The notes beneath the pieces are model-generated. The model saw nothing but the letters and a program-made list of their open reading frames with translations, was not told the DNA's origin and searched no databases. A program made the translations under genes and the position numbers. Positions 1 to 64,000 of a DNA stretch of 64,000 nucleotides are shown here, one piece after another (the stretch's first letter is position 1; every line of letters begins with the position of its first letter). Source of the stretch: Endozoicomonas numazuensis (GTDB lineage Bacteria > Pseudomonadota > Gammaproteobacteria > Pseudomonadales > Endozoicomonadaceae); assembly GCF_000722635.1 (NCBI RefSeq), contig NZ_JOKH01000004.1, positions 142,773 to 206,772 of the forward strand, read 5' to 3'.

Positions 1-691
1 CCTGCCAGCGCAGAAAACTGGGATCATCAAGATTGAGTACGGATGTACCATTATTTTTAAGACCTTCCAGAATAAAGCCTTTTTCATGAATAACACCTTC
101 AAGGGTGTGCAGATCCTTCAGGTGGTTTTCAGCAGCATTTGTGATAATAGAAACATCGGGGGCAGTCAGCTGAGTAATGTACTCAATCTCACCGGGAGAG
201 CTGGTTCCCAGCTCAACAACGGCATGCTGCTGATCTTCTTCCAGTCTGAACAATGTCAGTGGCACACCGTAGGCATTATTCAAATTGCCCTCGGTTGCCA
301 GAACTTTTCCAGCCTGTTCAAACACCGATGCCAGCATCTCTTTAACCGAGGTTTTTCCACAAGTTCCGGTAACAGCCACAACAGGAGCATGGAAACACGC
401 CCGATTAAACTGCCCCAGTCGCCCCAGCGCTTTTTCGGTATCACGGACCTGAATCTGAGCAATTCCCAGTCCTTCAATAATTTCCTGCACCACAACTGCT
501 GAAGCGCCTGACGCCTCTGCCTGCTTAGCATAAGTATGACCATCAAAACGGGGACCTTTGATGGCGACAAAAAGATTGCCAGCCTCAATGGTTCTGGTAT
601 CGATGCTAATGCCAGATATCGATGTATCCTGACCTGTTAGAGTCCCATCCAGAACCTCAACCAGCTCAGAGAGAGTAAACGACCGAATCAT
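1..691 (-). CDS. murF: MurF, UDP-MurNAc-tripeptide--D-Ala-D-Ala ligase (N-terminal part)
   Basis: Cytoplasmic Mur ligase that adds D-Ala-D-Ala to the UDP-MurNAc-tripeptide, the last cytoplasmic step of peptidoglycan precursor synthesis. The reading frame opens with ATG at 691, overlapping the murE stop in an ATGA junction, and runs off the left edge, so about 230 of an expected 450 or so residues are present. The Mur ligase ATP-binding loop (VTGTCGKTS) is visible near residues 107-115, followed by the conserved EGNLNN and ELGTS segments. It is the last visible gene of the mraZ-rsmH-ftsL-ftsI-murE-murF series and is translationally coupled to murE. No stop codon lies inside the window. Confidence 0.95.
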   Translation of the reverse strand, partial: MIRSFTLSELVEVLDGTLTGQDTSISGISIDTRTIEAGNLFVAIKGPRFDGHTYAKQAEASGASAVVVQEIIEGLGIAQIQVRDTEKALGRLGQFNRACFHAPVVAVTGTCGKTSVKEMLASVFEQAGKVLATEGNLNNAYGVPLTLFRLEEDQQHAVVELGTSSPGEIEYITQLTAPDVSIITNAAENHLKDLHTLEGVIHEKGFILEGLKNNGTSVLNLDDPSFLRWQ

Positions 692-2214
692 AGGCCCTCC
701 TCTGTGTACGAAGCAGTTGATGGTTTCCAAAGATCCAGAGCTTTGATCGCTTCTTCACAATCATCAAATGAATGTCGAATGCCATTAATTTCCTGATAAT
801 CTTCGTGACCCTTACCAGCAATAACAACAATATCTCCAGCACCCGCTTTGCAGATAGCCAATTGAATGGCCTCAGCACGATTAATAACAGAGGTCACCGG
901 TGTATCTGACTGCTCAACACCCGCCAGAGCATCCCTGATAATCTCAGAGGGATCTTCACTTCGAGGATTATCACTGGTTACCACCACCTCATCCGCACCC
1001 TGAACGGCCGCACGAGCCATAAGAGGCCTTTTTCCCCGATCCCTGTCACCACCACAACCAAAGACGCAGATTAATTTTGAAGCCCCATGCTCACGTAAAG
1101 CTGTCAACACACTGACCAGAGCGTCCGATGTATGGGCATAGTCCACGACGACAACGGGCTTTTGCCCCCCTCCCAGTCTTTGCATTCTTCCAGGTACCGG
1201 AATCAACTGAGGCAACTGCTCAAGAACTTGCTCCAAGGAAAACCCCTGGCAACAAACAGCACCTATAACAGCCAAAAGGTTTTCGAGGCTGAAGCGACCA
1301 AATTGTGGCGTTTTTAACTGACCCTCTCCCCAAGGAGTGATCAAATCAGACTTAACACCTTCAGAATCCAAAGTAATGTTGTTGGCAAAGATATCTGCCT
1401 GAGCCGAAACCATCGAAAAGGTGAAAGTTTCCGTCTCTTCGGAGCAACGGGACAACATCAACCCACTGTATTCATCGTCCAGATTTATGACAGCCTTCTT
1501 GACCCTGCCCCCGACAAACAACAATGCCTTGGCTTCTGCATAGGCGTCCATCGTCTGATGGTAATCAAGGTGATCTCGACTGATATTCGTAAAAACGCCC
1601 ACCTCAAACTGCAGCCCATCTGCTCTCCCCTGATGCAAGCCATGAGAGGAAACCTCCATCGCCATAGAATGCACCTGACTTCCCACCAGCTCTGCCATAA
1701 AGCTCTGCGTAGAAACGGAGTCCGATGTTGTATTCAGACAGGGCTCCAACTCAGGTGGAACGCCTTTACCCAATGTTCCCATGACGGCACAAGGCTCATC
1801 GAGCAAAGAAAGTAATTGTGCAGCAAACCAACAGGTAGAGGTTTTACCATTGGTTCCAGTGACCCCTGTCAGTTTGAGCTTTGAAGATGGCTGCCGATAG
1901 AATTGATCGGCAAGAAAGCTAATACGCGCCTTTAAATCTTTAATAAAAATAATGGGCTTGCCAGACAGTGTTTCTGTTTCAAAAGCCGAAGTTTCAACAC
2001 TCTCAGCAAGTACTGCAGCCGCACCTGACGCCACTGCTGTTTTAATAAATTCTCGACCATCAGAACTAAAACCCGGCACAGCCAGAAACAGCTCACCCCC
2101 GATCAACCTGCGGCTGTCGAGGGTCAGTCCTGTCAGTTGTATGTCTTTATCCAGCGGAGGATGATTCAACGCCACCAGCACTTCATTTACAGACGTCATT
2201 TGACACGAGGTCAT
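688..2214 (-). CDS. murE: MurE, UDP-MurNAc-L-Ala-D-Glu--meso-diaminopimelate ligase
   Basis: Adds meso-diaminopimelate to UDP-MurNAc-L-Ala-D-Glu in the cytoplasm. The 508-residue length is normal for the family. The ATP-binding motif GTNGKTS lies near residues 119-125. The DNPR motif of DAP-type MurE enzymes is present in TSDNPRSEDP near residue 414, which predicts a diaminopimelate rather than a lysine peptidoglycan. The ATG at 2214 overlaps the ftsI stop by four bases and the stop overlaps the murF ATG, so all three are coupled. A second in-frame Met five codons in has no better ribosome-binding site, so the first is kept. Confidence 0.97.
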   Translation of the reverse strand: MTSCQMTSVNEVLVALNHPPLDKDIQLTGLTLDSRRLIGGELFLAVPGFSSDGREFIKTAVASGAAAVLAESVETSAFETETLSGKPIIFIKDLKARISFLADQFYRQPSSKLKLTGVTGTNGKTSTCWFAAQLLSLLDEPCAVMGTLGKGVPPELEPCLNTTSDSVSTQSFMAELVGSQVHSMAMEVSSHGLHQGRADGLQFEVGVFTNISRDHLDYHQTMDAYAEAKALLFVGGRVKKAVINLDDEYSGLMLSRCSEETETFTFSMVSAQADIFANNITLDSEGVKSDLITPWGEGQLKTPQFGRFSLENLLAVIGAVCCQGFSLEQVLEQLPQLIPVPGRMQRLGGGQKPVVVVDYAHTSDALVSVLTALREHGASKLICVFGCGGDRDRGKRPLMARAAVQGADEVVVTSDNPRSEDPSEIIRDALAGVEQSDTPVTSVINRAEAIQLAICKAGAGDIVVIAGKGHEDYQEINGIRHSFDDCEEAIKALDLWKPSTASYTEEGL

Positions 2215-3989
2215 GTTCCATCCTGTTTTAATTTCATAACTCCAGCCCGATGACTGGATCTTTCCGCTGTCAGCACTTTGTCTTCACTGGGCTTGACACC
2301 CAGCATTCTCAATGCCTGACCATTTACTTTGGAAAAAACCGGACCCGCTATCACACCACCGTAATAATCTTTTCCTGCAGGATCATCAATAATCACGACT
2401 GTAGCAATGCGAGGATTTTCTACAGGAGCGACACCCGCAAAAAGTCCCACATAACGATCTTCAAGGTAGCCACTACTACCGACTTTTTTAACCGTTCCCG
2501 TTTTCCCCCCCACATTGTAGGACTTGACCGCACCTCGCCAGCCTGTCCCACCTTTACCGACCACCTTCCCCAGCATTTCCATGATGTCATGGGCTACATC
2601 TTCATCCATGACCCGAACACCGTCAGGTGCCACATCGCGCTTGATCAGGGAGGCAGGCCTGAGCAGCCCTCCAGAACCCAGTACTGAATAGGCTTGCGCG
2701 AGCTGCAATGGCGTCACCGTCAAACCATAACCAAAGGACAGAGTCGCCACTTCAATATCACTCCAGCGATCCCTGTAAGGAAGAAAACCGGCTCTTTCGC
2801 CAGGAAAGCCAGTTCCAGGACTCTGACCGAATCCGACACGACGTAACATATCGACGACCTTATCAACACCAATATCGAGGGCCATTTTAGTCACACCGAT
2901 ATTGCTGGACTTTTTCAGTACCGTCTCAACATCAATGGTTCCATAACCTATGACATCCCGAACAGCATTTCGGCCTACGCGTAGATAGCCCACACCGGTT
3001 TTGACCTGGGTATAGCGATTATACCTGCCCGTTTCCATGGCAGCAGCGACAGTAAAAGGCTTTAAAGTTGACCCGGGCTCTACCAGGTCAGTCATTACAC
3101 GGTTTCTCATGCGGTAAGGCTGCAACCCGGTTCGATTATTAGGGTTATAAGATGGCTGATTGACCATGGCCAGAACCTCTCCGGTCTGAACATCCATCAT
3201 TATCAGAGAACCCGCTGTAGCCTTGGCTTTTTCAACTGCACTTTTCAGTTCTCGATAAGCCATGTACTGAAGTCTGGAATCAATACTGAGCATCAATTCT
3301 TTTCCAGGCTGCGCACTTTCAACCAGCTCAGCCTCTTTGGCAAGACGACCTCTCCGATCTTTCAACAACCTTCTGGTCCCTTCCGTACCGGTCAGCCAGT
3401 GATCATAGCCCAGTTCAAGACCTTCCTGCCCTTTGTCATCAATACCCGTGATTCCAACCAGATGCGCTGTCACCTCACCCATAGGGTAGTAACGCCTCTG
3501 CTCATCAAGAATATGGACACCCGGTACTTTCAACGCTTTAACTTTTTCACCCCGCTCCGGTGTCATCTGCCGCTTGAGATAGATAAACTCTTTCTCAACG
3601 CTCTTTTTAACCCTGCCCGCCAACCAGCTCTTATCTACTTTGAGAGTAAATGCCAGCTCATCCCAGCGCTCTGGCACCTTGATCAGCTCTTGAGGATCAG
3701 CCCAGATAGTCATGACGGGAGCACTTACCGCAAGGATCTTGCCATTGCGGTCAAACACTACGCCACGGTGGGCGGGTATAGCCTCATGACGAACAGAACG
3801 CTTATCGCCTTCATTCTGAAGAAAATTCCGATTCAACACTTGAAGATCGACAAGGCGATAGCAGATCACCAGCCCCGCCGTAATGAACAACAGCTGCAGA
3901 AGTTTGACTCTCCAGCGAAATGGCATGGACTCTTTTTTGCCAACCTGGCTTTTTCTGTTGGCACTGGCCGTCCTTGCTGCAGATTTCAC
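2211..3989 (-). CDS. ftsI: FtsI/PBP3, septal peptidoglycan transpeptidase
   Basis: Penicillin-binding protein 3, the septum-specific transpeptidase of the divisome. Its 592 residues start with a short basic cytoplasmic segment and one membrane anchor (about residues 29-47). The PBP dimerisation domain follows, then the transpeptidase domain with the three active-site motifs: STLK (catalytic Ser, in EPGSTLKPF), SSN (KKSSNIGV) and KTGT (GGKTGTVKK). The start overlaps the ftsL stop and the stop overlaps the murE start, both as ATGA junctions, as expected for a translationally coupled division and cell-wall operon. Identification is secure from the motifs and gene order. Confidence 0.97.
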   Translation of the reverse strand: MKSAARTASANRKSQVGKKESMPFRWRVKLLQLLFITAGLVICYRLVDLQVLNRNFLQNEGDKRSVRHEAIPAHRGVVFDRNGKILAVSAPVMTIWADPQELIKVPERWDELAFTLKVDKSWLAGRVKKSVEKEFIYLKRQMTPERGEKVKALKVPGVHILDEQRRYYPMGEVTAHLVGITGIDDKGQEGLELGYDHWLTGTEGTRRLLKDRRGRLAKEAELVESAQPGKELMLSIDSRLQYMAYRELKSAVEKAKATAGSLIMMDVQTGEVLAMVNQPSYNPNNRTGLQPYRMRNRVMTDLVEPGSTLKPFTVAAAMETGRYNRYTQVKTGVGYLRVGRNAVRDVIGYGTIDVETVLKKSSNIGVTKMALDIGVDKVVDMLRRVGFGQSPGTGFPGERAGFLPYRDRWSDIEVATLSFGYGLTVTPLQLAQAYSVLGSGGLLRPASLIKRDVAPDGVRVMDEDVAHDIMEMLGKVVGKGGTGWRGAVKSYNVGGKTGTVKKVGSSGYLEDRYVGLFAGVAPVENPRIATVVIIDDPAGKDYYGGVIAGPVFSKVNGQALRMLGVKPSEDKVLTAERSSHRAGVMKLKQDGT

Positions 3990-4282
3990 GGTACCACCAT
4001 TTTTATACGTCCAGCATCAGGCACTTCCATGTCCAACTCTTCCCTTGCAATTTTTTCCACTCGCCCTGGATTAGTGAGGGAACTCTGTTCTAAAAGCAAC
4101 TTACCCCACTCAACCTGGGCCTTATTCCTTCGCTCCAACTCCTGTTGAAGCTCATTATGCAGCCGTCTGTTTTCATGACCGACAAAGCTCACTGCCACTC
4201 CAGACACAAGCACACTGGTCAGCAGCAGAGCACTGACTAAATTGGATTTTTGAAACAACGCCTGCAGCGGTTTTCTATCCAT
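3986..4282 (-). CDS. ftsL: FtsL, cell division protein
   Basis: Small bitopic divisome protein that forms a complex with FtsB and FtsQ. The 98 residues comprise a short cytoplasmic N-terminus, one transmembrane helix (about residues 15-35) and a periplasmic heptad-rich segment (ENRRLHNELQQELERRNKAQ) that fits the family's coiled coil. Sequence conservation in this family is weak, so the call rests on size, topology and position between rsmH and ftsI. It overlaps ftsI by four bases and lies 13 bases downstream of rsmH. Confidence 0.93.
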   Translation of the reverse strand: MDRKPLQALFQKSNLVSALLLTSVLVSGVAVSFVGHENRRLHNELQQELERRNKAQVEWGKLLLEQSSLTNPGRVEKIAREELDMEVPDAGRIKMVVP

Positions 4283-4295
4283 TTTTTCAGCCTTG

Positions 4296-5228
4296 TCAGA
4301 TCAGTTTCTCAGCAATACGCATGACGGCACTTCTCGCTCTTGGGTTAGCCTTAACTTCTTGCTCACCCGGTTTAATGGCTTTACCTATTGGCCTCAGTCG
4401 TTTGTTAAGCTGATCTTCCGTTACCGGCATCCAGCGCGGTAACTCATCGCCTTTGGCCTGTTTTCGAATAAATCGTTTGGCAATCCTGTCTTCCAGTGAG
4501 TGGAAACTGATAACCACCAGACGCCCACCCGGTTTGAGTACTTCAAGCGCTATATCCAGACAATCCACCAGATCATCCAGCTCTCGATTTATATGTATAC
4601 GGATTGCCTGAAACGCTCTGGTAGCCGGATGCTTGCCCTTCTCTCTGGAAGAGCTGGCAGCGGCAATAATGTTCGCCAGACGTTTCGTCGTTGTAATAGG
4701 CCCTTCTTCTCTTTCCCTGATAACCGCTCTGGCAATTCTGCGGGAGAAACGATCTTCGCCGTATTCCCAGATCACCCTGCTAATCTCCTGCTCTTCGGCA
4801 CGATTTATCCAATCTGCTGCACTTTCTCCCTGAGTGGTATTCATCCGCATGTCCAGCGGACCATCCTGCATAAAGCTAAAACCCCTCTCAGCGTTGTCTA
4901 ACTGTGGAGAAGAGACTCCCAGATCCAGCAACACACCTTCTACCTTCTGCCCCTGAAGCGCTTCTTCCAGCTCTGCAAAGGATCCGTGATAGATAGAAAA
5001 GCGGCTATCTGCTTCAGCCAGCTGATCAGCAACGGCTATAGCTCTGGGATCTTTGTCGATACCGACCAGCCGCCCTTTGTCGGAAAGCTTTTCCAGGATG
5101 GCACGACTGTGACCACCGCGACCAAATGTTCCATCGACATAGATCCCATCCGGATCTGTAACCAGGGCTTCAACCGCTTCGTTTAACAGCACCGTAACGT
5201 GCTGATCTGATTGTTCTTGTAATGACAT
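4296..5228 (-). CDS. rsmH: RsmH (MraW), 16S rRNA m4C1402 methyltransferase
   Basis: S-adenosylmethionine-dependent methyltransferase acting on N4 of C1402 of 16S rRNA. The 310-residue length is typical. The opening [13 protein letters not shown] segment, the SAM-binding [12 protein letters not shown] loop, the [12 protein letters not shown] segment and the ISFHSLEDR motif near the C-terminus are all family signatures. It lies 24 bases downstream of mraZ and 13 bases upstream of ftsL, as in most proteobacterial division clusters. Confidence 0.97.
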
Positions 5229-5252
5229 CGATCATGCCCGGGCTAATGCCCA

Positions 5253-5708
5253 TTAAAGGGATAAAGACTGGAGTTCAGCTGGCACTTCGCCGGATTCACT
5301 GGCTTCCTGAAGATAATCGTCTCGCCGCTGATTCCAGCTGGCTTCATCCCACAGTTCAAACTTTTTGCCCTGACCCAGAAGAATGCAGCGCTTATCCAAG
5401 CCTGCATAATCCCTGAGCAAGGGAGGTACTAAAACTCGGCCACTGCCATCCATATCAATGTCGGTTGCATGTCCGATAAGAAGTCTCTGGATACGGCGTG
5501 TCATAGGATGAAAACTGGGCAAGGCTTCAATTTTCGCTTGAATGGCCTCCCACTCATCCTGTGGATAAATCAATAGACAGGGTTCATCGGTATCAATGGT
5601 CGCCACCAGGCTGCCTTCACAACGATCCCTCAACACCTGCCGATAACGGGTAGGTATTGCAAGACGCCCTTTAGCATCGAGGTTTATGGCATTGACCCCA
5701 CGAAACAA
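5253..5708 (-). CDS. mraZ: MraZ, transcriptional regulator of the division cluster
   Basis: AbrB/SpoVT-like DNA-binding protein that in E. coli represses its own operon. The 151 residues contain two tandem copies of the MraZ fold, with DxKGRLxxPxRYR and DxxGRxLxPxxLR signatures near residues 11 and 90. The start is TTG at 5708, because the product must begin MFRG as in the family and no ATG is available. A strong AGGGAG ribosome-binding site lies at 5716-5721, seven bases upstream. It is the first gene of the cluster and has a good promoter and a repeat operator just upstream. Confidence 0.95.
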   Translation of the reverse strand: MFRGVNAINLDAKGRLAIPTRYRQVLRDRCEGSLVATIDTDEPCLLIYPQDEWEAIQAKIEALPSFHPMTRRIQRLLIGHATDIDMDGSGRVLVPPLLRDYAGLDKRCILLGQGKKFELWDEASWNQRRDDYLQEASESGEVPAELQSLSL

Positions 5709-5799
5709 ATCGGTTCTCCCTGGTCAAGTCAGACAGGATGAAAGGCTAAAGCCCGGAGAGAAAAAAGTGCTCATTACTACCCCTCTTCCTCACATCATG

Positions 5800-5834
5800 C
5801 CCATTAAACTCCACATTTATCCACTTTACGCCAC
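5800..5834 (-). promoter_or_regulatory. MraZ-box operator: four GTGG-type repeats with 10-bp period
   Basis: Read on the minus strand, GTGGC, GTGGA, GTGGA and ATGGG occur at 5834-5830, 5824-5820, 5814-5810 and 5804-5800, exactly ten bases apart. MraZ of E. coli is known to bind direct GTGGG repeats separated by five bases, so this is very probably the autoregulatory MraZ site. It lies just downstream of the -10 box and would cover the transcription start. Confidence 0.85.
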
Positions 5835-5842
5835 TGAAGCAC

Positions 5843-5871
5843 ACTATAGAAATCTCAAAAACCCACGTCAA
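5843..5871 (-). promoter_or_regulatory. Sigma-70 promoter of the mraZ operon
   Basis: On the minus strand a TTGACG -35 box (5871-5866) and a TATAGT -10 box (5848-5843) are separated by exactly 17 bases. Transcription would start about 7 bases after the -10, near 5836, leaving a leader of roughly 130 nt before the TTG start of mraZ. Confidence 0.85.
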
Positions 5872-6004
5872 GGTCAGAATCTGTCTGCTGCGTCAAAGAA
5901 TTGACCTGGACAGAGAGCTCATAACCAGAACATTGCATTAAAAAAGTGCATGAAAATGAGCAGCTTGGGAGGAAGATCTATTTAAGCTCGTGAAGCCAGA
6001 AAGC

Positions 6005-6035
6005 TGTCTGAAAAAAATTGTAAAAATTTCAGACA
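6005..6035. other. AT-rich hairpin downstream of rnpB
   Basis: TGTCTGAAA (6005-6013) and TTTCAGACA (6027-6035) form a 9-bp stem about 120 bases past the 3' end of RNase P RNA. It may end read-through transcription, but there is no classical U-tract, so the role is uncertain. The remaining stretch between the mraZ promoter and rnpB (5900-6150) shows no gene. Confidence 0.35.
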
Positions 6036-6152
6036 ATTACATAAATCGATGAACACAACGCTCAATCCATTGCAGATTGGCAAATCATACTCTCCGAATT
6101 ACTTTCCGGAGTTACTCAGGTAAAGCTCTCACTTAGCGGAAGAAAAAGAAGT

Positions 6153-6533
<381 letters not shown>

Positions 6534-6539
6534 CGGCGA

Positions 6540-6568
6540 ATACTACCGAATCATCCCGCTCACTGCAA
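6540..6568 (-). promoter_or_regulatory. rnpB promoter
   Basis: On the minus strand TTGCAG (6568-6563) and TAGTAT (6545-6540) are separated by 17 bases and lie about 7 bases upstream of the expected 5' end of RNase P RNA near 6533. Confidence 0.75.
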
Positions 6569-6640
6569 TTCATTCATTTCCGAAAGTTGTAAAAAATCTT
6601 TATCAGGTATCCGACCCACAGAAGATTTTCTCAGCATGAC

Positions 6641-6808
6641 TAGGAGGCTGACCGAGAATAGCGTCCGAGCATAAAATTCAGTAGAACGAGTCAGCTTTTT
6701 CACTGGTTTTGTGCGAATAGTTGACCTATTTTTAAGCAAATCCAGTGGAAAAGATGGCCGTTCTTTCTGGATTTTAGGCCGGACTGTCTATTCTCGGTCA
6801 GCCTCCTA
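6641..6808. mobile_element. Palindromic MITE, copy 1
   Basis: A 168-bp element with perfect 21-bp terminal inverted repeats (TAGGAGGCTGACC... at one end, its complement at the other). It abuts copy 2 and shares the TA dinucleotide at 6807-6808. It differs from copies 2 and 3 by a two-T insertion in the loop region and one change in the inner stem that breaks a base pair. It has no coding capacity. TA target usage and TIR form suggest mobilisation in trans by a Tc1/mariner-IS630-type transposase, which is an inference. Confidence 0.88.
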
Positions 6809-6972
6809 GGAGGCTGACCGAGAATAGCGTCCGAGCATAAAATTCAGTAGAACGAGTCAGCTTTTTCACTGGATTTGTGCGAATAGTTGACCTATTTAAG
6901 CAAATCCAGTGGAAAAGATGGCCGTTCTTTCTGGATTTTAGGCCGGACTGTCTATTCTCGGTCAGCCTCCTA
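6807..6972. mobile_element. Palindromic MITE, copy 2
   Basis: A 166-bp copy, identical by eye to the one at 27252-27417. Beyond the perfect ends, the two halves stay complementary with interruptions to the centre: a TAAAAT/CAG block, then an 11-bp inner stem CACTGGATTTG/CAAATCCAGTG, then a 5-bp stem AATAG/CTATT around a small loop. The whole element could fold into one long hairpin as DNA or RNA. Confidence 0.9.
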
Positions 6973-6993
6973 GGAGGCTGACCGAGAATAGAC
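6971..6993. repeat. Solo MITE terminus
   Basis: A further 21-23 bp MITE end starts on the TA that closes copy 2 and is followed by unrelated sequence. It matches the inverted right end (…AATAGAC) best, so it is the remnant of a third copy or of the target into which copies 1-2 inserted. Confidence 0.75.
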
Positions 6994-7490
6994 TTGAAAA
7001 GAGTCGACTAAACATCCAAGTGGCGTAGCAAGCAGTTCAGATTGAGAATCACTGAACCTTGAAAGGAAGGTTATAGGTATCGCCATAATCATTCCTATCT
7101 GATGATTTCATTTTGTATAAGCGCTACTGTTACTCTCTTTCTTGATGACCCCGGACACAACCCGTTTTCTTGCATAATCAAGCAAGATTTATCGGTGAGA
7201 CAAATAAAAGTCTAAAGACGTTTACTTGCAACTTTCAGGGTGATAACAGTACTGTCACAACCCCCAAGAACCTCACGCACTTTTCGGGTGCAGAAAAAAA
7301 AATCGCTATTTTCTGCATTAAACCCTACGACAACTATTGCAGATTGATCAAAAACTCCACATTATAAAATCTAAAGGGCTGGAAATTTCCTGCCATTCTG
7401 TTTGAGTCAACATCAATGTTTCAGTTGAGATTTCCATGATGTCAGCCAATGGACGGCTGCCAGCCCAGGCCACTGCTTATACTTGCTTTC
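6994..7490. other. Intergenic region, no gene recognised
   Basis: About 500 bases between the MITE cluster and the yeaG promoter region. It is AT-rich and has no reading frame with a convincing ribosome-binding site or recognisable product. I see no RNA gene or repeat in it. Confidence 0.5.
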
Positions 7491-7571
7491 TATAATTATA
7501 AGAGTGGCTAATGTACTGATCTTGCCGATAGTCGTAATTGAGGGGGCGGCCAAACCCCGGTACGGCTATCG
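7491..7571 (+). promoter_or_regulatory. Possible yeaG promoter and structured leader
   Basis: A TATAAT hexamer at 7491-7496 is a candidate -10 box, without a good -35. Downstream, CGATAGTCG (7526-7534) and CGGCTATCG (7563-7571) can pair over nine positions with one G-U, enclosing a GGGG/CCCC inner stem (7542-7558). The hairpin would sit in the 5' leader of the yeaG mRNA. No sigma-54 GG-N10-GC element was found here, although E. coli yeaGH is sigma-54/RpoS-linked. Confidence 0.4.
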
Positions 7572-7602
7572 AAACCGAACATCAGACAGGGCAGGGCACA
7601 AT

Positions 7603-9525
7603 ATGGATATATTTAACCACTATCAGGAGCGATTCCAATCCACGCAGCAGGAAGAGCTTAACATCCAGGAGTATCTGGATCTCTGCAAAGAAGACCCTGG
7701 TGCCTATGCCAATGCAGCAGAAAGAATGCTGTTGGCTATTGGCGAACCACAGATGACTGATACCTCCCGGGACTCACGCCTCAGCCGTATATTTTCCAAT
7801 AAACTGATCAAGCGATACCCTGCCTTTGAAGAGTTTTATGGCATGGAAGAAGCGATTGAACAAATCGTATCCTACTTCAAACATGCTGCTCAGGGACTGG
7901 AAGAAAAGAAACAGATTCTCTATTTGCTGGGTCCGGTTGGTGGAGGTAAGTCATCTCTCGCAGAACGATTAAAAGCCCTGATGCAAAGACAACCTTTCTA
8001 TGCCATTAAAGGTTCGCCGGTTTTCGAATCCCCTCTTAATCTGTTCAATGCCGAAGAAGACGGAGACATACTAACTCAGGAATACGGTATTCCCCAACGC
8101 TACCTTGGCGGCATCATGTCACCCTGGGCAGTAAAACGTCTGAACGAATTTGGCGGTGATATTACCAAGTTCAAAATTGTAAAACTTTATCCGAGTATTC
8201 TGAATCAAGTAGCCATCGCTAAGACCGAGCCAGGCGATGAAAACAATCAGGATATTTCCAGCCTGGTAGGTAAAGTCGATATTCGTCAGCTGGAAGAATA
8301 CTCACAGGATGATCCAGACGCTTACAGTTTCTCCGGCGCACTCTGCCGTGCCAACCAGGGCCTGATGGAATTTGTAGAAATGTTCAAGGCTCCCATCAAA
8401 GTCCTTCACCCCCTGCTGACTGCAACTCAGGAAGGCAACTACAACAGTACGGAAGGTATGGGAGCCATTCCTTTTAATGGTGTATTACTTGCTCACTCCA
8501 ATGAATCTGAGTGGCAGACCTTTAAAAACAATAAAACCAATGAAGCCTTTATTGACCGGGTCAATATCGTCAAGGTTCCTTATTGCACTCGAGTCAAAGA
8601 AGAGATCCTGATCTATGAGAAGCTATTAACCAACAGCTCTCTGAGAGACGCTCCCTGCGCACCTGATACATTGAAAATGCTGGCCCAGTTTTCAGTACTT
8701 TCCAGAGTAAAAGAACCTGATAACTCCAATGTATATTCCAAGATGAGAGTTTATGACGGTGAAAACCTGAAAGATACTGACCCCAACGCCAAGCCTTTAC
8801 AAGAATATAAAGATGCCGCAGGTGTCGATGAAGGCATGGAAGGACTTTCTACCCGTTTTGCTTTCAAGATCCTATCCAAGGTTTTCAACTTTGATCCAAC
8901 AGAAGTGGCCGCCAACCCTGTTCATATGCTTTATGTCCTGGAGCAACAGATTGAACAGCAACAGTTCCCGAAAGAAATACATGAACGTTATCTGCGTTAT
9001 GTGAAGGAATTCCTGGCACCCAAATACATTGAATTCCTGGGCAAAGAGATTCAAACAGCTTACCTCGAGTCATACTCTGAATATGGCCAGAATATCTTTG
9101 ATCGCTACATTACTTACGCAGACTTCTGGATTCAGGATCAGGAATACCGTGATCCTGAAACCGGAGATATTCTTGACCGGGTCGCCATTAACGAAGAGTT
9201 GGAGAAAATCGAGAAAGCAGCCAGTATCGCCAATCCGAAGGACTTCCGGAACGAAGTCGTTAACTTCGTACTCAGAGCACGGGCCAACAATCAGGGCAGC
9301 AACCCAAGCTGGTCCAGCTACGAGAAAATGCGCACCGTAATTGAGAAGAAAATGTTCTCTAACACTGAAGACCTGCTGCCGGTCATTTCATTTAATGCCA
9401 AGAGCAGCAATGAAGACCAGCGCAAGCATAACGAGTTCGTAAAACGTATGGTTGAAAGAGGTTATACCGAGAAACAGGTCAGACTACTGGCTGAATGGTA
9501 TATCAGGGTCAGAAAGTCACAGTAA
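7603..9525 (+). CDS. yeaG: PrkA/YeaG family serine protein kinase
   Basis: AAA+-type serine protein kinase of the PrkA family, induced in E. coli by nitrogen starvation and stationary phase. The start at 7603 is chosen because it gives MDIFNHYQ, colinear with the E. coli YeaG N-terminus, and a 640-residue product of family length; the upstream open frame adds 40 unconserved codons. A Walker A loop GPVGGGKSS lies at about residues 110-118. The C-terminal half carries the PrkA C-terminal domain. It is the first gene of a conserved trio with yeaH and ycgB, though about 400 bases separate it from yeaH. In E. coli YeaG acts with YeaH; direct substrates are poorly known. Confidence 0.95.
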   Translation: MDIFNHYQERFQSTQQEELNIQEYLDLCKEDPGAYANAAERMLLAIGEPQMTDTSRDSRLSRIFSNKLIKRYPAFEEFYGMEEAIEQIVSYFKHAAQGLEEKKQILYLLGPVGGGKSSLAERLKALMQRQPFYAIKGSPVFESPLNLFNAEEDGDILTQEYGIPQRYLGGIMSPWAVKRLNEFGGDITKFKIVKLYPSILNQVAIAKTEPGDENNQDISSLVGKVDIRQLEEYSQDDPDAYSFSGALCRANQGLMEFVEMFKAPIKVLHPLLTATQEGNYNSTEGMGAIPFNGVLLAHSNESEWQTFKNNKTNEAFIDRVNIVKVPYCTRVKEEILIYEKLLTNSSLRDAPCAPDTLKMLAQFSVLSRVKEPDNSNVYSKMRVYDGENLKDTDPNAKPLQEYKDAAGVDEGMEGLSTRFAFKILSKVFNFDPTEVAANPVHMLYVLEQQIEQQQFPKEIHERYLRYVKEFLAPKYIEFLGKEIQTAYLESYSEYGQNIFDRYITYADFWIQDQEYRDPETGDILDRVAINEELEKIEKAASIANPKDFRNEVVNFVLRARANNQGSNPSWSSYEKMRTVIEKKMFSNTEDLLPVISFNAKSSNEDQRKHNEFVKRMVERGYTEKQVRLLAEWYIRVRKSQ

Positions 9526-9529
9526 CCGA

Positions 9530-9565
9530 TATGGCCTGCGACCCGGTCGCAGGCCATACTTTATT
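9530..9565 (+). terminator. Hairpin/terminator after yeaG
   Basis: TATGGCCTGCGACC (9530-9543) pairs perfectly with GGTCGCAGGCCATA (9545-9558), followed by a CTTTATTAT tail. The strong stem five bases after the stop codon could end or attenuate transcription before yeaH. Confidence 0.7.
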
Positions 9566-9647
9566 ATGAAAGTGCAGCTCTATCAGACCCTGTAGCCATT
9601 CTCATGTTTCGGGGTGAGCCGCATTTACCGCTCATGGCTGTTTATGG

Positions 9648-9702
9648 AATTATTTTTTGATCACATACTGGCCCACCCCATGTATGTGATCAAAAAATAA
9701 TT
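9648..9702. repeat. Perfect 21-bp inverted repeat in the yeaG-yeaH gap
   Basis: Arms at 9648-9668 and 9682-9702 are exactly complementary and enclose a 13-base centre. The arms have AT-rich outer halves and an inner GATCACATAC/GTATGTGATC core. The T-run precedes the stem on both strands, opposite to an intrinsic terminator, so this is more likely an operator, an mRNA-processing hairpin or a mobile-element relic. Confidence 0.75.
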
Positions 9703-9932
9703 TCGAGACGACTTCAGGAGTGACTGACGAATGTCAGAAAAATACTCCTGACGAGAAAATAAAAAAAACCGGTGGAAGGATGTCACCACATTTCGATAAC
9801 CAATACAGTCATGAGCGAAAAAAAGTCATGAAATGAGGGAGTTGGAATGACAAGGTTTTGAACGGGCTGTTCAAAACTGGCGACATGGAAATCATGAAAT
9901 GTTCTGTGTCATAACAGACAGGGAGCGTGTTA

Positions 9933-11210
9933 ATGAGCATTATTATTGATCGACGTCTGAATGGGAAAAACAAGAGTACTGTCAACAGACAGCGCTTCCT
10001 GGACAGATACCGAAAGCACATTAAGAAAGCTGTTTCTGAAGCGGTTAACAAGCGCTCCATTACTGATGTGGAATCAGGCAGCCAGGTCACTATTCCAACC
10101 AAAGATCTCTCCGAGCCACGCTTTCAGCATGGCCAGGGGGGTCGATACAAGCAGGTTCACCCGGGGAATAAAGAGTTCATTTCTGGCGACAGAATCAAGC
10201 GTCCCTCAGGGGGTTCAGGCCAGGGGTCGGGTAAGGGTAAAGCCGGTAACTCTGGCGAAGGGATGGATGAATTCAGCTTCCAGATCAATCATGAAGAATT
10301 TTTGAATCACATGTTTGATAATCTGGAGCTGCCCAACCTGGTGCGCAAGCAACTCCAGGATGCTACTGAGTTTAAAATGAAGCATGCAGGTTACTCCAGC
10401 GAAGGTTCTCCTGACCGACTGAATATTGTGCGTTCTCTGAGATCAGCCCATGCTCGACGCATTGCTTTGGGAGGTGGAGCCAGAAAAGAAGTGAGAGCTT
10501 TGAGGCGTCAACTCCGCGAGCTGGAAGTCAGTCCTGAAGCGACTGACACACAGTTAGTAGAAGAGCTTCGCGAGAAAATCAGAGAACTCAATGGCAAGTT
10601 AAAAAAACTACCCTTTATTGATGACTTTGATCTCAAATACAACAACCTGATCAAGGTTCCCAGTCCCAGTAATAAAGCTGTGATGTTTTGCGTCATGGAT
10701 GTCTCTGGCTCCATGACACAAGAAATCAAGGATATGGCCAAGCGCTTCTTCATTTTGCTTTATCTATTCCTTCAGCGTAATTACAAACAGATCGAAGTCG
10801 TCTTTATTCGTCACCATACTGCGGCGAAAGAAGTCGATGAGGATGATTTCTTTTATTCCAGAGAAACAGGCGGAACCATTGTATCCAGTGCGCTGGAAAT
10901 GACCCGTGACATTATCAATAACCGCTACAACCCAGTGGATTGGAATATTTATGTTGCTCAAGCGTCTGATGGGGATAACTGGGAAGGTGACTCCAGCGTC
11001 TGCTCCAAGATTCTGACTGAGCAAATCATGTCAAAGGTTCAATATTTTTCATACGTCGAAATCACCGATCGCGCACACCAGAATCTGTGGCGTGAATACG
11101 AAAGCGTCGCAGAGTCATTCGCTGATCAGTTCGCCATGCAGCAGATCAAAACACCTAATGACATCTATCCGGTGTTCCGTCGCCTGTTTGAGAAAAAGGA
11201 AACCGTATGA
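9933..11210 (+). CDS. yeaH: YeaH, DUF444/UPF0229 von Willebrand A-type protein
   Basis: Conserved partner of PrkA/YeaG; biochemical role unknown. The start at 9933 has a GGGAG site at 9921-9925 and yields [15 protein letters not shown], colinear with E. coli YeaH; the upstream GTG at 9927 is not needed. The product is 425 residues. The N-terminal half is rich in charged and glycine residues. A VWA-like domain in the C-terminal half has a DVSGSM MIDAS motif at about residue 256. The stop overlaps the start of the SpoVR gene by four bases, so the two are coupled. Confidence 0.93.
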
Positions 11211-12742
11211 GCGAGACATCAGTTACGAGTGAAAAAACGCCCATTTCTACCAGTTCAGAATGGACCTTTGAACTCATTCAAGAGTATGACAGTGAACTGG
11301 CTCGACTGGCCGACAAATTCAGGCTGGATACCTATCCCAACCAGATTGAAGTGATCAGTGCTGAACAAATGATGGACGCCTATTCGTCAACAGGTATGCC
11401 ATTGATGTACAGCCACTGGAGCTTTGGCAAACAGTTTCTCCATACCCAGCAGAACTACCAACGTGGTCGTATGGGGCTTGCTTATGAAATTGTGATTAAC
11501 TCCGACCCCTGCATTGCTTATCTCATGGAAGAAAACACCATGACCATGCAGGCACTGGTTCTGGCGCACGCCAGTTATGGTCACAACTCATTCTTCAAAG
11601 GTAACTATCTTTTCCAGACCTGGACCGATGCAGAGTCCATTATTGATTACCTGATGTTTGCTAAACGTTATGTGGCAGAATGCGAAGAAAAATATGGTGT
11701 TGAAGCGGTAGAAGATGTATTGGATGCAGCTCACGCCCTTATGAACCAGGGCGTCAACCGCTATAAGCGTCCCAGGCCTCTCTCTGCAGAACAGGAAAAA
11801 GAACGTCAGCAGGAACGTGCTGAATATATCCAGAGAACACTGAACGATATCTGGACAACGATTCCAAAAGCTGAAGAAAAAGAAGAAAGGAAAGTTCAGC
11901 GTTTCCCCAAAGATCCAGAAGAGAATATCCTGTATTTTCTGGAGAAGAACGCTCCTCTTCTTGAGACCTGGCAGCGTGAACTGATTCGTATCGTCCGAAA
12001 AGTAGCCCAGTACTATTACCCTCAGCGACAGACTCAGGTCATGAACGAAGGTTGGGCCTGCTTCTGGCACTACCACCTGCTGCATGAGCTATATCATGAA
12101 GGCAAAGTGACTGACGGCTTTATGCTGGAGTTCCTGCACTCGCATTCTAACGTGGTCTATCAACCGCCTTTTGACAGTCCAAATTACAGTGGAATCAACC
12201 CCTACACTCTTGGCTTCAGTATGTTTCAGGACATTCGTAGAATCTGTGAAGATCCAACGGATGAAGACAAGCACTGGTTCCCTGACTTTGCAGGCAGTGA
12301 CTGGCTGGAAACGGTTCACTTTGCTATGAAGAACTTCAAAGATGAAAGTTTTATCCTGCAGTTCCTGTCCCCTAAAGTCATGAGGGATCTAAGGCTGTTT
12401 TCTGTTTTGGATGATGAAGGCAAGTCTTATCTGGAAGTCGATGCTATCCATAACAGTACCGGTTATCAGGAAGTAAGAGAGTCCCTTGCTGCCCAATATA
12501 ATCTTGGCAATCGGGAACCTAATATCCAGATCTTTGACGTGGATGTCCGTGGCGATCGAACATTAACCGTAAGACATTACCAGCATCAGGGACGACCACT
12601 GGATAAAAATACCGAAGAGTTATTGAAACACGTACACAGACTCTGGCAGTTTGATGTCAAAATGGAGTCAGTCACTGCAGACAATAAAGTGAGTCAAAGT
12701 TATCACTGCCCGGATAAAAAAGATTCTGGGAAATCTCACTAA
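11207..12742 (+). CDS. ycgB: SpoVR/YcgB family protein
   Basis: Member of the SpoVR family, named for a Bacillus spore cortex gene but widespread in non-sporulating bacteria, where it accompanies yeaG-yeaH. The 511-residue length fits. Family-typical segments are present: [12 protein letters not shown] near residue 65, [19 protein letters not shown] near 105-125, and [16 protein letters not shown] near 280. No enzymatic activity is firmly known for the family. It is translationally coupled to yeaH. A stem-loop follows at 12839-12860. Confidence 0.93.
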
Positions 12743-12838
12743 ACAGCAATGACCGGAGAGTAATAGCTACCTTTGCAACACTTAATATAACGAGTTAGCA
12801 TTTAACAAACACAATAAAAATAGCCTGCTTACTGGTAT

Positions 12839-12860
12839 CCCCACTGTTACAGCAGTGGGG
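12839..12860 (+). terminator. Hairpin downstream of ycgB
   Basis: CCCCACTG (12839-12846) and CAGTGGGG (12853-12860) form an 8-bp GC-rich stem with a 6-nt loop. The tail (CATTACCTTT) is only mildly T-rich. The rest of 12743-13071 is AT-rich, presumably contains the desaturase promoter, and shows no gene. Confidence 0.5.
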
Positions 12861-13071
12861 CATTACCTTTCACAAAACGATACAAAAAAATGTTTCTAAC
12901 ATGAAAAGCTGCTAGCTTACTTCAAGGATCCAATTTATCGGGACGATAAAATCAGCAGTCTTCGCCCATTCAATATCGCTGCTTCATGAAACAATCAGGT
13001 GACACCGGCACAAACAATAATTCGACTTATTAAAAGAGCTGTATTCTGTGAAAAGCTGATGAGGTATGAAC

Positions 13072-14256
13072 ATGTGGTATGAAGGATTCCTGTCTCCCTC
13101 TTTATGGGAGGCTGCACTGGCAACCCTGTTGCTGACACACATCACTATTCTATCAGTCACGATCTATCTGCACCGGTACAGCGCTCATAACGCTCTGGAA
13201 CTTCACCCTGTTTTACAGCATATTTTCCGTTTCTGGCTTTGGCTGACAACAGGCATGCGAACTCTGGAGTGGACAGCCATTCACAGAAAACACCATGCCT
13301 TCTGTGAAACAGACCATGACCCTCATAGCCCGGTTCGCAAAGGACTCCGCAAAGTACTCTGGCAAGGTGCAGAGTTGTATCGACAAGAAGCAGAAAATCA
13401 GGAAACCCTTCAGCGCTTCGGACAAAGAACGCCTGATGACTGGATTGAAAGGAAATTATATACCCCCTACACCAAGGCAGGCATTGCGTTCATGCTGGTC
13501 ATTGACCTGCTTCTTTTTGGCATCATAGGTATTACCATCTGGGCTGTTCAAATGCTCTGGATTCCATTTTTTGCCGCAGGTGTCATCAATGGTCTGGGCC
13601 ACCACAGTGGGTATCGAAACTTTGAATGTAAGGATGCCGCCAGAAACTTATTCCCTATTGGCTTGCTGATTGGAGGAGAAGAACTGCATAACAATCATCA
13701 CACGTTCCCCAACTCACCCAAACTGTCAGTGCGTAAATGGGAGTTCGATATTGGCTGGTTATGGATTCGCTTTTTCAGTTTTTTAAATCTGGCCCATGCC
13801 AGAACAGTCAATCCACTGGCTAAAATGGACTTTGAAAAAGACCATATAGATTACGATACTGTAATGGCCATAATTAATAATCGATTTCAAATTATGGCCC
13901 AATACAAAAAAATGGTCATCGCACCAATGGTCAGGGATGAAAAAAGCAGAGCCTGTGCTCAGACCAAACGACTATTTAATTCCGCCAGACAACTTCTAGC
14001 TCGTGAAAGCAGCCTGCTGATTCCCGGTCATAAGGAACGAGTCCAAAGCATTCTCGATACCAGCCAGGTTCTCAATACGATTTACAAGAAAAAAAATGAC
14101 CTTCAAGCTATCTGGAATACGATAAAAGATAAAAATGAACGAATAGATGCATTAATTAAATGGTGCCAAGAGTCTGAGGAAAGCGGAATAAAACACCTTC
14201 AGGATTTTTCAAAATTATTGAAGAGCCATACACTTCCTAATGCATCGGCCATTTAA
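13072..14256 (+). CDS. Membrane fatty acyl desaturase (delta-9 type)
   Basis: Integral-membrane di-iron desaturase that introduces a double bond into acyl chains, part of membrane fluidity control. The three histidine boxes are clear: HRYSAH, HRKHH and HNNHH (HNNHHTFPNSP). Four hydrophobic segments bracket them. I start at the second Met (13072), which lies seven bases after GATGAGG, whereas the ATG at 13066 sits directly against it; MWYEGFL is also the usual family N-terminus. The product is 394 residues. The last 130 or so residues form a soluble helical extension seen in many marine homologues. The monocistronic setting gives no more on substrate. Confidence 0.9.
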   Translation: MWYEGFLSPSLWEAALATLLLTHITILSVTIYLHRYSAHNALELHPVLQHIFRFWLWLTTGMRTLEWTAIHRKHHAFCETDHDPHSPVRKGLRKVLWQGAELYRQEAENQETLQRFGQRTPDDWIERKLYTPYTKAGIAFMLVIDLLLFGIIGITIWAVQMLWIPFFAAGVINGLGHHSGYRNFECKDAARNLFPIGLLIGGEELHNNHHTFPNSPKLSVRKWEFDIGWLWIRFFSFLNLAHARTVNPLAKMDFEKDHIDYDTVMAIINNRFQIMAQYKKMVIAPMVRDEKSRACAQTKRLFNSARQLLARESSLLIPGHKERVQSILDTSQVLNTIYKKKNDLQAIWNTIKDKNERIDALIKWCQESEESGIKHLQDFSKLLKSHTLPNASAI

Positions 14257-14548
14257 TCTATATTGTATTTCTTGAAAGCCCCAATACCAAAGTATGTATT
14301 TATCCCTTTAAAGCAAACAATTAATTTCAGGACAATTCAAATCGTTAGCACTTAATGCCAAGCTCCAACTGTTTATCTATTGTACAATCGTTCCTATCAA
14401 CTCATAAAACCTTCTTAAATCTATTTAAATACTTCGTAAAAGCACATTAAATGCTTCCATCAATTTAAAGCTTCCTGTATAAATAGGCACTTTCATAATT
14501 GAATACCATCAATACCCCATCGATTTGGTCTGAATTGGGAGTTCCTGA
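14257..14548. other. AT-rich intergenic region upstream of the H-NS-like gene
   Basis: About 290 strongly AT-rich bases with several short A/T tracts and no gene. It should contain the promoter of the H-NS-like gene. Such curved AT-rich DNA is a typical H-NS target, so autoregulation is plausible but not shown. Confidence 0.45.
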
Positions 14549-14968
14549 ATGAACGTTTTTGAAGAAATTCATCATCGCCTGAGCAGTAAAACCCGTATCC
14601 GCTCACTGTTTAAAGATGTTCATGTTGAAGATCTTGAGCGTATTATCTCCAGAATGCAGGATGTTATGCAGGAGAAACTTGAAGCACGAAATAAAATTGA
14701 CGAAGAGCGTCAAGCTAAACAGGAAAGCATTGAAGCCGTTAAGCAAATTATGGCTGAGCGCGGCATCTCAATGGAAGACCTGGATGATCTGGAAGTAGCG
14801 ACTCCAAAGCGTCGCAGAAATGTTCAAAAATTTACTTTTGAATTCCAGACAGAAGCAGGCGACACAATACAATGGGACGGTTCTACCACTGGCCGTCTAC
14901 CACGTGATTTCCAGGCCTACCTGGATCGCACTGGCAAAAAACGTCTGGACTGCGTGGTTGAGAACTAA
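14549..14968 (+). CDS. H-NS-like nucleoid protein
   Basis: Likely xenogeneic silencer/nucleoid protein. The 139 residues have an N-terminal helical oligomerisation region rich in charged heptads (about 15-75), a basic linker (PKRRRNVQKF), and a C-terminal domain with the W-DG-TTGRLPRDFQAYL arrangement resembling the H-NS DNA-binding loop (usually QGR). The exact subfamily (H-NS versus a diverged analogue) cannot be fixed by eye. A strong terminator follows at 15131-15165. Confidence 0.8.
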   Translation: MNVFEEIHHRLSSKTRIRSLFKDVHVEDLERIISRMQDVMQEKLEARNKIDEERQAKQESIEAVKQIMAERGISMEDLDDLEVATPKRRRNVQKFTFEFQTEAGDTIQWDGSTTGRLPRDFQAYLDRTGKKRLDCVVEN

Positions 14969-15130
14969 GTTTACCTTTTTCAGAACTCCAGACTAATGTC
15001 TTATCCGCTGCTTCTGAAATACAGACGTCAGTGGGTCAGAATGAAAACATGATTCAATGCAGTTAAACCGGTTATTTGAATCATGTATGACCATGAAAAG
15101 ATAAATCATTTTTTGATGGTATACCTAAAA

Positions 15131-15165
15131 GCAGAAAAGGAGCTACCGCTCCTTTTCTGCTTTTT
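15131..15165. terminator. Terminator shared by the H-NS-like gene and phoR
   Basis: GCAGAAAAGGAGC (15131-15143) and GCTCCTTTTCTGC (15148-15160) form a perfect 13-bp stem with a TACC loop and a five-T tail on the plus strand. It lies between two convergent genes, directly after the phoR stop (15165-15167). Confidence 0.9.
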
Positions 15166-16484
15166 CAGGAATGCTCCAGCTCAAGACATTTTTCAGGAAA
15201 ATGACAAACAAATCGGCTGCCTTTCCCCGGGTGACTACGGATACTAAGCTTACCTCCATGTCTCAGCATTACGTGCTTGACGATAGCCAACCCAAGCCCT
15301 GTTCCCCCTGTATTCTGACTACGACTTTTATCAATACGGTAGAAGCGTTCAGTTAATCTGGGAATGTGCATGGGATCAATGCCAACCCCATTGTCTTCCA
15401 CCATTAAATGCCCACCTTCCTTATCTTGCCACCAGCGCACATGAATCTTTCCACCCAGCGGTGTATAGCGAACAGCATTAAAGACCAGATTTGAGAAAGC
15501 ACTGCGTAATTCACTGCTACTGCCAGCCAAAAAGACATCCTCATCGCAATCCAGAGAAATCTGATGCTGGTTTTCACCACTGAGCGCTCGTCCATCTTCA
15601 ACAATGCTATTCAGCATGGTTTTAACATGTACACCATTCTCATCAGACTGGGCTTCAGCCGATTCCAGTTTGGACAACAATAAAAGGTCTGCCACCAGGT
15701 TCTGCATTCTCAGTGATTGCTCCTGCATTCTATTCAGAGCTTTCTCCCAAACAGGAGGCAAACCAGAATCAGGACCCAGACTATCCAGCATTGTTTCAAG
15801 ATAGCCGGAAACAACAGTAAGCGGTGTTCTCAGCTCGTGGGATACATTGGCAACAAAATCCTTTCTCATGACTTCCAGCTGATTCAAACGCGTGACATCT
15901 CTGACTGTCATCAGCCGATTGCCTTTACCGTAAACTGTAATATTAAACTGCAATTGATGATCAGGATTGATAGGGGAGGGAATTTCAAGCGCTTTTTGAT
16001 AACCACCTTGATCAAAATAGTCAGAAAACCGGGGATCTCGCAGCAGGTTCGTAATTAATTGCCCCTGGTCATCAGGCATCTTCAGGCCCATCAGGGTTTC
16101 AGCAGCCGGATTCCACCACTCCAGATTGCTCTGATTATCAATCATTACTACGCCGTCATTCAAAGCGGCTGTGGATTCCTGAATACGCTCGATGACGACA
16201 GCAAGCTTTTGCCGAGAACGGCTGTGCTGTTTTTGTAAGCGATAGATACCATCAAAAATCTCGCCCCAGAATCCTTTACTTTCGGGTGGCTCCTTACTCT
16301 TCGCCTTGGGGTCATTCAACCAATCCAACAGCTTAAAGAGTTGACGGAAACTCCATACAAAATAACCTCCCATCACCACACAGAGGCCCAAAAAAGGCTC
16401 TCCTACAAACCAGCCCAGAGAAAACCCAACTATCATGTAAGCCAGCATATGGCTCAACAAATAGGATTTTGAAATTGTTGTCAT
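15165..16484 (-). CDS. phoR: PhoR, phosphate regulon sensor histidine kinase
   Basis: Inner-membrane sensor kinase that phosphorylates PhoB under phosphate limitation. The 439 residues show two N-terminal membrane segments (about 11-45), a PAS domain (about 100-195), the H-box VSHELRTPLTVVSGYLE with His near 216, and the ATPase region with N-box (SNLVFNAVRYT), DNGVGID and GGTGLGLAI. It lies downstream of phoB on the same strand with a 244-bp gap that contains a hairpin. Confidence 0.95.
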   Translation of the reverse strand: MTTISKSYLLSHMLAYMIVGFSLGWFVGEPFLGLCVVMGGYFVWSFRQLFKLLDWLNDPKAKSKEPPESKGFWGEIFDGIYRLQKQHSRSRQKLAVVIERIQESTAALNDGVVMIDNQSNLEWWNPAAETLMGLKMPDDQGQLITNLLRDPRFSDYFDQGGYQKALEIPSPINPDHQLQFNITVYGKGNRLMTVRDVTRLNQLEVMRKDFVANVSHELRTPLTVVSGYLETMLDSLGPDSGLPPVWEKALNRMQEQSLRMQNLVADLLLLSKLESAEAQSDENGVHVKTMLNSIVEDGRALSGENQHQISLDCDEDVFLAGSSSELRSAFSNLVFNAVRYTPLGGKIHVRWWQDKEGGHLMVEDNGVGIDPMHIPRLTERFYRIDKSRSQNTGGTGLGLAIVKHVMLRHGGKLSIRSHPGKGSRFVCHFPEKCLELEHS

Positions 16485-16626
16485 ATTACTCCCGGCCAGA
16501 TACCTGCTGACAGCCTACTGGACGAGAATAATGTTCCAGATGGCTATCTACAATAGTCTCAAAAGCAACGTCGATCACTGACATCACCCCAGACAGGCTA
16601 TCACCCATCCATAGAAAAATGTTACC

Positions 16627-16657
16627 TCTGGTGAGCCAGCAGGTCGAGCTCACCAGA
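16627..16657 (-). other. Hairpin in the phoB-phoR gap
   Basis: TCTGGTGAGC (16627-16636) and GCTCACCAGA (16648-16657) form a perfect 10-bp stem with an 11-nt loop. On the minus strand a five-T run follows eight bases later, so it may act as a partial terminator lowering phoR relative to phoB. Such hairpins also mark mRNA processing sites. Confidence 0.5.
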
Positions 16658-16728
16658 CAGTTTCAAACAATCATGAGCGACGAGTGCTGCCAACCACCCC
16701 TCATCTTCAATAGTGATGGGTAACACAG

Positions 16729-17418
16729 CTAAACTCTTGTTGAGAAACGATAGCCTGTACCGCGAACCGTTTGAACAAAGCCTTCATAGTTATTGCCCAG
16801 GGCTTTTCGCAAACGTCGAATGTGCACATCGACTGTTCGTTCTTCTACGTAGACATTGCCGCCCCACACCTGATCCAGCAGCTGTCCACGGCTATATGCC
16901 CGCTCCTGATGAGTCAGGAAAAACTGCAGCAAACGATATTCAGTAGGCCCTATCTCAGCGGGAGATCCATCAATCGATACCCTGTGACTGACAGGGTCCA
17001 GCTCCAAGCCTTTTATGACAATAGGAGACTGATTATCAAATCCGCCTGCACGACGAAGTACTGCTTTCAAACGGGCAGCCAGTTCACGAGGAGAAAAAGG
17101 TTTGGTGATATAGTCATCCGCTCCGGTTTCAAGCCCCTGAATTTTATGATCCTCTTCACCTTTTGCTGTCAGCATCACGATGGGAATTTCTGAGGTCAGC
17201 TCATTACGCTTGAGGCGGCGGGCCAGTTCGATACCTGAGATATCCGGTAACATCCAGTCCAGCAATATCAGATCGGGCTTATTATCTACAATCAGAGAGT
17301 GCGCTTCCTTCGCATCAGCTGCCTCGAGGCAGTCATATCCTGCCATTTCCAGAGCAACGGTCACCATCTCGCGAATAGGTGCTTCGTCATCTACGATCAG
17401 AATGGTCTTTCCTGGCAT
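16729..17418 (-). CDS. phoB: PhoB, phosphate regulon response regulator
   Basis: OmpR-type response regulator activated by PhoR. The 229 residues comprise a receiver domain (acidic pair D10/D11, phospho-acceptor D54 in LLDWMLPD, conserved K in [10 protein letters not shown]) and a C-terminal winged helix (about 135-229) ending with [10 protein letters not shown]. Order on the minus strand is ubiC-ubiA-(500 bp)-phoB-phoR, as in pseudomonads. Confidence 0.97.
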
Positions 17419-17919
17419 TGATCTCTACCTGTTATCTGTCGATTCGATTTTGGCGGTGACGTTCTGGCTTCTATCAGGTACAGCTCCAAGCTTTACCGGG
17501 AGGGTAATATATTCGATCTACCATTGCTCCATCACTCAGGGCTGTTTCTCACTGCTTCGATCAACCGCACTATACATGGGTCATTACACCCTTGAAATGT
17601 TACAGACAGATGACACAGACAAAGCAGACATCACACTTCAAACACAAACACTTCGACTAAACCCCTTGGGAGACAATACTCAACGGCATTTCCACCCTAT
17701 AAAACGCTAGTGATAATACCTATCAGATTATAAACAGCATTAAACAGAATAAAGATCTTTTACCTGAACTGGCAAAGAAGTGACAAGCAAAATATGCCCG
17801 GTATTAAGTAAAGATACGAATAAGTCATGTACTCACTCTACAAGCTATTAAGCCGGCAGAAGTAACAAAACTTATTCACACCTTACCCAGTACTCAGCAG
17901 GCCAAGCCCTATAAACAGA
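17419..17919. other. phoB upstream region
   Basis: About 500 bases between phoB and the ubiA stop. No gene is evident. Three TGTCTG words occur on the minus strand between about 17590 and 17630, reminiscent of half a Pho box, but their spacing (9 and 13 bases) does not fit the 11-bp Pho box period, so I do not call one. The phoB promoter must lie here. Confidence 0.4.
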
Positions 17920-18909
17920 TCAGAGATAGCTCACTACAAAGCCTGCAAACACAATGGCTCCGGCCCAATGGTTATTCAAAAATGCTTTAAAGCAGGCATC
18001 ACGCTCACGGTTACTGGTTAACAGTTGCTGGTATACAAACAGGGCTGCTACCGCAATTAGAGAAAGATTATACAAAGCCCCCAACTCCAGTTGACGACCG
18101 AGCATGGCAAGCGTTACCAGAGTAAGTACCTGCAAACAGCCAACAATAAGGTTATCCATTTCTCCAAAAAGAATAGCGGTGGATTTGATGCCTACTTTAA
18201 GATCATCATCACGATCCACCATGGCATATTGAGTGTCATAGGCCACAGTCCAGAACAGGTTGGCCAGGAACATCAACCAGGCAATATTTCCCAGCGCCCC
18301 ACTCTCAGCAGCAAAAGCCATAGGGATAGACCAGCCAAACGCAGCCCCCAGAACAACCTGTGGCAGATGGGTATGTCTTTTTGCAAAAGGATAAGCGGCT
18401 GCCAGTAATAATCCGGCAAATGACAGCTGAATGGTCAGAGTGTTTGTAAAGAGCACAAGAACAAAAGCCAGAAATACCATTCCGGCAAAATACATCAGTG
18501 CTTCTTTTTCCTGAATTCTTCCCGTTACCAGAGGCCGGTTGCGGGTGCGTTTAACATGGCCATCGACCTTCCTGTCAGCAAAGTCATTAATGACACAGCC
18601 TGCACTGCGCATCAACACCACACCCACTGCAAAAATGACCAGATTGGCCAGGCTCGGAATACCTTCCGCCGCTACCCAAAGCGCCCACATGGCAGGCCAA
18701 AGCAACAGATATATGCCAATAGGCCGGTCCAACCGGGCTAATTGTAAAAAGTCTTTTAGACGGGGTAGTCTCTGCAGAACCGCTTCAGTGCCTGCTGACA
18801 CGCCCATCAATTTCCTGAATTGCATCATAGTTTTTGGCTGTTTATCTGAATCTTTTTTATCATCGCTTGAACAGGCCCATAGAGGATGAAAAGATTGGAC
18901 CCTTGTCAT
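17920..18909 (-). CDS. ubiA: UbiA, 4-hydroxybenzoate polyprenyltransferase
   Basis: Integral-membrane prenyltransferase that attaches the polyprenyl tail to 4-hydroxybenzoate in ubiquinone synthesis. Both aspartate-rich motifs are present: [15 protein letters not shown] and [15 protein letters not shown], with about eight hydrophobic helices. The frame from 18909 gives 329 residues, some 35-40 more than typical. The first 27 residues are polar and unlike the family, so the true start may be one of the Met codons at residues 28, 29 or 35 (near 18828-18807). It follows ubiC on the same strand, whose product it uses. Confidence 0.93.
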
Positions 18910-19055
18910 TCATGACCTTGAACCGTGACTCATGTCGCCAGTTTATCAGGTTAGAGCCGCTTCTCAATCAGACCATGAACAGACTCACTAAGGACATCTC
19001 GATATTTCAGGAGGAGGTTACTTCAGCAAACAAACATCCTTATTGAGAATATCTA

Positions 19056-19709
19056 TTAGAGCTCATGCTCCAGGCACCTTGATACCACTTCAGAAGTGCT
19101 TTCTGTTTGTGCAGGCAAATCTGGCAAAAAAATTTCACACACAGAAATAGGCTTTTCGTTCAGATAAAACAACGATCGTCTGCCCCAGGCAGTCTCATCT
19201 GAGTATTTATCCATCAGGTATGGATTAAACTGGCGGGCAGGCAGCTCTGCTACTTCAAACGGCCCTCGACGCATACCCGGATGATTGAATAAAAATTCTC
19301 CCAAAGGCTTACTGCCTAACTGCAGCAGCTCCCTGTTAGGACCAATAAGACTGCTGTGCGGCAATACACTGCGAGCAAATACTCTGGGCCTGCCATCACA
19401 AATCAGCAAAACTTCTCTGATAGTAGCCATTTTGCTGCAGCTATTGCTTCTGAAAAAACCTGTTTCTCCATGAGAGACAGAAGTCACCCTCCGTCGCTCC
19501 TGATTATTAAGGAATCTATGCTCCGAGTAAGTAGGCATAAATGTTCCATGACGAATAACCTGCACACTGAAGTTGTTGTTAAATGCCAACTTCAACCGTT
19601 GCGTCAGGGAACCGCTGTCCAGCAACCAATCGCGCCAGGGTTCTGGAATCTGCTGTTTCAGATAACGTCTGGGCTTCCAGGGCAGGCCTGCAAAATCAAT
19701 AAAAGGCAT
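19056..19709 (-). CDS. ubiC: UbiC, chorismate pyruvate-lyase
   Basis: Cytoplasmic enzyme converting chorismate to 4-hydroxybenzoate and pyruvate, the first step of ubiquinone synthesis. The 217-residue length is slightly above the E. coli enzyme. Family features include the PLGEFLF segment and the WGRRSLFYL segment with conserved arginines, and a conserved acidic residue in the C-terminal EIFLPDLP. GGAG lies five bases upstream of the ATG at 19709. ubiA follows on the same strand. Confidence 0.92.
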   Translation of the reverse strand: MPFIDFAGLPWKPRRYLKQQIPEPWRDWLLDSGSLTQRLKLAFNNNFSVQVIRHGTFMPTYSEHRFLNNQERRRVTSVSHGETGFFRSNSCSKMATIREVLLICDGRPRVFARSVLPHSSLIGPNRELLQLGSKPLGEFLFNHPGMRRGPFEVAELPARQFNPYLMDKYSDETAWGRRSLFYLNEKPISVCEIFLPDLPAQTESTSEVVSRCLEHEL

Positions 19710-20033
19710 CCATACTCCTGCTTCACAAACCTAATTCTCCAGAACTACCTTTAGTACAAAGCAGGTAGTTCATCCTAAACCATGAATCGCAATGACAAGA
19801 TAGTCACTTCACGGTTATGCTCCGGCTGCTATTATTGGCCAATTTTTTGAAATTGAGAATGCCTTCAGGCTGAAAAAGATCCCGGCCTATTATCAGCTCA
19901 CTATTTGCTTCACCTTCTCTCCCTGCTCAATGATTCACCATTTATGGACAGTGTCTGATTCTTTTCTATGCTTCCTGCCAGTGGTATAAATCATCCCAAA
20001 GGATGATCAAAAACAATAAATCAGGATCCGTAC
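19710..20033 (+). promoter_or_regulatory. Regulator promoter region with ATCATCC-N4-GGATGAT dyad
   Basis: Divergent intergenic region between ubiC and the TetR-type gene. A TATAAA-like -10 (19985-19990, preceded by TGG) is followed by an inverted repeat ATCATCC (19990-19996) / GGATGAT (20001-20007), placed to cover the transcription start of the regulator. The repeat differs from the RutR-like boxes in the purine region, so it may be bound by another protein. The rest shows no gene. Confidence 0.45.
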
Positions 20034-20672
20034 ATGGCTGTAGTAAAACGTATGCCCCAGAAAACCGGTCGCATCAGAACGGAAAGAGTTCGTCTGATTC
20101 TGAAAGCGGCTGAACAGGAGTTCGCCCTGAATGGATACAAAGGAGCAACGGTTCAGCGAATCGCTGATCTGGCCAATTTGCCAAAACCCAACGTGCTTTA
20201 TTACTTCAGTAATAAACAGGAAATTTACGATGAGGTACTGAATAACATTCTGAACCTCTGGAACGACAAATTGAATGAGTTCCACCCAGAGGACGATCCG
20301 GCAGAATCCCTGGAGCGATACATCCGCTCTAAAGTTGAGGTCTCCAGAAAATACCCCACTGCCAGCCGCATCTTTGCCAGCGAAATCATTCATGGCGGCC
20401 AACAGCTTTCCTCTTCCATGAAGACTTCTACTCAAGAATGGGTCAAGAACAAAGTTGATATTTTTCAGCACTGGATGGATGAAGGTAAGATGGCTCACAT
20501 TGAGCCAATGCATCTGATTTTCCTGATCTGGGGATCTACTCAGCACTACGCCGATTATGAAAAGCAAATCTGCTGGGTGATGAAAAAGAAAAAGTTACCC
20601 GCCTCCGAATACGAAAAAGCCGCAGATACCATCTGCAATATTGTGCTTCGTGGCTGCGGTTTAAAAGCTTAA
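20034..20672 (+). CDS. TetR-family regulator, RutR-like
   Basis: DNA-binding regulator with an N-terminal TetR helix-turn-helix (about residues 20-66: ILKAAEQEFALNGYKGATVQRIADLANLPKPNVLYYF) and a RutR/YcdC-type C-terminal ligand domain. E. coli RutR senses uracil/thymine and controls pyrimidine and purine catabolism, binding TTGACCA-N2-TGGTCAA. Three boxes of that type lie in the neighbouring purine genes, which makes this the probable local regulator. The ligand (a pyrimidine or a purine degradation intermediate) cannot be told from the sequence. The ATG at 20034 gives 212 residues, family-typical. Confidence 0.85.
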   Translation: MAVVKRMPQKTGRIRTERVRLILKAAEQEFALNGYKGATVQRIADLANLPKPNVLYYFSNKQEIYDEVLNNILNLWNDKLNEFHPEDDPAESLERYIRSKVEVSRKYPTASRIFASEIIHGGQQLSSSMKTSTQEWVKNKVDIFQHWMDEGKMAHIEPMHLIFLIWGSTQHYADYEKQICWVMKKKKLPASEYEKAADTICNIVLRGCGLKA

Positions 20673-20722
20673 AATAGAACTCTCACTATTGTTGAGAACA
20701 AGCAGACTGTTCAGGGAATAAG

Positions 20723-20752
20723 CTGGCTTACTCATCACCATGAGCAAGCCAG
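20723..20752. terminator. Bidirectional terminator between the TetR gene and the permease
   Basis: CTGGCTTACTCA (20723-20734) and TGAGCAAGCCAG (20741-20752) form a 12-position stem with one mismatch between the convergent regulator and permease genes. Confidence 0.5.
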
Positions 20753-20766
20753 AAAGGCAGGATGAG

Positions 20767-22113
20767 TTATACGCCAAAGAACACAAACTTAAGCGCAAAT
20801 AGAATAGCCAGCACCCAAACACTGATACTGACATCACTGTAACGTCCAGCCAGAACTTTAATCACAGGGTAGGCAATAAAGCCCAATGCAATACCATTGG
20901 CAATAGAGAAACTCAGCGGCATCATAATAGTAGTGATCAATACCGGCCCAGCTTCAGTCAGGTCATTCCAGTCAATATTGGCCAGACTTCCTACCATCAG
21001 CACCGCTACATAAATGAGTGCTCCTGCTGTTGCATAAGCCGGCACCATACCCGCCAGGGGTGAGAAAAAAGTACAGAGTAAAAACAGTACACCAATAGTG
21101 ACGGCGGTCAGTCCGGTACGACCTCCGGCGGCAACGCCTGACGCACTTTCTACATAGGAAGTCACAGTAGGTGTGCCCATCAGTGCACCCGCCCAGGAAG
21201 CGGTACCATCGGTCACCATGGCTCTGTTCATGTTGTGCATTTTGCCATTTTTATCAGCCAGGCCAGCTTTGTCGCCCACGGCAATCAGTGTACCTGTCGT
21301 ATCGAAGAGATTAACGAACATGAAAGCAATAATGACACCCAGCATTTCAGGGTTTAGAGCGCCCATAATGTCCAGCTCACCCACAATAGGTGCCACACTG
21401 GGTGGTGCCGAAGCCACTCCACTAAAAACGACATCTCCCGTCAGTAATGCAATAGATGTCACAACAGCAATAGCAATCAGCACCGCAGCTTTCAGTCCAC
21501 GAAAGGCAAGACCCAGAATAAGAAAAAGACTGAGGCTGGCCATCATAGGGCCAAACTGAGTGATATCGCCAAGCGTTACAATAGTGCCTGGGCTGGCCAC
21601 CACAATACCGGCATTCTTAAGACCGATTAACGCAAGGAAGAGGCCAATGCCGCTGGTGATCCCGACTCTGAGTCCAACAGGAATACTGTCTACAATCCAT
21701 TCTCTGACTTTAAACAGGCTCAACAGCATGAAACCTACGCCGCCCCAGAATACAGCCCCCATCGCCTCCTGCCAGGAGTAACCCATTCCCAGCACCACTG
21801 CATAGGCAAAGAAAGCATTCAGCCCCATACCAGGAGCCAGCCCCACTGGCCAGTTAGCGAAAAGGCCGATCGCTATAGTGCTTAAGCCTGCGACCAGACA
21901 GGTAGCTGTGAACAGTGCACCTTTATCCATCCCGGCATCACCGAGCATCCCTGGTATCACAAAAACCACATAACACATGGTGACAAAGGTAGTTAGACCT
22001 GCCACCAACTCAGTTTTTACGGTCGTATTTTTGGCGCTCAGTTTAAAAATTCGGTCGAGCAGTGACCCACTCTTACCCCCATCTGCAGAGGAGGACATTT
22101 CAGCGTTATCCAT
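20767..22113 (-). CDS. NCS2/AzgA-type purine permease (hypoxanthine/guanine/adenine)
   Basis: Multi-pass inner-membrane purine:proton symporter of the AzgA-like branch. The 448 residues have about 12-14 hydrophobic segments. Family motifs are visible: GLAPGMGLNAFFAY near residues 92-105, FVNLFDTTGTLIAVG near 270-285, and GTPTVTSYVESASGVAAGGRTGLT near 313-336. Substrate within purines cannot be assigned; location next to xdh and the regulator indicates that it imports purine bases for catabolism. It is divergent from xdhA and shares a 474-bp promoter region with two RutR-like boxes. Confidence 0.9.
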   Translation of the reverse strand: MDNAEMSSSADGGKSGSLLDRIFKLSAKNTTVKTELVAGLTTFVTMCYVVFVIPGMLGDAGMDKGALFTATCLVAGLSTIAIGLFANWPVGLAPGMGLNAFFAYAVVLGMGYSWQEAMGAVFWGGVGFMLLSLFKVREWIVDSIPVGLRVGITSGIGLFLALIGLKNAGIVVASPGTIVTLGDITQFGPMMASLSLFLILGLAFRGLKAAVLIAIAVVTSIALLTGDVVFSGVASAPPSVAPIVGELDIMGALNPEMLGVIIAFMFVNLFDTTGTLIAVGDKAGLADKNGKMHNMNRAMVTDGTASWAGALMGTPTVTSYVESASGVAAGGRTGLTAVTIGVLFLLCTFFSPLAGMVPAYATAGALIYVAVLMVGSLANIDWNDLTEAGPVLITTIMMPLSFSIANGIALGFIAYPVIKVLAGRYSDVSISVWVLAILFALKFVFFGV

Positions 22114-22340
22114 TCTAAGCTCCCTATATTGTTGTTGTTGTTCTTATTATTGGTGTCCTGACTGTATTTGCATGGTGAGGTTGAAAAATAATTTCAACCG
22201 ATTTGCCTCAACAAACCTTCGCACCTGATCACCCTATCATTTTCTGAGCGCACAAATACAGTGCACACCTTCCACCTGTACACCAGAAAGATTCAGCATT
22301 GGCAGATTAAACCGATCCATCGTTTATTGAATGCAACTAT

Positions 22341-22356
22341 CTGACCAACTGGTCAA
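22341..22356. promoter_or_regulatory. RutR-like operator 1 (CTGACCAACTGGTCAA)
   Basis: Palindromic TGACCA-N2-TGGTCA, matching the E. coli RutR consensus TTGACCA-N2-TGGTCAA at all but the first base. It lies 228 bases upstream of the permease start and 232 bases upstream of xdhA. Confidence 0.75.
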
Positions 22357-22532
22357 TTCAGATAATAGGCATACCTACTCTGAATGAACACTCAGGCTCA
22401 TATGAAAATGATTCAATGGCATATACGTTTTTTTTCATAGCATTAAACGTTTCAAGACAGCGAAACCAGCCGCCTATCTTTTTAATGACTGTGACAATGC
22501 CTTTCCCGGGACTGTTTGTACTTGCTATTTTT

Positions 22533-22548
22533 CTGACCAAATAGTCAA
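22533..22548. promoter_or_regulatory. RutR-like operator 2 (CTGACCAAATAGTCAA)
   Basis: Second box of the same type with one further deviation (TAGTCA in the right half). It lies only 39 bases upstream of the xdhA GTG, well placed for repression by overlap with the promoter or transcription start. Confidence 0.65.
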
Positions 22549-22587
22549 ATTGTCAGAAAATAATTAGAATAAAGGAGTCAGGTCGAC

Positions 22588-24018
22588 GTGATTCGATTTT
22601 TGCTCAACGAGACTCTGGTTGAACTCGAGAATACTCCCTCAGATACCACAATACTCGACTACCTCAGAGGTAATCACAGCCACAAACCGGACAGAAAAAC
22701 CGGTACCAAGGAGGGCTGCTGCTCAGGAGACTGCGGAGCCTGTACCGTAGTGATAGTCGAACCGAAGAATGACCGCTTGAATTATCAGACAATTAACGCC
22801 TGTATCGCTCTGCTGCCCGCTCTTAACGGCAAACAACTGATCACTGTTGAAGATCTTGCTGAAGGTAAAACATTACATCCCGTACAACAGGCCATGGTAG
22901 ACCACCATGGTTCTCAATGTGGTTTCTGTACCCCCGGGATCATCATGTCCTTGTTTGCCTTTCACCATGAACTCCCTGAAAGCCGACCAGAAATGACCGA
23001 AGCTCTCGGTGGTAACCTCTGCCGCTGTACCGGTTATCAACCCATCGTTGATGCCGCCAATGAAATCGCAAAGCTCACACCATCAGACAGATTCAAGCAT
23101 CAGGAACAGGAAACCCTTCAGAAACTAAGCGCCTTGAAAAGCCAGCTAGATAACTCCGCAGCCGGGGTTTTCATGCCCAATTCTGAGCAAGAACTTGCGG
23201 ACTATCTGCTGAAACGCCCTCAAGCCAGACTGCTTGCCGGAGGTACAGACCTTGGACTGGAAGTCACTCAACAGCTAAGAGAACTACCTGCGCTGGTGAC
23301 ACTGACCTCGGTTACAGAATTGAAAGAAGTCACTTGTTCCCATCAGGTATTAACGATTGGCTCTGCTGCTACCTATCGTGAGCTAGAGCCCCTGTTAGCG
23401 AGCTATTTTCCAGATTTTGCCCGCATGCTCTCGCGGCTGGGCTCCCAACAGATTCGAAATTCCGGAACGATTGGTGGCAATATCGGGAATGCTTCTCCTA
23501 TTGGAGACACGCCTCCCGTGCTATTGGCTCTGGACGCTCAGATCGAACTGCGTAAAGGCAACAATATTCGATCTCTTCCTCTGGAAGATTTTTATCTGGG
23601 CTACAAAAAGACCATTCTTGAAGAAAGCGAATTTATTGCCCGTATACACATCCCATTGCAGAGCCATCAATTGAAAGTTTACAAGCTCAGTAAACGTTAT
23701 GGGGATGATATATCCGCTGTTCTGGCCGCCATAAACCTGGAGCTAAACGACAAAGGTTTAGTCACTAAAGCAAGGGTCGCATTGGGTGGTATGGCAGAAA
23801 TACCCAAACGGGCTATGGCTTGTGAAGCAGCACTGATGGGAAGCCCAGCCAACCCTGAAACTTTGCGACAGGCTCAGGAAGCCATTCGTTCTGAATTCCA
23901 GCCACTGTCTGACGTCAGGGGCAGCAGTGACTATCGTTTACAGGCAGCCTGCAACCTGCTGGAGAGATACTTCCTGGAAATGTCCGGACACACTGCAAGG
24001 ATTATTGCTCATGCGTAA
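22588..24018 (+). CDS. xdhA: XdhA, xanthine dehydrogenase small subunit (2Fe-2S, FAD)
   Basis: Electron-transfer subunit of xanthine dehydrogenase, which oxidises hypoxanthine and xanthine to urate. The N-terminal ferredoxin domain carries CCSGDCGAC and the second [2Fe-2S] domain CGFCTPG and NLCRCTGY (cysteines within the first 150 residues). The FAD domain (about 190-460) contains LLAGGTDLGLEV and the TIGGNIGNASPIGD loop. The start is GTG at 22588, giving MIRFLLN as in homologues, ten bases after an AAAGGAG site. It overlaps xdhB by eight bases. Confidence 0.95.
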   Translation: MIRFLLNETLVELENTPSDTTILDYLRGNHSHKPDRKTGTKEGCCSGDCGACTVVIVEPKNDRLNYQTINACIALLPALNGKQLITVEDLAEGKTLHPVQQAMVDHHGSQCGFCTPGIIMSLFAFHHELPESRPEMTEALGGNLCRCTGYQPIVDAANEIAKLTPSDRFKHQEQETLQKLSALKSQLDNSAAGVFMPNSEQELADYLLKRPQARLLAGGTDLGLEVTQQLRELPALVTLTSVTELKEVTCSHQVLTIGSAATYRELEPLLASYFPDFARMLSRLGSQQIRNSGTIGGNIGNASPIGDTPPVLLALDAQIELRKGNNIRSLPLEDFYLGYKKTILEESEFIARIHIPLQSHQLKVYKLSKRYGDDISAVLAAINLELNDKGLVTKARVALGGMAEIPKRAMACEAALMGSPANPETLRQAQEAIRSEFQPLSDVRGSSDYRLQAACNLLERYFLEMSGHTARIIAHA

Positions 24019-26371
24019 GTTACCGGACATTGCTACTACCAGAATTTCATCCAAAACTGCTAAACACGACAGTGCTCATATGCATGTCAGTGGCACAGCT
24101 ACTTACATTGATGATCGGCCTGATATGGCGGGCCAGCTTCATGCCGGGTTTGGTCTATCGAGCCAAGCTCATGCTCAAATCATCAGCATGGATCTGGAGG
24201 CTGTCAGAAACAGTCCCGGAGTCGTTATGGTTGTCACTGCGGACGACATTCCCGGACACAAAGATATTGGTCCGGTTTATCCGGGCGATATGCTGCTGGC
24301 TGATGGCAAGGTCGACTATGTAGGACAGCCTGTTTTTGCTGTAGCCGCCACTTCGCATCTGGCCGCCAAGAAAGCAGCTCAAAAAGCCACAATAAAATAC
24401 CAACCGCTAACCCCTGTGCTGGGCATCAATCAGGCTATGCAGGAAGAGTCCTTCCTGAGACCAGAGCATGTAATGCATAAAGGTGATGCCAACCGAGCTA
24501 TTGCTGAGGCGCCAAGACGGCTGGAAGGGACCATGAGCAATGGAGCTCAGGAACATTTTTATCTCGAAGGTCAGGTCGCCAGCGTCGTCCCGCTGGAAGA
24601 TAATCAGTTCCATGTTTACACCTCCAGTCAGCATCCTTCCGAAGTACAAAAACTGGTGGCTGAAGTTCTGGGCATTCCACTGAATAAAGTCGTTGCCGAT
24701 GTTCGACGTATGGGGGGCGGCTTTGGCGGCAAGGAAACCCAGGCCGCAGGCCCAGCATGCACCGCAGCATTACTGGCTTATAAAACAGGTCGCCCCGTTA
24801 AATTCCGAATCGATCGCCTGCAGGACATGATGTCTACAGGCAAGCGCCATCCCTTTCGACAAAGCTATAGGGCCGGTTTTGACAACCAGGGCATTCTTAA
24901 AGGAATAGAAATAGAAGTCGCAGGGGATGGAGGCTATTCACCTGACCTGACGGACGCTATCGTCGACCGGGCCATGTTTCACTCCGACAATGCCTACTAT
25001 CTCGATAATGCCATAGTCACAGGCCATCGTTGTAGAACGAACACGGCCTCCAACACCGCCTTCAGAGGCTTTGGTGGCCCTCAGGGTATGTTGGTAATAG
25101 AGCGGGCGATGGACGACATTGCCCGGGCAACCGGTCTGGACCCTTTGGATGTACGCCTGAATAATTTATACGGTATTGGCGAAAGAAATGTCACTCATTA
25201 TCATCAAACGGTTGAACATAATGTACTGCCAGAATTGATGGCAAGGTTGGAGAAGCGTTCAGAATACAGAAAACGCAGACAACAGATTACCGCTTTTAAC
25301 CGGGGCAGCCCTGTACTAAAAAAAGGTCTTTCAATGACCCCGGTGAAGTTTGGTATTTCCTTTACCGCCAAGCATCTCAACCAGGCGGGTGCATTGGTTC
25401 ATATCTATACCGATGGCAGTATTCAGGTCAATCACGGTGGCACAGAGATGGGGCAGGGTCTTTACGTTAAAATTGCTCAAGTCGTTGCCCATGAGTTCGG
25501 AGTCGGTCTGGAACAGGTACAGGTCACCTCCACCCGAACTGACAAAGTGCCCAACACGTCACCGACGGCTGCTTCCAGTGGCAGTGATCTGAATGGAAAA
25601 GCGGCCCAGGATGCCTGTCAGAAGATACGTGATCGACTGATTAAGTTTGCTGCAGAACACTATCAGGAAGAGCCTGAGAATATTGTGTTCTCCGACGCTC
25701 ATGTTCACATGAAAGAGCGATCCATTCCTTTTGTTGAACTGATTCAGGCCGCCTATTTCAACCGGGTTTCACTCTCCAGCTCAGGCTTTTACAGTACTCC
25801 CGAAATTCACTATGACCGAGAAAAAGCCCAAGGCCGCCCTTTCTATTACTTTTCCTGTGGTGCCTCGGTTTCAGAAGTACTGGTCGATACTCTGACTGGC
25901 GAATATCGAGTTGAACGAGCGGATATACTGCACGACGTTGGACGATCGTTAAATCCAGCTATTGATCGTGGACAGATTGAAGGTGGTTTTATTCAGGGAA
26001 TGGGGTGGATGACCACGGAAGAAGTGGTTTGGGATAAAGAGGGAAAACTACTGAGCAACAGTCCGGCCACTTATAAGATTCCCACAATTGAAGACCTCCC
26101 GACCGTGTTTAATGTTGAACTGTTTGAGCAAGATAATCCGGAGCATACTATTTACCATTCGAAAGCGACCGGGGAACCTCCCCTGATGCTGAGTATCTCG
26201 GTATGGTCTGCTATTCGTGATGCTGTATCGAGCCTGTCAGACTACAGAGTCAGCCCGGATATTGACGTGCCAGCTACTCCTGAAAAAGTTCTGAGAGCTA
26301 TCACAAAAATAAAAGCAAGTGATCAGACGCGAGCCCTGAACAAAATGGAGACAGTCCATGGAGTGGATTGA
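24011..26371 (+). CDS. xdhB: XdhB, xanthine dehydrogenase molybdopterin subunit
   Basis: Catalytic molybdenum-cofactor subunit of xanthine dehydrogenase. ATG 24011 is preferred over the upstream open frame because it gives the normal 786-residue length and couples to the end of xdhA. The MoCo loop GGGFGGKE lies near residue 235, the substrate-pocket arginine is in NTAFRGFGGPQGM near 345, and the C-terminal GEPPLMLSISV segment includes the catalytic-glutamate region of the family. xdhC overlaps its 3' end by 14 bases. Confidence 0.95.
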   Translation: MRKLPDIATTRISSKTAKHDSAHMHVSGTATYIDDRPDMAGQLHAGFGLSSQAHAQIISMDLEAVRNSPGVVMVVTADDIPGHKDIGPVYPGDMLLADGKVDYVGQPVFAVAATSHLAAKKAAQKATIKYQPLTPVLGINQAMQEESFLRPEHVMHKGDANRAIAEAPRRLEGTMSNGAQEHFYLEGQVASVVPLEDNQFHVYTSSQHPSEVQKLVAEVLGIPLNKVVADVRRMGGGFGGKETQAAGPACTAALLAYKTGRPVKFRIDRLQDMMSTGKRHPFRQSYRAGFDNQGILKGIEIEVAGDGGYSPDLTDAIVDRAMFHSDNAYYLDNAIVTGHRCRTNTASNTAFRGFGGPQGMLVIERAMDDIARATGLDPLDVRLNNLYGIGERNVTHYHQTVEHNVLPELMARLEKRSEYRKRRQQITAFNRGSPVLKKGLSMTPVKFGISFTAKHLNQAGALVHIYTDGSIQVNHGGTEMGQGLYVKIAQVVAHEFGVGLEQVQVTSTRTDKVPNTSPTAASSGSDLNGKAAQDACQKIRDRLIKFAAEHYQEEPENIVFSDAHVHMKERSIPFVELIQAAYFNRVSLSSSGFYSTPEIHYDREKAQGRPFYYFSCGASVSEVLVDTLTGEYRVERADILHDVGRSLNPAIDRGQIEGGFIQGMGWMTTEEVVWDKEGKLLSNSPATYKIPTIEDLPTVFNVELFEQDNPEHTIYHSKATGEPPLMLSISVWSAIRDAVSSLSDYRVSPDIDVPATPEKVLRAITKIKASDQTRALNKMETVHGVD

Positions 26372-27197
26372 TGCACTCTCTGAACTCAAACACTCAGGTC
26401 GGTCCGGTGTTCTGGTAACAATCCTCGGCTCAGCAGGTTCCGCCCCCAGAAAGTCAGGCAGCAAAATGCTGGTGACAAAAGAACACAGCTTTGACACTGT
26501 GGGTGGGGGTCACCTTGAGTTTTTGCTCATTAATAAAGCCAGGGAGCTGATGTCTTCAGGTCAGACTGAGCCTGTTATGGAACATTTCCCTCTCGGTCCA
26601 AAACTGGGCCAATGTTGCGGAGGCAGTGTCAGCGTTATTCTGGAACCTATTGCAGGCTGTCGCTTCAACATTGCGGTGTTTGGTGCCGGGCACATAGGCA
26701 AAGCCATGATTCATGTACTTTCGCCACTGGATTGCCAAATCATATGGATTGATAACCGACCAGAGCTTTTCCCACAAACACTGCCCATTAATGTGAACCG
26801 GGTCATCAGTGAAAAACCTGAAGAAGAGGTCGCTTTGCTGCCTGAAGAAACGTTTGTGCTGGTCGTTACTCACAATCATCAACTGGATTATGCGATTGCA
26901 GAGCAAACATTAAAACGCTCCGACAATCCCTGGCTGGGAGTCATAGGCTCAGAAACGAAAGCCAACAGGTTCCGCCAACGGCTTGAACACAAAGGCTTTA
27001 AACAGAATCAGATAGAACACATGAGATGTCCTGTTGGACTGAGTAATGTCGGGGGCAGACAACCTGCCGAGATTGCCATTGCCATTGCCGGAGAAATACT
27101 GTCAGTCAAAAATGGCGCTCGTAACAGCCTTTCCGGGAAGCGAGAGGGTATCCCCTGGCAAGCACTCAAAACATTACTGGACACCACTCCCGCCTGA
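26358..27197 (+). CDS. xdhC: XdhC, molybdenum cofactor insertion/sulfuration chaperone
   Basis: Cytoplasmic accessory factor that binds and protects sulfurated Mo cofactor for insertion into XdhB. The 279 residues show the XdhC N-terminal domain (VTILGSAGSAPRKSGSKMLV, residues about 21-40, and GGGHLEF) and the C-terminal Rossmann-like domain (VFGAGHIGKAMIHVL near 112). It overlaps xdhB, so it is coupled to the enzyme it serves. A MITE follows 54 bases after its stop. Confidence 0.93.
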   Translation: MEWIDALSELKHSGRSGVLVTILGSAGSAPRKSGSKMLVTKEHSFDTVGGGHLEFLLINKARELMSSGQTEPVMEHFPLGPKLGQCCGGSVSVILEPIAGCRFNIAVFGAGHIGKAMIHVLSPLDCQIIWIDNRPELFPQTLPINVNRVISEKPEEEVALLPEETFVLVVTHNHQLDYAIAEQTLKRSDNPWLGVIGSETKANRFRQRLEHKGFKQNQIEHMRCPVGLSNVGGRQPAEIAIAIAGEILSVKNGARNSLSGKREGIPWQALKTLLDTTPA

Positions 27198-27251
27198 CGT
27201 TCTCTTAGACCATGCAGTCTCATTCAAGTGAGGCTGCACACTTCTCCAGCC

Positions 27252-27417
27252 TAGGAGGCTGACCGAGAATAGCGTCCGAGCATAAAATTCAGTAGAACGA
27301 GTCAGCTTTTTCACTGGATTTGTGCGAATAGTTGACCTATTTAAGCAAATCCAGTGGAAAAGATGGCCGTTCTTTCTGGATTTTAGGCCGGACTGTCTAT
27401 TCTCGGTCAGCCTCCTA
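27252..27417. mobile_element. Palindromic MITE, copy 3
   Basis: A 166-bp copy matching copy 2 at every base I compared, with 21-bp terminal inverted repeats starting TA. It lies between xdhC and a secreted-protein gene. A further short inverted repeat AGCCTATA/TATAGGCT (27419-27440) adjoins its right end. Confidence 0.9.
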
Positions 27418-27533
27418 GTAGCCTATATTTTTATATAGGCTCACTTTATAGAAAAGCACTCTGGACAAACGGACTGTCCCTGGCGGATCACTCTGAGATC
27501 AAACTGAATCGTATTTTTTCAAGGAAGAAAATA

Positions 27534-27974
27534 ATGACTGCAAAGTATCTCCTATCGGTGTTAGCTGGATTACTGTTGCTTAACATTGCTTTTGCCGAAC
27601 TCCCCCCAGACGTCTACGAAGAGTGGCAGGAAATTTCTCCGGAAGAACTGATTATCACGGTCAAAAAAGTCAGTGTTCATGTTGATGAAAACAACAGCCG
27701 ACTCTTACATTGCTCAGTCACTGTGGTCATTGATGATGCACTGCGTTCAGAAAACGAACTGAGTGAAGGGAGCACCCTTAAAATCAAATATTTTCATCGT
27801 ATTCCAGAGCCTTATTTCATCGGACCCAGCTCTATTCCTGTTCTTGATGCGGGTCAGTCCTATCTGGCTTATCTCAGAAAAACTGATAGTCAGTACTACA
27901 CCCCATCGGCTGGAGGTTTGAGCTTTATCTCCCAGGACAGCTTCCAGCTGTTTACGCCACAAGTAGATGACTGA
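27534..27974 (+). CDS. Small secreted protein, unknown function
   Basis: The 146-residue product begins with a classical signal peptide (MTAKYLLSVLAGLLLLNIAFA), cleaved after about residue 21. The mature part is acidic and predicted mostly beta by its alternating pattern, with one cysteine and the segment FIGPSSIPVLDAGQSYLAYLRK, which recalls proteins that export a quantity and bound its value. I do not recognise a family. AAGGAAG lies seven bases upstream of the ATG. It stands alone, convergent with the HxlR gene one base away. Confidence 0.7.
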   Translation: MTAKYLLSVLAGLLLLNIAFAELPPDVYEEWQEISPEELIITVKKVSVHVDENNSRLLHCSVTVVIDDALRSENELSEGSTLKIKYFHRIPEPYFIGPSSIPVLDAGQSYLAYLRKTDSQYYTPSAGGLSFISQDSFQLFTPQVDD

Positions 27975-27975
27975 G

Positions 27976-28353
27976 CTATTCGCTCACTCCCTGAGCCTGC
28001 TGATAATGGACTCCCCAGACCATTAACTGGTCAATGACCGGAGACAGGCTCTGACCTAGCTCAGTCAGGTTGTATTCCACTCTCGGAGGGACTTCAGGAT
28101 AGATTGTCCTTTCAACAAGCCCATCTTCTTCAAGACTTCTCAACTGAAGCGTTAGCATTCTCTGAGTCACTCTGGGCATTCGACGTTTGAGTTCACTGAA
28201 ACGCAGAGTTCCCACTCTCAGCTTGTAGAGAATAACCCCTTTCCATTTCCCGCCAATGATATTGAGCGCCACCTCTACCGGGCAAGCAACAAGCCCTTTT
28301 TCATAGTTGTTTTCCAGCGCCTGTAAGCGGTTTGATTCAAAAGAATCCGGCAT
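27976..28353 (-). CDS. HxlR-family transcriptional regulator
   Basis: Winged-helix regulator of the HxlR/YodB type. The 125 residues contain the family-typical CPVEVALNIIGGKWKGVILYKL opening and the RFSELKRRMPRVTQRMLTLQLRSLEEDGLVER recognition region, followed by VPPRVEYNLTELG. A cysteine near residue 20 is in the position that senses thiol-reactive compounds in YodB-like members. It is divergent from a nitroreductase gene, the standard pairing for regulators responding to electrophiles or quinones. Confidence 0.9.
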   Translation of the reverse strand: MPDSFESNRLQALENNYEKGLVACPVEVALNIIGGKWKGVILYKLRVGTLRFSELKRRMPRVTQRMLTLQLRSLEEDGLVERTIYPEVPPRVEYNLTELGQSLSPVIDQLMVWGVHYQQAQGVSE

Positions 28354-28384
28354 ATCACTTCCCCCAAGTATTCATTTCCTCCTA

Positions 28385-28423
28385 TAGTATCAAAATTATC
28401 CTTAAGATAAAAAATGCATACTA
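28385..28423. promoter_or_regulatory. Candidate HxlR operator
   Basis: In the 156-bp divergent promoter region, TAGTAT (28385-28390) and ATACTA (28418-28423) form a dyad enclosing a second one, TTATC/GATAA around CTTAA. The arrangement suits a dimeric winged-helix regulator, but the arms are short and AT-rich. Confidence 0.35.
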
Positions 28424-28509
28424 CCTAACAAAAATGTGCTTTCTTCCTTTTTTATACTATTCAGAATACAGTCTGTTTCGCTCCCTGTTTTTCACGATTG
28501 GAACCCCTC

Positions 28510-29181
28510 ATGAAAGAAACAACCAAAGAACAGATACTGCAAGCATTTCAGTTCCGCCACGCCTGCAAAAGCTTTGATACTGACAAAAAGATACCCGATG
28601 AAGATTTTAGTTTTATTCTGGATGCAGGAATCCTGTCGCCTAGTTCATTTGGGTTCGAACCCTGGAAATTTCTGGTAATTGATAACATGGAAGTAAGAAA
28701 GAAAATGCTTCCAGTTTGCTGGGGGGCCGAAGGCCAGTTGCCAACAGCCAGTCATTTCATGGTGATTCTGGCTCGCAAGGAACCCGGCGTGATTTACAGT
28801 TCCTCTTACATTGAACAGCACATGCGAGAAATAGAACAACTCCCTGATGAGATTGTTGACCTGAAAAGTGGCTTCTACAAAACATTCCAGACAGATCACT
28901 TTAAGCTGACTGAATCCCCCAGAGCCATGTTTGACTGGTCCTGTAAGCAGACTTACATCGCACTGGGTAACATGATGAGTGTTGCTGCCCAGATCGGAAT
29001 TGATTCCTGCCCGGTGGAAGGGTTTGACCGTGACCCTCTGGAAGATATCTTTGAGCAGGAAGGTTTGCTGGATCGTCACCACTTTGGTATCAGTTGCCTG
29101 GTAGCTTTTGGTTACCGTCAGGAAGAACCCAGGGCCAAGACACGTACTCCAAAAGACCGACTGGTTCAGTGGGTCAAATAA
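28510..29181 (+). CDS. Nitroreductase-family NAD(P)H oxidoreductase
   Basis: FMN-dependent oxidoreductase of the NfsB/YdgI-like family, reducing nitro compounds, quinones or similar electrophiles. I start at ATG 28510 (MKETTKEQILQAFQFRHACKSFD); the upstream TTG adds four codons. FMN-binding features are the RHACKSF segment (residues about 16-22), SPSSFGFEPWKF (about 43-54) and GIDSCPVEGFD (about 165-175). The product is 223 residues. Its partner is the divergent HxlR-type regulator. Physiological substrate unknown. Confidence 0.9.
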   Translation: MKETTKEQILQAFQFRHACKSFDTDKKIPDEDFSFILDAGILSPSSFGFEPWKFLVIDNMEVRKKMLPVCWGAEGQLPTASHFMVILARKEPGVIYSSSYIEQHMREIEQLPDEIVDLKSGFYKTFQTDHFKLTESPRAMFDWSCKQTYIALGNMMSVAAQIGIDSCPVEGFDRDPLEDIFEQEGLLDRHHFGISCLVAFGYRQEEPRAKTRTPKDRLVQWVK

Positions 29182-29190
29182 AGAGTGAAT

Positions 29191-29223
29191 GTTAAGCTGG
29201 AGCCACTGAAGCTCCAGCTTAAC
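29191..29223 (+). terminator. Terminator between the nitroreductase and puuE
   Basis: GTTAAGCTGGAGC (29191-29203) and GCTCCAGCTTAAC (29211-29223) make a perfect 13-bp stem with a 7-nt loop. A weaker AAGGGAA/TTCCCTT stem with a TTTT tail follows (about 29225-29255). It lies between convergent genes and probably serves both. Confidence 0.75.
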
Positions 29224-29267
29224 AAGGGAAGGTGTGAACACACTCTTTCCCTTTTGAGTTTCAATAT

Positions 29268-30224
29268 TCAAGCGGGTTCAGCAACACTGGCTACTTTTGC
29301 TTCGGGCGCTTCGCAAGGATGCTGCTCATGCCAATGTCGGGCAATCTGCTCTCGAGTACATAGCCAGACACTATCTTTCGATTGCACATAATCCAGAAAA
29401 CGTATGAGCGCAGCCGCTCGACCCGGTCTGCCAACCAAACGACAATGCAAACCTACTGACATCATCTTTGGTTGTTCTGCTCCCTCCTCATAGAGCACAT
29501 CAAACGTATCTTTCAAATAGTGAAAAAACTGATCTCCAGAGTTAAACCCCTGAGCTGTAGCAAAACGCATATCGTTACAGTCCAGTGTATAGGGCACCAC
29601 TAACTGTGGCTTAGCAAATCGGGTATCCCAATAGGGCAGATCATCTGCATAACTGTCAGCGTGATAGAGAAAATCACCCTCTTCAGCCACCAGCTGTTCT
29701 GTCTGCGGACTGCAACGACCTGTATACCAGCCTGAAGGTTTCTGGCCTGTCATTTCTGTATGGATCTGAAGGGCTTTTTGCATATGCTCACGCTCTTCAT
29801 TGAGATCATGAAACTGGTAATCAATCCAACGATAGCCGTGGCTGGCTATCTCCCAATCAGCATCGAGCATAGCCTGAATGACTTGAGGATTACGCTGCAT
29901 GGCCATCGCCACAGCATAAACGGTCACCGGAATATTTCTCTGGGTAAAGATACGATGCAGCCTCCAGAAACCCGCTCTGGCACCATAATCGTAGATGGAT
30001 TCCATACTGATATGGCGCATCCCTTCATACGACTGAGCACCAATAATTTCTGAAAGGAAAGCTTCTGAACCTTTGTCACCATGGAGCACAGAGTTCTCAC
30101 CGCCCTCTTCATAATTAATGACAAACTGAACTGCAATGCGTGACTGCTCAGGCCATTTTGGAAGAGGAGGGGTGTTTCCATAGCCTATTAAGTCCCTTGG
30201 GTAGTGGTTATCCCTGTGATCCAT
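29268..30224 (-). CDS. puuE: PuuE-type allantoinase (polysaccharide-deacetylase fold)
   Basis: Hydrolyses allantoin to allantoate. It belongs to the cofactor-independent PuuE type rather than the amidohydrolase AllB type. The 318 residues carry family features: the YPRDLIGYGNTPP opening, VQFVINYEEGGEN, the YDYGARAGFWRLHRIF segment, EIASHGYRWIDY and the SPQTEQLVAEEGDFLYHADSYADD segment. The gene is divergent from alc, the next step of the pathway, across a 469-bp region holding a tandem repeat and a RutR-like box. Confidence 0.93.
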   Translation of the reverse strand: MDHRDNHYPRDLIGYGNTPPLPKWPEQSRIAVQFVINYEEGGENSVLHGDKGSEAFLSEIIGAQSYEGMRHISMESIYDYGARAGFWRLHRIFTQRNIPVTVYAVAMAMQRNPQVIQAMLDADWEIASHGYRWIDYQFHDLNEEREHMQKALQIHTEMTGQKPSGWYTGRCSPQTEQLVAEEGDFLYHADSYADDLPYWDTRFAKPQLVVPYTLDCNDMRFATAQGFNSGDQFFHYLKDTFDVLYEEGAEQPKMMSVGLHCRLVGRPGRAAALIRFLDYVQSKDSVWLCTREQIARHWHEQHPCEAPEAKVASVAEPA

Positions 30225-30303
30225 TCTGAACTCCGGCTTATTTTTCTTATGTTTTTAAAAATATTTTGAAAACAGTTTGTCGCGAGTGAGTCATTCGAAA
30301 ATA

Positions 30304-30399
30304 TTTTTATTGCACTTTTTATTGCACTTTTTATTGCACTTTTTATTGCACTTTTTATTGCACTTTTTATTGCACTTTTTATTGCACTTTTTATTGCAC
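30304..30399. repeat. Eight perfect tandem copies of TTTTTATTGCAC
   Basis: A 12-bp unit repeated eight times without error (96 bp) starting 80 bases upstream of puuE on its minus-strand promoter side. It looks like a variable-number tandem repeat. It lies between puuE and alc and could change promoter geometry when copy number changes. An open frame through it encodes only a low-complexity SAIK repeat and is not a gene. Confidence 0.95.
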
Positions 30400-30465
30400 T
30401 ATTGTCATTGTTCCAAATCAATATATTGATTGATCCGTAGTATCTATGGCATAAACTCCCAAAGT

Positions 30466-30481
30466 CTGACTAATTGGTCAA
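30466..30481. promoter_or_regulatory. RutR-like operator 3 (CTGACTAATTGGTCAA)
   Basis: Third box related to TTGACCA-N2-TGGTCAA, with one change in the left half (TGACTA). It lies 242 bases upstream of puuE and 213 bases upstream of alc, linking the allantoin genes to the same regulator as xdh and the permease. Confidence 0.6.
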
Positions 30482-30693
30482 CATTAAGTTTATAAGTTCA
30501 CCAACTGTCATAAGCCGGTAATGAAGATCATTGCATCAACGGAAACGGGAAGAGGACTTGGGAATTTTGCAGTTCCACAATAAAAAGCCACCCCCTCAGT
30601 GGTGTCAGACCATAAAGAAGAAATCCCCCTCAATCACCCTGCACAGGTGACAGAAAATTTCTCGATAACACTAACAACAATTCAGGATCTTTA

Positions 30694-31704
30694 ATGGAAA
30701 AATTGGCTGAAGACCCTCAAGAAGCCACGCTATGGCGACAGACGAAAGTCGACCTTGCCGCCCGGGCTCTGGGCGGCGATGTACTGTCTGCAAGCGATGA
30801 CTTCTTTGCAGAAAAGGATAACCTTCTACTGGACTCTGAACCCGTATTTCTCCCGGAGAAATACACGGCTTACGGCAAATGGATGGACGGCTGGGAGTCT
30901 CGTCGTCGCCGCAGTGGCGACCATGACTGGGTCATCGTCAGACTTGTAACCCTGGGAATGGTTGAAGGAATAGAAGTCGATACTCGTCACTTCAAAGGCA
31001 ATGCACCAGGTGCCGTTCAGCTGGAATATATCGCCAGTGAATCAGACCCCAACGAGCACAGTAGCTGGCAGAACATGACGGCCAGAATTGCGATCAATGC
31101 CGACCATCGTAACCTGATCAGTCTGGATAAACCGGTTGAAGCCACTCATATTCGCCTGAGAATTTTCCCCGATGGTGGTGTTGCCCGCCTTAGAGTCTAC
31201 GGAAAAATCCTGTTCAATACTCAGCACCGGCTCCCCCATGAACCTGTTGACCTGTCTGCCCTTATGAATGGCGCCCGCCCCGTCAGCTGCTCAGATGCCT
31301 TCTTCAGTCCGATGCACAACCTGCTTCGCCCGGGACGGGGTGCAGATATGCACGATGGCTGGGAAACACGCAGAAGACGCAAGGGTGGACATGACTGGAT
31401 GATCATCAGACTCTCCACACCCGGAACAGTGGGTCGGGTTGAAATCGATACCCTGCATTTCAAAGGGAACTATCCCGACAGGGGAAGTCTGGAAGGCTGT
31501 TATTTTGAAGGAGAAGTGCCTGACGACAGCACGCAGTGGCACAGTCTTCTGCCCGAACAGAAGCTTCATGCACACCGTAATCACTCTTTTGTAGAAAGCC
31601 TGGAAAATTCAGAAGCAATCTACACCCATGTCCGCCTGAATATTTTCCCGGATGGTGGTGTATCCAGATTAAGAGTCGTAGGCCAGCCGGAGAAAAACCA
31701 ATGA
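30694..31704 (+). CDS. alc: Allantoicase
   Basis: Hydrolyses allantoate to ureidoglycolate and urea. The 336-residue length fits. The protein is an internal duplication of the allantoicase repeat, each copy carrying a GWESRRRR/GWETRRRR-x3-DW segment (near residues 70 and 225), a DTRHFKGN/DTLHFKGN segment, and an FPDGGVxRLRV segment near the repeat end (about residues 158 and 324). It starts the alc-uraD-uraH-allA-guaD-puuD run on the plus strand and overlaps uraD by four bases. Confidence 0.95.
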   Translation: MEKLAEDPQEATLWRQTKVDLAARALGGDVLSASDDFFAEKDNLLLDSEPVFLPEKYTAYGKWMDGWESRRRRSGDHDWVIVRLVTLGMVEGIEVDTRHFKGNAPGAVQLEYIASESDPNEHSSWQNMTARIAINADHRNLISLDKPVEATHIRLRIFPDGGVARLRVYGKILFNTQHRLPHEPVDLSALMNGARPVSCSDAFFSPMHNLLRPGRGADMHDGWETRRRRKGGHDWMIIRLSTPGTVGRVEIDTLHFKGNYPDRGSLEGCYFEGEVPDDSTQWHSLLPEQKLHAHRNHSFVESLENSEAIYTHVRLNIFPDGGVSRLRVVGQPEKNQ

Positions 31705-32237
31705 CATTGAATGAACTGAACACCCTGGGTGAAGCGCAGGCAGCAGAGCTCTTCCGCCAATGCTGCGCTAGCAGCCACTGGGTAGATTGCATGGTCGCAG
31801 CAAGACCTTTTGCCAATATTGAAAGCCTGCTTATAGCCTCTGATGCAGTATGGTCTCATTGCCAGAAACCCGATTACCTTGAAGCGTTTGATGCTCATCC
31901 GAAAATCGGTGATATCAACAGTTTGAAAGCAAGATACGCGAATACTCAAACCATGGCAGGACATGAACAGTCTGGTGTTGATGAAGCGGACGAAAAAATC
32001 CTGCAGGCACTGGCTGAAGGTAACAAACAGTATGAAAACCAGTTCGGCTATATTTTCATTGTCTTCGCAACCGGTAAAAGTGCTGGTGAGATGCTGACAC
32101 TTCTTGAAGAACGTTTGAAGAATGAACCGGCAGAGGAAATATCAATCGCTGCTTCTGAGCAACTTAAAATCACTCGCATTCGCCTGTGCAGAATGTTGAA
32201 AAACACCTCTCTGCCAAAAGAAGGCATGATGTTATGA
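31701..32237 (+). CDS. uraD: UraD, OHCU decarboxylase
   Basis: Decarboxylates 2-oxo-4-hydroxy-4-carboxy-5-ureidoimidazoline to S-allantoin. The 178 residues contain the family's DAHPKIGD motif (His near residue 57) with following DIN, and SGVDEADE and the NKQYENQFGYIFIVFATGKSA segment. It overlaps alc and uraH by ATGA junctions, so it is translationally coupled on both sides. Confidence 0.94.
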   Translation: MTLNELNTLGEAQAAELFRQCCASSHWVDCMVAARPFANIESLLIASDAVWSHCQKPDYLEAFDAHPKIGDINSLKARYANTQTMAGHEQSGVDEADEKILQALAEGNKQYENQFGYIFIVFATGKSAGEMLTLLEERLKNEPAEEISIAASEQLKITRIRLCRMLKNTSLPKEGMML

Positions 32238-32572
32238 CCGGAATAAGCACCCACATCCTCGACACAGCTTGCGGCCATCCTGCCAATCAGGTGTCTGTCA
32301 TTCTGTATAGGCAAGTAGAAAACAGCTGGGTAGAGGCAGGACAGGGCATCACAAACGACGACGGAAGAATAAATAGTCTGACAACGGATGAGGTCAACCT
32401 TCCAAAAGGTGTTTATAAACTGGACTTTGCGATTCAGAACTATTTCAGACGCCAACAACAAAAATGCTTTTATCCAGCCGTTTCAGTCATTTTTGAAGTC
32501 AGTGATGATCGCCACCACCATATTCCATTACTGATATCGCCCTTTGGGTATTCAACTTACAGAGGAAGCTGA
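32234..32572 (+). CDS. uraH: UraH, 5-hydroxyisourate hydrolase (transthyretin-like)
   Basis: Hydrolyses 5-hydroxyisourate, the product of urate oxidation, to OHCU. ATG 32234 overlaps the uraD stop and gives a 112-residue product beginning MTGISTHILDTACGHPA. The THILDT opening with its catalytic histidine and the C-terminal YRGS signature define the family. The longer upstream open frame lies inside uraD and is not used. Confidence 0.95.
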   Translation: MTGISTHILDTACGHPANQVSVILYRQVENSWVEAGQGITNDDGRINSLTTDEVNLPKGVYKLDFAIQNYFRRQQQKCFYPAVSVIFEVSDDRHHHIPLLISPFGYSTYRGS

Positions 32573-32636
32573 TTCTCACTCTTTTTCGGGCACAACCCTG
32601 AGCAAACCAGCAATAAGAACAAAGAGACACCCGCCC

Positions 32637-33155
32637 ATGCCAAGAACGTTAACCCGTCGGGCTCTTCCCATAGAGCCCTTATCTGCCGACAGTTTCAAAC
32701 CGTTCGGTGATGTGATCGAGGCCTGTGGTAACGCCATGACTATTAACCAGGGCCGCTGTCACAAATTCAACGATCTCACCCACATACAAACCGATGCCGA
32801 GGGTGAAGTGGCTATTCATATTTACCATACGCAAGCCATTCAAAAACCTTACTGCATCGACTTGCTGGAACGCCACCCCATGGGCAGTCAGGCCTTTATG
32901 CCTCTGGAAAAACAACCCTTTTTGATTGTTGTCGCCCCAGATAATAACCAGGAGCCGGACTTTAACAATATTCGCTGTTTTGCCACTGATGGCTCTCAGG
33001 GCATCAACTATTATCCTGGTACCTGGCACCACCCTCTGCTTTCTATGGGTAGCGGTATTTCCTATTTGGTGATTGACCGCAAGGGTCCCGGACAAAACTG
33101 TGATGAGGTTTTAATACCTGAACATTTGTCTCTGACTGTAGGAGCTCAGTTATGA
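32637..33155 (+). CDS. allA: AllA, ureidoglycolate lyase
   Basis: Splits ureidoglycolate into glyoxylate and urea, the last step of this pathway. I start at 32637 (MPRTLTRRALPIEPLSADSFKPFGDVI), 172 residues, the usual length. Family features are the SFKPFGDVI opening, HPMGSQAFMPL (about 81-91), VVAPD, and YYPGTWHHPLL with metal-binding histidines. It overlaps guaD by four bases. Confidence 0.92.
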   Translation: MPRTLTRRALPIEPLSADSFKPFGDVIEACGNAMTINQGRCHKFNDLTHIQTDAEGEVAIHIYHTQAIQKPYCIDLLERHPMGSQAFMPLEKQPFLIVVAPDNNQEPDFNNIRCFATDGSQGINYYPGTWHHPLLSMGSGISYLVIDRKGPGQNCDEVLIPEHLSLTVGAQL

Positions 33156-34438
33156 ACACCTCTACTTTCTGGCGAGCTCCAGTACTTCATTTTCTGGGTG
33201 ACCCCGAGCAAGGGGAACAAAACTGGGAGTACTTTGACGACGGTGGATTACTGGTTGAATCAGGGTTTATCAAAGCCTGTGGTCCTGCTGAAACAGTATT
33301 GAAACAACTGCCAGAAGACTGTGAAGTCAGAGAACTCCCTGGCAAGCTGATCGTACCCGGGTTTATAGACACTCATGTCCATTACCCCCAACTGGAAGTG
33401 ATGGCGGGCTGTGGAGTACAACTGCTGGACTGGCTGGAACAATATACATTTCCTGCCGAAGCTAAGTTCTCAGACGCTGAATACGCAAAAGAAATAGCAG
33501 AACTGTTTCTGGATCAGTGTCTTTCCCATGGAACCACCACAGCACTGGTTTTCGGTACAGTAGCCCCCCAATCCGTTGATGCTTTTTTCGAAGCCGCTAA
33601 AAAGCGCAACATGCGGATGATTGCTGGCAAAGTCATGATGGACCGAAATGCTCCAGACTATCTGCTCGACACACCTGAAAGCAGTTATGAAGACTCTGAA
33701 CAACTGATCGATCGCTGGCATAACAAAGGCCGGTTGTCCTATGCCGTTACCCCACGCTTTGCTCCAACGTCTTCATCCAGACAACTCTACATGGCTGGTC
33801 GACTTCTTAAAGAATATAAAGATCTCTACTTCCATACCCACCTTTCAGAAAACCCCAGAGAAATAGAGTGGGTTCAGGCACTGTTTCCTGACAGTCAGCA
33901 CTATCTGGATGTCTATGACCAGCACGGCCTGCTGGGGCCAAGATCTGTCTTTGCTCACTCCATCCACCTCTGCGATCAAAGCTGGGATCGAATGGCTGAA
34001 ACTGACTCATCCATTGCCTGCTGCCCAGGCTCGAACCTTTTTCTGGGCAGCGGGTTATTCAATTTTTCCAAAGCTAAAAAAAAGAATATCCGTGTTGGGT
34101 TGGGTACAGACGTGGGTGGTGGCACCAGTCTTTGTCTACTCAGCACCATGAAAGACGCTTATCAGGTATCTCAGTTGAGTGAGAATACAATTTCTCCTCT
34201 TCAAGCTTTCTACCTGGCCACGCTGGGGGGAGCCAGAACACTGCATCTCGACGACCGTATCGGCAATTTCCAGGTCGGGAACGAGGCCGACTTTCTGGTA
34301 CTTAACCCTGAAGCTACGCCACTACTGAAATTCAGAACCGAAAAAACAAAAACACTGGAAGAGTTACTGGGTGTCCTGATGGTCATGGGTGATGACAGAG
34401 TCATTGAGAAAGCCATTGTCATGGGTCAGGAAACTTGA
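33152..34438 (+). CDS. guaD: Guanine deaminase
   Basis: Zinc amidohydrolase converting guanine to xanthine, the substrate of XdhAB. The 428 residues contain the metal-binding FIDTHVHYPQ segment (about 71-80), the SHGTTTALVFGTV segment, YAVTPRFAPTSS, HTHLSEN (about 228-234), FAHSIHL and the GLGTDVGGGTSLCL segment with the conserved Asp (about 312-326). It is coupled to allA upstream and followed within 15 bases by puuD. Confidence 0.95.
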   Translation: MNTSTFWRAPVLHFLGDPEQGEQNWEYFDDGGLLVESGFIKACGPAETVLKQLPEDCEVRELPGKLIVPGFIDTHVHYPQLEVMAGCGVQLLDWLEQYTFPAEAKFSDAEYAKEIAELFLDQCLSHGTTTALVFGTVAPQSVDAFFEAAKKRNMRMIAGKVMMDRNAPDYLLDTPESSYEDSEQLIDRWHNKGRLSYAVTPRFAPTSSSRQLYMAGRLLKEYKDLYFHTHLSENPREIEWVQALFPDSQHYLDVYDQHGLLGPRSVFAHSIHLCDQSWDRMAETDSSIACCPGSNLFLGSGLFNFSKAKKKNIRVGLGTDVGGGTSLCLLSTMKDAYQVSQLSENTISPLQAFYLATLGGARTLHLDDRIGNFQVGNEADFLVLNPEATPLLKFRTEKTKTLEELLGVLMVMGDDRVIEKAIVMGQET

Positions 34439-34452
34439 GGAAGAGACTGAGT

Positions 34453-35679
34453 ATGGAATCTTATCTACAGGACTGGTTGAACCTGATCTTTCGATGGTTG
34501 CACGTCACAGCGGGGATTGCCTGGATCGGTGCCTCCTTTTACTTCAACTGGCTGGAAGGCCGACTGGAAAAAGCTCCTCAAGCCAAACAGAAAAAAGGCA
34601 TTAAAGGTGAGTTATGGGCTGTTCACGGGGGTGGCTTCTATGAAGTCAACAAATACCACCTGGCACCAGAAAAAATGCCCGAAACCCTTCACTGGTTCAA
34701 GTGGGAAGCCTATATCACCTGGCTCAGTGGTTTCGGCTTACTGGCCATCATCTATTACTGGGGAGCAGACCGTTATCTGTTAACACCCGACTCACCCCTT
34801 TCCTCAGCTTCAGCCATTGCAGTCAGTGCATTCAGCTTACTGGTGAGCTGGCTTATTTACGATTTTCTTTGCCGTACCCCGTTGTTTAAAAGTGAAAAAC
34901 TGTTCAGCGCAGTATTATTTGGGCTGATAGTATTCGCTGCCTGGGGATATGCTCAGCTATTCAGCGACAGAGCCGCTTATATTCATGTAGGCGCCCTGAT
35001 CGGCACGCTGATGGTAGGAAATGTCTTCCAAATTATCATTCCATCCCAGAGAAAGCTGGTTGACGCGGCCGAGAGAGGTGACAGCAGTTTTGACCCAGCT
35101 ATAGCCCAGCACGCACTGCTGCGCTCAAGACATAACAACTACTTCACTCTGCCTCTGTTGTTTATCATGATCAGTGGGCATTATCCGATGACTTATGGTC
35201 ATGACTTGAATTGGGCGATTCTTGCAGCCTTGTCGCTGGCTGCGATTCTGATCCGGCATTTCTTTAACCGTCGTAACCAGGGGGCTGTATTAACCTGGCT
35301 CTGGCCTGCTGCTGCCGTGGTGATGATGAGTCTGGCATTGGTCATCCGACCACAAATAGCGCCTTTACCCGAGATCGCCGAACAACCGGCCTTTGACGAA
35401 AATGAAATTGTTGAGATTGTTACCAGCCGCTGCTCTACCTGCCATGCTGCCCAGCCAACAGATCCTCTTTTTCAGACTGCGCCAGGTGGATTGATTTTTG
35501 ATGATTATGAATCCATCGCCAGCAAAGCGGATAAGATCTTCAGTCAGACCGTTCAGACACAGATCATGCCGCTGGCAAACCGAACAGCAATGACGGAAGA
35601 AGAACGTCAACAGCTGGCCCAATGGTATCAGCAGCTGCAATCTGACAAAGACAACATGATCAAAGTATCCATGAACTGA
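34453..35679 (+). CDS. puuD: PuuD, membrane urate oxidase with C-terminal cytochrome c
   Basis: Inner-membrane urate oxidase of the PuuD type, thought to pass electrons to the respiratory chain through its fused cytochrome c instead of making hydrogen peroxide. The N-terminal part has about eight membrane helices with the WLHVTAGIAWIGASFYFNW and WLSGFGLL segments typical of the family. The heme-binding CSTCH lies at residues 327-331 of 408. ATG 34453 is chosen for its GAGGAAGAG site; a TTG at 34435 would add six codons. It replaces soluble uricase in this operon. Confidence 0.93.
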   Translation: MESYLQDWLNLIFRWLHVTAGIAWIGASFYFNWLEGRLEKAPQAKQKKGIKGELWAVHGGGFYEVNKYHLAPEKMPETLHWFKWEAYITWLSGFGLLAIIYYWGADRYLLTPDSPLSSASAIAVSAFSLLVSWLIYDFLCRTPLFKSEKLFSAVLFGLIVFAAWGYAQLFSDRAAYIHVGALIGTLMVGNVFQIIIPSQRKLVDAAERGDSSFDPAIAQHALLRSRHNNYFTLPLLFIMISGHYPMTYGHDLNWAILAALSLAAILIRHFFNRRNQGAVLTWLWPAAAVVMMSLALVIRPQIAPLPEIAEQPAFDENEIVEIVTSRCSTCHAAQPTDPLFQTAPGGLIFDDYESIASKADKIFSQTVQTQIMPLANRTAMTEEERQQLAQWYQQLQSDKDNMIKVSMN

Positions 35680-35687
35680 TGGAAATA

Positions 35688-35720
35688 GGGCTCTGATATC
35701 AACAGAGCCCACAGCTTTTT
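35688..35720 (+). terminator. Terminator after puuD
   Basis: GGGCTCTG (35688-35695) and CAGAGCCC (35703-35710) form an 8-bp stem, followed after five bases by TTTTTATT. It ends the alc-puuD operon, facing the convergent secreted-protein gene. Confidence 0.8.
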
Positions 35721-35739
35721 ATTGCTAACTTATAACGGA

Positions 35740-36720
35740 TTAAAGTTCTTCGTGATCTTCATGGTTATGAGGTGTGTAATCGCAGCCCGAGAAAGGAAGG
35801 CTGTATAAATCACAACTGAGCTTACTGGTCGCTTTATGATCATCGACCCCTTGATAGATATCCAACGTTAAATGGGTGTGAGTCCTCCGTCCTTCCTGAA
35901 TATTTTGTTCGGTACAGTCACAGACCTCAACTTTATCGAATTTAAAACTGCAGTAAGGCCTCGTTTTTGTCTGGAAACCAGCGGCTCGTAGAAAACTGAA
36001 CATTTCCATTTCCCTGCCTAGATAGTTCAACAGAAGCCGGGTTACACCCGACCTTTGGAATACGGCTTCTGACTCCATTCTGTAATGCCGCCCAGGCGTG
36101 GCTGGAAATGTCATGTTTTTCGGTCTGTTATCTCTATCAAACAACCCCATGAGTGTAATTCCGGCGTCTTTATCTCCCAGCTCAACGCCGGATATGAGTT
36201 CATACCGGATAGACACTTCGGGTACAAAAAAACCACACCTTCCACGGATCCTGCAGGTTCCGTCTTTGCTTTTATTCCATTCACCGCCAAAAGTTCTAAC
36301 CAGTAATGGCAGATTCGATCCTGGAATTTTGACATCACTGAATGTCAGCTTAATTTTGAACTGAGCGTTATTCTTATCGGCATAAATACAACCATATCGG
36401 AAAGGTTCATCGCCATTGTAATAAGCCTTGAGAAACTGCAATTCAGAATTGGGGTCAGGATGTGTAACGTCATCATGGTGATCTCTGGAACCCATCTCTT
36501 CCACAAGCGACTCTGCGGTATAACGCAGTGCCTTGAAAAAGTATGGGGCATTATCTGGTGCCTGCTGCACAGGTGCTGCCCAAAGCCTTTTTGATGCTTG
36601 CTGATCCAGAGTAATTTTCTCCCCCGGGGGGCAATAAAAGACATGTCCATATACCGATGTCAGAGGCACTAAAAAAGCAACTGAAAGCCCAACTAATACT
36701 TGTCTGAAAATAATATTCAT
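35740..36720 (-). CDS. Secreted cysteine-containing protein, paralogue of the split gene at 38871-39865
   Basis: Unknown function. I start at ATG 36720, which gives a signal peptide (residues about 1-25, ending SVYG) and a 326-residue product; the longer frame to 36897 would run into the rubredoxin gene and promoter. The mature protein opens FYCPPG, then W-AAPVQQAP, a GCIYADKN segment, and a C-terminal VCDCTEQ…SCDLYSL region with paired cysteines, suggesting an extracytoplasmic disulfide-bonded fold. It aligns along its length with the frameshifted pair at 38.9-39.9 kb. The opening CP…W-AP…C-Y pattern loosely recalls DUF3757-type secreted proteins, with low confidence. Confidence 0.7.
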   Translation of the reverse strand: MNIIFRQVLVGLSVAFLVPLTSVYGHVFYCPPGEKITLDQQASKRLWAAPVQQAPDNAPYFFKALRYTAESLVEEMGSRDHHDDVTHPDPNSELQFLKAYYNGDEPFRYGCIYADKNNAQFKIKLTFSDVKIPGSNLPLLVRTFGGEWNKSKDGTCRIRGRCGFFVPEVSIRYELISGVELGDKDAGITLMGLFDRDNRPKNMTFPATPGRHYRMESEAVFQRSGVTRLLLNYLGREMEMFSFLRAAGFQTKTRPYCSFKFDKVEVCDCTEQNIQEGRRTHTHLTLDIYQGVDDHKATSKLSCDLYSLPFSGCDYTPHNHEDHEEL

Positions 36721-36846
36721 TACTACACCAGCAAGGTTGTAAAAAAGCTCATTGAGAGTGGCACAGATTCCTTTTTTTTCATCCATGATTGGCTTGTGTT
36801 GTATAAAATAGCGACAGTTGTTACTGACTTTTGAAGGGCTATAGAC

Positions 36847-37014
36847 ATGAAGAAGTGGCAGTGTACTGTTTGTGGTTTTATCTATGACGAAGAGCAAGGT
36901 TGGCCTGAAGAGGGAATTGAACCGGGCACAGCCTGGAGCAACGTACCTGACAGCTGGGTGTGCCCAGACTGCGGCGCAGCCAAGCAGGATTTCGAAATGA
37001 TTGAACTGGATTAG
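36847..37014 (+). CDS. rubA: Rubredoxin 1
   Basis: Small one-iron electron carrier. A 55-residue frame too short for most ORF cut-offs: [20 protein letters not shown]… with the two iron-binding pairs CTVCG (residues 6-9) and CPDCG (39-42). It is very similar to the next gene. In pseudomonads such tandem rubredoxins transfer electrons from a reductase to alkane hydroxylase or other acceptors and lie near ubiC; neither partner is in the window. Confidence 0.95.
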
Positions 37015-37162
37015 CCTGATCCAACTATGATCAAGTGTCTCAATAAAGAGACTGACCGGACAAAAAGATAAGTCAGATTATCCCTTTTATGGGCAAGCTT
37101 GTTAAACTCCCCGTCAACACCCATAAGAATCAGCTAGAGAGAATGGTGTTTGGAGGTCAATA

Positions 37163-37330
37163 ATGAAGAAATGGCAGTGTGTTGTTTGCGGCCTGATATA
37201 CGATGAAGCTGAAGGCTGGCCAGATGAAGGGATTGAACCGGGAACTCGCTGGGAAGACGTGCCTGAAGACTGGCTCTGCCCTGACTGCGGTGTCGGTAAA
37301 GACGACTTTGAAATGGCTGAAGTAGGCTGA
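37163..37330 (+). CDS. rubA: Rubredoxin 2
   Basis: Second 55-residue rubredoxin, [20 protein letters not shown]…, iron ligands CVVC (6-9) and CPDC (39-42). A GGAGG site lies at 37152-37156. Tandem duplication with the previous gene is plain at protein and DNA level. The second copy is more acidic (WEDVPEDW), which may tune partner choice. Confidence 0.95.
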
Positions 37331-37462
37331 TTTGCTCGAATTAGCGTAATTCCCGCCTATTTCGGGCGAAAGGCTATTGCTCTAACCTCTACAGTGTTTT
37401 AGTCTGTTGATGGTTGCTTGCCCAACGGAAGATAAAAAAAACAAGAAGGAGTGCATGACACC

Positions 37463-37738
37463 ATGCGTAAACCAGAACTTGTCAATGCTATTGCCGACCA
37501 GGCAGATCTGACAAAAGAACAGGCTAATCAGGCACTCAATGCCCTGATTGAAACCATAACCTCCGCTCTGAAAGAAGAAGACACTGTTAGTCTTGTAGGA
37601 TTTGGTACTTTCCTGCAACGTAGCAGAGCCGCACGTACAGGTAAAAATCCACAAACCGGTGAACCCATTCAGATTGCTGCCAGCAATACAGTAGCTTTCA
37701 AACCAGGTAAAGCCCTGAAAGACGCCGTTAACGGCTGA
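37463..37738 (+). CDS. hupB: HU-family DNA-binding protein
   Basis: Histone-like nucleoid protein. Start at ATG 37463 gives MRKPELVNAIADQADL, colinear with HU, and a 91-residue product; the GTG at 37451 overlaps the AAGGAG site and is not likely. The DNA-binding arm is visible as RAARTGKNPQTGEPIQI (about residues 54-70), followed by the FKPGKALKDAVN tail. In pseudomonads an HU gene lies close to the rubredoxins, so this neighbourhood is conserved. Confidence 0.93.
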   Translation: MRKPELVNAIADQADLTKEQANQALNALIETITSALKEEDTVSLVGFGTFLQRSRAARTGKNPQTGEPIQIAASNTVAFKPGKALKDAVNG

Positions 37739-37762
37739 CGCAGGCAGAGCTATAGAATTTCC

Positions 37763-37794
37763 GAGGTTGCTCTGCTTTCAGATCAACCTCTTTT
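37763..37794 (+). terminator. Terminator after the HU gene
   Basis: GAGGTTG (37763-37769) and CAACCTC (37784-37790) pair, followed immediately by TTTT. The stem is just ahead of the convergent membrane-protein gene. Confidence 0.6.
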
Positions 37795-37796
37795 AT

Positions 37797-38843
37797 TCAA
37801 CCCTTCGTTTTTCCTGTCAGTTCCAACCATAACCTTTCAGCGTACCGTCCCAACAACCAGAAACTCAGTGCTAACAAAGCGTAGAACAGCGCTTTATGCA
37901 TTTCGTCCCAGCCATACTCAAAGAACCGGGTATACAGATTCACCAATAGAAAACAGACGCCGCTGACTCTCAGTATTGAGTCATCTCTGCGAAACCCCAT
38001 AACCAGAGCTATACCGGACGCCACAACCATAGCTAGACGCCATAACCAAAGCTCTGCTTGCGAAGCCTCATAGGGTTCCAGTCCATAATTATCATTGCCT
38101 GCCACGGACAAAACCCACAAACATACAAACAGCATCATCAACGAGACAAACTGCGTCGAATCAAAATAGGCTCTGGTTCTTGCGAAGCATGTCAGTCCAT
38201 AGCTAATCAGTAACATCACCAGACTGAAGCAAAAGAATCTCAGTGGATAGCTCATGCCGTAGAATGGTTGGTCTTCACCTCCAGCCCAATACGCTGTTTC
38301 AGCAAAAAACCAGACAGCCAATACCAGTAGCCCCAGCACCCATAGCAACAAAGACTCCAGGCATATCGAAACAACCAGATAGATTATGGCAGCAAGGAGT
38401 AATAACAACGCATAATGCCCACTCCCCGTATCAATGGCCTGACCAAGGTAATAAATGGAAGCCGCTGAGGAAACAGCTCCCAAAAAGAAAATTAATTCCT
38501 GACTAAAAACATGGCGACTCTGACGAGACTTAAACCACCCGCCAAACAGGAAAATGCCCATGGACAACACGGCAAAAATCAGGCTTCGAGTACTGTCCTG
38601 AAGCGTAAAAAGGTGCTCCAGCCATTCCATCAGCGCTTCATCCATAATGACGGCTAACAGTGATAGGGCCATGGAAGAAAGTGCAGCCCAAAAAGCATAT
38701 TGGGCCACCATGCGCCATTGAAAAGAACGCACCTGCAAAGCACTCAGTAAAGTGGCTTTCTTCCCTTCTTCTAAAAGCCCCTCTTTAGACCAGCTTTCCA
38801 GGCTTTCTTCCAGAAAGCGGTACTGTTTTCCATTCACTTTCAT
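37797..38843 (-). CDS. DUF2157-like polytopic membrane protein
   Basis: The 348 residues start with a soluble segment (about 1-45: LESWSKEGLLEEGKKATLL) like the N-terminus of DUF2157 proteins, followed by about ten transmembrane segments to the end. Function unknown. No catalytic or transport motif is seen. It lies downstream of the frameshifted secreted-protein gene on the same strand, about 30 bases away, and could be co-transcribed with it. Confidence 0.75.
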   Translation of the reverse strand: MKVNGKQYRFLEESLESWSKEGLLEEGKKATLLSALQVRSFQWRMVAQYAFWAALSSMALSLLAVIMDEALMEWLEHLFTLQDSTRSLIFAVLSMGIFLFGGWFKSRQSRHVFSQELIFFLGAVSSAASIYYLGQAIDTGSGHYALLLLLAAIIYLVVSICLESLLLWVLGLLVLAVWFFAETAYWAGGEDQPFYGMSYPLRFFCFSLVMLLISYGLTCFARTRAYFDSTQFVSLMMLFVCLWVLSVAGNDNYGLEPYEASQAELWLWRLAMVVASGIALVMGFRRDDSILRVSGVCFLLVNLYTRFFEYGWDEMHKALFYALLALSFWLLGRYAERLWLELTGKTKG

Positions 38844-38870
38844 AATATGTCTCTGGGATGACCTATCTTG

Positions 38871-39404
38871 CTATGGCTCGTCTTCTGATAAACCGGAGTG
38901 CTGGACTTCTATCGAAATAAGTTTGCATGAATAACCCGTTAAGTTGCCATTATTGTTAAAATGCTCAAACACGTTGATCAAAGTAAATGCGTCTTTTTTA
39001 ATATTTTTTTGCAAGTCGATATCTGTACAACCACACAAATTAAACCCTTCTTTATCTATGCAGGGTTTAAACTGTTCAATATCGCCCAAAGATGGATCAT
39101 ATAGCCTCTTAATAATATCGAACGTATCTTCCATGCTCTCTTGCTCACCTCTTAACAGCTCGGTGCGGTCAGTTCTGCTAACAAAATCTTCCTTTGAATA
39201 AACGTACTCCTCTTTTCCCTGAACAATAAAACTTTTCTCTCCTGTGCTCCAGGTGAGAGGCCCCAATACCAATCGGCCAGGATGGACATTCCAATCTGAG
39301 TCCACAGGCTCACCGGGGATACTCTGCCGCCGAATCAACAACTGTGGAATTCTGAATTCACACTTTTCAAAATAGGTTCGACAATCAAACCGATGTTGTT
39401 TTTT
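38871..39404 (-). CDS. Frameshifted C-terminal part of a secreted protein (ORF B)
   Basis: Continuation, in the -1 frame, of the gene that begins at 39865. From the slip site it reads QHRFDCRTYFEKCEF… to the stop at 38871, 175 residues. It aligns with the second half of the 35740-36720 protein: FRIPQLLIRR with VPEVSIRYEL, LCGCTDIDLQ with VCDCTEQNIQ, and SCKLISI with SCDLYSL. An internal ATG at 39422 is only a formal start and has no signal peptide. A fused product would be 331 residues against 326 for the paralogue. Confidence 0.65.
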   Translation of the reverse strand, partial: KKQHRFDCRTYFEKCEFRIPQLLIRRQSIPGEPVDSDWNVHPGRLVLGPLTWSTGEKSFIVQGKEEYVYSKEDFVSRTDRTELLRGEQESMEDTFDIIKRLYDPSLGDIEQFKPCIDKEGFNLCGCTDIDLQKNIKKDAFTLINVFEHFNNNGNLTGYSCKLISIEVQHSGLSEDEP

Positions 39405-39865
39405 GTTGCCTCTCCCTCCCATATTCCAGCTGCCGTAATAATCGGTAAGCTCAGCGTTCCATTCAGCAGAACAGATCGTTCAACTTCCAAAATTATTTTA
39501 TAACTGCTCTCTCTTGCAAGATCAGCCACCTGATAGTGACAAGTAAGATAATAAAGCCCTTCTTCCTTAATAAGGCTGGCTTGTTCAAAAATGATTGTCA
39601 TCTTAGTTTCAGGTGCTTGATGAGGCGAGTCAGAGCGCATCCTTACCCAGGATGATGGCATTCCCGGCGTCAAAGGGGCTTGCCAGTAACCATTCGCGTG
39701 GTTAAAAACAATATCTGCCGGCGAAGGACAATGACTTGTATTAATCAAGGAAGGAGGCTCTGAAAGCTTTTTAGTGGCCACTTCGGGTATTGTGCCACTA
39801 CCGACTGCGAGAAAAGAAAACAAAGCACTTGTCAAAAATAGCGCAATACCAAGCCTTAACTGCAT
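39335..39865 (-). CDS. Secreted protein, N-terminal part (ORF A) before a -1 frameshift
   Basis: The frame from ATG 39865 (a longer frame extends to 40006) has a signal peptide (MQLRLGIALFLTSALFSFLA…) and mature segments HCPSPADIVFNH, YWQAPLTPG and LTCHYQVAD, colinear with FYCPPG, WAAPVQQAP and GCIYAD of the 35740-36720 paralogue. In frame it ends at 39335 after 176 residues, its last 20 residues unrelated to the paralogue. The homology continues instead in the -1 frame (ORF B). The junction is at an A AAA AAC heptamer. Function unknown. Confidence 0.7.
   Translation of the reverse strand: MQLRLGIALFLTSALFSFLAVGSGTIPEVATKKLSEPPSLINTSHCPSPADIVFNHANGYWQAPLTPGMPSSWVRMRSDSPHQAPETKMTIIFEQASLIKEEGLYYLTCHYQVADLARESSYKIILEVERSVLLNGTLSLPIITAAGIWEGEATKNNIGLIVEPILKSVNSEFHSC
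39375..39404 (-). promoter_or_regulatory. Candidate -1 frameshift signal: A AAA AAC plus hairpin
   Basis: On the minus strand the heptamer A AAA AAC (39404-39398) is in the correct 0-frame phasing (ACA AAA AAC). After a 6-base spacer comes a hairpin GGTTTGA-TTG-TCGAACC (39391-39375), seven pairs with one G-U. IS1 uses the same heptamer. The downstream -1 frame is exactly the one that restores homology. Confidence 0.6.
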
Positions 39866-40066
39866 AACAAAGCCATGAGTTAGTGAATGAACCCAGAAAG
39901 CGTGGCAAACATCTGCCATTATGCAAGAAAGTGGTTTAAGCCATTCATTTGCAAGCTCTTTGCGCGTACTTTCCACACCTCTATTTTTGGGAAAGGGTGT
40001 TGACACTTTAAGCTTATATCCCTAATATTCGCCGCACTTGTCGAGCAGCAAATCGCTGGTCACAGG

Positions 40067-40153
40067 GCCCAGGTGGCGGAATTGGTAGACGCGCTAGCTT
40101 CAGGTGCTAGTGTCCGAAAGGGCGTGGAAGTTCGAGTCTTCTCCTGGGCACCA
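40067..40153 (+). tRNA. tRNA-Leu(CAG), copy 1
   Basis: 87-nt type II tRNA with encoded CCA. Acceptor GCCCAGG pairs with CCTGGGC, the D-arm is GGTGGCGGAATTGGTAGACGC-like, the anticodon loop has CAG, the long variable arm is present, and the T-loop is TTCGAGT. Confidence 0.97.
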
Positions 40154-40206
40154 ATCATTTAACAATGATTGGGCCGGACGCAAAGTCCATACAATTTGAG
40201 TGATAT

Positions 40207-40293
40207 GCCCAGGTGGCGGAATTGGTAGACGCGCTAGCTTCAGGTGCTAGTGTCCGAAAGGGCGTGGAAGTTCGAGTCTTCTCCTGGGCACCA
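40207..40293 (+). tRNA. tRNA-Leu(CAG), copy 2
   Basis: Same 87-nt sequence as copy 1. The 53-base spacer before it (ATCATTTAACAATGATTGGG…) is identical to the spacer before copy 3, so gene plus spacer form a 140-bp tandem repeat. Confidence 0.97.
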
Positions 40294-40346
40294 ATCATTT
40301 AACAATGATTGGGCCGGACGCAAAGTCCATACAATTTGAGTGATAT

Positions 40347-40433
40347 GCCCAGGTGGCGGAATTGGTAGACGCGCTAGCTTCAGGTGCTAGTGTCCGAAAG
40401 GGCGTGGAAGTTCGAGTCTTCTCCTGGGCACCA
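40347..40433 (+). tRNA. tRNA-Leu(CAG), copy 3
   Basis: Third identical copy, with CCA, followed by a terminator. The 3' flank diverges from the repeat unit immediately after CCA. Confidence 0.97.
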
Positions 40434-40446
40434 TATCACACACTTC

Positions 40447-40476
40447 AAAAAGCTGATCATTGATCGGCTTTTTTAG
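40447..40476 (+). terminator. Terminator of the tRNA-Leu cluster
   Basis: AAAAGCTGATC pairs with GATCGGCTTTT (one G-U) around an ATT loop and runs into a T-rich tail ending at about 40474. Confidence 0.8.
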
Positions 40477-40622
40477 TATTTAAACTTCGTAAACCCTCAC
40501 TTCTTTCTTATCTCTTTGTATCCAACTATCTACTCTTGCTGACACACATCAACTTCGTAGATTCAAAACCATCATATTGGCAAAAATAAAGAGTTGGCTA
40601 ACTTTCAGCTCTGGAATCATTA

Positions 40623-41234
40623 ATGGAACTCAATACCTGGCTGGCTTTTCTGGCCGCCACTCTCATCATCAGTCTTACGCCCGGAGCCGGTGCAGTCAAC
40701 ACCATGGCCACTGCAATTCGTTCAGGACTGATCAGAACCCTGCCATCTATTATGGGGCTTCAGGTCGCTCTGATTCTATTTCTGGTAGTTGTTGCTGCCG
40801 GGCTCGGCGCCGTACTCACAGCTTCAGAAACATTATTTACCCTGATCAAGTGGGTAGGAGCCATTTACCTGGTTTTTCTGGGTATCGTAAAGTGGCGTGA
40901 AGCCACTCTGGAAATGACGAACGAAAGCCCAGTCCCCATCAGTCAAAGAAAATCATTTGCCAGCGCAATTATGGTTAACCTGACCAACCCCAAAGCCATT
41001 GTGTTTCAGGCTGCATTTCTTCCGCAGTTCATTGACCCAACTCTAGTACTCTGGCCCCAGTACTTGATTATGGGCGTCACCATGGTGATCGTCGACAGCC
41101 TTGTCATGATTGGCTACGCCAGCTTTGCTCTGAAGCTGATGCCCGTATTGAAAAAGTATGGACGTCTGCAAAACAGACTGTTTGGCTCAATGTTTATAGC
41201 CTGTGGAGGGCTTTTGGCTGCCAGCCAGCGGTAA
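40623..41234 (+). CDS. LysE/RhtB-family amino-acid exporter
   Basis: Inner-membrane efflux protein. The 203 residues have six hydrophobic segments and the RhtB hallmark SLTPGAGAVNTMATAIRSG near residues 17-35, followed by GLQVALILF and the FLNPKA-like LTNPKAIVFQAAFLPQF segment (about 118-135). Likely substrates in the family are homoserine, threonine, lysine or related metabolites; it cannot be narrowed here. The gene stands alone between the tRNA-Leu cluster and the CsrB-like RNA. Confidence 0.9.
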   Translation: MELNTWLAFLAATLIISLTPGAGAVNTMATAIRSGLIRTLPSIMGLQVALILFLVVVAAGLGAVLTASETLFTLIKWVGAIYLVFLGIVKWREATLEMTNESPVPISQRKSFASAIMVNLTNPKAIVFQAAFLPQFIDPTLVLWPQYLIMGVTMVIVDSLVMIGYASFALKLMPVLKKYGRLQNRLFGSMFIACGGLLAASQR

Positions 41235-41322
41235 CCTTCCTAATAGTACTATGGTCAATGTCTCACAAGCGGAAAGGAAAACCTCCGGTTTCGGAAAATA
41301 CCTAGTCATGGATAATAGGAAT

Positions 41323-41754
41323 CGTCAGCTCGGGACAGGAAGTCCAGAAAGTCAGGAAGACTACAGCTGACAGGGAAGAGATTCAGGCAGGATGCCTCAG
41401 GACAGTCAGGAAGACTTTCCGAATCGCAGGAAGCATAAGGGCCAGGATGCCCAGAGTCAGGAAGACTCGAATACTGCAGGAAGCTTTGAAGTCAGGACGA
41501 CAGATTTCTGAAAGCGAATTGAGGCAGGATGCCCGAAGGACGAAAGGATTAGCTGCAGGACGCAGCTTGGCAGGACGCCAGAAGGTCAGGAAGACAGGAA
41601 AGTTCAGCAGGATGCAAACCAGGCAGGACGCCTGAAGTGGTCAGGAAAGACCAGTACAGCAGGATGCTATTTCAGATAAGGAAGATCTGAAACACAGAAC
41701 AGTAAAAGGGGTCACAGGGATTGTACGGAAAGCAGACCACAGGGTCTGTTTTTT
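41323..41754 (+). ncRNA. csrB: CsrB/RsmZ-type regulatory RNA
   Basis: RNA that sequesters the translational regulator CsrA. In about 430 bases there are 19 CAGGA words (from 41336 to 41663) plus several AGGA/CAGGG variants, many placed in small hairpin loops such as GTCAGGAAGAC, GGCAGGATGCC, GGCAGGACGCC and TGCAGGACGCA. This repeated loop pattern is the CsrB signature. A rho-independent terminator follows at 41733-41754. The 5' end is set at about 41323 from a GATAAT -10-like element at 41311-41316; no clear UvrY/GacA palindrome was found. A frame across it (41447-41635) is an artefact of the repeats. Confidence 0.9.
41733..41754 (+). terminator. Terminator of the CsrB-like RNA
   Basis: CAGACC (41733-41738), loop ACAG, GGTCTG (41743-41748), then six T. 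Confidence 0.92.
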
Positions 41755-41810
41755 GTGTCTGGAGATGTTGACAAAGAACCCGCTCATACATATCATGCAT
41801 CTCGTTCCTC

Positions 41811-41886
<76 letters not shown>

Positions 41887-41891
41887 TATAC

Positions 41892-41932
41892 AGCAAAGCC
41901 CGTAGCGTTAGTAAGCACTACGGGCTTTTTGC
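41892..41932 (+). terminator. Terminator after tRNA-Thr
   Basis: AGCAAAGCCCGTAG and CTACGGGCTTTTTGCT form a long stem around a ten-base loop with an internal T5 run. Confidence 0.85.
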
Positions 41933-42119
41933 TATCTGGCGTTTGGTCTTGGCAGTGGTCTTGGCAAAGTGCATTCACCGTTTTTCCTCTCTGCATCCTT
42001 CTTACGAATTCCTACAGCATAACGCATATTTCTGTTAAGTCAGTTAGTCGTACAACTCAGCTGAAAAACATCTATGCTACTTCGTCGCTTACCCACCAGC
42101 TAAAAACTCCTCAAAACTT

Positions 42120-42461
42120 CTATACCCAGAAAGAAAGTAACCAGCCGATAAACAGGGTAAGTAAAGGTTTAGTGGCTACCCTCATCGCGACTTCAAACCA
42201 TACTTCAAAAAAACTCAATCGGATTCCACTTTTGTCACTATCAGCAACACCCATCTTATCTTCTGCATCCCAACGGATTGACTGTGTGAAATGACTGAGC
42301 CCAAGAGCGGTGCCAACGGCTACAACAAAGGGTAGTTCGATCACACCTGCACTGAGTGGAGTTATAAACCACCCCCAAAATTGAAATATGACCAGCCCCG
42401 ATAACAACGCATTCAAAATAATCAGACTACTTGTCATCAGGTAAAATAGTATCGATTGCAT
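42120..42461 (-). CDS. Small membrane protein of the island
   Basis: A 113-residue protein with three hydrophobic segments (about 5-30, 37-58 and 90-112) and a short polar loop. Not recognised. The AAGGAGG ribosome-binding site just upstream of the ATG at 42461 is strong, which argues that it is a real gene. It starts 55 bases downstream of the Hfq-like gene on the same strand. Confidence 0.6.
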   Translation of the reverse strand: MQSILFYLMTSSLIILNALLSGLVIFQFWGWFITPLSAGVIELPFVVAVGTALGLSHFTQSIRWDAEDKMGVADSDKSGIRLSFFEVWFEVAMRVATKPLLTLFIGWLLSFWV

Positions 42462-42515
42462 ACAACCTCCTTGTCTGTATATTTTTTACTAATATTGCAT
42501 GACGTGACGCCAAGG

Positions 42516-42905
42516 TCACAGAGAAGCTTGCACTACTCGCCTTCTTTTCTTCACCACTGAAACCTTCTTTATACCGCCTGCTTTGTACTTCGCGGCATAA
42601 GCCTTACGCTTTGATTGAGTAACTGTTTTAGCCGCTGTGTTAACTCTTTGCTCCTCAGGTAAATCCGGTCTTACAAAATTCTCTTTAGGAGTGATTTCAG
42701 AAATAGATGACATTGGAAACATCTGGCCTACTTTCTTACCAGATACAGATTTTGTGATGATATTAGAACCATCATACCCTTGGATAAGCACATCATATCG
42801 ATGAGGTCTTTGTGTAAGGAGCTTGATAACCACAGGTATTTCATTATCAATCAAATTGTCTAAGTAGCGATTCTGAATATTATTGTGACGCTTTTTTTGG
42901 TGCAT
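42516..42905 (-). CDS. Hfq-like (Sm-fold) protein with a basic C-terminal tail
   Basis: The segment NRYLDNLIDNEIPVVIKLL … DVLIQGYDGSNIITKSV … QMFPMSSISEITP can be laid against Hfq (FL..LR.E..PV.I.L, then I..FD...LLK, then QM.YKHAISTVVP), with a three-residue insertion in the first loop and the Hfq KHAIS replaced by MSSIS. The last 40 residues are rich in Lys/Arg (KRKAYAAKYKAGG, VVKKRRR). ATG 42905 is preferred over two upstream Mets for its AGGGATG site; the product is 129 residues. If Hfq-like, it probably binds RNA, but the proximal-face residues of true Hfq are not conserved. Assignment is by eye and tentative. Confidence 0.5.
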   Translation of the reverse strand: MHQKKRHNNIQNRYLDNLIDNEIPVVIKLLTQRPHRYDVLIQGYDGSNIITKSVSGKKVGQMFPMSSISEITPKENFVRPDLPEEQRVNTAAKTVTQSKRKAYAAKYKAGGIKKVSVVKKRRRVVQASL

Positions 42906-43026
42906 TTTGAACATCCCTTTATTGCTCTGAACGCAGATCATAGATCCATCAAAAATAGTGTTTCTGGTTAAGTGGCAACTCCAGGCAAAGATTCATTTCT
43001 GAGCTTTGAGCCACCACCATATAGCC

Positions 43027-43341
43027 TCAGCCCATTTCGTTCTCACTGAACGCCTCTGAGCCATAATAGTTTTCAAGCTGCTTTCTCACTTCTCTGTAGG
43101 CAGAGCTGACATCCGAAACTTGGTTTGCACAAACCCAAAAGTAGATCGCTTTCTCGTTACTGACTCTGTCATAACCAAGTGCATGACAAAACAAGACTCC
43201 AGGTTTAACTCTCAGTTTGCCGAGAACAGCTTTTGTAATTGCTTTCCATCTCTGCTTTTTTCTCTGCCCCTGAGGGTCGAGCACCAACAGCCCTCTCTGA
43301 TTCTTTATCAGCCCACGAATTTTGATTTGTTTATCGCTCAT
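43027..43341 (-). CDS. Island protein of unknown function
   Basis: A 104-residue basic-then-acidic soluble protein (KIRGLIKNQRGLLVLDPQGQRKKQRW… then YREVRKQLENYYGSEAF). I do not recognise a family. It lies upstream of the Hfq-like gene on the same strand, with a GAGAG stretch before the ATG. Confidence 0.5.
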   Translation of the reverse strand: MSDKQIKIRGLIKNQRGLLVLDPQGQRKKQRWKAITKAVLGKLRVKPGVLFCHALGYDRVSNEKAIYFWVCANQVSDVSSAYREVRKQLENYYGSEAFSENEMG

Positions 43342-43870
43342 GTTTCTCTCTCTATTTTGTTCATTACTAAAGGAGTTTAAGGCGATTTTTTTATTTCATA
43401 ACTTTGGTGCTCTTTCTCTCGTATTGAGGCTTAGAGCAGGCTCGATAGATGTCATTTTTATTGAAGAAAACCTTGCCCTGCCTGAAACTTAAGCGAGTAA
43501 GCATATGGGTTTATTTTTGTGACAGAAGACCGAAACTGACTTACCTCTAATCAATGGGACGAAGGGGGCTTCTCCACTCAAAATGAATGTTACCTATTAG
43601 TCAAAGCTCCCCTTGTATCACTTTGATGACTTTAAAAGAGCAAGATTTTTTTTGAGCTGCATTCCTGTTCGCTCCCTCTTTAAAAGGCAACTTTCTTACT
43701 GGAAGCGAGCCACACATAGATAACACCAAAGGACCTTTACATCTGACAGCCTGAACTCTACTCAAAATTTTTTCTGTTTTTTTTTCGTACTTCCGGCCTT
43801 TGAAAAGTCTTTTTATACAGGGAGGTATGAAAGTCATGCCTGAACTAGACAGACATAACGGGTGGATCCA
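43342..43870. other. Intergenic region without convincing gene
   Basis: About 530 AT-rich bases. A 78-codon frame on the minus strand (43601-43837) has no ribosome-binding site and no recognisable product. I see no RNA gene or repeat. Confidence 0.4.
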
Positions 43871-44014
43871 ATGTCCATAATTTCAGATTGCACTATCTGC
43901 AATAACTGTAAACGGCCTCTGATTCTGCGAGTAGGGAAGAAAAATATGCCCCACTATGCACATAGAAAAAATGAGGCATGTGGAAAAATTGAGCCAGTAG
44001 TTAGGGAGGACTGA
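43871..44014 (+). pseudogene. CoiA-like zinc/nuclease N-terminal fragment 1
   Basis: A 47-residue frame, CTICNNCKRPLILRVGKKNMPHYAHRKNEAC…, matching the N-terminal segment of competence CoiA-like proteins (CxxC…L..R.G….HFAH…..C). A full CoiA is several times longer, so this is a remnant or a very short stand-alone domain. A related fragment lies at 47861, on the other side of the ankyrin-viperin pair. Confidence 0.5.
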
Positions 44015-44020
44015 TCGAAT

Positions 44021-44055
44021 AGAAAGGCTTGGCCATACTTTGGCTAAGCCTTTCT
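44021..44055. terminator. Hairpin between convergent island genes
   Basis: AGAAAGGCTTGGCCA (44021-44035) and TGGCTAAGCCTTTCT (44041-44055) form a 15-position stem with one G-T pair. It lies just beyond the 3' end of the ankyrin-protein gene. Confidence 0.7.
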
Positions 44056-44071
44056 GTTAGCAATAGATTAG

Positions 44072-46792
44072 TCAGTGACAGCTATTCCTCACATCCTTCA
44101 AATATTGAAGTATTTTCACATAGTCCTGCATACTACCTGTTGTCCGCTTGTGTCGGCGCATATCCGATAACACCATATCCGCATACTTCGAATCAGACGC
44201 TGCTTGAGCAAGCTCCAGTGGAGTAAAACCATTTTTATCAGGAACGCTGACTAAAGCCATATCTTGCTGCGCAATGACCTTTACTATTTTGACGTGACCA
44301 GACAGTACGGCTGCATGCAAACAGTTCTGTTTGTTTGGTTTCGTTTGAACATCTGCCTTTGCACCCGCGCTTACAAGAAGCTCGGTGCACTTGAGAGATC
44401 GCGAGAGCACCGATGCGTGCAAAGCAGTTCGTCCATGATAATCCTGTGAACCTGTAGTTGCCCCCGCATTCAGCAAGATCGTAAGTAAAGCTTCATCCCC
44501 TTGGTTTGCAGCCATCATCAGGGGTGTTTGCGCCTTGTAGTCTGCAATATCCACCAGCTTGGGGCACTCTTCTATAACTATTTTTATAATTTGCTCGATA
44601 GACGAGAGAACTTGCCTAGCCGCCTTCAGTTCATTCACAGGCATCTTGTTTAGAAAAGCTCGTTGCTGGTCTCGCATTGAGTAAAACATTTTCATCCACA
44701 GCATCAGGATTGTGTCACCCTGAGCATATTGCAGGCGCTTGGTTTTCAAAGGTGACTCTTGATAAATCCTGCGGACAGTGTGCCAGTCGTCAAGTTTCAA
44801 ACTCTGAAGCACTTTATCCATATGCGCTTTAACTGCTGCCTCAGGAAAGCGAGATGGTTTATTAAAACCGTGATAGGGGCGATACAACTCATCCCAAAAG
44901 AATTCAGCTACCCCACTGACAACATCTTCAATGTCAGGGATATCTATAGGGTTAGCTCCCTGAAATATGTCTCCATCAAGCATTCTACGGAAGTACACTT
45001 CATGGTTATTGATATTCAGACTGGAAGTAGAAAGCTCTACTGCAAATGCGTCTCGTGCTATCTCACCAGAGAGAGAGCCATGATTATGGGTTTTACAGGC
45101 ATCCAGAGCCTGCTTAAACAACTTCAGAGCCCCATCAAAATCATTCTGTGCCACCAAGTGCTTCGCTTTGTATTGAAGAAAAGGTGCCTTCCACTGTTCG
45201 TTGTCACCTACCAAGCCTTCCAGTTCAAACAGTAATGTCTCTACTTTTACCTGTGAATCCTTTGTAAAATGTCTTCGATCATTATTTAAGTGCGTGCTTA
45301 GCTGTATCAGCAGAATCCCTATACGCTCTGCGGGAGATGAAGCGATTTCGTCTGCCCTCTTTAAACACAGATCTTGTAATTTGGTCGTGTTCTTTCTATC
45401 CATAGCCGCTGCAAAAACTTTTTCGAAGTCATTTTCTTTTTGCAGATGCTTCCAGGCTCCACCTTTATTGATCTTTTTTCTGAACTCGGAAGCTGCTGTT
45501 AACTCATCACTCTCAGCTTTCAGCTCACTAACCATACCTTCAATCAGTGCTGGTAAGTCTTCAGGCTTTGAGGCACTAATATCAGCCAGACCTTCATTAG
45601 GGTCAAGCTTCTGGAATTTTCTCGATAGAGCCTGACCAACATCTTTTCCGGTAAAACCGTAGGACTTTATGATGGACTGGTACAGCCCCATTTTGAGATA
45701 GTCCGGAATCTTACTCTCAAAATACTGGTTCTCTCTGGCCTCATCTATACCGCGACCACACTCTTCATTCGCTTCAACGGTCAAGTTGTAAATTTGCTGG
45801 AAGTGGATAGCGAGCTGTAGCAATTTATTTTCTGATGAGTCTGCACAGCGAATATCCACACCAGGACACAGAAATTTCAGCAACCTTTTGTATCCATCCT
45901 GCATCATGCGAGCAACAGAAAGCCTCTGCCTGATAGTAACCAATGATGGTTCTGCATAGCGTTCACTCAAACATTCGATCAGATAGAGCTGTTCATTCTT
46001 TGAGTGTTTGCCTTCTAGCAACTCAGAAATTAATTCAGCAGGGGCAGGGATTTCTCTAGCCAACTTCTCACTGGTCAGTTTTTTCCTATCAATAAACGCA
46101 CAGGCTTCTTCCCATCGTTTTTCAAGAGGCAGATTACTATCATCTGTAAAACGCCCATGAAACTCGAATTTAGAGCCCTCTCTAAAGTAATCGTTAATTG
46201 TCTCAACTGAAGGGGTTTGACCTTTTTTCCACCAGTTGTACAAGTTTCGCTCTATCGATTCCGCTTTATATTGAGCTTTAAAACCATTAGCGGCTGAATC
46301 CATAGGGCAGCCCAACAAGTCCATCAGCCACTCAATTACCATTATCACAGGAAGAGCCACTTCCAACTCACCATTTTCGGCTTCTCTGAGATGAGGCAAG
46401 TACCAGAAACTTCCACCTGGCATGCCTTTATCCGTAGTGGTGTCCAGTTGCCAAAACGCAAGATGTCTCGCCAGAGCTGGCACATAGGAGTAGCCCAGCA
46501 AGTGCCAGAGAACCTGCTCCTGACTTGCAGTTCCTGTCCATAGGTTCAGTTCCAACTCTTTGTTGAAGGGAAGCCAGGACTCAAAAAGATTTCTCCAGAT
46601 ATCAGTGAACTGATCTTCAGCCAACCCAAGCGTATTACTTATGTCCCAGACCCGTTCAGCCATAATTTCATTTTGAAGCTTTAAGGGTTTCTCAAGCCGG
46701 GAGATTTTATGCTTGTCCTGAGTCTTCACACCAGAACCAAAGCTTTGTGCTACTTCGATTAAAATCCGCTCAAAAGATGGTGCTACAGCCAT
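44072..46792 (-). CDS. Large helical/TPR protein with C-terminal ankyrin repeats
   Basis: A 906-residue soluble protein divergent from the viperin gene. The first 700 or so residues are helical and unrecognised, with a TPR-like stretch around LQYKAKHLVAQNDFDGALKLFKQALDACK (about 545-573). The end carries about four ankyrin repeats: YKAQTPLMMAANQGDEALLTILLNAGA, DYHGRTALHASVL…LLVSAGA, NKQNCLHAAVLSGHVKIV and DKNGFTPLELAQAA (about 755-880). GGAG lies seven bases before the ATG. No signal peptide or enzymatic motif is seen. Placement suggests a partner or regulator of the viperin locus, but this is inference. Confidence 0.75.
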   Translation of the reverse strand: MAVAPSFERILIEVAQSFGSGVKTQDKHKISRLEKPLKLQNEIMAERVWDISNTLGLAEDQFTDIWRNLFESWLPFNKELELNLWTGTASQEQVLWHLLGYSYVPALARHLAFWQLDTTTDKGMPGGSFWYLPHLREAENGELEVALPVIMVIEWLMDLLGCPMDSAANGFKAQYKAESIERNLYNWWKKGQTPSVETINDYFREGSKFEFHGRFTDDSNLPLEKRWEEACAFIDRKKLTSEKLAREIPAPAELISELLEGKHSKNEQLYLIECLSERYAEPSLVTIRQRLSVARMMQDGYKRLLKFLCPGVDIRCADSSENKLLQLAIHFQQIYNLTVEANEECGRGIDEARENQYFESKIPDYLKMGLYQSIIKSYGFTGKDVGQALSRKFQKLDPNEGLADISASKPEDLPALIEGMVSELKAESDELTAASEFRKKINKGGAWKHLQKENDFEKVFAAAMDRKNTTKLQDLCLKRADEIASSPAERIGILLIQLSTHLNNDRRHFTKDSQVKVETLLFELEGLVGDNEQWKAPFLQYKAKHLVAQNDFDGALKLFKQALDACKTHNHGSLSGEIARDAFAVELSTSSLNINNHEVYFRRMLDGDIFQGANPIDIPDIEDVVSGVAEFFWDELYRPYHGFNKPSRFPEAAVKAHMDKVLQSLKLDDWHTVRRIYQESPLKTKRLQYAQGDTILMLWMKMFYSMRDQQRAFLNKMPVNELKAARQVLSSIEQIIKIVIEECPKLVDIADYKAQTPLMMAANQGDEALLTILLNAGATTGSQDYHGRTALHASVLSRSLKCTELLVSAGAKADVQTKPNKQNCLHAAVLSGHVKIVKVIAQQDMALVSVPDKNGFTPLELAQAASDSKYADMVLSDMRRHKRTTGSMQDYVKILQYLKDVRNSCH

Positions 46793-46889
46793 GTCTACGC
46801 TCCGTTTAGTTATTATTGGTCCATTTTAAGAAGACGCACATTCACTCCAATGAAAATTAGCTTTACCCCCCATAAATGGAGATGTTTCA

Positions 46890-46899
46890 GGGGGGGGGG
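46890..46899. repeat. G10 homopolymer in the divergent viperin/ankyrin promoter
   Basis: Ten consecutive G residues 71 bases upstream of the viperin ATG and about 98 bases upstream of the ankyrin-protein ATG. A run of this length in a promoter is prone to slipped-strand length change. Confidence 0.9.
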
Positions 46900-46970
46900 T
46901 AGAGGTACCTTTCATTTTTTTATTGTTGTCATTAACGGAAATTCTCCTCACTGGATCAGAGGAGATAACA

Positions 46971-47855
46971 ATGAAAAACCAAACTGTGAGTGAACTGGTT
47001 ATCAACTGGCACATAACTGAAGCGTGCAATTATGACTGCAAATTCTGTTACGCAAAATGGGGCAGGCCAGACGAAATACACAGAGAGCCAAAGCTGATTA
47101 ATGACACTCTTAACTCTCTGGCAAACTTCTTTCTTCACAGTGGTAACAAGCTCAAAGAACAAATGGGATATGAAAATGTCAGGCTCAACTTTGCCGGAGG
47201 TGAACCTTTTCTCCTGAAGAAAAAATTCACCGATGTCCTTTCAGCTGCTCACAAAGCAGGATTCAAACTATCCATCATTACAAACGGGCATTACCTCACT
47301 CCATCATTTATTCAGGAGAATGCAGGCATACTCGATATGGTTGGGATTAGCTTTGATGCACAGTCTCAAATGGATAGAGAGATTATTGGCCGAGTAGACA
47401 GACACGGTAGATCATTTGAAACCCAGAACCTTGTTGAAACCGTCAACCTGTTCAGATGTATAAACGACAATATAAAAATAAAGGTCAACACAGTAGTGAA
47501 CTCGGTTAACTGGGAGGAAGACTTCTCAGAACTTATCCACCAGCTAAAACCTGAGAAGTGGAAAGTACTACAAGTGCTGCCAGTACTCGACTCTGTCAGC
47601 CTTGAGGTGACAGACCATCAGTTCAACGACTTTGCCAGAAGACACCAACTGAATGGGTTAAACCCTCTGGTAGAAAGCAATGAAGTCATGGCAGGGTCAT
47701 ACCTGATGATCGATCCTAAAGGACGTTTCTATCAAAACAGCTATGGAAACAAGGGCTATCAGTACAGCAGTTCTATTGCCCAAGTGGGAGCAGAGACTGC
47801 ACTAACACAAATAGATTTCTCTCCAGACCACTTCTCCGCTCGCTATCGAAACTGA
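46971..47855 (+). CDS. Prokaryotic viperin (pVip), antiviral radical SAM enzyme
   Basis: Viperins convert CTP (and in bacteria also GTP or UTP) to 3'-deoxy-3',4'-didehydro nucleotides that terminate viral RNA synthesis. The 294 residues carry the radical-SAM cluster motif CNYDCKFC (Cys 19, 23, 26), then LNFAGGEPFL, the GISFDAQS…IGR segment, the viperin-specific INSVIN-like KVNTVVNSVNWEEDF and KWKVLQVL segments, and the C-terminal VESNEVMAGSYLMID…GRF block matching human viperin's PESNQKMKDSYLILD. ATG 46971 follows AGAGGAG (46958-46964). No nucleotide kinase gene adjoins it, unlike many pVip loci. Which NTP is used cannot be told. Confidence 0.9.
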   Translation: MKNQTVSELVINWHITEACNYDCKFCYAKWGRPDEIHREPKLINDTLNSLANFFLHSGNKLKEQMGYENVRLNFAGGEPFLLKKKFTDVLSAAHKAGFKLSIITNGHYLTPSFIQENAGILDMVGISFDAQSQMDREIIGRVDRHGRSFETQNLVETVNLFRCINDNIKIKVNTVVNSVNWEEDFSELIHQLKPEKWKVLQVLPVLDSVSLEVTDHQFNDFARRHQLNGLNPLVESNEVMAGSYLMIDPKGRFYQNSYGNKGYQYSSSIAQVGAETALTQIDFSPDHFSARYRN

Positions 47856-47860
47856 ATTGA

Positions 47861-48046
47861 ATGTCCTTTGTAACGGAGCTTCGACTGCATGCTGGGGAGA
47901 TCAAACCCCACTACTACGCTCATCGTAAAAATGAAGCCTGTGGGGTTGCGCATTCACAGCTGAGTAAGCTCAGGAAGTATCGAGCCAATGTAGGGTATTC
48001 AGCAGTCACCCTACACCTTCACAGGTCAGTGTCCACTTCCTTTTGA
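47861..48046 (+). pseudogene. CoiA-like fragment 2
   Basis: Six bases after the viperin stop a frame encodes ELRLHAGEIKPHYYAHRKNEACG, closely similar to fragment 1 (LRVGKKNMPHYAHRKNEACG). The rest is unlike CoiA. It is a truncated relic; the first cysteine pair is lost. Confidence 0.45.
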
Positions 48047-48939
48047 GTGCAGGTAAACATATCCAGAATTTCTTGTGTAGCTACTCCAACTCCCTCAATC
48101 GCCTGAACCTGCTCTTCACGATATGGGTTCCGGTTGAATAGCCTCAATATCTTCTGCTTAAGCACGCTCAACACCCCCATTGGGTAAACAGTATTGAGCT
48201 TCTCATCAATATTGGAATTATATGCTTCACAGATTTCTCGCATCTGCTGTGTATATTCTTCTACAGCCTGAAGCTGTTTTCTGAAACCCGGCATTTTCTC
48301 TGAGAGAGACTGAAGTTCTGAATCCACCTTTATTTTCTCAGCTTCGACCTTTTCAGCCTTTTTATGGGTGCCCCAGGCTGAAAATATAATAATGGGTGCA
48401 GCGACAATTCCACCTAACACCATCATGCCTCCACTCATACCAGCTCCACCAGCAGCCAAAGCGCCTCCACCAAACCAGGCCAGTGTCGCATTTGTAGCAG
48501 CAACTCCAGATAAACCGGCAATGGCCGTCCCTGTTGATGCACTGCCCAAAATTGAGACCAGTGCCCAGGCACCAACAGCTGCAGAACCTCCTAAAACCGA
48601 ACCAAAGCCAACACCTGCTGCGGTACTAAATGAAGAACCAAACGATTCAAGCCTTTCTAATGATTCAGACGGAGATATCTCTGTTTGAAGTGAGGTATTA
48701 ACTGCAGCTTTAAGAAGCTTCTCTACTCGATCGAGTCGATACTTAACTCTCTCGACAGAGTTGCCTAGCTGCTCAAGGTTACTATTGACCGACTTATCTA
48801 TAGCCGAGGCTTCGTCATGAACCTCTTTATAAGCATTATATGAGGCCTGATATTGTTCCTGAGCCTCTTCCAGTCGACCATATCCGCCAAGCGTGACGAT
48901 TTCATTGAGGACACGAAAGCAGTCCTTTACAACACCCAT
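48019..48939 (-). CDS. Glycine-zipper membrane protein flanked by coiled coils
   Basis: A 306-residue protein with an N-terminal coiled coil (about 20-80), a central block of about 85 small and hydrophobic residues (104-190; GSVLGGSAAVGAWALVSIL, GTAIAGLSGVAATNATLAW, GGGALAAGGAGMSGGMMVLGG), then a second charged coiled coil (192-260). No signal peptide. The layout resembles pore-forming or membrane-inserting proteins such as apolipoprotein-L-like and glycine-zipper effectors; no specific family is recognised. AAGGAAAG precedes the ATG at 48939. It lies between the viperin locus and the IS element. Confidence 0.6.
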   Translation of the reverse strand: MGVVKDCFRVLNEIVTLGGYGRLEEAQEQYQASYNAYKEVHDEASAIDKSVNSNLEQLGNSVERVKYRLDRVEKLLKAAVNTSLQTEISPSESLERLESFGSSFSTAAGVGFGSVLGGSAAVGAWALVSILGSASTGTAIAGLSGVAATNATLAWFGGGALAAGGAGMSGGMMVLGGIVAAPIIIFSAWGTHKKAEKVEAEKIKVDSELQSLSEKMPGFRKQLQAVEEYTQQMREICEAYNSNIDEKLNTVYPMGVLSVLKQKILRLFNRNPYREEQVQAIEGVGVATQEILDMFTCTQKEVDTDL

Positions 48940-48984
48940 TTAACTTTCCTTGGTCGAAATTATTCAGACATGATTTTGCTGAAT

Positions 48985-50716
48985 CCGACATTCACCACCT
49001 AACCTGACATTTTCCTGAAGTCTGCTATTTATCAGTTAAGCAAATATCAGGAAACCGTCTTATGCCTCCTGTTCAGTACCGCACTCAGGTCATGGATCAC
49101 CTCGGCTTAGTCGCAGGAATGTGCAAAGAGCTTGGGATCGTCGAACACATTGACCAGCGTGCCCCAAAGCAGTCCGACGAGTGGAAGGTTTCTCATGGTG
49201 AGTGCATTCTCGCCATGATTCTCAATGGCTTGGGGTTCGTTGGGCAATCTCTCCATATGTTTCCGCAGTTTTTCGACAACAAACCCCTCGACAAGCTGAT
49301 CAGGGAGGGAGTCGAACCTGAGCACTTAAACGACAAAGTGCTCGGAAGAGCACTGGATGAGATGTTCAACCTGGATGTCAGTAAAGTCTATTTCGAGCTG
49401 GCTATCAAGGTAGCAAAGCACCTCAAGCTGCCATGCGAGGCGTTAAACCTTGACGGTACAAGCCTACACGTCGATGGTCGTTATAATAGCGACAGCGAGG
49501 AGAGCGACGAAGACCTTAATTGCATCAGGATTTGCAAAGGCTACAGCCGTGACCATCGGCCAGACCTGAACCAGGCCATTTTGCTTCTGATGACCGAAAA
49601 CAAAGCGGGCATTCCCATGTTTATGGCCGCTGCCAGCGGCAATGTGACCGACAAGACGAGTTTTCAGTGGGTCGTATCCCAGCACCTGAAGAGTTTCAAG
49701 GCCGCACTGGAAGCCCGTTACTTCGTTGCTGATGCTGCGTTGTATGTAGCAGAAACGCTTCAAAAACTGGATCAACAAGGGCAGTGGTTCATTTCCCGTG
49801 TTCCCCTCAATATCGCCGCCGCCAAAGAGCTGGTGCAGAGTGCGCCAACACGCACTATGAAGGCTGTGGAAGGTTTTGAGCATTACGAAGCCATAAAGGT
49901 GTCGTCTGATTATGCTGGCGTAGAACAACGCTGGGTTTTATTCCGCAACAAGCAAAGCCGGAAAACTGAACAGAAGACACTGACAAGACGTATGCAGAAA
50001 AAATCTCTGGCAGAGTGCAAGAAACTGGAAAAACTGGGCAAAAAAGCGTTCCGGTGCGAGAAGGACGCCCTTGAAGCCTTCAAGCAGTGGCAAAAGCAAT
50101 CTGAACTCTGTCAGGCTGAGCCACAGATTATTTCAAAGCCCTGTTACAAGACCAAAGGTCGTCCCGCTCACGGGGCAGAGCCGGATCATCTGGAGTACTT
50201 CGTGACAGGGTGTTGCTCGGTCACTGTGCAAACCCGACGGGATGCTGAGGCATCGCTGGGTTGCTTTGTTCTCGCTACGAACGACACTGATACAGGCAGA
50301 CTGACCACCGCAGAACTGCTCAGGACTTACAAATCTCAGCAACAGGTTGAAAGGGGCTTCCGTTTTCTGAAAAGCCCGGACTTTCTGGTGTCGTCTTTGT
50401 ATCTGAAGAAGCCGGAACGCATTGAGGCTTTATTAATGGTGATGACGCTTTGCCTGATGGTCTATGCTGCTATCCAGCACCGGATTCGTCATGAGCTGAA
50501 AAGGCAAAGTCGGACGTTTCCTGACATGAAGAAAAAGCCAGCCCAGAACCCTACAGGCAGGTGGGTTTTCTTCTGTTTTTCGGGTGTCCATGTGTTAACG
50601 GTCAACGGGACGGAGAAACATGTAATCGGTCTCTCGGAGAGTATGACGACAATAGCCCTTGTCTTGGGGTCAACGTACCAAGAAATTTATTCCTAATTCG
50701 GGGTGGTGAATGTCGG
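48985..50716 (+). mobile_element. IS1634-family insertion sequence
   Basis: A 1.73-kb element bounded by 15-bp perfect inverted repeats CCGACATTCACCACC (48985-48999) and GGTGGTGAATGTCGG (50702-50716), with one transposase gene. No matching target duplication is visible in the flanks (…CTGAAT against TTGGAA…), so it may have undergone later rearrangement. Confidence 0.85.
49062..50696 (+). CDS. IS1634-family transposase
   Basis: DDE transposase of the IS4/IS1634 type, 544 residues and apparently intact. The N-terminus matches the DUF4277-type domain of the family (DHLGLVAGMCKELGIVEHID). The catalytic core has LNLDGTSLHVDGRY with the first Asp (near 131), YFVADAALY with the second (near 226), and the YKSQQQVERGFRFLKSP segment with the Glu near 430. 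Confidence 0.93.
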   Translation: MPPVQYRTQVMDHLGLVAGMCKELGIVEHIDQRAPKQSDEWKVSHGECILAMILNGLGFVGQSLHMFPQFFDNKPLDKLIREGVEPEHLNDKVLGRALDEMFNLDVSKVYFELAIKVAKHLKLPCEALNLDGTSLHVDGRYNSDSEESDEDLNCIRICKGYSRDHRPDLNQAILLLMTENKAGIPMFMAAASGNVTDKTSFQWVVSQHLKSFKAALEARYFVADAALYVAETLQKLDQQGQWFISRVPLNIAAAKELVQSAPTRTMKAVEGFEHYEAIKVSSDYAGVEQRWVLFRNKQSRKTEQKTLTRRMQKKSLAECKKLEKLGKKAFRCEKDALEAFKQWQKQSELCQAEPQIISKPCYKTKGRPAHGAEPDHLEYFVTGCCSVTVQTRRDAEASLGCFVLATNDTDTGRLTTAELLRTYKSQQQVERGFRFLKSPDFLVSSLYLKKPERIEALLMVMTLCLMVYAAIQHRIRHELKRQSRTFPDMKKKPAQNPTGRWVFFCFSGVHVLTVNGTEKHVIGLSESMTTIALVLGSTYQEIYS

Positions 50717-50828
50717 TTGGAAGCTTGATAAATTATTGCTCATCTCTTTAGATGTTGACATTAAGAACAAAAACAACAAGCCTACGGTATCACTTTATTC
50801 AGGTATCACAGATAAGGGAGCCATACTG

Positions 50829-51560
50829 TTGAACCAACTTGTTCAAATAGAAGAAGTCCTTGAAGAACTTGAACAAGGATACAGCGGCGTATTTCGCTGT
50901 GTTGGCCAAGATGGTCTGCAGTATTATGTAAAAGGACATAATGTTGGCAGAGAAGATCAAGCAAAAGAGTGGATTGCAGCTCAGTTAGCAAAAGAATTTG
51001 GTTTACCAATAGCGAACTTTGCTCTGGCAGAAGTTGATGAGTACATGCATGAGTACTTATCTCCAAGTTTAAAGAAAATAGGGCACGGCCTTTGCTTTGC
51101 ATCACAAGAAGTCAAAATGGCCCAGTGGCCAGAACCTCATGTCATTGCTCAGCGTGTAAATCCTGAGCTGCAAAACGACGTATTATTCTTTGACTACTGG
51201 ATACGAAATCAAGACAGAACTAAAGGAAACCCTAATCTACTCTGGGTTCCTCATGATGAGGAACTGTTCGTCATAGACCATAATTTGGCCTTTGACCCTA
51301 AATTCAACAAAGATGACTTTTTGAACTATCACATTTTTTCTGAAGCCAGAAATCGTCTTTTTGGAGATATGTTCATACAGGAGCAGTATCAAAGCAGGTT
51401 AGACAAGGCTTTAGAGTCATTTCAACCAGCAATTAAAACCATATCAGAAGCATGGCAGTGGCATGACCTTGAGGAGACACGCCCTTTTAAGCTAGACTCT
51501 GATGCCCTATTGTCCATACTTGAAGAGTATAAGAAACCTGAATTTTGGAGCATGAAATGA
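50829..51560 (+). CDS. HipA-like kinase (HipA_2 type)
   Basis: Small kinase-fold protein related to the HipA family. The open frame continues upstream into the IS end, but TTG 50829 has an AAGGGAG site eight bases before it and gives MNQLVQIEEVLEELEQGYSG, the usual N-terminus of the family; the product is 243 residues. Visible features are GLQYYVKGHNVGRE with the likely ATP-binding Lys, KEWIAAQLAKEFGLP, FFDYWIRNQDRTKGNPNLLW and FVIDHNLAFD. It overlaps the DUF3037 gene by 16 bases. Such pairs occur in many genomes and are suspected toxin-antitoxin or defence modules; function is not established. Confidence 0.75.
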   Translation: MNQLVQIEEVLEELEQGYSGVFRCVGQDGLQYYVKGHNVGREDQAKEWIAAQLAKEFGLPIANFALAEVDEYMHEYLSPSLKKIGHGLCFASQEVKMAQWPEPHVIAQRVNPELQNDVLFFDYWIRNQDRTKGNPNLLWVPHDEELFVIDHNLAFDPKFNKDDFLNYHIFSEARNRLFGDMFIQEQYQSRLDKALESFQPAIKTISEAWQWHDLEETRPFKLDSDALLSILEEYKKPEFWSMK

Positions 51561-52360
51561 ATAAGTACGCTTGCCGTTATGCCATAGTGCAATTCATGCC
51601 CTACCCAGAAACCGGTGAGTTCGCAAATGTAGGAGTGATATTAGCAGTCCCTCAAAAGAACATATTTACGTTTAGGCTTGAGACAGCTAAAACTGCTCGC
51701 TTAACTCACTTTTTCAATCATCTAGACCGAAAAATATACCTCAGTGCTGTGAAAGGTCTAGTGGAAGAGCTGAAATACTATCAAACAGCTGTTCGAAACA
51801 ACCAACTCAAGGCTGACACTGCCTTTGACAATCTCGTTCGTCCTCTAGAAACCATCCTCCGGTTCAGCAAAGAGCGTTTAAAGTTGGTTAATGGTATAGA
51901 AAAGGTTGAAGACGACTTATTTGAGCGTTTTGTTATGCACGACTTTGCAAAAGCCCCTAACTATGAGGGACAGCTTCAGCAAAAGATCGCTCAAATGGTT
52001 AGGGCAATTGATCTTGAACATAAATTCAAGAGAAAAACCCTTGGCCCTGATACATACAAAATTACCATGCCATTGGTTCAAGAAAAGGATGAAAATACTC
52101 GCATAATTCAACCTCTTTACTTTAATCAGGATACTCCACAAGCAGTAATTGAACATGGTAACAAGTGGGCAGGAAAACTCGATACTCTGAGGGATTTTGG
52201 AGCATTACCTGATGAAATTCTTATTCCAGCGAAACAGCCAGTAAAAAGAAATAAAGAATTTACACTGGCTTGGGATCTAGTTAGAAAGAAATTGGATCAC
52301 TTTGGTGAAATCATCAAAGCAGCTGATACAGGCTCTATCAGAGGCTTTGCAAAGAACTAG
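51545..52360 (+). CDS. DUF3037 protein, partner of the HipA-like kinase
   Basis: The 271 residues begin MNKYACRYAIVQFMPYPETGEFANVGVILAVPQ, the DUF3037 signature. The rest is mainly helical with no catalytic motif that I recognise. The start lies inside the end of the HipA-like gene, so the two are translationally coupled. Candidate roles are antitoxin, substrate or adaptor of the kinase; no evidence separates these. Confidence 0.8.
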   Translation: MEHEMNKYACRYAIVQFMPYPETGEFANVGVILAVPQKNIFTFRLETAKTARLTHFFNHLDRKIYLSAVKGLVEELKYYQTAVRNNQLKADTAFDNLVRPLETILRFSKERLKLVNGIEKVEDDLFERFVMHDFAKAPNYEGQLQQKIAQMVRAIDLEHKFKRKTLGPDTYKITMPLVQEKDENTRIIQPLYFNQDTPQAVIEHGNKWAGKLDTLRDFGALPDEILIPAKQPVKRNKEFTLAWDLVRKKLDHFGEIIKAADTGSIRGFAKN

Positions 52361-52363
52361 TAT

Positions 52364-53090
52364 CTACTCAATTTTATCGAGTGGGTTAAACTTTGCCGCC
52401 TCTCCAAGGTGCTCTGGTGCTAGATGTGCATACCTCATTGTCATCATAAGCGATTGATGACCAAGAATTTTCTGCAAAGTCAGAATATTCCCACCATTCA
52501 TGACAAAGTGACTTGCGAATGTATGACGTAGAACATGGGGAAGCTGCCCCTTGGGCAATTCAATCTTAACTTTACGACATACCCTCTTGAATGCCTCATA
52601 ACATGGCGAAAAAACATTCTGCTGATGACCCGCCCCTGTGCTGGATGACTTGCTCATACAGCTCAGGAGAAATCGGGATTGTCCGAGTCTTACCGTTCTT
52701 GGTTCTGGCAAAGGTGATCCGGTGTGGTGCAAGCTGTGACCTTCTCAAACCCTCAGCCTCACTCCACTCGCACCAGTGGCAAGACATATCCGAGTCACCA
52801 GAGCTGTATCCTGATTAACCAAATAACTATCGAGAACTCGTAAGAGGTTTTTGATTTGCTCGATGGTGAGATATGACAACTCCCTTTCATCAACCTTTAC
52901 TCTCTTAACATTCTTGAGTGGGTTTTCATGCTTCCTCTCTCCCAGTCTCTCAAGCTCGTTGAACATGGATCGGAAGTAGGCAAGGTAGTGGTTGGTCGTA
53001 TCAGGGCTGACACCGGCCAACATCTTTTTCGCCCTGAATGACAGAAAGGCTTTGGAGTCGAAATGTGCAGCTTTTGGGTCACCGGTTTAT
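52364..53090 (-). pseudogene. Tyrosine recombinase (phage-type integrase), frameshifted
   Basis: Three frames on the minus strand together encode a site-specific recombinase. The N-terminal part is GVSPDTTNHYLAYFRSMFNELERLG. The middle is EAEGLRRSQLAPHRITFARTKNGKTRTIPI with the first catalytic Arg. The C-terminal part is LPHVLRHTFASHFVMNGGNILTLQKILGHQSLMMTMRYAHL with the H-x-x-R, His and Tyr. At least two frameshifts (near 52770 and 52620-52730) break it, and the N-terminus is incomplete. It marks the right end of the island that starts at tRNA-Thr. Confidence 0.85.
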
Positions 53091-53299
53091 TCTGACTCCC
53101 ACGCCCAGTGGCTGCCGATCACCCACTAAGCATTAACTTTCCTCTGCGCTTTTATCCGTGCCAACAGCTGTGTGGTCAGTTCGTCGCTAGGGTTTCTGGG
53201 GCTCCAGCTCACTCAGGAAGGCTTTGGCCAAAATACTCAGGAGCAAGCCTGAACGAAAAGTAAAAGAATTGTCCAACATCTATAAGAAAATCAAAATAT

Positions 53300-53322
53300 T
53301 TTGTCCATAGACTATGGACAAA
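53300..53322. repeat. Perfect 23-bp palindrome TTTGTCCATAG-A-CTATGGACAAA
   Basis: Eleven-base arms around a single base, 15 bases beyond the 3' end of fic. It could be a hairpin ending the fic transcript or an operator. No gene starts nearby on the plus strand. The rest of 53091-53336 shows no gene. Confidence 0.75.
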
Positions 53323-53336
53323 TCAACTACTGATAA

Positions 53337-54455
53337 TCAATTTGAGCGACTTACCAGGTAAGGAGTAATGTCATTACTATCTCTGGTCATCAGATCAAGT
53401 AACTTCCGGTGCACAAACAATTTCTCCTTGCCGGACTGAATTTCGTCGAGAACCCCAATAGAACAGAGTTGTTTGAGATAAAGAGAAGCTGTCTGTCGCT
53501 TGGCTATGTTTCTTTCAGTCAAATTACTGATTCTGCAGTAAGGCTGTTCAAAAATAACCTGGACCAGCTCATGGCTGTATATTTTAGGCGCTTGTTGTTG
53601 AACCCATCGGGATGTCAGTTCCATCAACTTCCTAATACCCGCTATTTTTTCCCGGGTCCAACAGGAAGTGTTTTCTACTGCCTGCAGCATATATAAAACC
53701 CATGGCTCCCAGACTTGCTCATGAGTTACCTGATTGAGCAACTGATAGTATTGAGCTTTATTTCGGACAATGTAATGACTCAAATAGAGAATGGGTAATG
53801 TCAGTAAATCCTGCTCCAGCATGTAGAGAATATTCAATATCCGACCGGTTCGGCCATTGCCATCGGTAAAGGGATGAATAGCTTCAAACTGATAATGAGT
53901 TACGGCCATTTTCACCAGCGGGTCGGTGTCGTCTTCAGCGTGAACATATTGCTCCCAGTTTGCCAGCAAGTCACGAATAACGATTTCTCCAACAGGAGGG
54001 GTATAAATTATCTTGCCCGTCAGATCATTGGCCAGTGTCGTACCTGGCACTTTGCGAACATTCATCTCACAGCCTTTTATAGTACTGCAGACTGCGACCG
54101 CCATATTGGTAGATATAGGCCTTTGGGCCAACTGCTGAACACCCGAGAAAAGTGCTGTTCGGTATCTAAGAGCCTCTTTGGTTGCAGGGTCTGCTTGGCT
54201 GTCCTCTTCTGCATACTGGAATAACTTATCGGTGGTTGTGACAATATTCTCTATTTCGGAACTGTCTTTCGCTTCCAGAAGTGGCAGCATATTGATCAAC
54301 AGCTCCTGATTCGGGAGTAATTCTCCAGCCTGTTTAAGCTCTGCCAGAGCAGATCGAGCCCTGATACATGCTTTGAGAACAGGTACTGTTTCCAGATTCT
54401 GAGTAGGAGGCAGAGGCGGGAGCTGGTTGTAAGGCTGATCGGGCTGCCACTTCAT
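53337..54455 (-). CDS. Fic-domain AMP-transferase, class II (SoFic-like)
   Basis: Fic proteins AMPylate target or self hydroxyl side chains. ATG 54455 gives MKWQPDQPYNQLPPLPP, the normal opening of this family, and a 372-residue product. The active-site motif HPFTDGNGRTGR lies at about residues 194-205. An inhibitory-helix motif SSEIEN ([S/T]xxxE[G/N]) lies near residues 65-70, N-terminal to the Fic core, which defines class II. A C-terminal winged-helix region (about 290-350, NIAKRQTASLYLKQL) is present, as in self-regulating Fic proteins. Several ATCGACA sites lie just upstream. Confidence 0.93.
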   Translation of the reverse strand: MKWQPDQPYNQLPPLPPTQNLETVPVLKACIRARSALAELKQAGELLPNQELLINMLPLLEAKDSSEIENIVTTTDKLFQYAEEDSQADPATKEALRYRTALFSGVQQLAQRPISTNMAVAVCSTIKGCEMNVRKVPGTTLANDLTGKIIYTPPVGEIVIRDLLANWEQYVHAEDDTDPLVKMAVTHYQFEAIHPFTDGNGRTGRILNILYMLEQDLLTLPILYLSHYIVRNKAQYYQLLNQVTHEQVWEPWVLYMLQAVENTSCWTREKIAGIRKLMELTSRWVQQQAPKIYSHELVQVIFEQPYCRISNLTERNIAKRQTASLYLKQLCSIGVLDEIQSGKEKLFVHRKLLDLMTRDSNDITPYLVSRSN

Positions 54456-54474
54456 GTTTATAAACCGGTAAAAA

Positions 54475-54571
54475 ATCGACACGTAATCAGCTTATGTCGA
54501 TAGTATCGACATGTAAAGAAAACGTGTTCAAAAAAATCAATTTTATCGACACGTTCTACAGTTATGTCGAT
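54475..54571. promoter_or_regulatory. Operator cluster upstream of fic: five ATCGACAY/RTGTCGAT sites
   Basis: ATCGACACGT at 54475-54484 and 54545-54554 are each followed after exactly nine bases by ATGTCGAT (54494-54501 and 54564-54571), two identical dyads 70 bases apart. A further ATCGACATGT at 54505-54514 makes a perfect palindrome with the neighbouring site, ATGTCGAT-AGT-ATCGACAT (54494-54512). The cluster starts 20 bases upstream of the fic ATG and probably covers its promoter. Confidence 0.8.
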
Positions 54572-54656
54572 TTCATAAACATGAGATAACAGCCCTATCC
54601 CTTCTCTATTCTGACCTTCACTGACCCGTAAGTTGACATATCACCCATAGGTCTTT

Positions 54657-54685
54657 ATTTTAATTAAACACTGTTTAATTAAAAT
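54657..54685. promoter_or_regulatory. Perfect 29-bp palindrome upstream of the TetR gene
   Basis: Fourteen-base arms (54657-54670 and 54672-54685) around a single C, with core TTAAACACTGTTTAA. It ends six bases before the regulator's ATG, so it is very probably its autoregulatory operator. Confidence 0.8.
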
Positions 54686-54691
54686 AACATT

Positions 54692-55288
54692 ATGGCCAGA
54701 AGATACGATCACTCCAGGGAAGAAATACAACAGCTGACGCTGGAGAAGGTCAGTGAGATTCTGAAAACAGAGTCGGTTCACTCGCTTTCCCTGAGAAAGA
54801 TCGCCAAAGTAGTGGGTTATACGCCAGCCACCCTGATTAATATTTTTGGTAATTACTCGGGATTATTGCTGGCCGTTAACGCTGAAAGCCTTGATGAGCT
54901 TCATGAGCTTTCAATAACGGCTTTGGCCTCTGAAGCCAACGCTTTGAAAAAGTTGCATGCTCTTGCCAACGTCTACCTTTCCTATGCCTGTGAGCACACA
55001 CACCGGTGGCAGTTGATCTTTGATCATCGCATGCCTGAGGGTGAAGAAGTTCCTCACTGGCACCAACAGCGGATTGATTTGATGTTCAGCTTGCTGGATG
55101 GCTGTCTTCAAATTATTGCCCCGGAAAAAAGCAGCTCCGAACGAGAAACGGCTACCCGAGTGCTGTGGGCTGGCGTACACGGCATTTGCCTGCTCGCGAC
55201 TGAAGACAAACTCTTTTCTAAAGCCCATGCGTCTGGAGAAATGTTGATCCAGTCACTGATCGATAACTACTTGAATAGCTGGTGTTAG
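54692..55288 (+). CDS. TetR-family regulator of the acyltransferase gene
   Basis: A 198-residue regulator with an N-terminal TetR helix-turn-helix (about 10-55, VHSLSLRKIAKVVGYTPATLINIFGNYSGLL) and a C-terminal ligand domain with the LWAGVHGICLLATEDKL segment (about 152-168), as in the WHG-type TetR C-terminus. It is followed 52 bases later by the MFS-acyltransferase gene, which it likely controls. A perfect palindrome sits directly upstream. Confidence 0.85.
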   Translation: MARRYDHSREEIQQLTLEKVSEILKTESVHSLSLRKIAKVVGYTPATLINIFGNYSGLLLAVNAESLDELHELSITALASEANALKKLHALANVYLSYACEHTHRWQLIFDHRMPEGEEVPHWHQQRIDLMFSLLDGCLQIIAPEKSSSERETATRVLWAGVHGICLLATEDKLFSKAHASGEMLIQSLIDNYLNSWC

Positions 55289-55340
55289 GATCATCATCAG
55301 CTCTGAATGAATAAAAATAATAATGTCAGGGAGTGTCACC

Positions 55341-57215
55341 ATGTCGGATACCCACCAATTCAGTCTTTTAGGAAAAAGACGATTTCTGCCGTTTTTTGGC
55401 ACCCAGTTTCTGGGCGCTTTCAACGATAACGTTTATAAAAACTGTCTTATGCTGATGGTGGTTTTTGCAGGTGCTTCTGCCTTGCCAGCCAGTGTCGACA
55501 CCATGGTCAATCTGGCTGCCGGGTTGTTCATCCTGCCTTTCTTCCTGTTTTCAGGGATGGCAGGGCAGCTTGCAGACAAATATGAAAAGTCAGAAATTAT
55601 TCGTAAGATCAAACTCGTTGAAATATGTATTATGGCTGTAGCTGCCTACGCCATTATTTCTGAAAGCTTCACTGCCATGCTGGTTCTGTTATTTCTGATG
55701 GGCACTCAAAGTGCCTTCTTTGGGCCAGTGAAATACGCTTTGCTTCCCCAGACTCTGAAAGATGAGGAACTGGTGGGCGGTAATGCCTTGGTGGAAATGG
55801 GCACTTTTGTTGCTATTCTGGCAGGTACTATTGGTGCAGGCTTTCTGATCGAGTTTCCCAACGCCAATCAATGGATTGCTGGTTCGATTGTTGTGTTCGC
55901 CATACTGGGTTATTTCTGCAGTCGTGGTATTCCAACTATGCCGTCTACTGCCCCTGACCTGAAACTGGACTGGAACCCTGTCACTCAAACCCTGAGAACT
56001 CTTCGTTACGCTAAAGCAGACAAGGCTACCTTTCAATCAATTCTGGCTATTTCGTGGTTCTGGGCATTGGGAGCCGCTTATCTGACCCAACTTCCTAATT
56101 TTGCCAGTGACGTACTTTCCGGTGGGCCTCAGGTTGTCACTCTGATGCTGGCTGTATTTACGATGGGTATTGCTCTTGGGTCAATGATTTGTGAGCGCCT
56201 GTCCGGCAACATTATTGAGATTGGTATCGTCCCTCTGGGCTCCCTCGGACTCAGCATTTTCGGTATTGATCTATTTTTTGCCATCAACCCCGTCACCACT
56301 CCTCTTATGGGGGCGGGAGAATTTCTTAGTCATTCTTCAAACATCCGTGTACTGTTTGACCTGGCCATGATTGGCTTTTCCGGAGGGGTATTTATTGTTC
56401 CTCTGTATGCTCTGATTCAACAAAGAGCAAAACCAGAACAGAGAGCACAGATCATAGCCGCCAATAACGTTCTTAACTCACTGTTCATGGTAGGCAGTGC
56501 TGCGGCTGGTATTGTCATGCTGGGCGTCATGGATTTATCGATTCCTGTGTTCTTCCTTACGTTGGCTGTCGTCAATCTGGCTATTGTTGCCTATGTCTAT
56601 TCACAGGTACCTGAGTTTGTTCTTCGCTTTGTGATCTGGATGCTCTCACACACAATGTACCGTGTTACCCACAAACAGCTGGACAATATTCCCCGGGAAG
56701 GAGCCGCTGTACTGGTTTGCAATCATGTCTCCTATGTCGATGCACTTTTGATTGGTGGAGCAGTGAAACGCCCGGTGCGCTTTGTTATGGACAGAAATAT
56801 TTACAACCTTCCTGTCCTGAATCGACTCTTCAAACTCAGCAAAACCATTCCGATCTGTCCGGAGCACAAAGACCCTGAAACCTTCCACAAAGCCTTTGAA
56901 AAAATCAGTGAAGAGCTAAAAGAAGGAAACCTGGTCTGCATTTTCCCGGAAGGCCGACTGACTCAAGACGGCAGCCTGGGCCAGTTTAAAAAAGGCATAG
57001 AGAAAATCCTGAAAAGCGACCCGGTACCGGTTGTTCCTATGGCTTTAAAAGGCTTATGGGGCAGTGTTTTCAGTCATAAAGGTGGGCAGGCTTTAACCAC
57101 TCGCCCGAGACGGTTCTGGTCAAGAGTCGAGTTTATTGCAGAACCTCCCATTCCCGCACAGGACAGCAATGCTCACCTGCTGGAAAAGAAAGTCGCAGAT
57201 ATGTTGGCTTACTAA
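55341..57215 (+). CDS. MFS transporter-acyltransferase fusion (lysophospholipid recycling type)
   Basis: Membrane protein with two parts. Residues about 10-420 form an MFS transporter of the LplT type (FGTQFLGAFNDNVYKN, then a FFGPVKYALLPQ segment). Residues about 435-624 form a PlsC acyltransferase with NHVSYVD (about 461-467), RFVMDRNIYN and FPEGRLTQDG. It lacks the acyl-ACP synthetase domain that full Aas fusions carry. Predicted role is uptake or flipping of lysophospholipids and their re-acylation. ATG 55341 is chosen because AGGGAG lies about eight bases before it; ATG 55323 is possible. Confidence 0.88.
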   Translation: MSDTHQFSLLGKRRFLPFFGTQFLGAFNDNVYKNCLMLMVVFAGASALPASVDTMVNLAAGLFILPFFLFSGMAGQLADKYEKSEIIRKIKLVEICIMAVAAYAIISESFTAMLVLLFLMGTQSAFFGPVKYALLPQTLKDEELVGGNALVEMGTFVAILAGTIGAGFLIEFPNANQWIAGSIVVFAILGYFCSRGIPTMPSTAPDLKLDWNPVTQTLRTLRYAKADKATFQSILAISWFWALGAAYLTQLPNFASDVLSGGPQVVTLMLAVFTMGIALGSMICERLSGNIIEIGIVPLGSLGLSIFGIDLFFAINPVTTPLMGAGEFLSHSSNIRVLFDLAMIGFSGGVFIVPLYALIQQRAKPEQRAQIIAANNVLNSLFMVGSAAAGIVMLGVMDLSIPVFFLTLAVVNLAIVAYVYSQVPEFVLRFVIWMLSHTMYRVTHKQLDNIPREGAAVLVCNHVSYVDALLIGGAVKRPVRFVMDRNIYNLPVLNRLFKLSKTIPICPEHKDPETFHKAFEKISEELKEGNLVCIFPEGRLTQDGSLGQFKKGIEKILKSDPVPVVPMALKGLWGSVFSHKGGQALTTRPRRFWSRVEFIAEPPIPAQDSNAHLLEKKVADMLAY

Positions 57216-57709
57216 AGCTGGATCAGAAGAATTAAACAGGTGGCCTGTTTCTTTTCCTTAACCAGAATGGAGTCAGAAACAAGCTGCCTGTTAGCAGCGC
57301 CGTCAAGGTGAGAAACAAACCAAAAAAAGGCTGCAGGAAATAAATAATAGCAGTGGTTGAAGAAACATGATCGCCTGAGTAGAAGGGAGCCAGAGCCATA
57401 TAATAACAGTGAATCATGGTGCCCACTGCCGCCAGAAATCCCCATAAAACCAGCCAGCAGAATGCCGCACAGACAGAAGTAAGGGATTAAATTCAACAGC
57501 CCCAGGATCACCAAACCGGGAGCATCCGACCATTCCACCTGCACAAACGATCCTACTCTCTCCATAGCTGATTGCTGCCCCAAAATCAGATCAATAATGA
57601 AATGTGCAACAGGAGCGGCCAGAAAGCCCACCAGCAAAACCGCTATCAGCAAGCATCTGCGAAAGTTGTCAAACTCGTGAAATTTAATCGTCATATTGTC
57701 TGGCTTCAC
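57212..57709 (-). pseudogene. Small membrane protein, probably frameshifted
   Basis: The frame from 57709 gives two hydrophobic segments (about 20-42 and 66-90) and then, after about residue 92, low-quality sequence. The +1 frame, open from about 57475 to 57232, continues instead with WLVLWGFLAAVGTMIHCYYMALAPF and STTAIIYFLQPFFGLFLTLTALL, two normal membrane helices ending in WLRKRNRPPV. One gene of about 160 residues with four helices has therefore probably been split by a single-base change near 57440-57475. Unknown function. It is convergent with the MFS-acyltransferase gene. Confidence 0.45.
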
Positions 57710-57894
57710 AATGCAGAAAAGCTTTCTTTTTATTATTAATATCTGAATTTTTCACCGGGGTATGGTAAACCATTATCAGAGCTAAGCTGACTGTCTTTAA
57801 GAAATGTGTCATGAATGGAATCAAATCTTATAGCCCTGTCGTACAAACCTACATTTAAGATTGCCAACCCGACGCTACTAAACTTCCAGACGCT

Positions 57895-58685
57895 ATTGCC
57901 CATCCTCCACTGTCAGGAGAGGACGTTCGCTATGTCATTGCCCAGGGTCCCAGCATGGTTCCCCATAAAGCGGATAAGAACACTATAGAACAAGCACTGC
58001 AATTCAACTTTTCGACACTGAAAACGGCCTGTTCAATGGCTTCACAATACAACTCTCAGCTCATCACTTTTCCGGAACTGTTTCTCACTGGCTATGAATT
58101 TGCCAACGGCGATCAGATTAATAAAGAAATACCGGCCAAAGCTGCTGAGCTGATAGAAAAACTGGGATACCACGAAAAAATCAATCAGTTGGCCACCGCT
58201 CTCAAGATGACCATCGTCTGCCCTATGCCCTTCAAGGGGAAAGATCCCAAAGGCAACGCAGGGATTTATGATACAGCCATTATTTTCCAGCCAGAAGGCA
58301 GCCGGCAGATACAGTTCAAGAATCACCTCTGGGGCCTGGATGAACGACCATGATTTCGTTATCCCGAATACCCTGAGCTGTCACCCGAGAATAACTATCA
58401 GAATGACTCCAATGCGTTCAGAGTGCATTTAATCAATGGTTTTTTTGTAACCCTTATGGCAAAACTATGGTGGCAGCTGTCAGCAACGAAGACTGCCTGC
58501 TGATTGCCGACTGCCTCCGCAAAGACATCAAGAACACCCAACCTGCCGACACAGACTATCTGATCAATCGCAGACCTGAGATCTACACGGCCCTGACCAA
58601 AAAAGCAGCCCCTTTCCCTTACGGAAAGCAATACACCTATGACCAACAACAACACAAAGATCCAAAACAGCCTGACAAACCCTGA
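57895..58685 (+). pseudogene. Carbon-nitrogen hydrolase (nitrilase superfamily), decayed
   Basis: The first part (to 58353) encodes VRYVIAQGPSM…QLITFPELFLTGYEF with the catalytic Glu of the nitrilase fold and ends early after QFKNHLWGLDERP, around the catalytic-Lys position. A later frame (58467-58685) carries AAVSNEDCLLIADCLRKDI, typical of the C-terminal part. The central portion with the catalytic cysteine is missing and there are frame changes. It precedes the glutamate decarboxylase-like gene. Confidence 0.7.
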
Positions 58686-58720
58686 GCAACAACCCTTTTA
58701 ACTCCAGAAGGAACTCCAAC

Positions 58721-60463
58721 ATACCAAGGAACGGAAAAACCACCGCTCTGACACCTGAACATCTTTTTGAACCACTGACACCGGTCTATGGTCGTGAAGA
58801 TTTTGCCGGCGGTCTCAACCTCTCAGCCGCAGAACTGCCTGACTACCCGACACCAGCAGACTCGGTCTACCAGATGATCAAGAACGAACTGCTGATGGAT
58901 GCCAAGCCTGGTCTGAACCTGGCAACGTTCTGTAATGAAGCCTACACCGATCCCTGGGGTGAGAAGGTGGTCAAAGACAGCATCATGAAAAACTTCATTG
59001 ATCACACGGAATACCCCGGCACCAATCTGGCAGAAAAACGCTCAACCCGCATGTTGGCCAAAGAGCTGGGCACTCAGTTTGATGAAAAAGCACCTGCTCA
59101 CAAGCAAGAAGAAGCGGCTCAGGCACTTTATGGAACTGCCACCATTGGTTCCTCTGAAGCCGTAATGCTCGGGCTGATTGCCCATAAATTCATCTGGAAC
59201 CTCAAACAGAGAGTATTGCTGGATAACAGTGACACACTGGGCATAAAAGTCGATGCCAGAGACAGACCTGTTGTTTTGATGAGCTCACAAGTGCACGGTT
59301 GCTGGGACAAGTTCTGCCGTTACTACGATGCGACGTCTCTTTATATAGAAGTCGATGGATCGCCTTATGCCATTCACGATGGCGATATCGTTAAGAAGGT
59401 TCTGGAAACAGAAATAGAAGATCCTGTGTCTCCGTATGCAAAACAAATAAGAACAGCCATGGGCTATAAGCCAGGCACCCAGAAAGGCCGCTGTATTGTA
59501 GAACTGGTGATGGCGGTTGGCACTTGTGTTGGAACAACCTTTACTGGAAACAGCGACAATGTTCCTGCAATAGACGACGCTGTGGATAACTTCTGTCTGG
59601 AACAGAATAAACAGTACAGTGATGAACAACAACAGCAGTTCAACGAACTCTATCAGCAGGAATACGCCAGACTTTATCCACAGCAGCCAGCCCCCAAGCG
59701 CATCCCGGAAATTATGGATATCCCTGTTCATATTGATGCGGCCAGTGCAGGCTTTGTTCTGATGTTTTCCTCATCAGGTTCAGCCATTCCTTTCAATTTC
59801 AAAGACTGTCCCAAACGGGTTCTGTCTATCAACGTGTCTAACCACAAATTCGGTATGACCTTTACCGGCATGGGCAGTGCCATCTTCAAAGACAGCTCTG
59901 TCGTAGATCCTTCCCTTGTCTATAACATCGCTTATCTCGGTGGCAGCTTTGACGACTACACTGTCAACTTCTCTCGGGGATCCGCAATGATCGTTATGCA
60001 GTACTACAACTTTCTGCGCTTTGGCCGGAGAGGCTATCGAGACATTATGGATAACTGCGTTGAAAACAGTCGCTGGTTTGTCAAACAGCTGGAGTTAAAC
60101 CCCAAACTCAGCCAGCACTTTACCAACGTCAGTAATATCGATATCAGTGGGGAAAATGAGCGTATGGAGCTGCCCATCATAGCTCTGACCTGGACGGATC
60201 CAGATAACAAACCCAGCTGGGACCTGGTGGATATGCCAGACAAGCTGGCACAGAGCGGCTGGGTTGTACCTGCTTACAACATCCGCGTGCATACTCCGGA
60301 AGATACAGATGGTATCCAGTTTCTGAGAATTGTCGTACAACAGGTAGTCACCCGGGACAAACTGAACACACTGCTTCAAAGTATGGAAGTAGCTCTATCT
60401 CAGCTGGATGATTCTGGCACCAGGCAGACGAAAAGATTGATTAAGGCGCTTCTTGCGCCTTGA
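58721..60463 (+). CDS. Glutamate decarboxylase-like PLP enzyme, N-terminal start unclear
   Basis: Group II PLP-dependent decarboxylase related to glutamate decarboxylase. The first ATG is at 58874, but homology to GAD N-termini (HLFEPLTPVYGREDF…LPDYPTPADSVYQMIKNELLMDAKPGLNLATFC) begins in frame at least 40 codons earlier. An AAGGA site at 58708-58712 is followed eight bases later by ATA at 58721, where an ATG would be expected. From there the product is 580 residues; from 58874 it is 529. Core motifs are present: TIGSSEAVMLG (substrate/PLP), HIDAASAGFV, and SINVSNHKFG with the PLP lysine. An acidic insert is present around 245-285. Confidence 0.82.
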   Translation: MPRNGKTTALTPEHLFEPLTPVYGREDFAGGLNLSAAELPDYPTPADSVYQMIKNELLMDAKPGLNLATFCNEAYTDPWGEKVVKDSIMKNFIDHTEYPGTNLAEKRSTRMLAKELGTQFDEKAPAHKQEEAAQALYGTATIGSSEAVMLGLIAHKFIWNLKQRVLLDNSDTLGIKVDARDRPVVLMSSQVHGCWDKFCRYYDATSLYIEVDGSPYAIHDGDIVKKVLETEIEDPVSPYAKQIRTAMGYKPGTQKGRCIVELVMAVGTCVGTTFTGNSDNVPAIDDAVDNFCLEQNKQYSDEQQQQFNELYQQEYARLYPQQPAPKRIPEIMDIPVHIDAASAGFVLMFSSSGSAIPFNFKDCPKRVLSINVSNHKFGMTFTGMGSAIFKDSSVVDPSLVYNIAYLGGSFDDYTVNFSRGSAMIVMQYYNFLRFGRRGYRDIMDNCVENSRWFVKQLELNPKLSQHFTNVSNIDISGENERMELPIIALTWTDPDNKPSWDLVDMPDKLAQSGWVVPAYNIRVHTPEDTDGIQFLRIVVQQVVTRDKLNTLLQSMEVALSQLDDSGTRQTKRLIKALLAP

Positions 60464-60478
60464 ATACCCATGCTTGGA

Positions 60479-61291
60479 CTATTCGTTAGAAGGACAGATC
60501 AACCCCTCGTGATTGAGATAGAACTTTTCAGCACTGGTTTCAGGCTTCAGACCCAGAAGCTTCACCATAAATTCAGGCAGCTCCAGTGGACTGATCGCTC
60601 TTGTGGCCGGGACAAGTCCTGCCAGCACTTTAATCTTTCCTACCAGTTCGGATGCTTTTTCAGGCTCCATGCCCTGAACGGATCGGATTAAATCTTTAGT
60701 ACATAAGTTATCCATCTTCTTGTTACAGAGCATTCGATTAAGAAACTTGAGATCACCATAAGCTATGGCAGGCTTTTCAGACTCAGAATATGTACTCAGT
60801 TCTGAGGTCAGATACACATCCGCAGGAGTACTTTCAGGGAGATACTCAGGTTCCAGCTGCGCCAGTGGAGTCATACTATTTGTGCAGGTTTTCGCTTCGT
60901 CAATAAATTCATCATCCACCTGAAGGTCAGTGAGTATTGAGTAATCACTCGCTGTCTGGTTGGTATGTGAGCCATTGTCACGCAGTGTTTCAAACTCAAC
61001 CAATTCCACAATGACAAAAGTCACCATGCCTAATATCATAAAAGTGGCGAAAGGTAACACAACATAGATAGGGCAATCGTAGAAGGGCTTATTCCACCCC
61101 CACCATTCGACGCAGGGGCTTGACTCCTGGTCTATAAGCTCATAACTGCTGCGGCCTCGAGAGGAATAGCAACGTTGATCCCCTGAATCAAAACAGCTTT
61201 GAGCAACAGGTGAAAGCAACAAAAGAGCTGCAAATGGAAGAATCCGACTGTATTTGCGAATAACGAATGAGCTCGAACCTGATACCACCAC
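60479..61291 (-). CDS. Membrane-anchored protein of unknown function
   Basis: A 270-residue product from GTG 61291 (a second GTG follows), with an AGGAGAG site just upstream. A signal peptide (about 10-33, ending AQS) precedes a cysteine-rich extracytoplasmic stretch (CFDSGDQRCYSS, SPCVEWWGWNKPFYDCP) and one transmembrane helix (about 77-97, VVLPFATFMILGMVTFVIVE). The remaining 170 residues would be cytoplasmic and acidic. No family recognised. Confidence 0.65.
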   Translation of the reverse strand: MVVSGSSSFVIRKYSRILPFAALLLLSPVAQSCFDSGDQRCYSSRGRSSYELIDQESSPCVEWWGWNKPFYDCPIYVVLPFATFMILGMVTFVIVELVEFETLRDNGSHTNQTASDYSILTDLQVDDEFIDEAKTCTNSMTPLAQLEPEYLPESTPADVYLTSELSTYSESEKPAIAYGDLKFLNRMLCNKKMDNLCTKDLIRSVQGMEPEKASELVGKIKVLAGLVPATRAISPLELPEFMVKLLGLKPETSAEKFYLNHEGLICPSNE

Positions 61292-61382
61292 TTTTCTCTC
61301 CTGCTTTCACCCCGATGAACTAGATAAAGTTAGCCGATAAACGTTCAGTTGCAGGGTAAAAGAAGAAAAAAGTACTTCTTCT

Positions 61383-62408
61383 TCAGGTTAGATTTTGCAG
61401 AATACTGCCTTCATCGCCCCTCAGGCGGACATTCGCCAATGCACCATTTATCAGTGTCAGGTTAGGTGGCAGATGTCCGATATCAGCATCATAGATAACC
61501 GGTACTTCCAGACCGTTCAGTGCATAACTTAATGCCTGTTGATAAGTAAGAGATTGACCATGATGCTCATCAGACGGATTTCTACCAATCAACAGACCGT
61601 TCACATGGTTAAAAATACCTCTGTATTTCAGCCCTAGTAGAGCCCTTATCAAAGCTGTGGGTGAGAGCTCAGCATTTTCCAAAAAAAGTATGATGCCATC
61701 CTGACTGTATCTTTCCTGAAAAGCTTTCAGGTCGAGATAGTCTGACCCCAGCAGATGACACAGGGTATCAAGACAGCCTCCCAACAAACGGCCGGAAAAT
61801 TCAGTGTTCTCCTGATCCCGGCCCAGAGACTTCCAATGTGTAGACTCAGTGAGATTCAACCCTGCATCTGGATTTTCAGCATAAGACTCCCCCCTGACCT
61901 GATACTTTTCTGAGGAATACTGAGTAAATGTTTCACGACTCCCCAGATAAGCCAAAGTATTTGCCGTTAAAGAGTCCTGCTGCAAGCTGTGGAGCTGCAT
62001 CAGGTTGGCACAATGTGCTGTTGCCCAGTTACATTGACTGGTTATTACTGACGTCAATGTACTGATATCAGAGAAGCCTGTCAGCCACTTGGGTTTTGCT
62101 TTGGCTATTTGAGTAAAATCCAGCACTGAAAGCAGATCCATGGCAATCTCTCCTCCCCAGGGAGGCATAATTGCATCGATGGAATCGTCCACTAGAAAAG
62201 AGGTTAGCTCACTGGCTCTTTGCTCCAGTGGTGCACTCACATAATTTTTATCTGACCTGAGACATTTCCCCTCAACCACTTCTAAGCCCTGAGAGCGAAG
62301 ATCCTCAAGGCATTGATCAAGACGTGCATGGTAAGGTTCAGAGACGCCCGAAGAAAACGCTGTGATCGCAACTCGACTGCCAGATTTTAAAGGAGCAGGG
62401 TACTTCAT
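61383..62408 (-). CDS. S66-family peptidase (LD-carboxypeptidase/MccF-like)
   Basis: Serine peptidase of the LdcA/MccF family, acting on muropeptides or on peptide-nucleotide antibiotics. The 341-residue length fits. The nucleophile-region motif appears as LTGFSDIS (near residue 110), the catalytic Glu in FLENAE (near 245) and the His in DIGHLPPNLTL (near 315). MccF-like members differ from LdcA in a short loop, which I cannot resolve by eye, so the substrate is open. Confidence 0.88.
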   Translation of the reverse strand: MKYPAPLKSGSRVAITAFSSGVSEPYHARLDQCLEDLRSQGLEVVEGKCLRSDKNYVSAPLEQRASELTSFLVDDSIDAIMPPWGGEIAMDLLSVLDFTQIAKAKPKWLTGFSDISTLTSVITSQCNWATAHCANLMQLHSLQQDSLTANTLAYLGSRETFTQYSSEKYQVRGESYAENPDAGLNLTESTHWKSLGRDQENTEFSGRLLGGCLDTLCHLLGSDYLDLKAFQERYSQDGIILFLENAELSPTALIRALLGLKYRGIFNHVNGLLIGRNPSDEHHGQSLTYQQALSYALNGLEVPVIYDADIGHLPPNLTLINGALANVRLRGDEGSILQNLT

Positions 62409-62502
62409 TAACGGACTCCATCCATTGATAGCTCAGGCCATGAGCCTAATAAAATTATCCATGGGTAGAAAGGGAAACACCTGTAATCAGGCTATTTCCC
62501 TC

Positions 62503-62668
62503 TAGGAGGCTGACCGAGAATAGCGTCCGAGCATAAAATTCAGTAGAACGAGTCAGCTTTTTCACTGAATTTGTGCGAATAGTTGACCTATTTAAGCAAA
62601 TTCAGTGGAAAAGATGGCCGTTCTTTCTGGATTTTAGGCCGGGCTGTCTATTCTCGGTCAGCCTCCTA
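62503..62668. mobile_element. Palindromic MITE, copy 4
   Basis: A 166-bp copy with the same perfect 21-bp ends. It differs from copies 2 and 3 at three sites. Two of these are complementary changes in the inner stem (CACTGAATTTG/CAAATTCAGTG instead of CACTGGATTTG/CAAATCCAGTG), so pairing is kept. It ends six bases from the stop codon of the carbonic anhydrase gene and may act as its terminator. Confidence 0.9.
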
Positions 62669-62673
62669 GGAGC

Positions 62674-63405
62674 CTACTGTAAGACAGGACGAGCATTAAG
62701 AGGCTGAACTGGGCGGTTGGTATGCGTCCCCATCACCTTGGTGAACTGCTCAATCTGCTCTTTGGACACGGTCACCGGGTCTTTCATTAGCAACCAGGTG
62801 ACACCTTCAGAACAGGGAGGTGTGGTTAGAGAGCCATTAAACCGGTAATACGCTTTGTTGGTAGGCAGCATATCTTCCGCATTGATAACCTGGCTCAGAG
62901 CCTCCTTGGCATTTTTCTTTTCAGGCATCTGCTTCCAGGCCTGTACAAGCGCCTTATTCTCAGCCCCTTCCTTGAACATGATACCCACTACCGCCAGGTT
63001 GCCCTCTTTATCGGCGTGCACCAGGTGCACTTCCAGTGGGAATGACTCGCCCTTGATCTGATTTTCACTGGGAGCATGGAAGTGGAACTGCTTCAGCTCA
63101 TAGCTATGACCATCCAAAGACATGGTGCTGCCAGGCTGAAAGTTAACCTGAATAGTATGACCATTATTCAGAATTTCATTACCTGCCGCTGAATAATTGA
63201 TTTCCAGTGGCTTAAGATCTGCTTCGATAAAGTGATCCAGGTTGATTGGAGATTGGTTCTTACCTGTCGTACACAGTTCATACTTCTCGCTGAGTTCACC
63301 CCAGAATTCAGGGCCTTCCGATCCACCATAAGACCAAGAGGAAGCTGCAGCAAGGACCGTTGTTGAGGAGGCACAGAGAGCCGCCGCGAAAATGAAACGT
63401 TTCAT
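62674..63405 (-). CDS. Alpha-class carbonic anhydrase, periplasmic
   Basis: Zinc enzyme interconverting CO2 and bicarbonate in the periplasm. The 243 residues start with a signal peptide (MKRFIFAAALCASSTTVLAA). Zinc ligands are visible as H108 and H110 in FHFHAPSEN and H127 in EVHLVHAD. NQSPINL (about 50-56) and the LTTPPCSEGVTW segment (about 194-205, with the cysteine that pairs with C45) are family marks. Monocistronic. Confidence 0.95.
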   Translation of the reverse strand: MKRFIFAAALCASSTTVLAAASSWSYGGSEGPEFWGELSEKYELCTTGKNQSPINLDHFIEADLKPLEINYSAAGNEILNNGHTIQVNFQPGSTMSLDGHSYELKQFHFHAPSENQIKGESFPLEVHLVHADKEGNLAVVGIMFKEGAENKALVQAWKQMPEKKNAKEALSQVINAEDMLPTNKAYYRFNGSLTTPPCSEGVTWLLMKDPVTVSKEQIEQFTKVMGTHTNRPVQPLNARPVLQ

Positions 63406-63697
63406 CGCTTTCCCATTATTATATTGTTGTTGAAAACTATAGACGCAAGTGCAGGCAGTAAGGGTGCCAAACTTGTTAATGGATTGTCCTTAAAATTAAG
63501 GCAATTGTCATTTTTTCAAAGCATCGAAAAGAATATCGGTATCTTTAGCACTGCTTTTTGCAAAATAACGGCAGTTGACGTTAATTTTGCATTTACTTTC
63601 TCCAGAACGTCGCCTTACCGCTACTAAAAACCTACGACAATCACTGATTATCTGGGTTTATTTACACCGTCAACACGGCTGCATACCCAAGTATGTC
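63406..63697 (-). other. Region downstream of tnpB, possible IS right end and omega RNA
   Basis: About 290 bases between the carbonic anhydrase gene and the TnpB stop, with no gene. In IS200/IS605 elements the 3' end of tnpB and the sequence beyond it encode the guide (omega) RNA up to the element's right end. No boundary or hairpin could be assigned by eye. Confidence 0.35.
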
Positions 63698-64000
63698 TTA
63701 CGCCACTCTTGTGTAGGGTTTAAGGTCGAGCTGTAACGTGTCTCGACCATATCTATCTAAATTAACTGAGGCGTTGAAGTCTCGGTTATGGTGGGCTTTA
63801 CAGCTTGGGCAGTCCCACCACTGGACACCAAGAACCACAGCATCATTTTTATGGCCACAGCCACTGCATGTCTTGCTGGACGGGAAGAACCTGTCAGCAA
63901 TGACCACTTCGCGCTGCCGTAATTCGGCCTTGTATTCAATGAACTGGCGCAACATTCCGAAACCTGCGTCGTTCACAGCCCGGGCCAGTTTGTGATTCTT
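63698..64000 (-). CDS. tnpB: TnpB (IS200/IS605 OrfB), C-terminal part
   Basis: RNA-guided nuclease/accessory protein of IS200/IS605-type elements, cut by the window edge. The frame is open to the last base (KNHKLARAVNDAGFG…). It shows the zinc ribbon CSGCGHKN…WDCPSC and the final RuvC motif HNRDFNASVNL with the catalytic Asp. The stop is at 63698, and the C-terminus is normal, so nothing seen here argues against an intact gene. Confidence 0.9.
   Translation of the reverse strand, partial: KNHKLARAVNDAGFGMLRQFIEYKAELRQREVVIADRFFPSSKTCSGCGHKNDAVVLGVQWWDCPSCKAHHNRDFNASVNLDRYGRDTLQLDLKPYTRVA

Follow-up and report, generated by a model that had tools for sequence, protein, structure and literature searches.

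A prokaryotic viperin gene of Endozoicomonas numazuensis is paired with a divergent ankyrin-repeat gene across a conserved inverted promoter element

Gene content of the locus

The analyzed window, a stretch of 64,000 nucleotides from Endozoicomonas numazuensis, contains a viperin gene divergent from a gene for a large helical and ankyrin-repeat protein, hereafter the ankyrin protein (Table 1). The viperin scored 344.5 bits against the viperin equivalog model NF038283 (cut-off 180) and 332.6 bits against the PADLOC pVip model, and its alignment with solved viperins runs along its whole length. Its translation contains the CX3CX2C radical SAM cysteines as CNYDCKFC and the NxAGGEP(F) viperin motif as NFAGGEPF. 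Based on these scores, motifs and the alignment, the original prediction of a full viperin at this locus was borne out. Characterised prokaryotic viperins (pVip) make 3'-deoxy-3',4'-didehydro (ddh) nucleotides, stopping phage transcription; pVips are said to be the subject of Bernheim et al. 2021. The viperin is a separate protein without any fusion, and no nucleotide kinase beside or fused to it was found among the window neighbours on both sides. Besides the ankyrin protein, these neighbours are a transposase, a 61-aa CoiA_N-like ORF and a 306-aa protein that resembles PDC-M09A.

The pair had been placed in a tRNA-bounded island. This did not hold as stated, as the borders are one tRNA and an integrase remnant and not tRNAs on both sides. 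In a same-genus genome, a 48-bp copy of the 3' part of the tRNA-Thr gene lies near the right flank. The island also contains HipA_2/DUF3037 genes, and a SoFic gene adjoins it.

Table 1. Features of the viperin-ankyrin locus (positions within the window)
Feature	Position	Strand	Basis or remark
tRNA-Thr, left island end	41811..41886	+	ARAGORN
906-aa helical/ankyrin-repeat protein, proposed regulator	44072..46792	-	PADLOC PDLC02908 'Ankyrin', AlphaFold2
Ankyrin repeats, codons for residues 734-866 of the ankyrin protein	44195..44593	-	
Predicted XRE/lambda-repressor-like helix-turn-helix (HTH), encoding ankyrin-protein residues 216-286	45935..46147	-	Modest support
Possible second, degenerate HTH, codons for residues 148-205	46178..46351	-	Top region in sliding hhalign scan (31-34%)
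Predicted -10-like hexamer TAAAAT of the putative ankyrin promoter	46823..46828	-	Family offset peak
Ankyrin-facing conserved element GGGGGGTAAAGCTAATTTTCA	46851..46871	-	Score 14; dinucleotide shuffles as high: 0/100
G10 homopolymer, edge of the viperin-facing element	46890..46899	+	
Inverted viperin-facing copy GGGGGGTAGAGGTACCTTTCA	46894..46914	+	Score 13; shuffles as high: 0/100
Prokaryotic viperin (pVip) gene	46971..47855	+	Radical SAM enzyme of 294 aa; start codon ATG
Broken tyrosine integrase, right island end	52364..53023	-	Phage_integrase and Int_N matches; two pieces, searched apart

Architecture and family of the ankyrin protein

Residues 1-897 of the ankyrin protein matched positions 1-879 of the 880-position PADLOC profile PDLC02908 'Ankyrin' with 763 bits, and an AlphaFold2 model of the protein reached a pLDDT of 87. 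A Foldseek search with the whole model returned ankyrin-type matches among the best 50, whereby the structural test of the repeats covered mainly residues 649-906 of the 906-aa protein. The anticipated large helical partner, divergent from viperin, is thus confirmed, with its ankyrin repeats at the C-terminus. PDLC02908 matched 8/8 relatives scanned (367 to 1547 bits), with the top score for a viperin-linked Pseudomonas protein (L018). The profile carries no description in the PADLOC library; its accession comes shortly after those of the models for pVip, a hint that the family may have been tied to viperin when the profile was made.

An XRE-like HTH domain is indicated by sequence comparison at residues ~220-285, which resemble XRE-type DNA-binding domains with modest scores, while similarity of the ankyrin protein to XRE proteins is marginal. 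Solved structures gave no support for a second HTH at residues 148-205, and no PDB sequence matched the N-terminal profile of the protein at E ≤ 10.

Three homologues, two with viperin (L045, L047) and one without (L030), stop after 655-668 residues, and no ankyrin-coding DNA was found downstream of them. Because these proteins end early without repeats, we rejected the ankyrin repeats as an essential part of the family as a general rule. A further homologue (L043) is likewise short, but little contig lies beyond it, and in another (L036) ankyrin-coding DNA is still present outside the open frame. A phage origin found no support: among 50,697 phage records, no relative of the N-terminal 720 residues was detected at E ≤ 0.01; pattern scans of IMG/VR for close relatives revealed none of the ankyrin protein and, in a single-protein scan, none of viperin.

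Pairing of viperin and ankyrin genes across bacteria

A single pattern-based scan of ~85,000 genomes provided a set of 35 homologue loci. Viperin adjoins the ankyrin gene in 19 of them, with divergent orientation in all cases (19/19), and a further pair (L052) was reached from the viperin side. These counts support the link that the original prediction had drawn from position, and they answer its question of how often such homologues adjoin pVip genes; the notion that they never do so fails because 19/35 loci have a divergent viperin. In a survey of the neighbourhoods, only the ankyrin and viperin genes recur widely around the homologue loci. The distance matrices of the two proteins are closely correlated (r 0.93, 21 pairs; 0/10,000 permutations), also after removal of near-copies (r 0.89, 16 pairs; 0/10,000 permutations). 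The reverse link is loose, with an ankyrin partner within about 1.5 kb at 1/9 independently sampled viperins.

Members of two families, a Pseudoalteromonas genome (L037) and a Colwellia MAG (L044), have a 4.36-kb block in common (97%), which comprises a 117-aa gene, viperin and the ankyrin gene and has unmatched flanks. The pair, its orientation, its joint evolution and its transfer as a cassette are therefore established by computation. Since both genes occur in defence-rich, mobile DNA, and HipA_2/DUF3037 and SoFic genes lie in or beside the window island, one could argue that two functionally unlinked defence genes have hitch-hiked together by chance. We consider this hardly credible in view of 19/19 divergent and immediately adjacent pairs over a broad phylogeny, the matching distances, the two-gene cassette and the shared element. 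Chance adjacency was accordingly rejected on the basis of orientation, neighbour survey, correlated distances and transferred cassette.

Ankyrin genes without viperin adjoin genes for a type III restriction enzyme and TmtA-like and PtuA-like proteins in defence clusters, as a stand-alone defence gene might. Together with the large helical/ankyrin architecture and the correlated divergence, which fit physical contact, this speaks for the ankyrin protein as a second effector or as a protein that cooperates with viperin, e.g. a sensor touching the enzyme or its product, in which case an unlinked host factor would bind the shared element and co-express both genes. We regard this alternative as rather unlikely, given that residues 216-286 are similar to DNA-binding HTH domains and given the distribution of the element described below.

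A conserved element between the divergent genes

The 178-bp intergenic region holds two copies of a conserved element, GGGGGGTAC-N5-TTTTCA, one directed towards the ankyrin gene and the other, inverted, towards viperin; this element is new here. In the window, the ankyrin-facing copy starts 79 nt before the ankyrin start. The G-run bordering the viperin-facing copy varies in length among close relatives, with 12 and 7 in L035 and L036 and 8, 7 and 7 in L037, L042 and L044. At a threshold of no more than 2/100 shuffles, the element was found in at least one direction at 30/34 loci. Where the ankyrin-facing copy scores 12 or more, its TTTTCA precedes the start of the ankyrin gene by 58-66 nt (16/16 loci).

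The element is kept beside ankyrin genes without viperin. Ankyrin-linked viperins showed a score of 11.5 or more in 17/21 cases, whereas none of the 13 ankyrin-less viperins scored above 10; we therefore rejected the view that the element belongs to viperin itself, as it is absent from 13/13 of the latter. Of 25 loci in which viperin or a peptide gene lies divergently, 22 have the partner-facing copy, compared to 0/9 loci lacking such a gene; kinship is ignored in both counts, and five of these nine form one clade. These results show a paired promoter element that is tied to the ankyrin gene.

A loose version of the element pattern matched 104 times in host genomes compared to 76 times for a reversed control, counted over 13 genomes of which one entered twice (G026 = G1022) and with the locus copies included. 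The own genome contributed 19 loose matches, and four copies beyond the locus score 13 or more (C9, C6, C5, C1). C9 and C6 lie inside long coding frames; C5 precedes a ~300-codon frame by 38 nt, with no -10-like hexamer seen by eye at offset 23. While these few additional good matches would fit an unlinked host factor as the binding protein, enrichment of the loose element in the searched genomes is not strong, and a host factor does not easily explain why the element accompanies the ankyrin gene across beta- and gammaproteobacteria. A host-wide promoter is thus not favoured.

In both directions, TATAAT-like hexamers peak at an offset of 23 nt from TTTTCA (0/500 shuffles each); with near-copies removed, this rests on 12 ankyrin promoters and, on the partner side, on 11 viperin and 5 peptide promoters (16 in total). 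The window hexamer is one nt off this offset because the window element is one nt longer. A weak -35-like hexamer occurs in the ankyrin direction, and partner promoters showed none at the matching place. TTGACA-like hexamers also peak, at offset 19 (3.92 and 3.25 of 6), but this peak was rejected as a -35 hexamer, since it runs into the -10 block and so lies too near to it.

Proposed role of the ankyrin protein

The original prediction had considered the ankyrin protein as an infection sensor, a regulator or a second effector. We favour the regulator, because the shared inverted element travels with the ankyrin gene and not with viperin, and because an XRE-like domain is indicated. In the resulting model, which we regard as close to an even bet, the two genes would form a mobile defence module with viperin as effector and the ankyrin protein as its dedicated regulator, acting via element and HTH. 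By analogy to characterised pVips, viperin would produce ddh-nucleotides against phage transcription. The predicted XRE-type domain (residues ~220-285) would bind the 20-21 bp element, each copy of which would sit immediately ahead of the -35 position in a predicted promoter, with the putative -10-like hexamer starting 23 nt after it. The helical middle and the C-terminal repeats would probably sense infection, upon which the ankyrin protein may switch both promoters together. An activator appears more likely, because the promoter hexamers are weak and the element occupies a position that is common for activator binding.

XRE-type regulators often act as repressors, and autorepression commonly employs divergent operator pairs; together with the weak -35-like hexamer in the ankyrin direction, this could mean that a costly viperin is kept silent until infection removes the repressor. 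However, the element appears to lie upstream of the promoter hexamers, not on them, and the partner promoters seem to have no -35-like hexamer at the matching place, so that we judge repression to be improbable.

Most loci having a partner have viperin as this partner. At five viperin-less loci, small ORFs of roughly 30-50 codons, which encode Gly/Asn-rich peptides, lie behind the inverted element: L022, L030, L038 (two ORFs), L039 (two ORFs) and L048, with uncertain starts in L022 and L048. If our reading is true, the peptides occupy the position of viperin behind the element, and effectors would therefore be swapped under one conserved switch. It is conceivable, though somewhat doubtful, that the ankyrin protein is the first of a family of one-component transcription regulators that respond to infection and control exchangeable effectors via a portable promoter element. 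Looking behind the same element could then reveal further effectors, e.g. small peptides, and the regulator reading would explain the function of the undescribed 'Ankyrin' defence family. In animals, viperin is induced by interferon; a viperin-ankyrin regulator with a defined 20-bp element would, if true, be a bacterial counterpart to this induction.

Comparison with known systems

In the viperin/ankyrin phage-defence literature, the available parts of the matches listed (including PMC13064858, PMC12988326 and PMC10865869) describe neither the pair nor the element, mention no regulatory element or HTH for PDLC02908 'Ankyrin', and contain no description of how bacterial viperins are switched on; the founding pVip paper may mention the pair. 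According to the passages concerned, viperins linked to hicA/relE are repeatedly paired with an extra gene (PMC10865869), and TPR-linked viperins are reported from archaea only (PMC12988326). Both likewise have an extra gene, but the partners are other ones, and these passages mention no shared inverted promoter element.

Compared to known pVips, the window viperin is alike in its NF038283 score, its radical SAM cysteines and its alignment with solved viperins, whereas the locus differs in that no nucleotide kinase was seen beside viperin in the window and in having a divergent ankyrin partner and a shared promoter element. In two plasmid-borne viperin relatives from Pseudoalteromonas, a DUF4145 gene adjoins viperin, and one of them also has a deoxynucleoside kinase. 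The locus resembles XRE-type regulators at divergent operators in its inverted, operator-like elements lying between the two divergent genes and, as predicted, in a candidate HTH at residues ~220-285. The ankyrin protein differs from them in its 906 residues with helical and ankyrin regions, and its sequence similarity to them is marginal.

The viperin gene and its divergent neighbour

The 294-residue protein was confirmed as the prokaryotic viperin (pVip) of the original prediction, scoring 344.5 bits against the NCBIfam viperin equivalog (cut-off 180), matching the PADLOC pVip models and aligning with solved viperins. Its neighbour had been described as a TPR/ankyrin protein, of which the ankyrin part stood: above the Pfam cut-off we found ankyrin repeats near the C-terminus only, and the TPR matches remained below it. 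The PADLOC model PDLC02908 “Ankyrin”, which carries no description, matched this 906-residue protein end to end with 763 bits. The two start codons are 178 bp apart, and thus both promoters must be located within this gap.

The surrounding island, predicted to be tRNA-bounded, has a tRNA gene at one end, whereas the other end is formed by an integrase remnant (see table). In a genome of the same genus (G007), the same flanks are present and no match to the island was listed between them; close to the right flank, 48 bp of the tRNA end are repeated. Three genomes of the genus (G007, G185, G206) contain DNA homologous to the region of the Fic gene. Two short CoiA_N-like ORFs flank the gene pair, the second beginning 5 nt after viperin; they may be a scar or a repeat marking where the cassette ends.

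Features of the window and of the related cassette (locus L035, Vibrio)
Feature	Position	Strand	Remarks
tRNA-Thr			island left end
CoiA_N-like ORF	43871-44014	+	motif YAHRKNEACG
Ankyrin gene	44072-46792	-	906 aa
Element copy	46851-46871	-	faces ankyrin gene
Element copy	46894-46914	+	faces viperin
Viperin gene	46971-47855	+	294 aa
CoiA_N-like ORF	47861-48046	+	motif YAHRKNEACG
306-aa protein	48019-48939		glycine-rich stretch; like PADLOC candidate PDC-M09A (99 bits)
Transposase (DUF4277 + DDE_Tnp_1)	49062-50696		within island; at least 6 further copies at 100% in own genome
HipA_2 kinase + DUF3037 gene pair	50703-52360		within island; like PADLOC candidate PDC-M66A/B (49 and 65 bits)
Broken tyrosine integrase			island right end
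SoFic-type Fic protein	53337-54482		just outside island, beyond integrase remnant
117-aa protein gene	L035:6566-6919		after viperin, within common cassette; also in L036, L037, L041, L042, L044

Recurrence and joint evolution of the pair

Homologous loci were collected in a single genome-contig scan using two peptide patterns followed by tblastn. As query we used the first 720 residues of the window ankyrin protein together with two homologues from a whole-genome search (G026, G138), which have no viperin alongside, so that the query was not picked for viperin. Among the resulting 35 loci, tblastn with the window viperin revealed an adjoining viperin in 19 (L016, L018, L021, L023, L026, L028, L031, L032, L033, L035, L036, L037, L040, L041, L042, L043, L044, L045, L047), in every case transcribed divergently from the ankyrin gene; one more pair (L052) was reached from the viperin side. 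This homologue count supports the link originally drawn from position. No viperin was detected beside the ankyrin gene in the other 16 loci, which include one whose contig stops short of the ankyrin start (L034), one partial locus (L048) and two short or weak matches (L049, L050).

Clustering of neighbouring ORFs of at least 75 codons across 37 loci, for which the window and L009 were added to the 35 of the scan, gave families of 37 ankyrin proteins, 19 viperins (window included; the L018 viperin found by tblastn was lost in ORF clean-up) and, next, the 117-aa protein in six loci, which has a weak treble-clef match (E 0.019). The ankyrin gene was the only one present at every locus.

Distance matrices of viperin and ankyrin proteins correlated with r 0.93 (21 loci), and with r 0.89 after collapsing near-copies (16 loci); in both cases, 0 of 10,000 permutations were as high. 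The viperin label changes seven times on the ankyrin tree (35 rows), showing that the link is old or was formed several times. A Pseudoalteromonas locus (L037) and a Colwellia MAG (L044) have exactly one block in common, 4.36 kb at 97% identity, comprising the 117-aa, viperin and ankyrin genes between unmatched flanks. The same block occurs in a Colwellia ponticola isolate (L042), whose contig stops there, and two Vibrio loci (L035, L036) have the corresponding block alone in common (92%). Ankyrin and viperin genes behave as one module.

The reverse link, from viperin to ankyrin, is loose. Searches of 398, 369 and 293 genomes (overlapping draws) yielded nine complete viperin genes beyond that of the window, excluding a disrupted fragment (L054), and one of the nine adjoins an ankyrin homologue within flanks of ~1.5 kb. 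Of 19 plasmid records with a viperin match, five were opened, and no ankyrin gene was found in the fetched stretches; in two of them, from Pseudoalteromonas, a DUF4145 gene adjoins viperin, once together with a deoxynucleoside kinase. Ankyrin homologues are themselves rare (3/293 genomes of the order, 1/369 of the class, own genome counted in both). Four Acinetobacter plasmids carry parts of them; the three opened (L005, L006, L007) contained no viperin, and their homologues are incomplete beside insertion sequences. In L009 (genome G138), a radical SAM gene (5059-6351) two genes after the ankyrin gene matches another PADLOC candidate family (PDC-M51A, 458 bits), and the facing viperin arrangement is missing.

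A shared promoter element

In the side-by-side intergenic regions, GGGGGGTAC-N5-TTTTCA is directed towards the ankyrin gene, and the same element recurs in inverted orientation towards viperin. Because this consensus had been read from the same loci, it was scored against dinucleotide shuffles of each region. At no more than 2/100 shuffles, where one or two of 68 tests are expected by chance, 16 of 34 loci have the ankyrin-facing copy, 22 the partner-facing one, and 30 have one or both; by this measure, neither was found in L023, L029, L043 and L047. The ankyrin-facing TTTTCA is positioned 58-66 nt upstream of the ankyrin start in 16/16 loci with a copy scoring at least 12 (L048 added).

In both directions, hexamers most resemble TATAAT at precisely 23 nt downstream of TTTTCA (0/500 shuffles each), averaging 3.5 of 6 in 12 ankyrin promoters and 3.19 of 6 in 16 partner promoters (11 viperin, 5 peptide; nine near-copies removed from the set). 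In the ankyrin direction, a weak -35-like hexamer (3.42 of 6) directly follows TTTTCA, 17 nt before the -10; none was detected there in the 16 partner promoters (1.69 of 6). From this geometry, the element would span roughly -55 to -36, immediately before the -35. In the window, the ankyrin-side TAAAAT is one position off the family offset, since the element is one nt longer, and the match on the viperin side is weak.

A G-run next to the element (window 46890-46899) varies from 7 to 12 among close relatives, as in phase-variable promoters (12 versus 7 in L035/L036; 8 in L037 versus 7 in L042 and L044), and its length might tune expression.

Possible exchange of the partner gene and ownership of the element

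At five loci (L022, L030, L038, L039, L048), divergent Gly/Asn-rich short ORFs, ~100-400 bp upstream of the ankyrin gene, take the place of viperin. They end in GNxSGxGRGNNPPxGK (L022, L030, L048) or GxxGTN (L038 and L039 from Marinomonas, two copies each); among the other fetched loci, these motifs were found only in L003 and L008, from the same genome as L038. The ORFs of L038 and L039 adjoin genes that look Tn7-like (TniQ/TnsE type) on reading. The partner-facing element was present in 22/25 loci with viperin or peptide and 0/9 without either (Fisher 4e-6, uncorrected for relatedness; L048 left out, five of the nine from one clade); one of the nine (L025) has a divergent gene for a DUF4365 protein. 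The partner behind the element may be exchangeable between viperin and small peptide ORFs.

The element is kept beside viperin-less ankyrin genes (L017, L019, L020, L024, L025, L027, L046) and missing upstream of 13/13 ankyrin-less viperins (best score 10 in 220 nt); within 200 nt upstream of ankyrin-linked viperins, it scores at least 11.5 in 17/21. A local regulator is the simplest reading of this ownership. We tentatively favour, at close to even chances, the ankyrin protein as this regulator: it would act on two like promoters, controlling the effector and its own gene, with activation more likely than repression; a repressor seems rather improbable.

The main rival, in which the ankyrin protein is a second effector and something else reads the element, is less likely, and the own genome offers it some footing. 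The loose pattern is only mildly commoner than its reversed control across 13 genomes (14 handles; 104 versus 76 matches). Own-genome matches number 19 against 8; two are the locus itself and four others score at least 13. Two of these four fall within long coding frames and one (G000:C5:81432, locus L075, score 14) precedes the start of a frame of ~300 codons by 38 nt. Given these four copies, a few further targets may exist.

Relation to known viperin systems

Among the literature matches listed, the ankyrin-viperin pair, its element and the exchange with small peptides were not found described, and the excerpt of PMC13064858 has no bearing on the pair. The viperin enzyme itself is already known, and the pairing may already be catalogued, since the PADLOC “Ankyrin” model is close to the pVip models by accession and the excerpt of a 2026 survey mentions an archaeal viperin type accompanied by a TPR protein (PMC12988326). 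The excerpt of PMC10865869 names hicA and relE as viperin partners, whereas the partner of the window viperin is the ankyrin protein.
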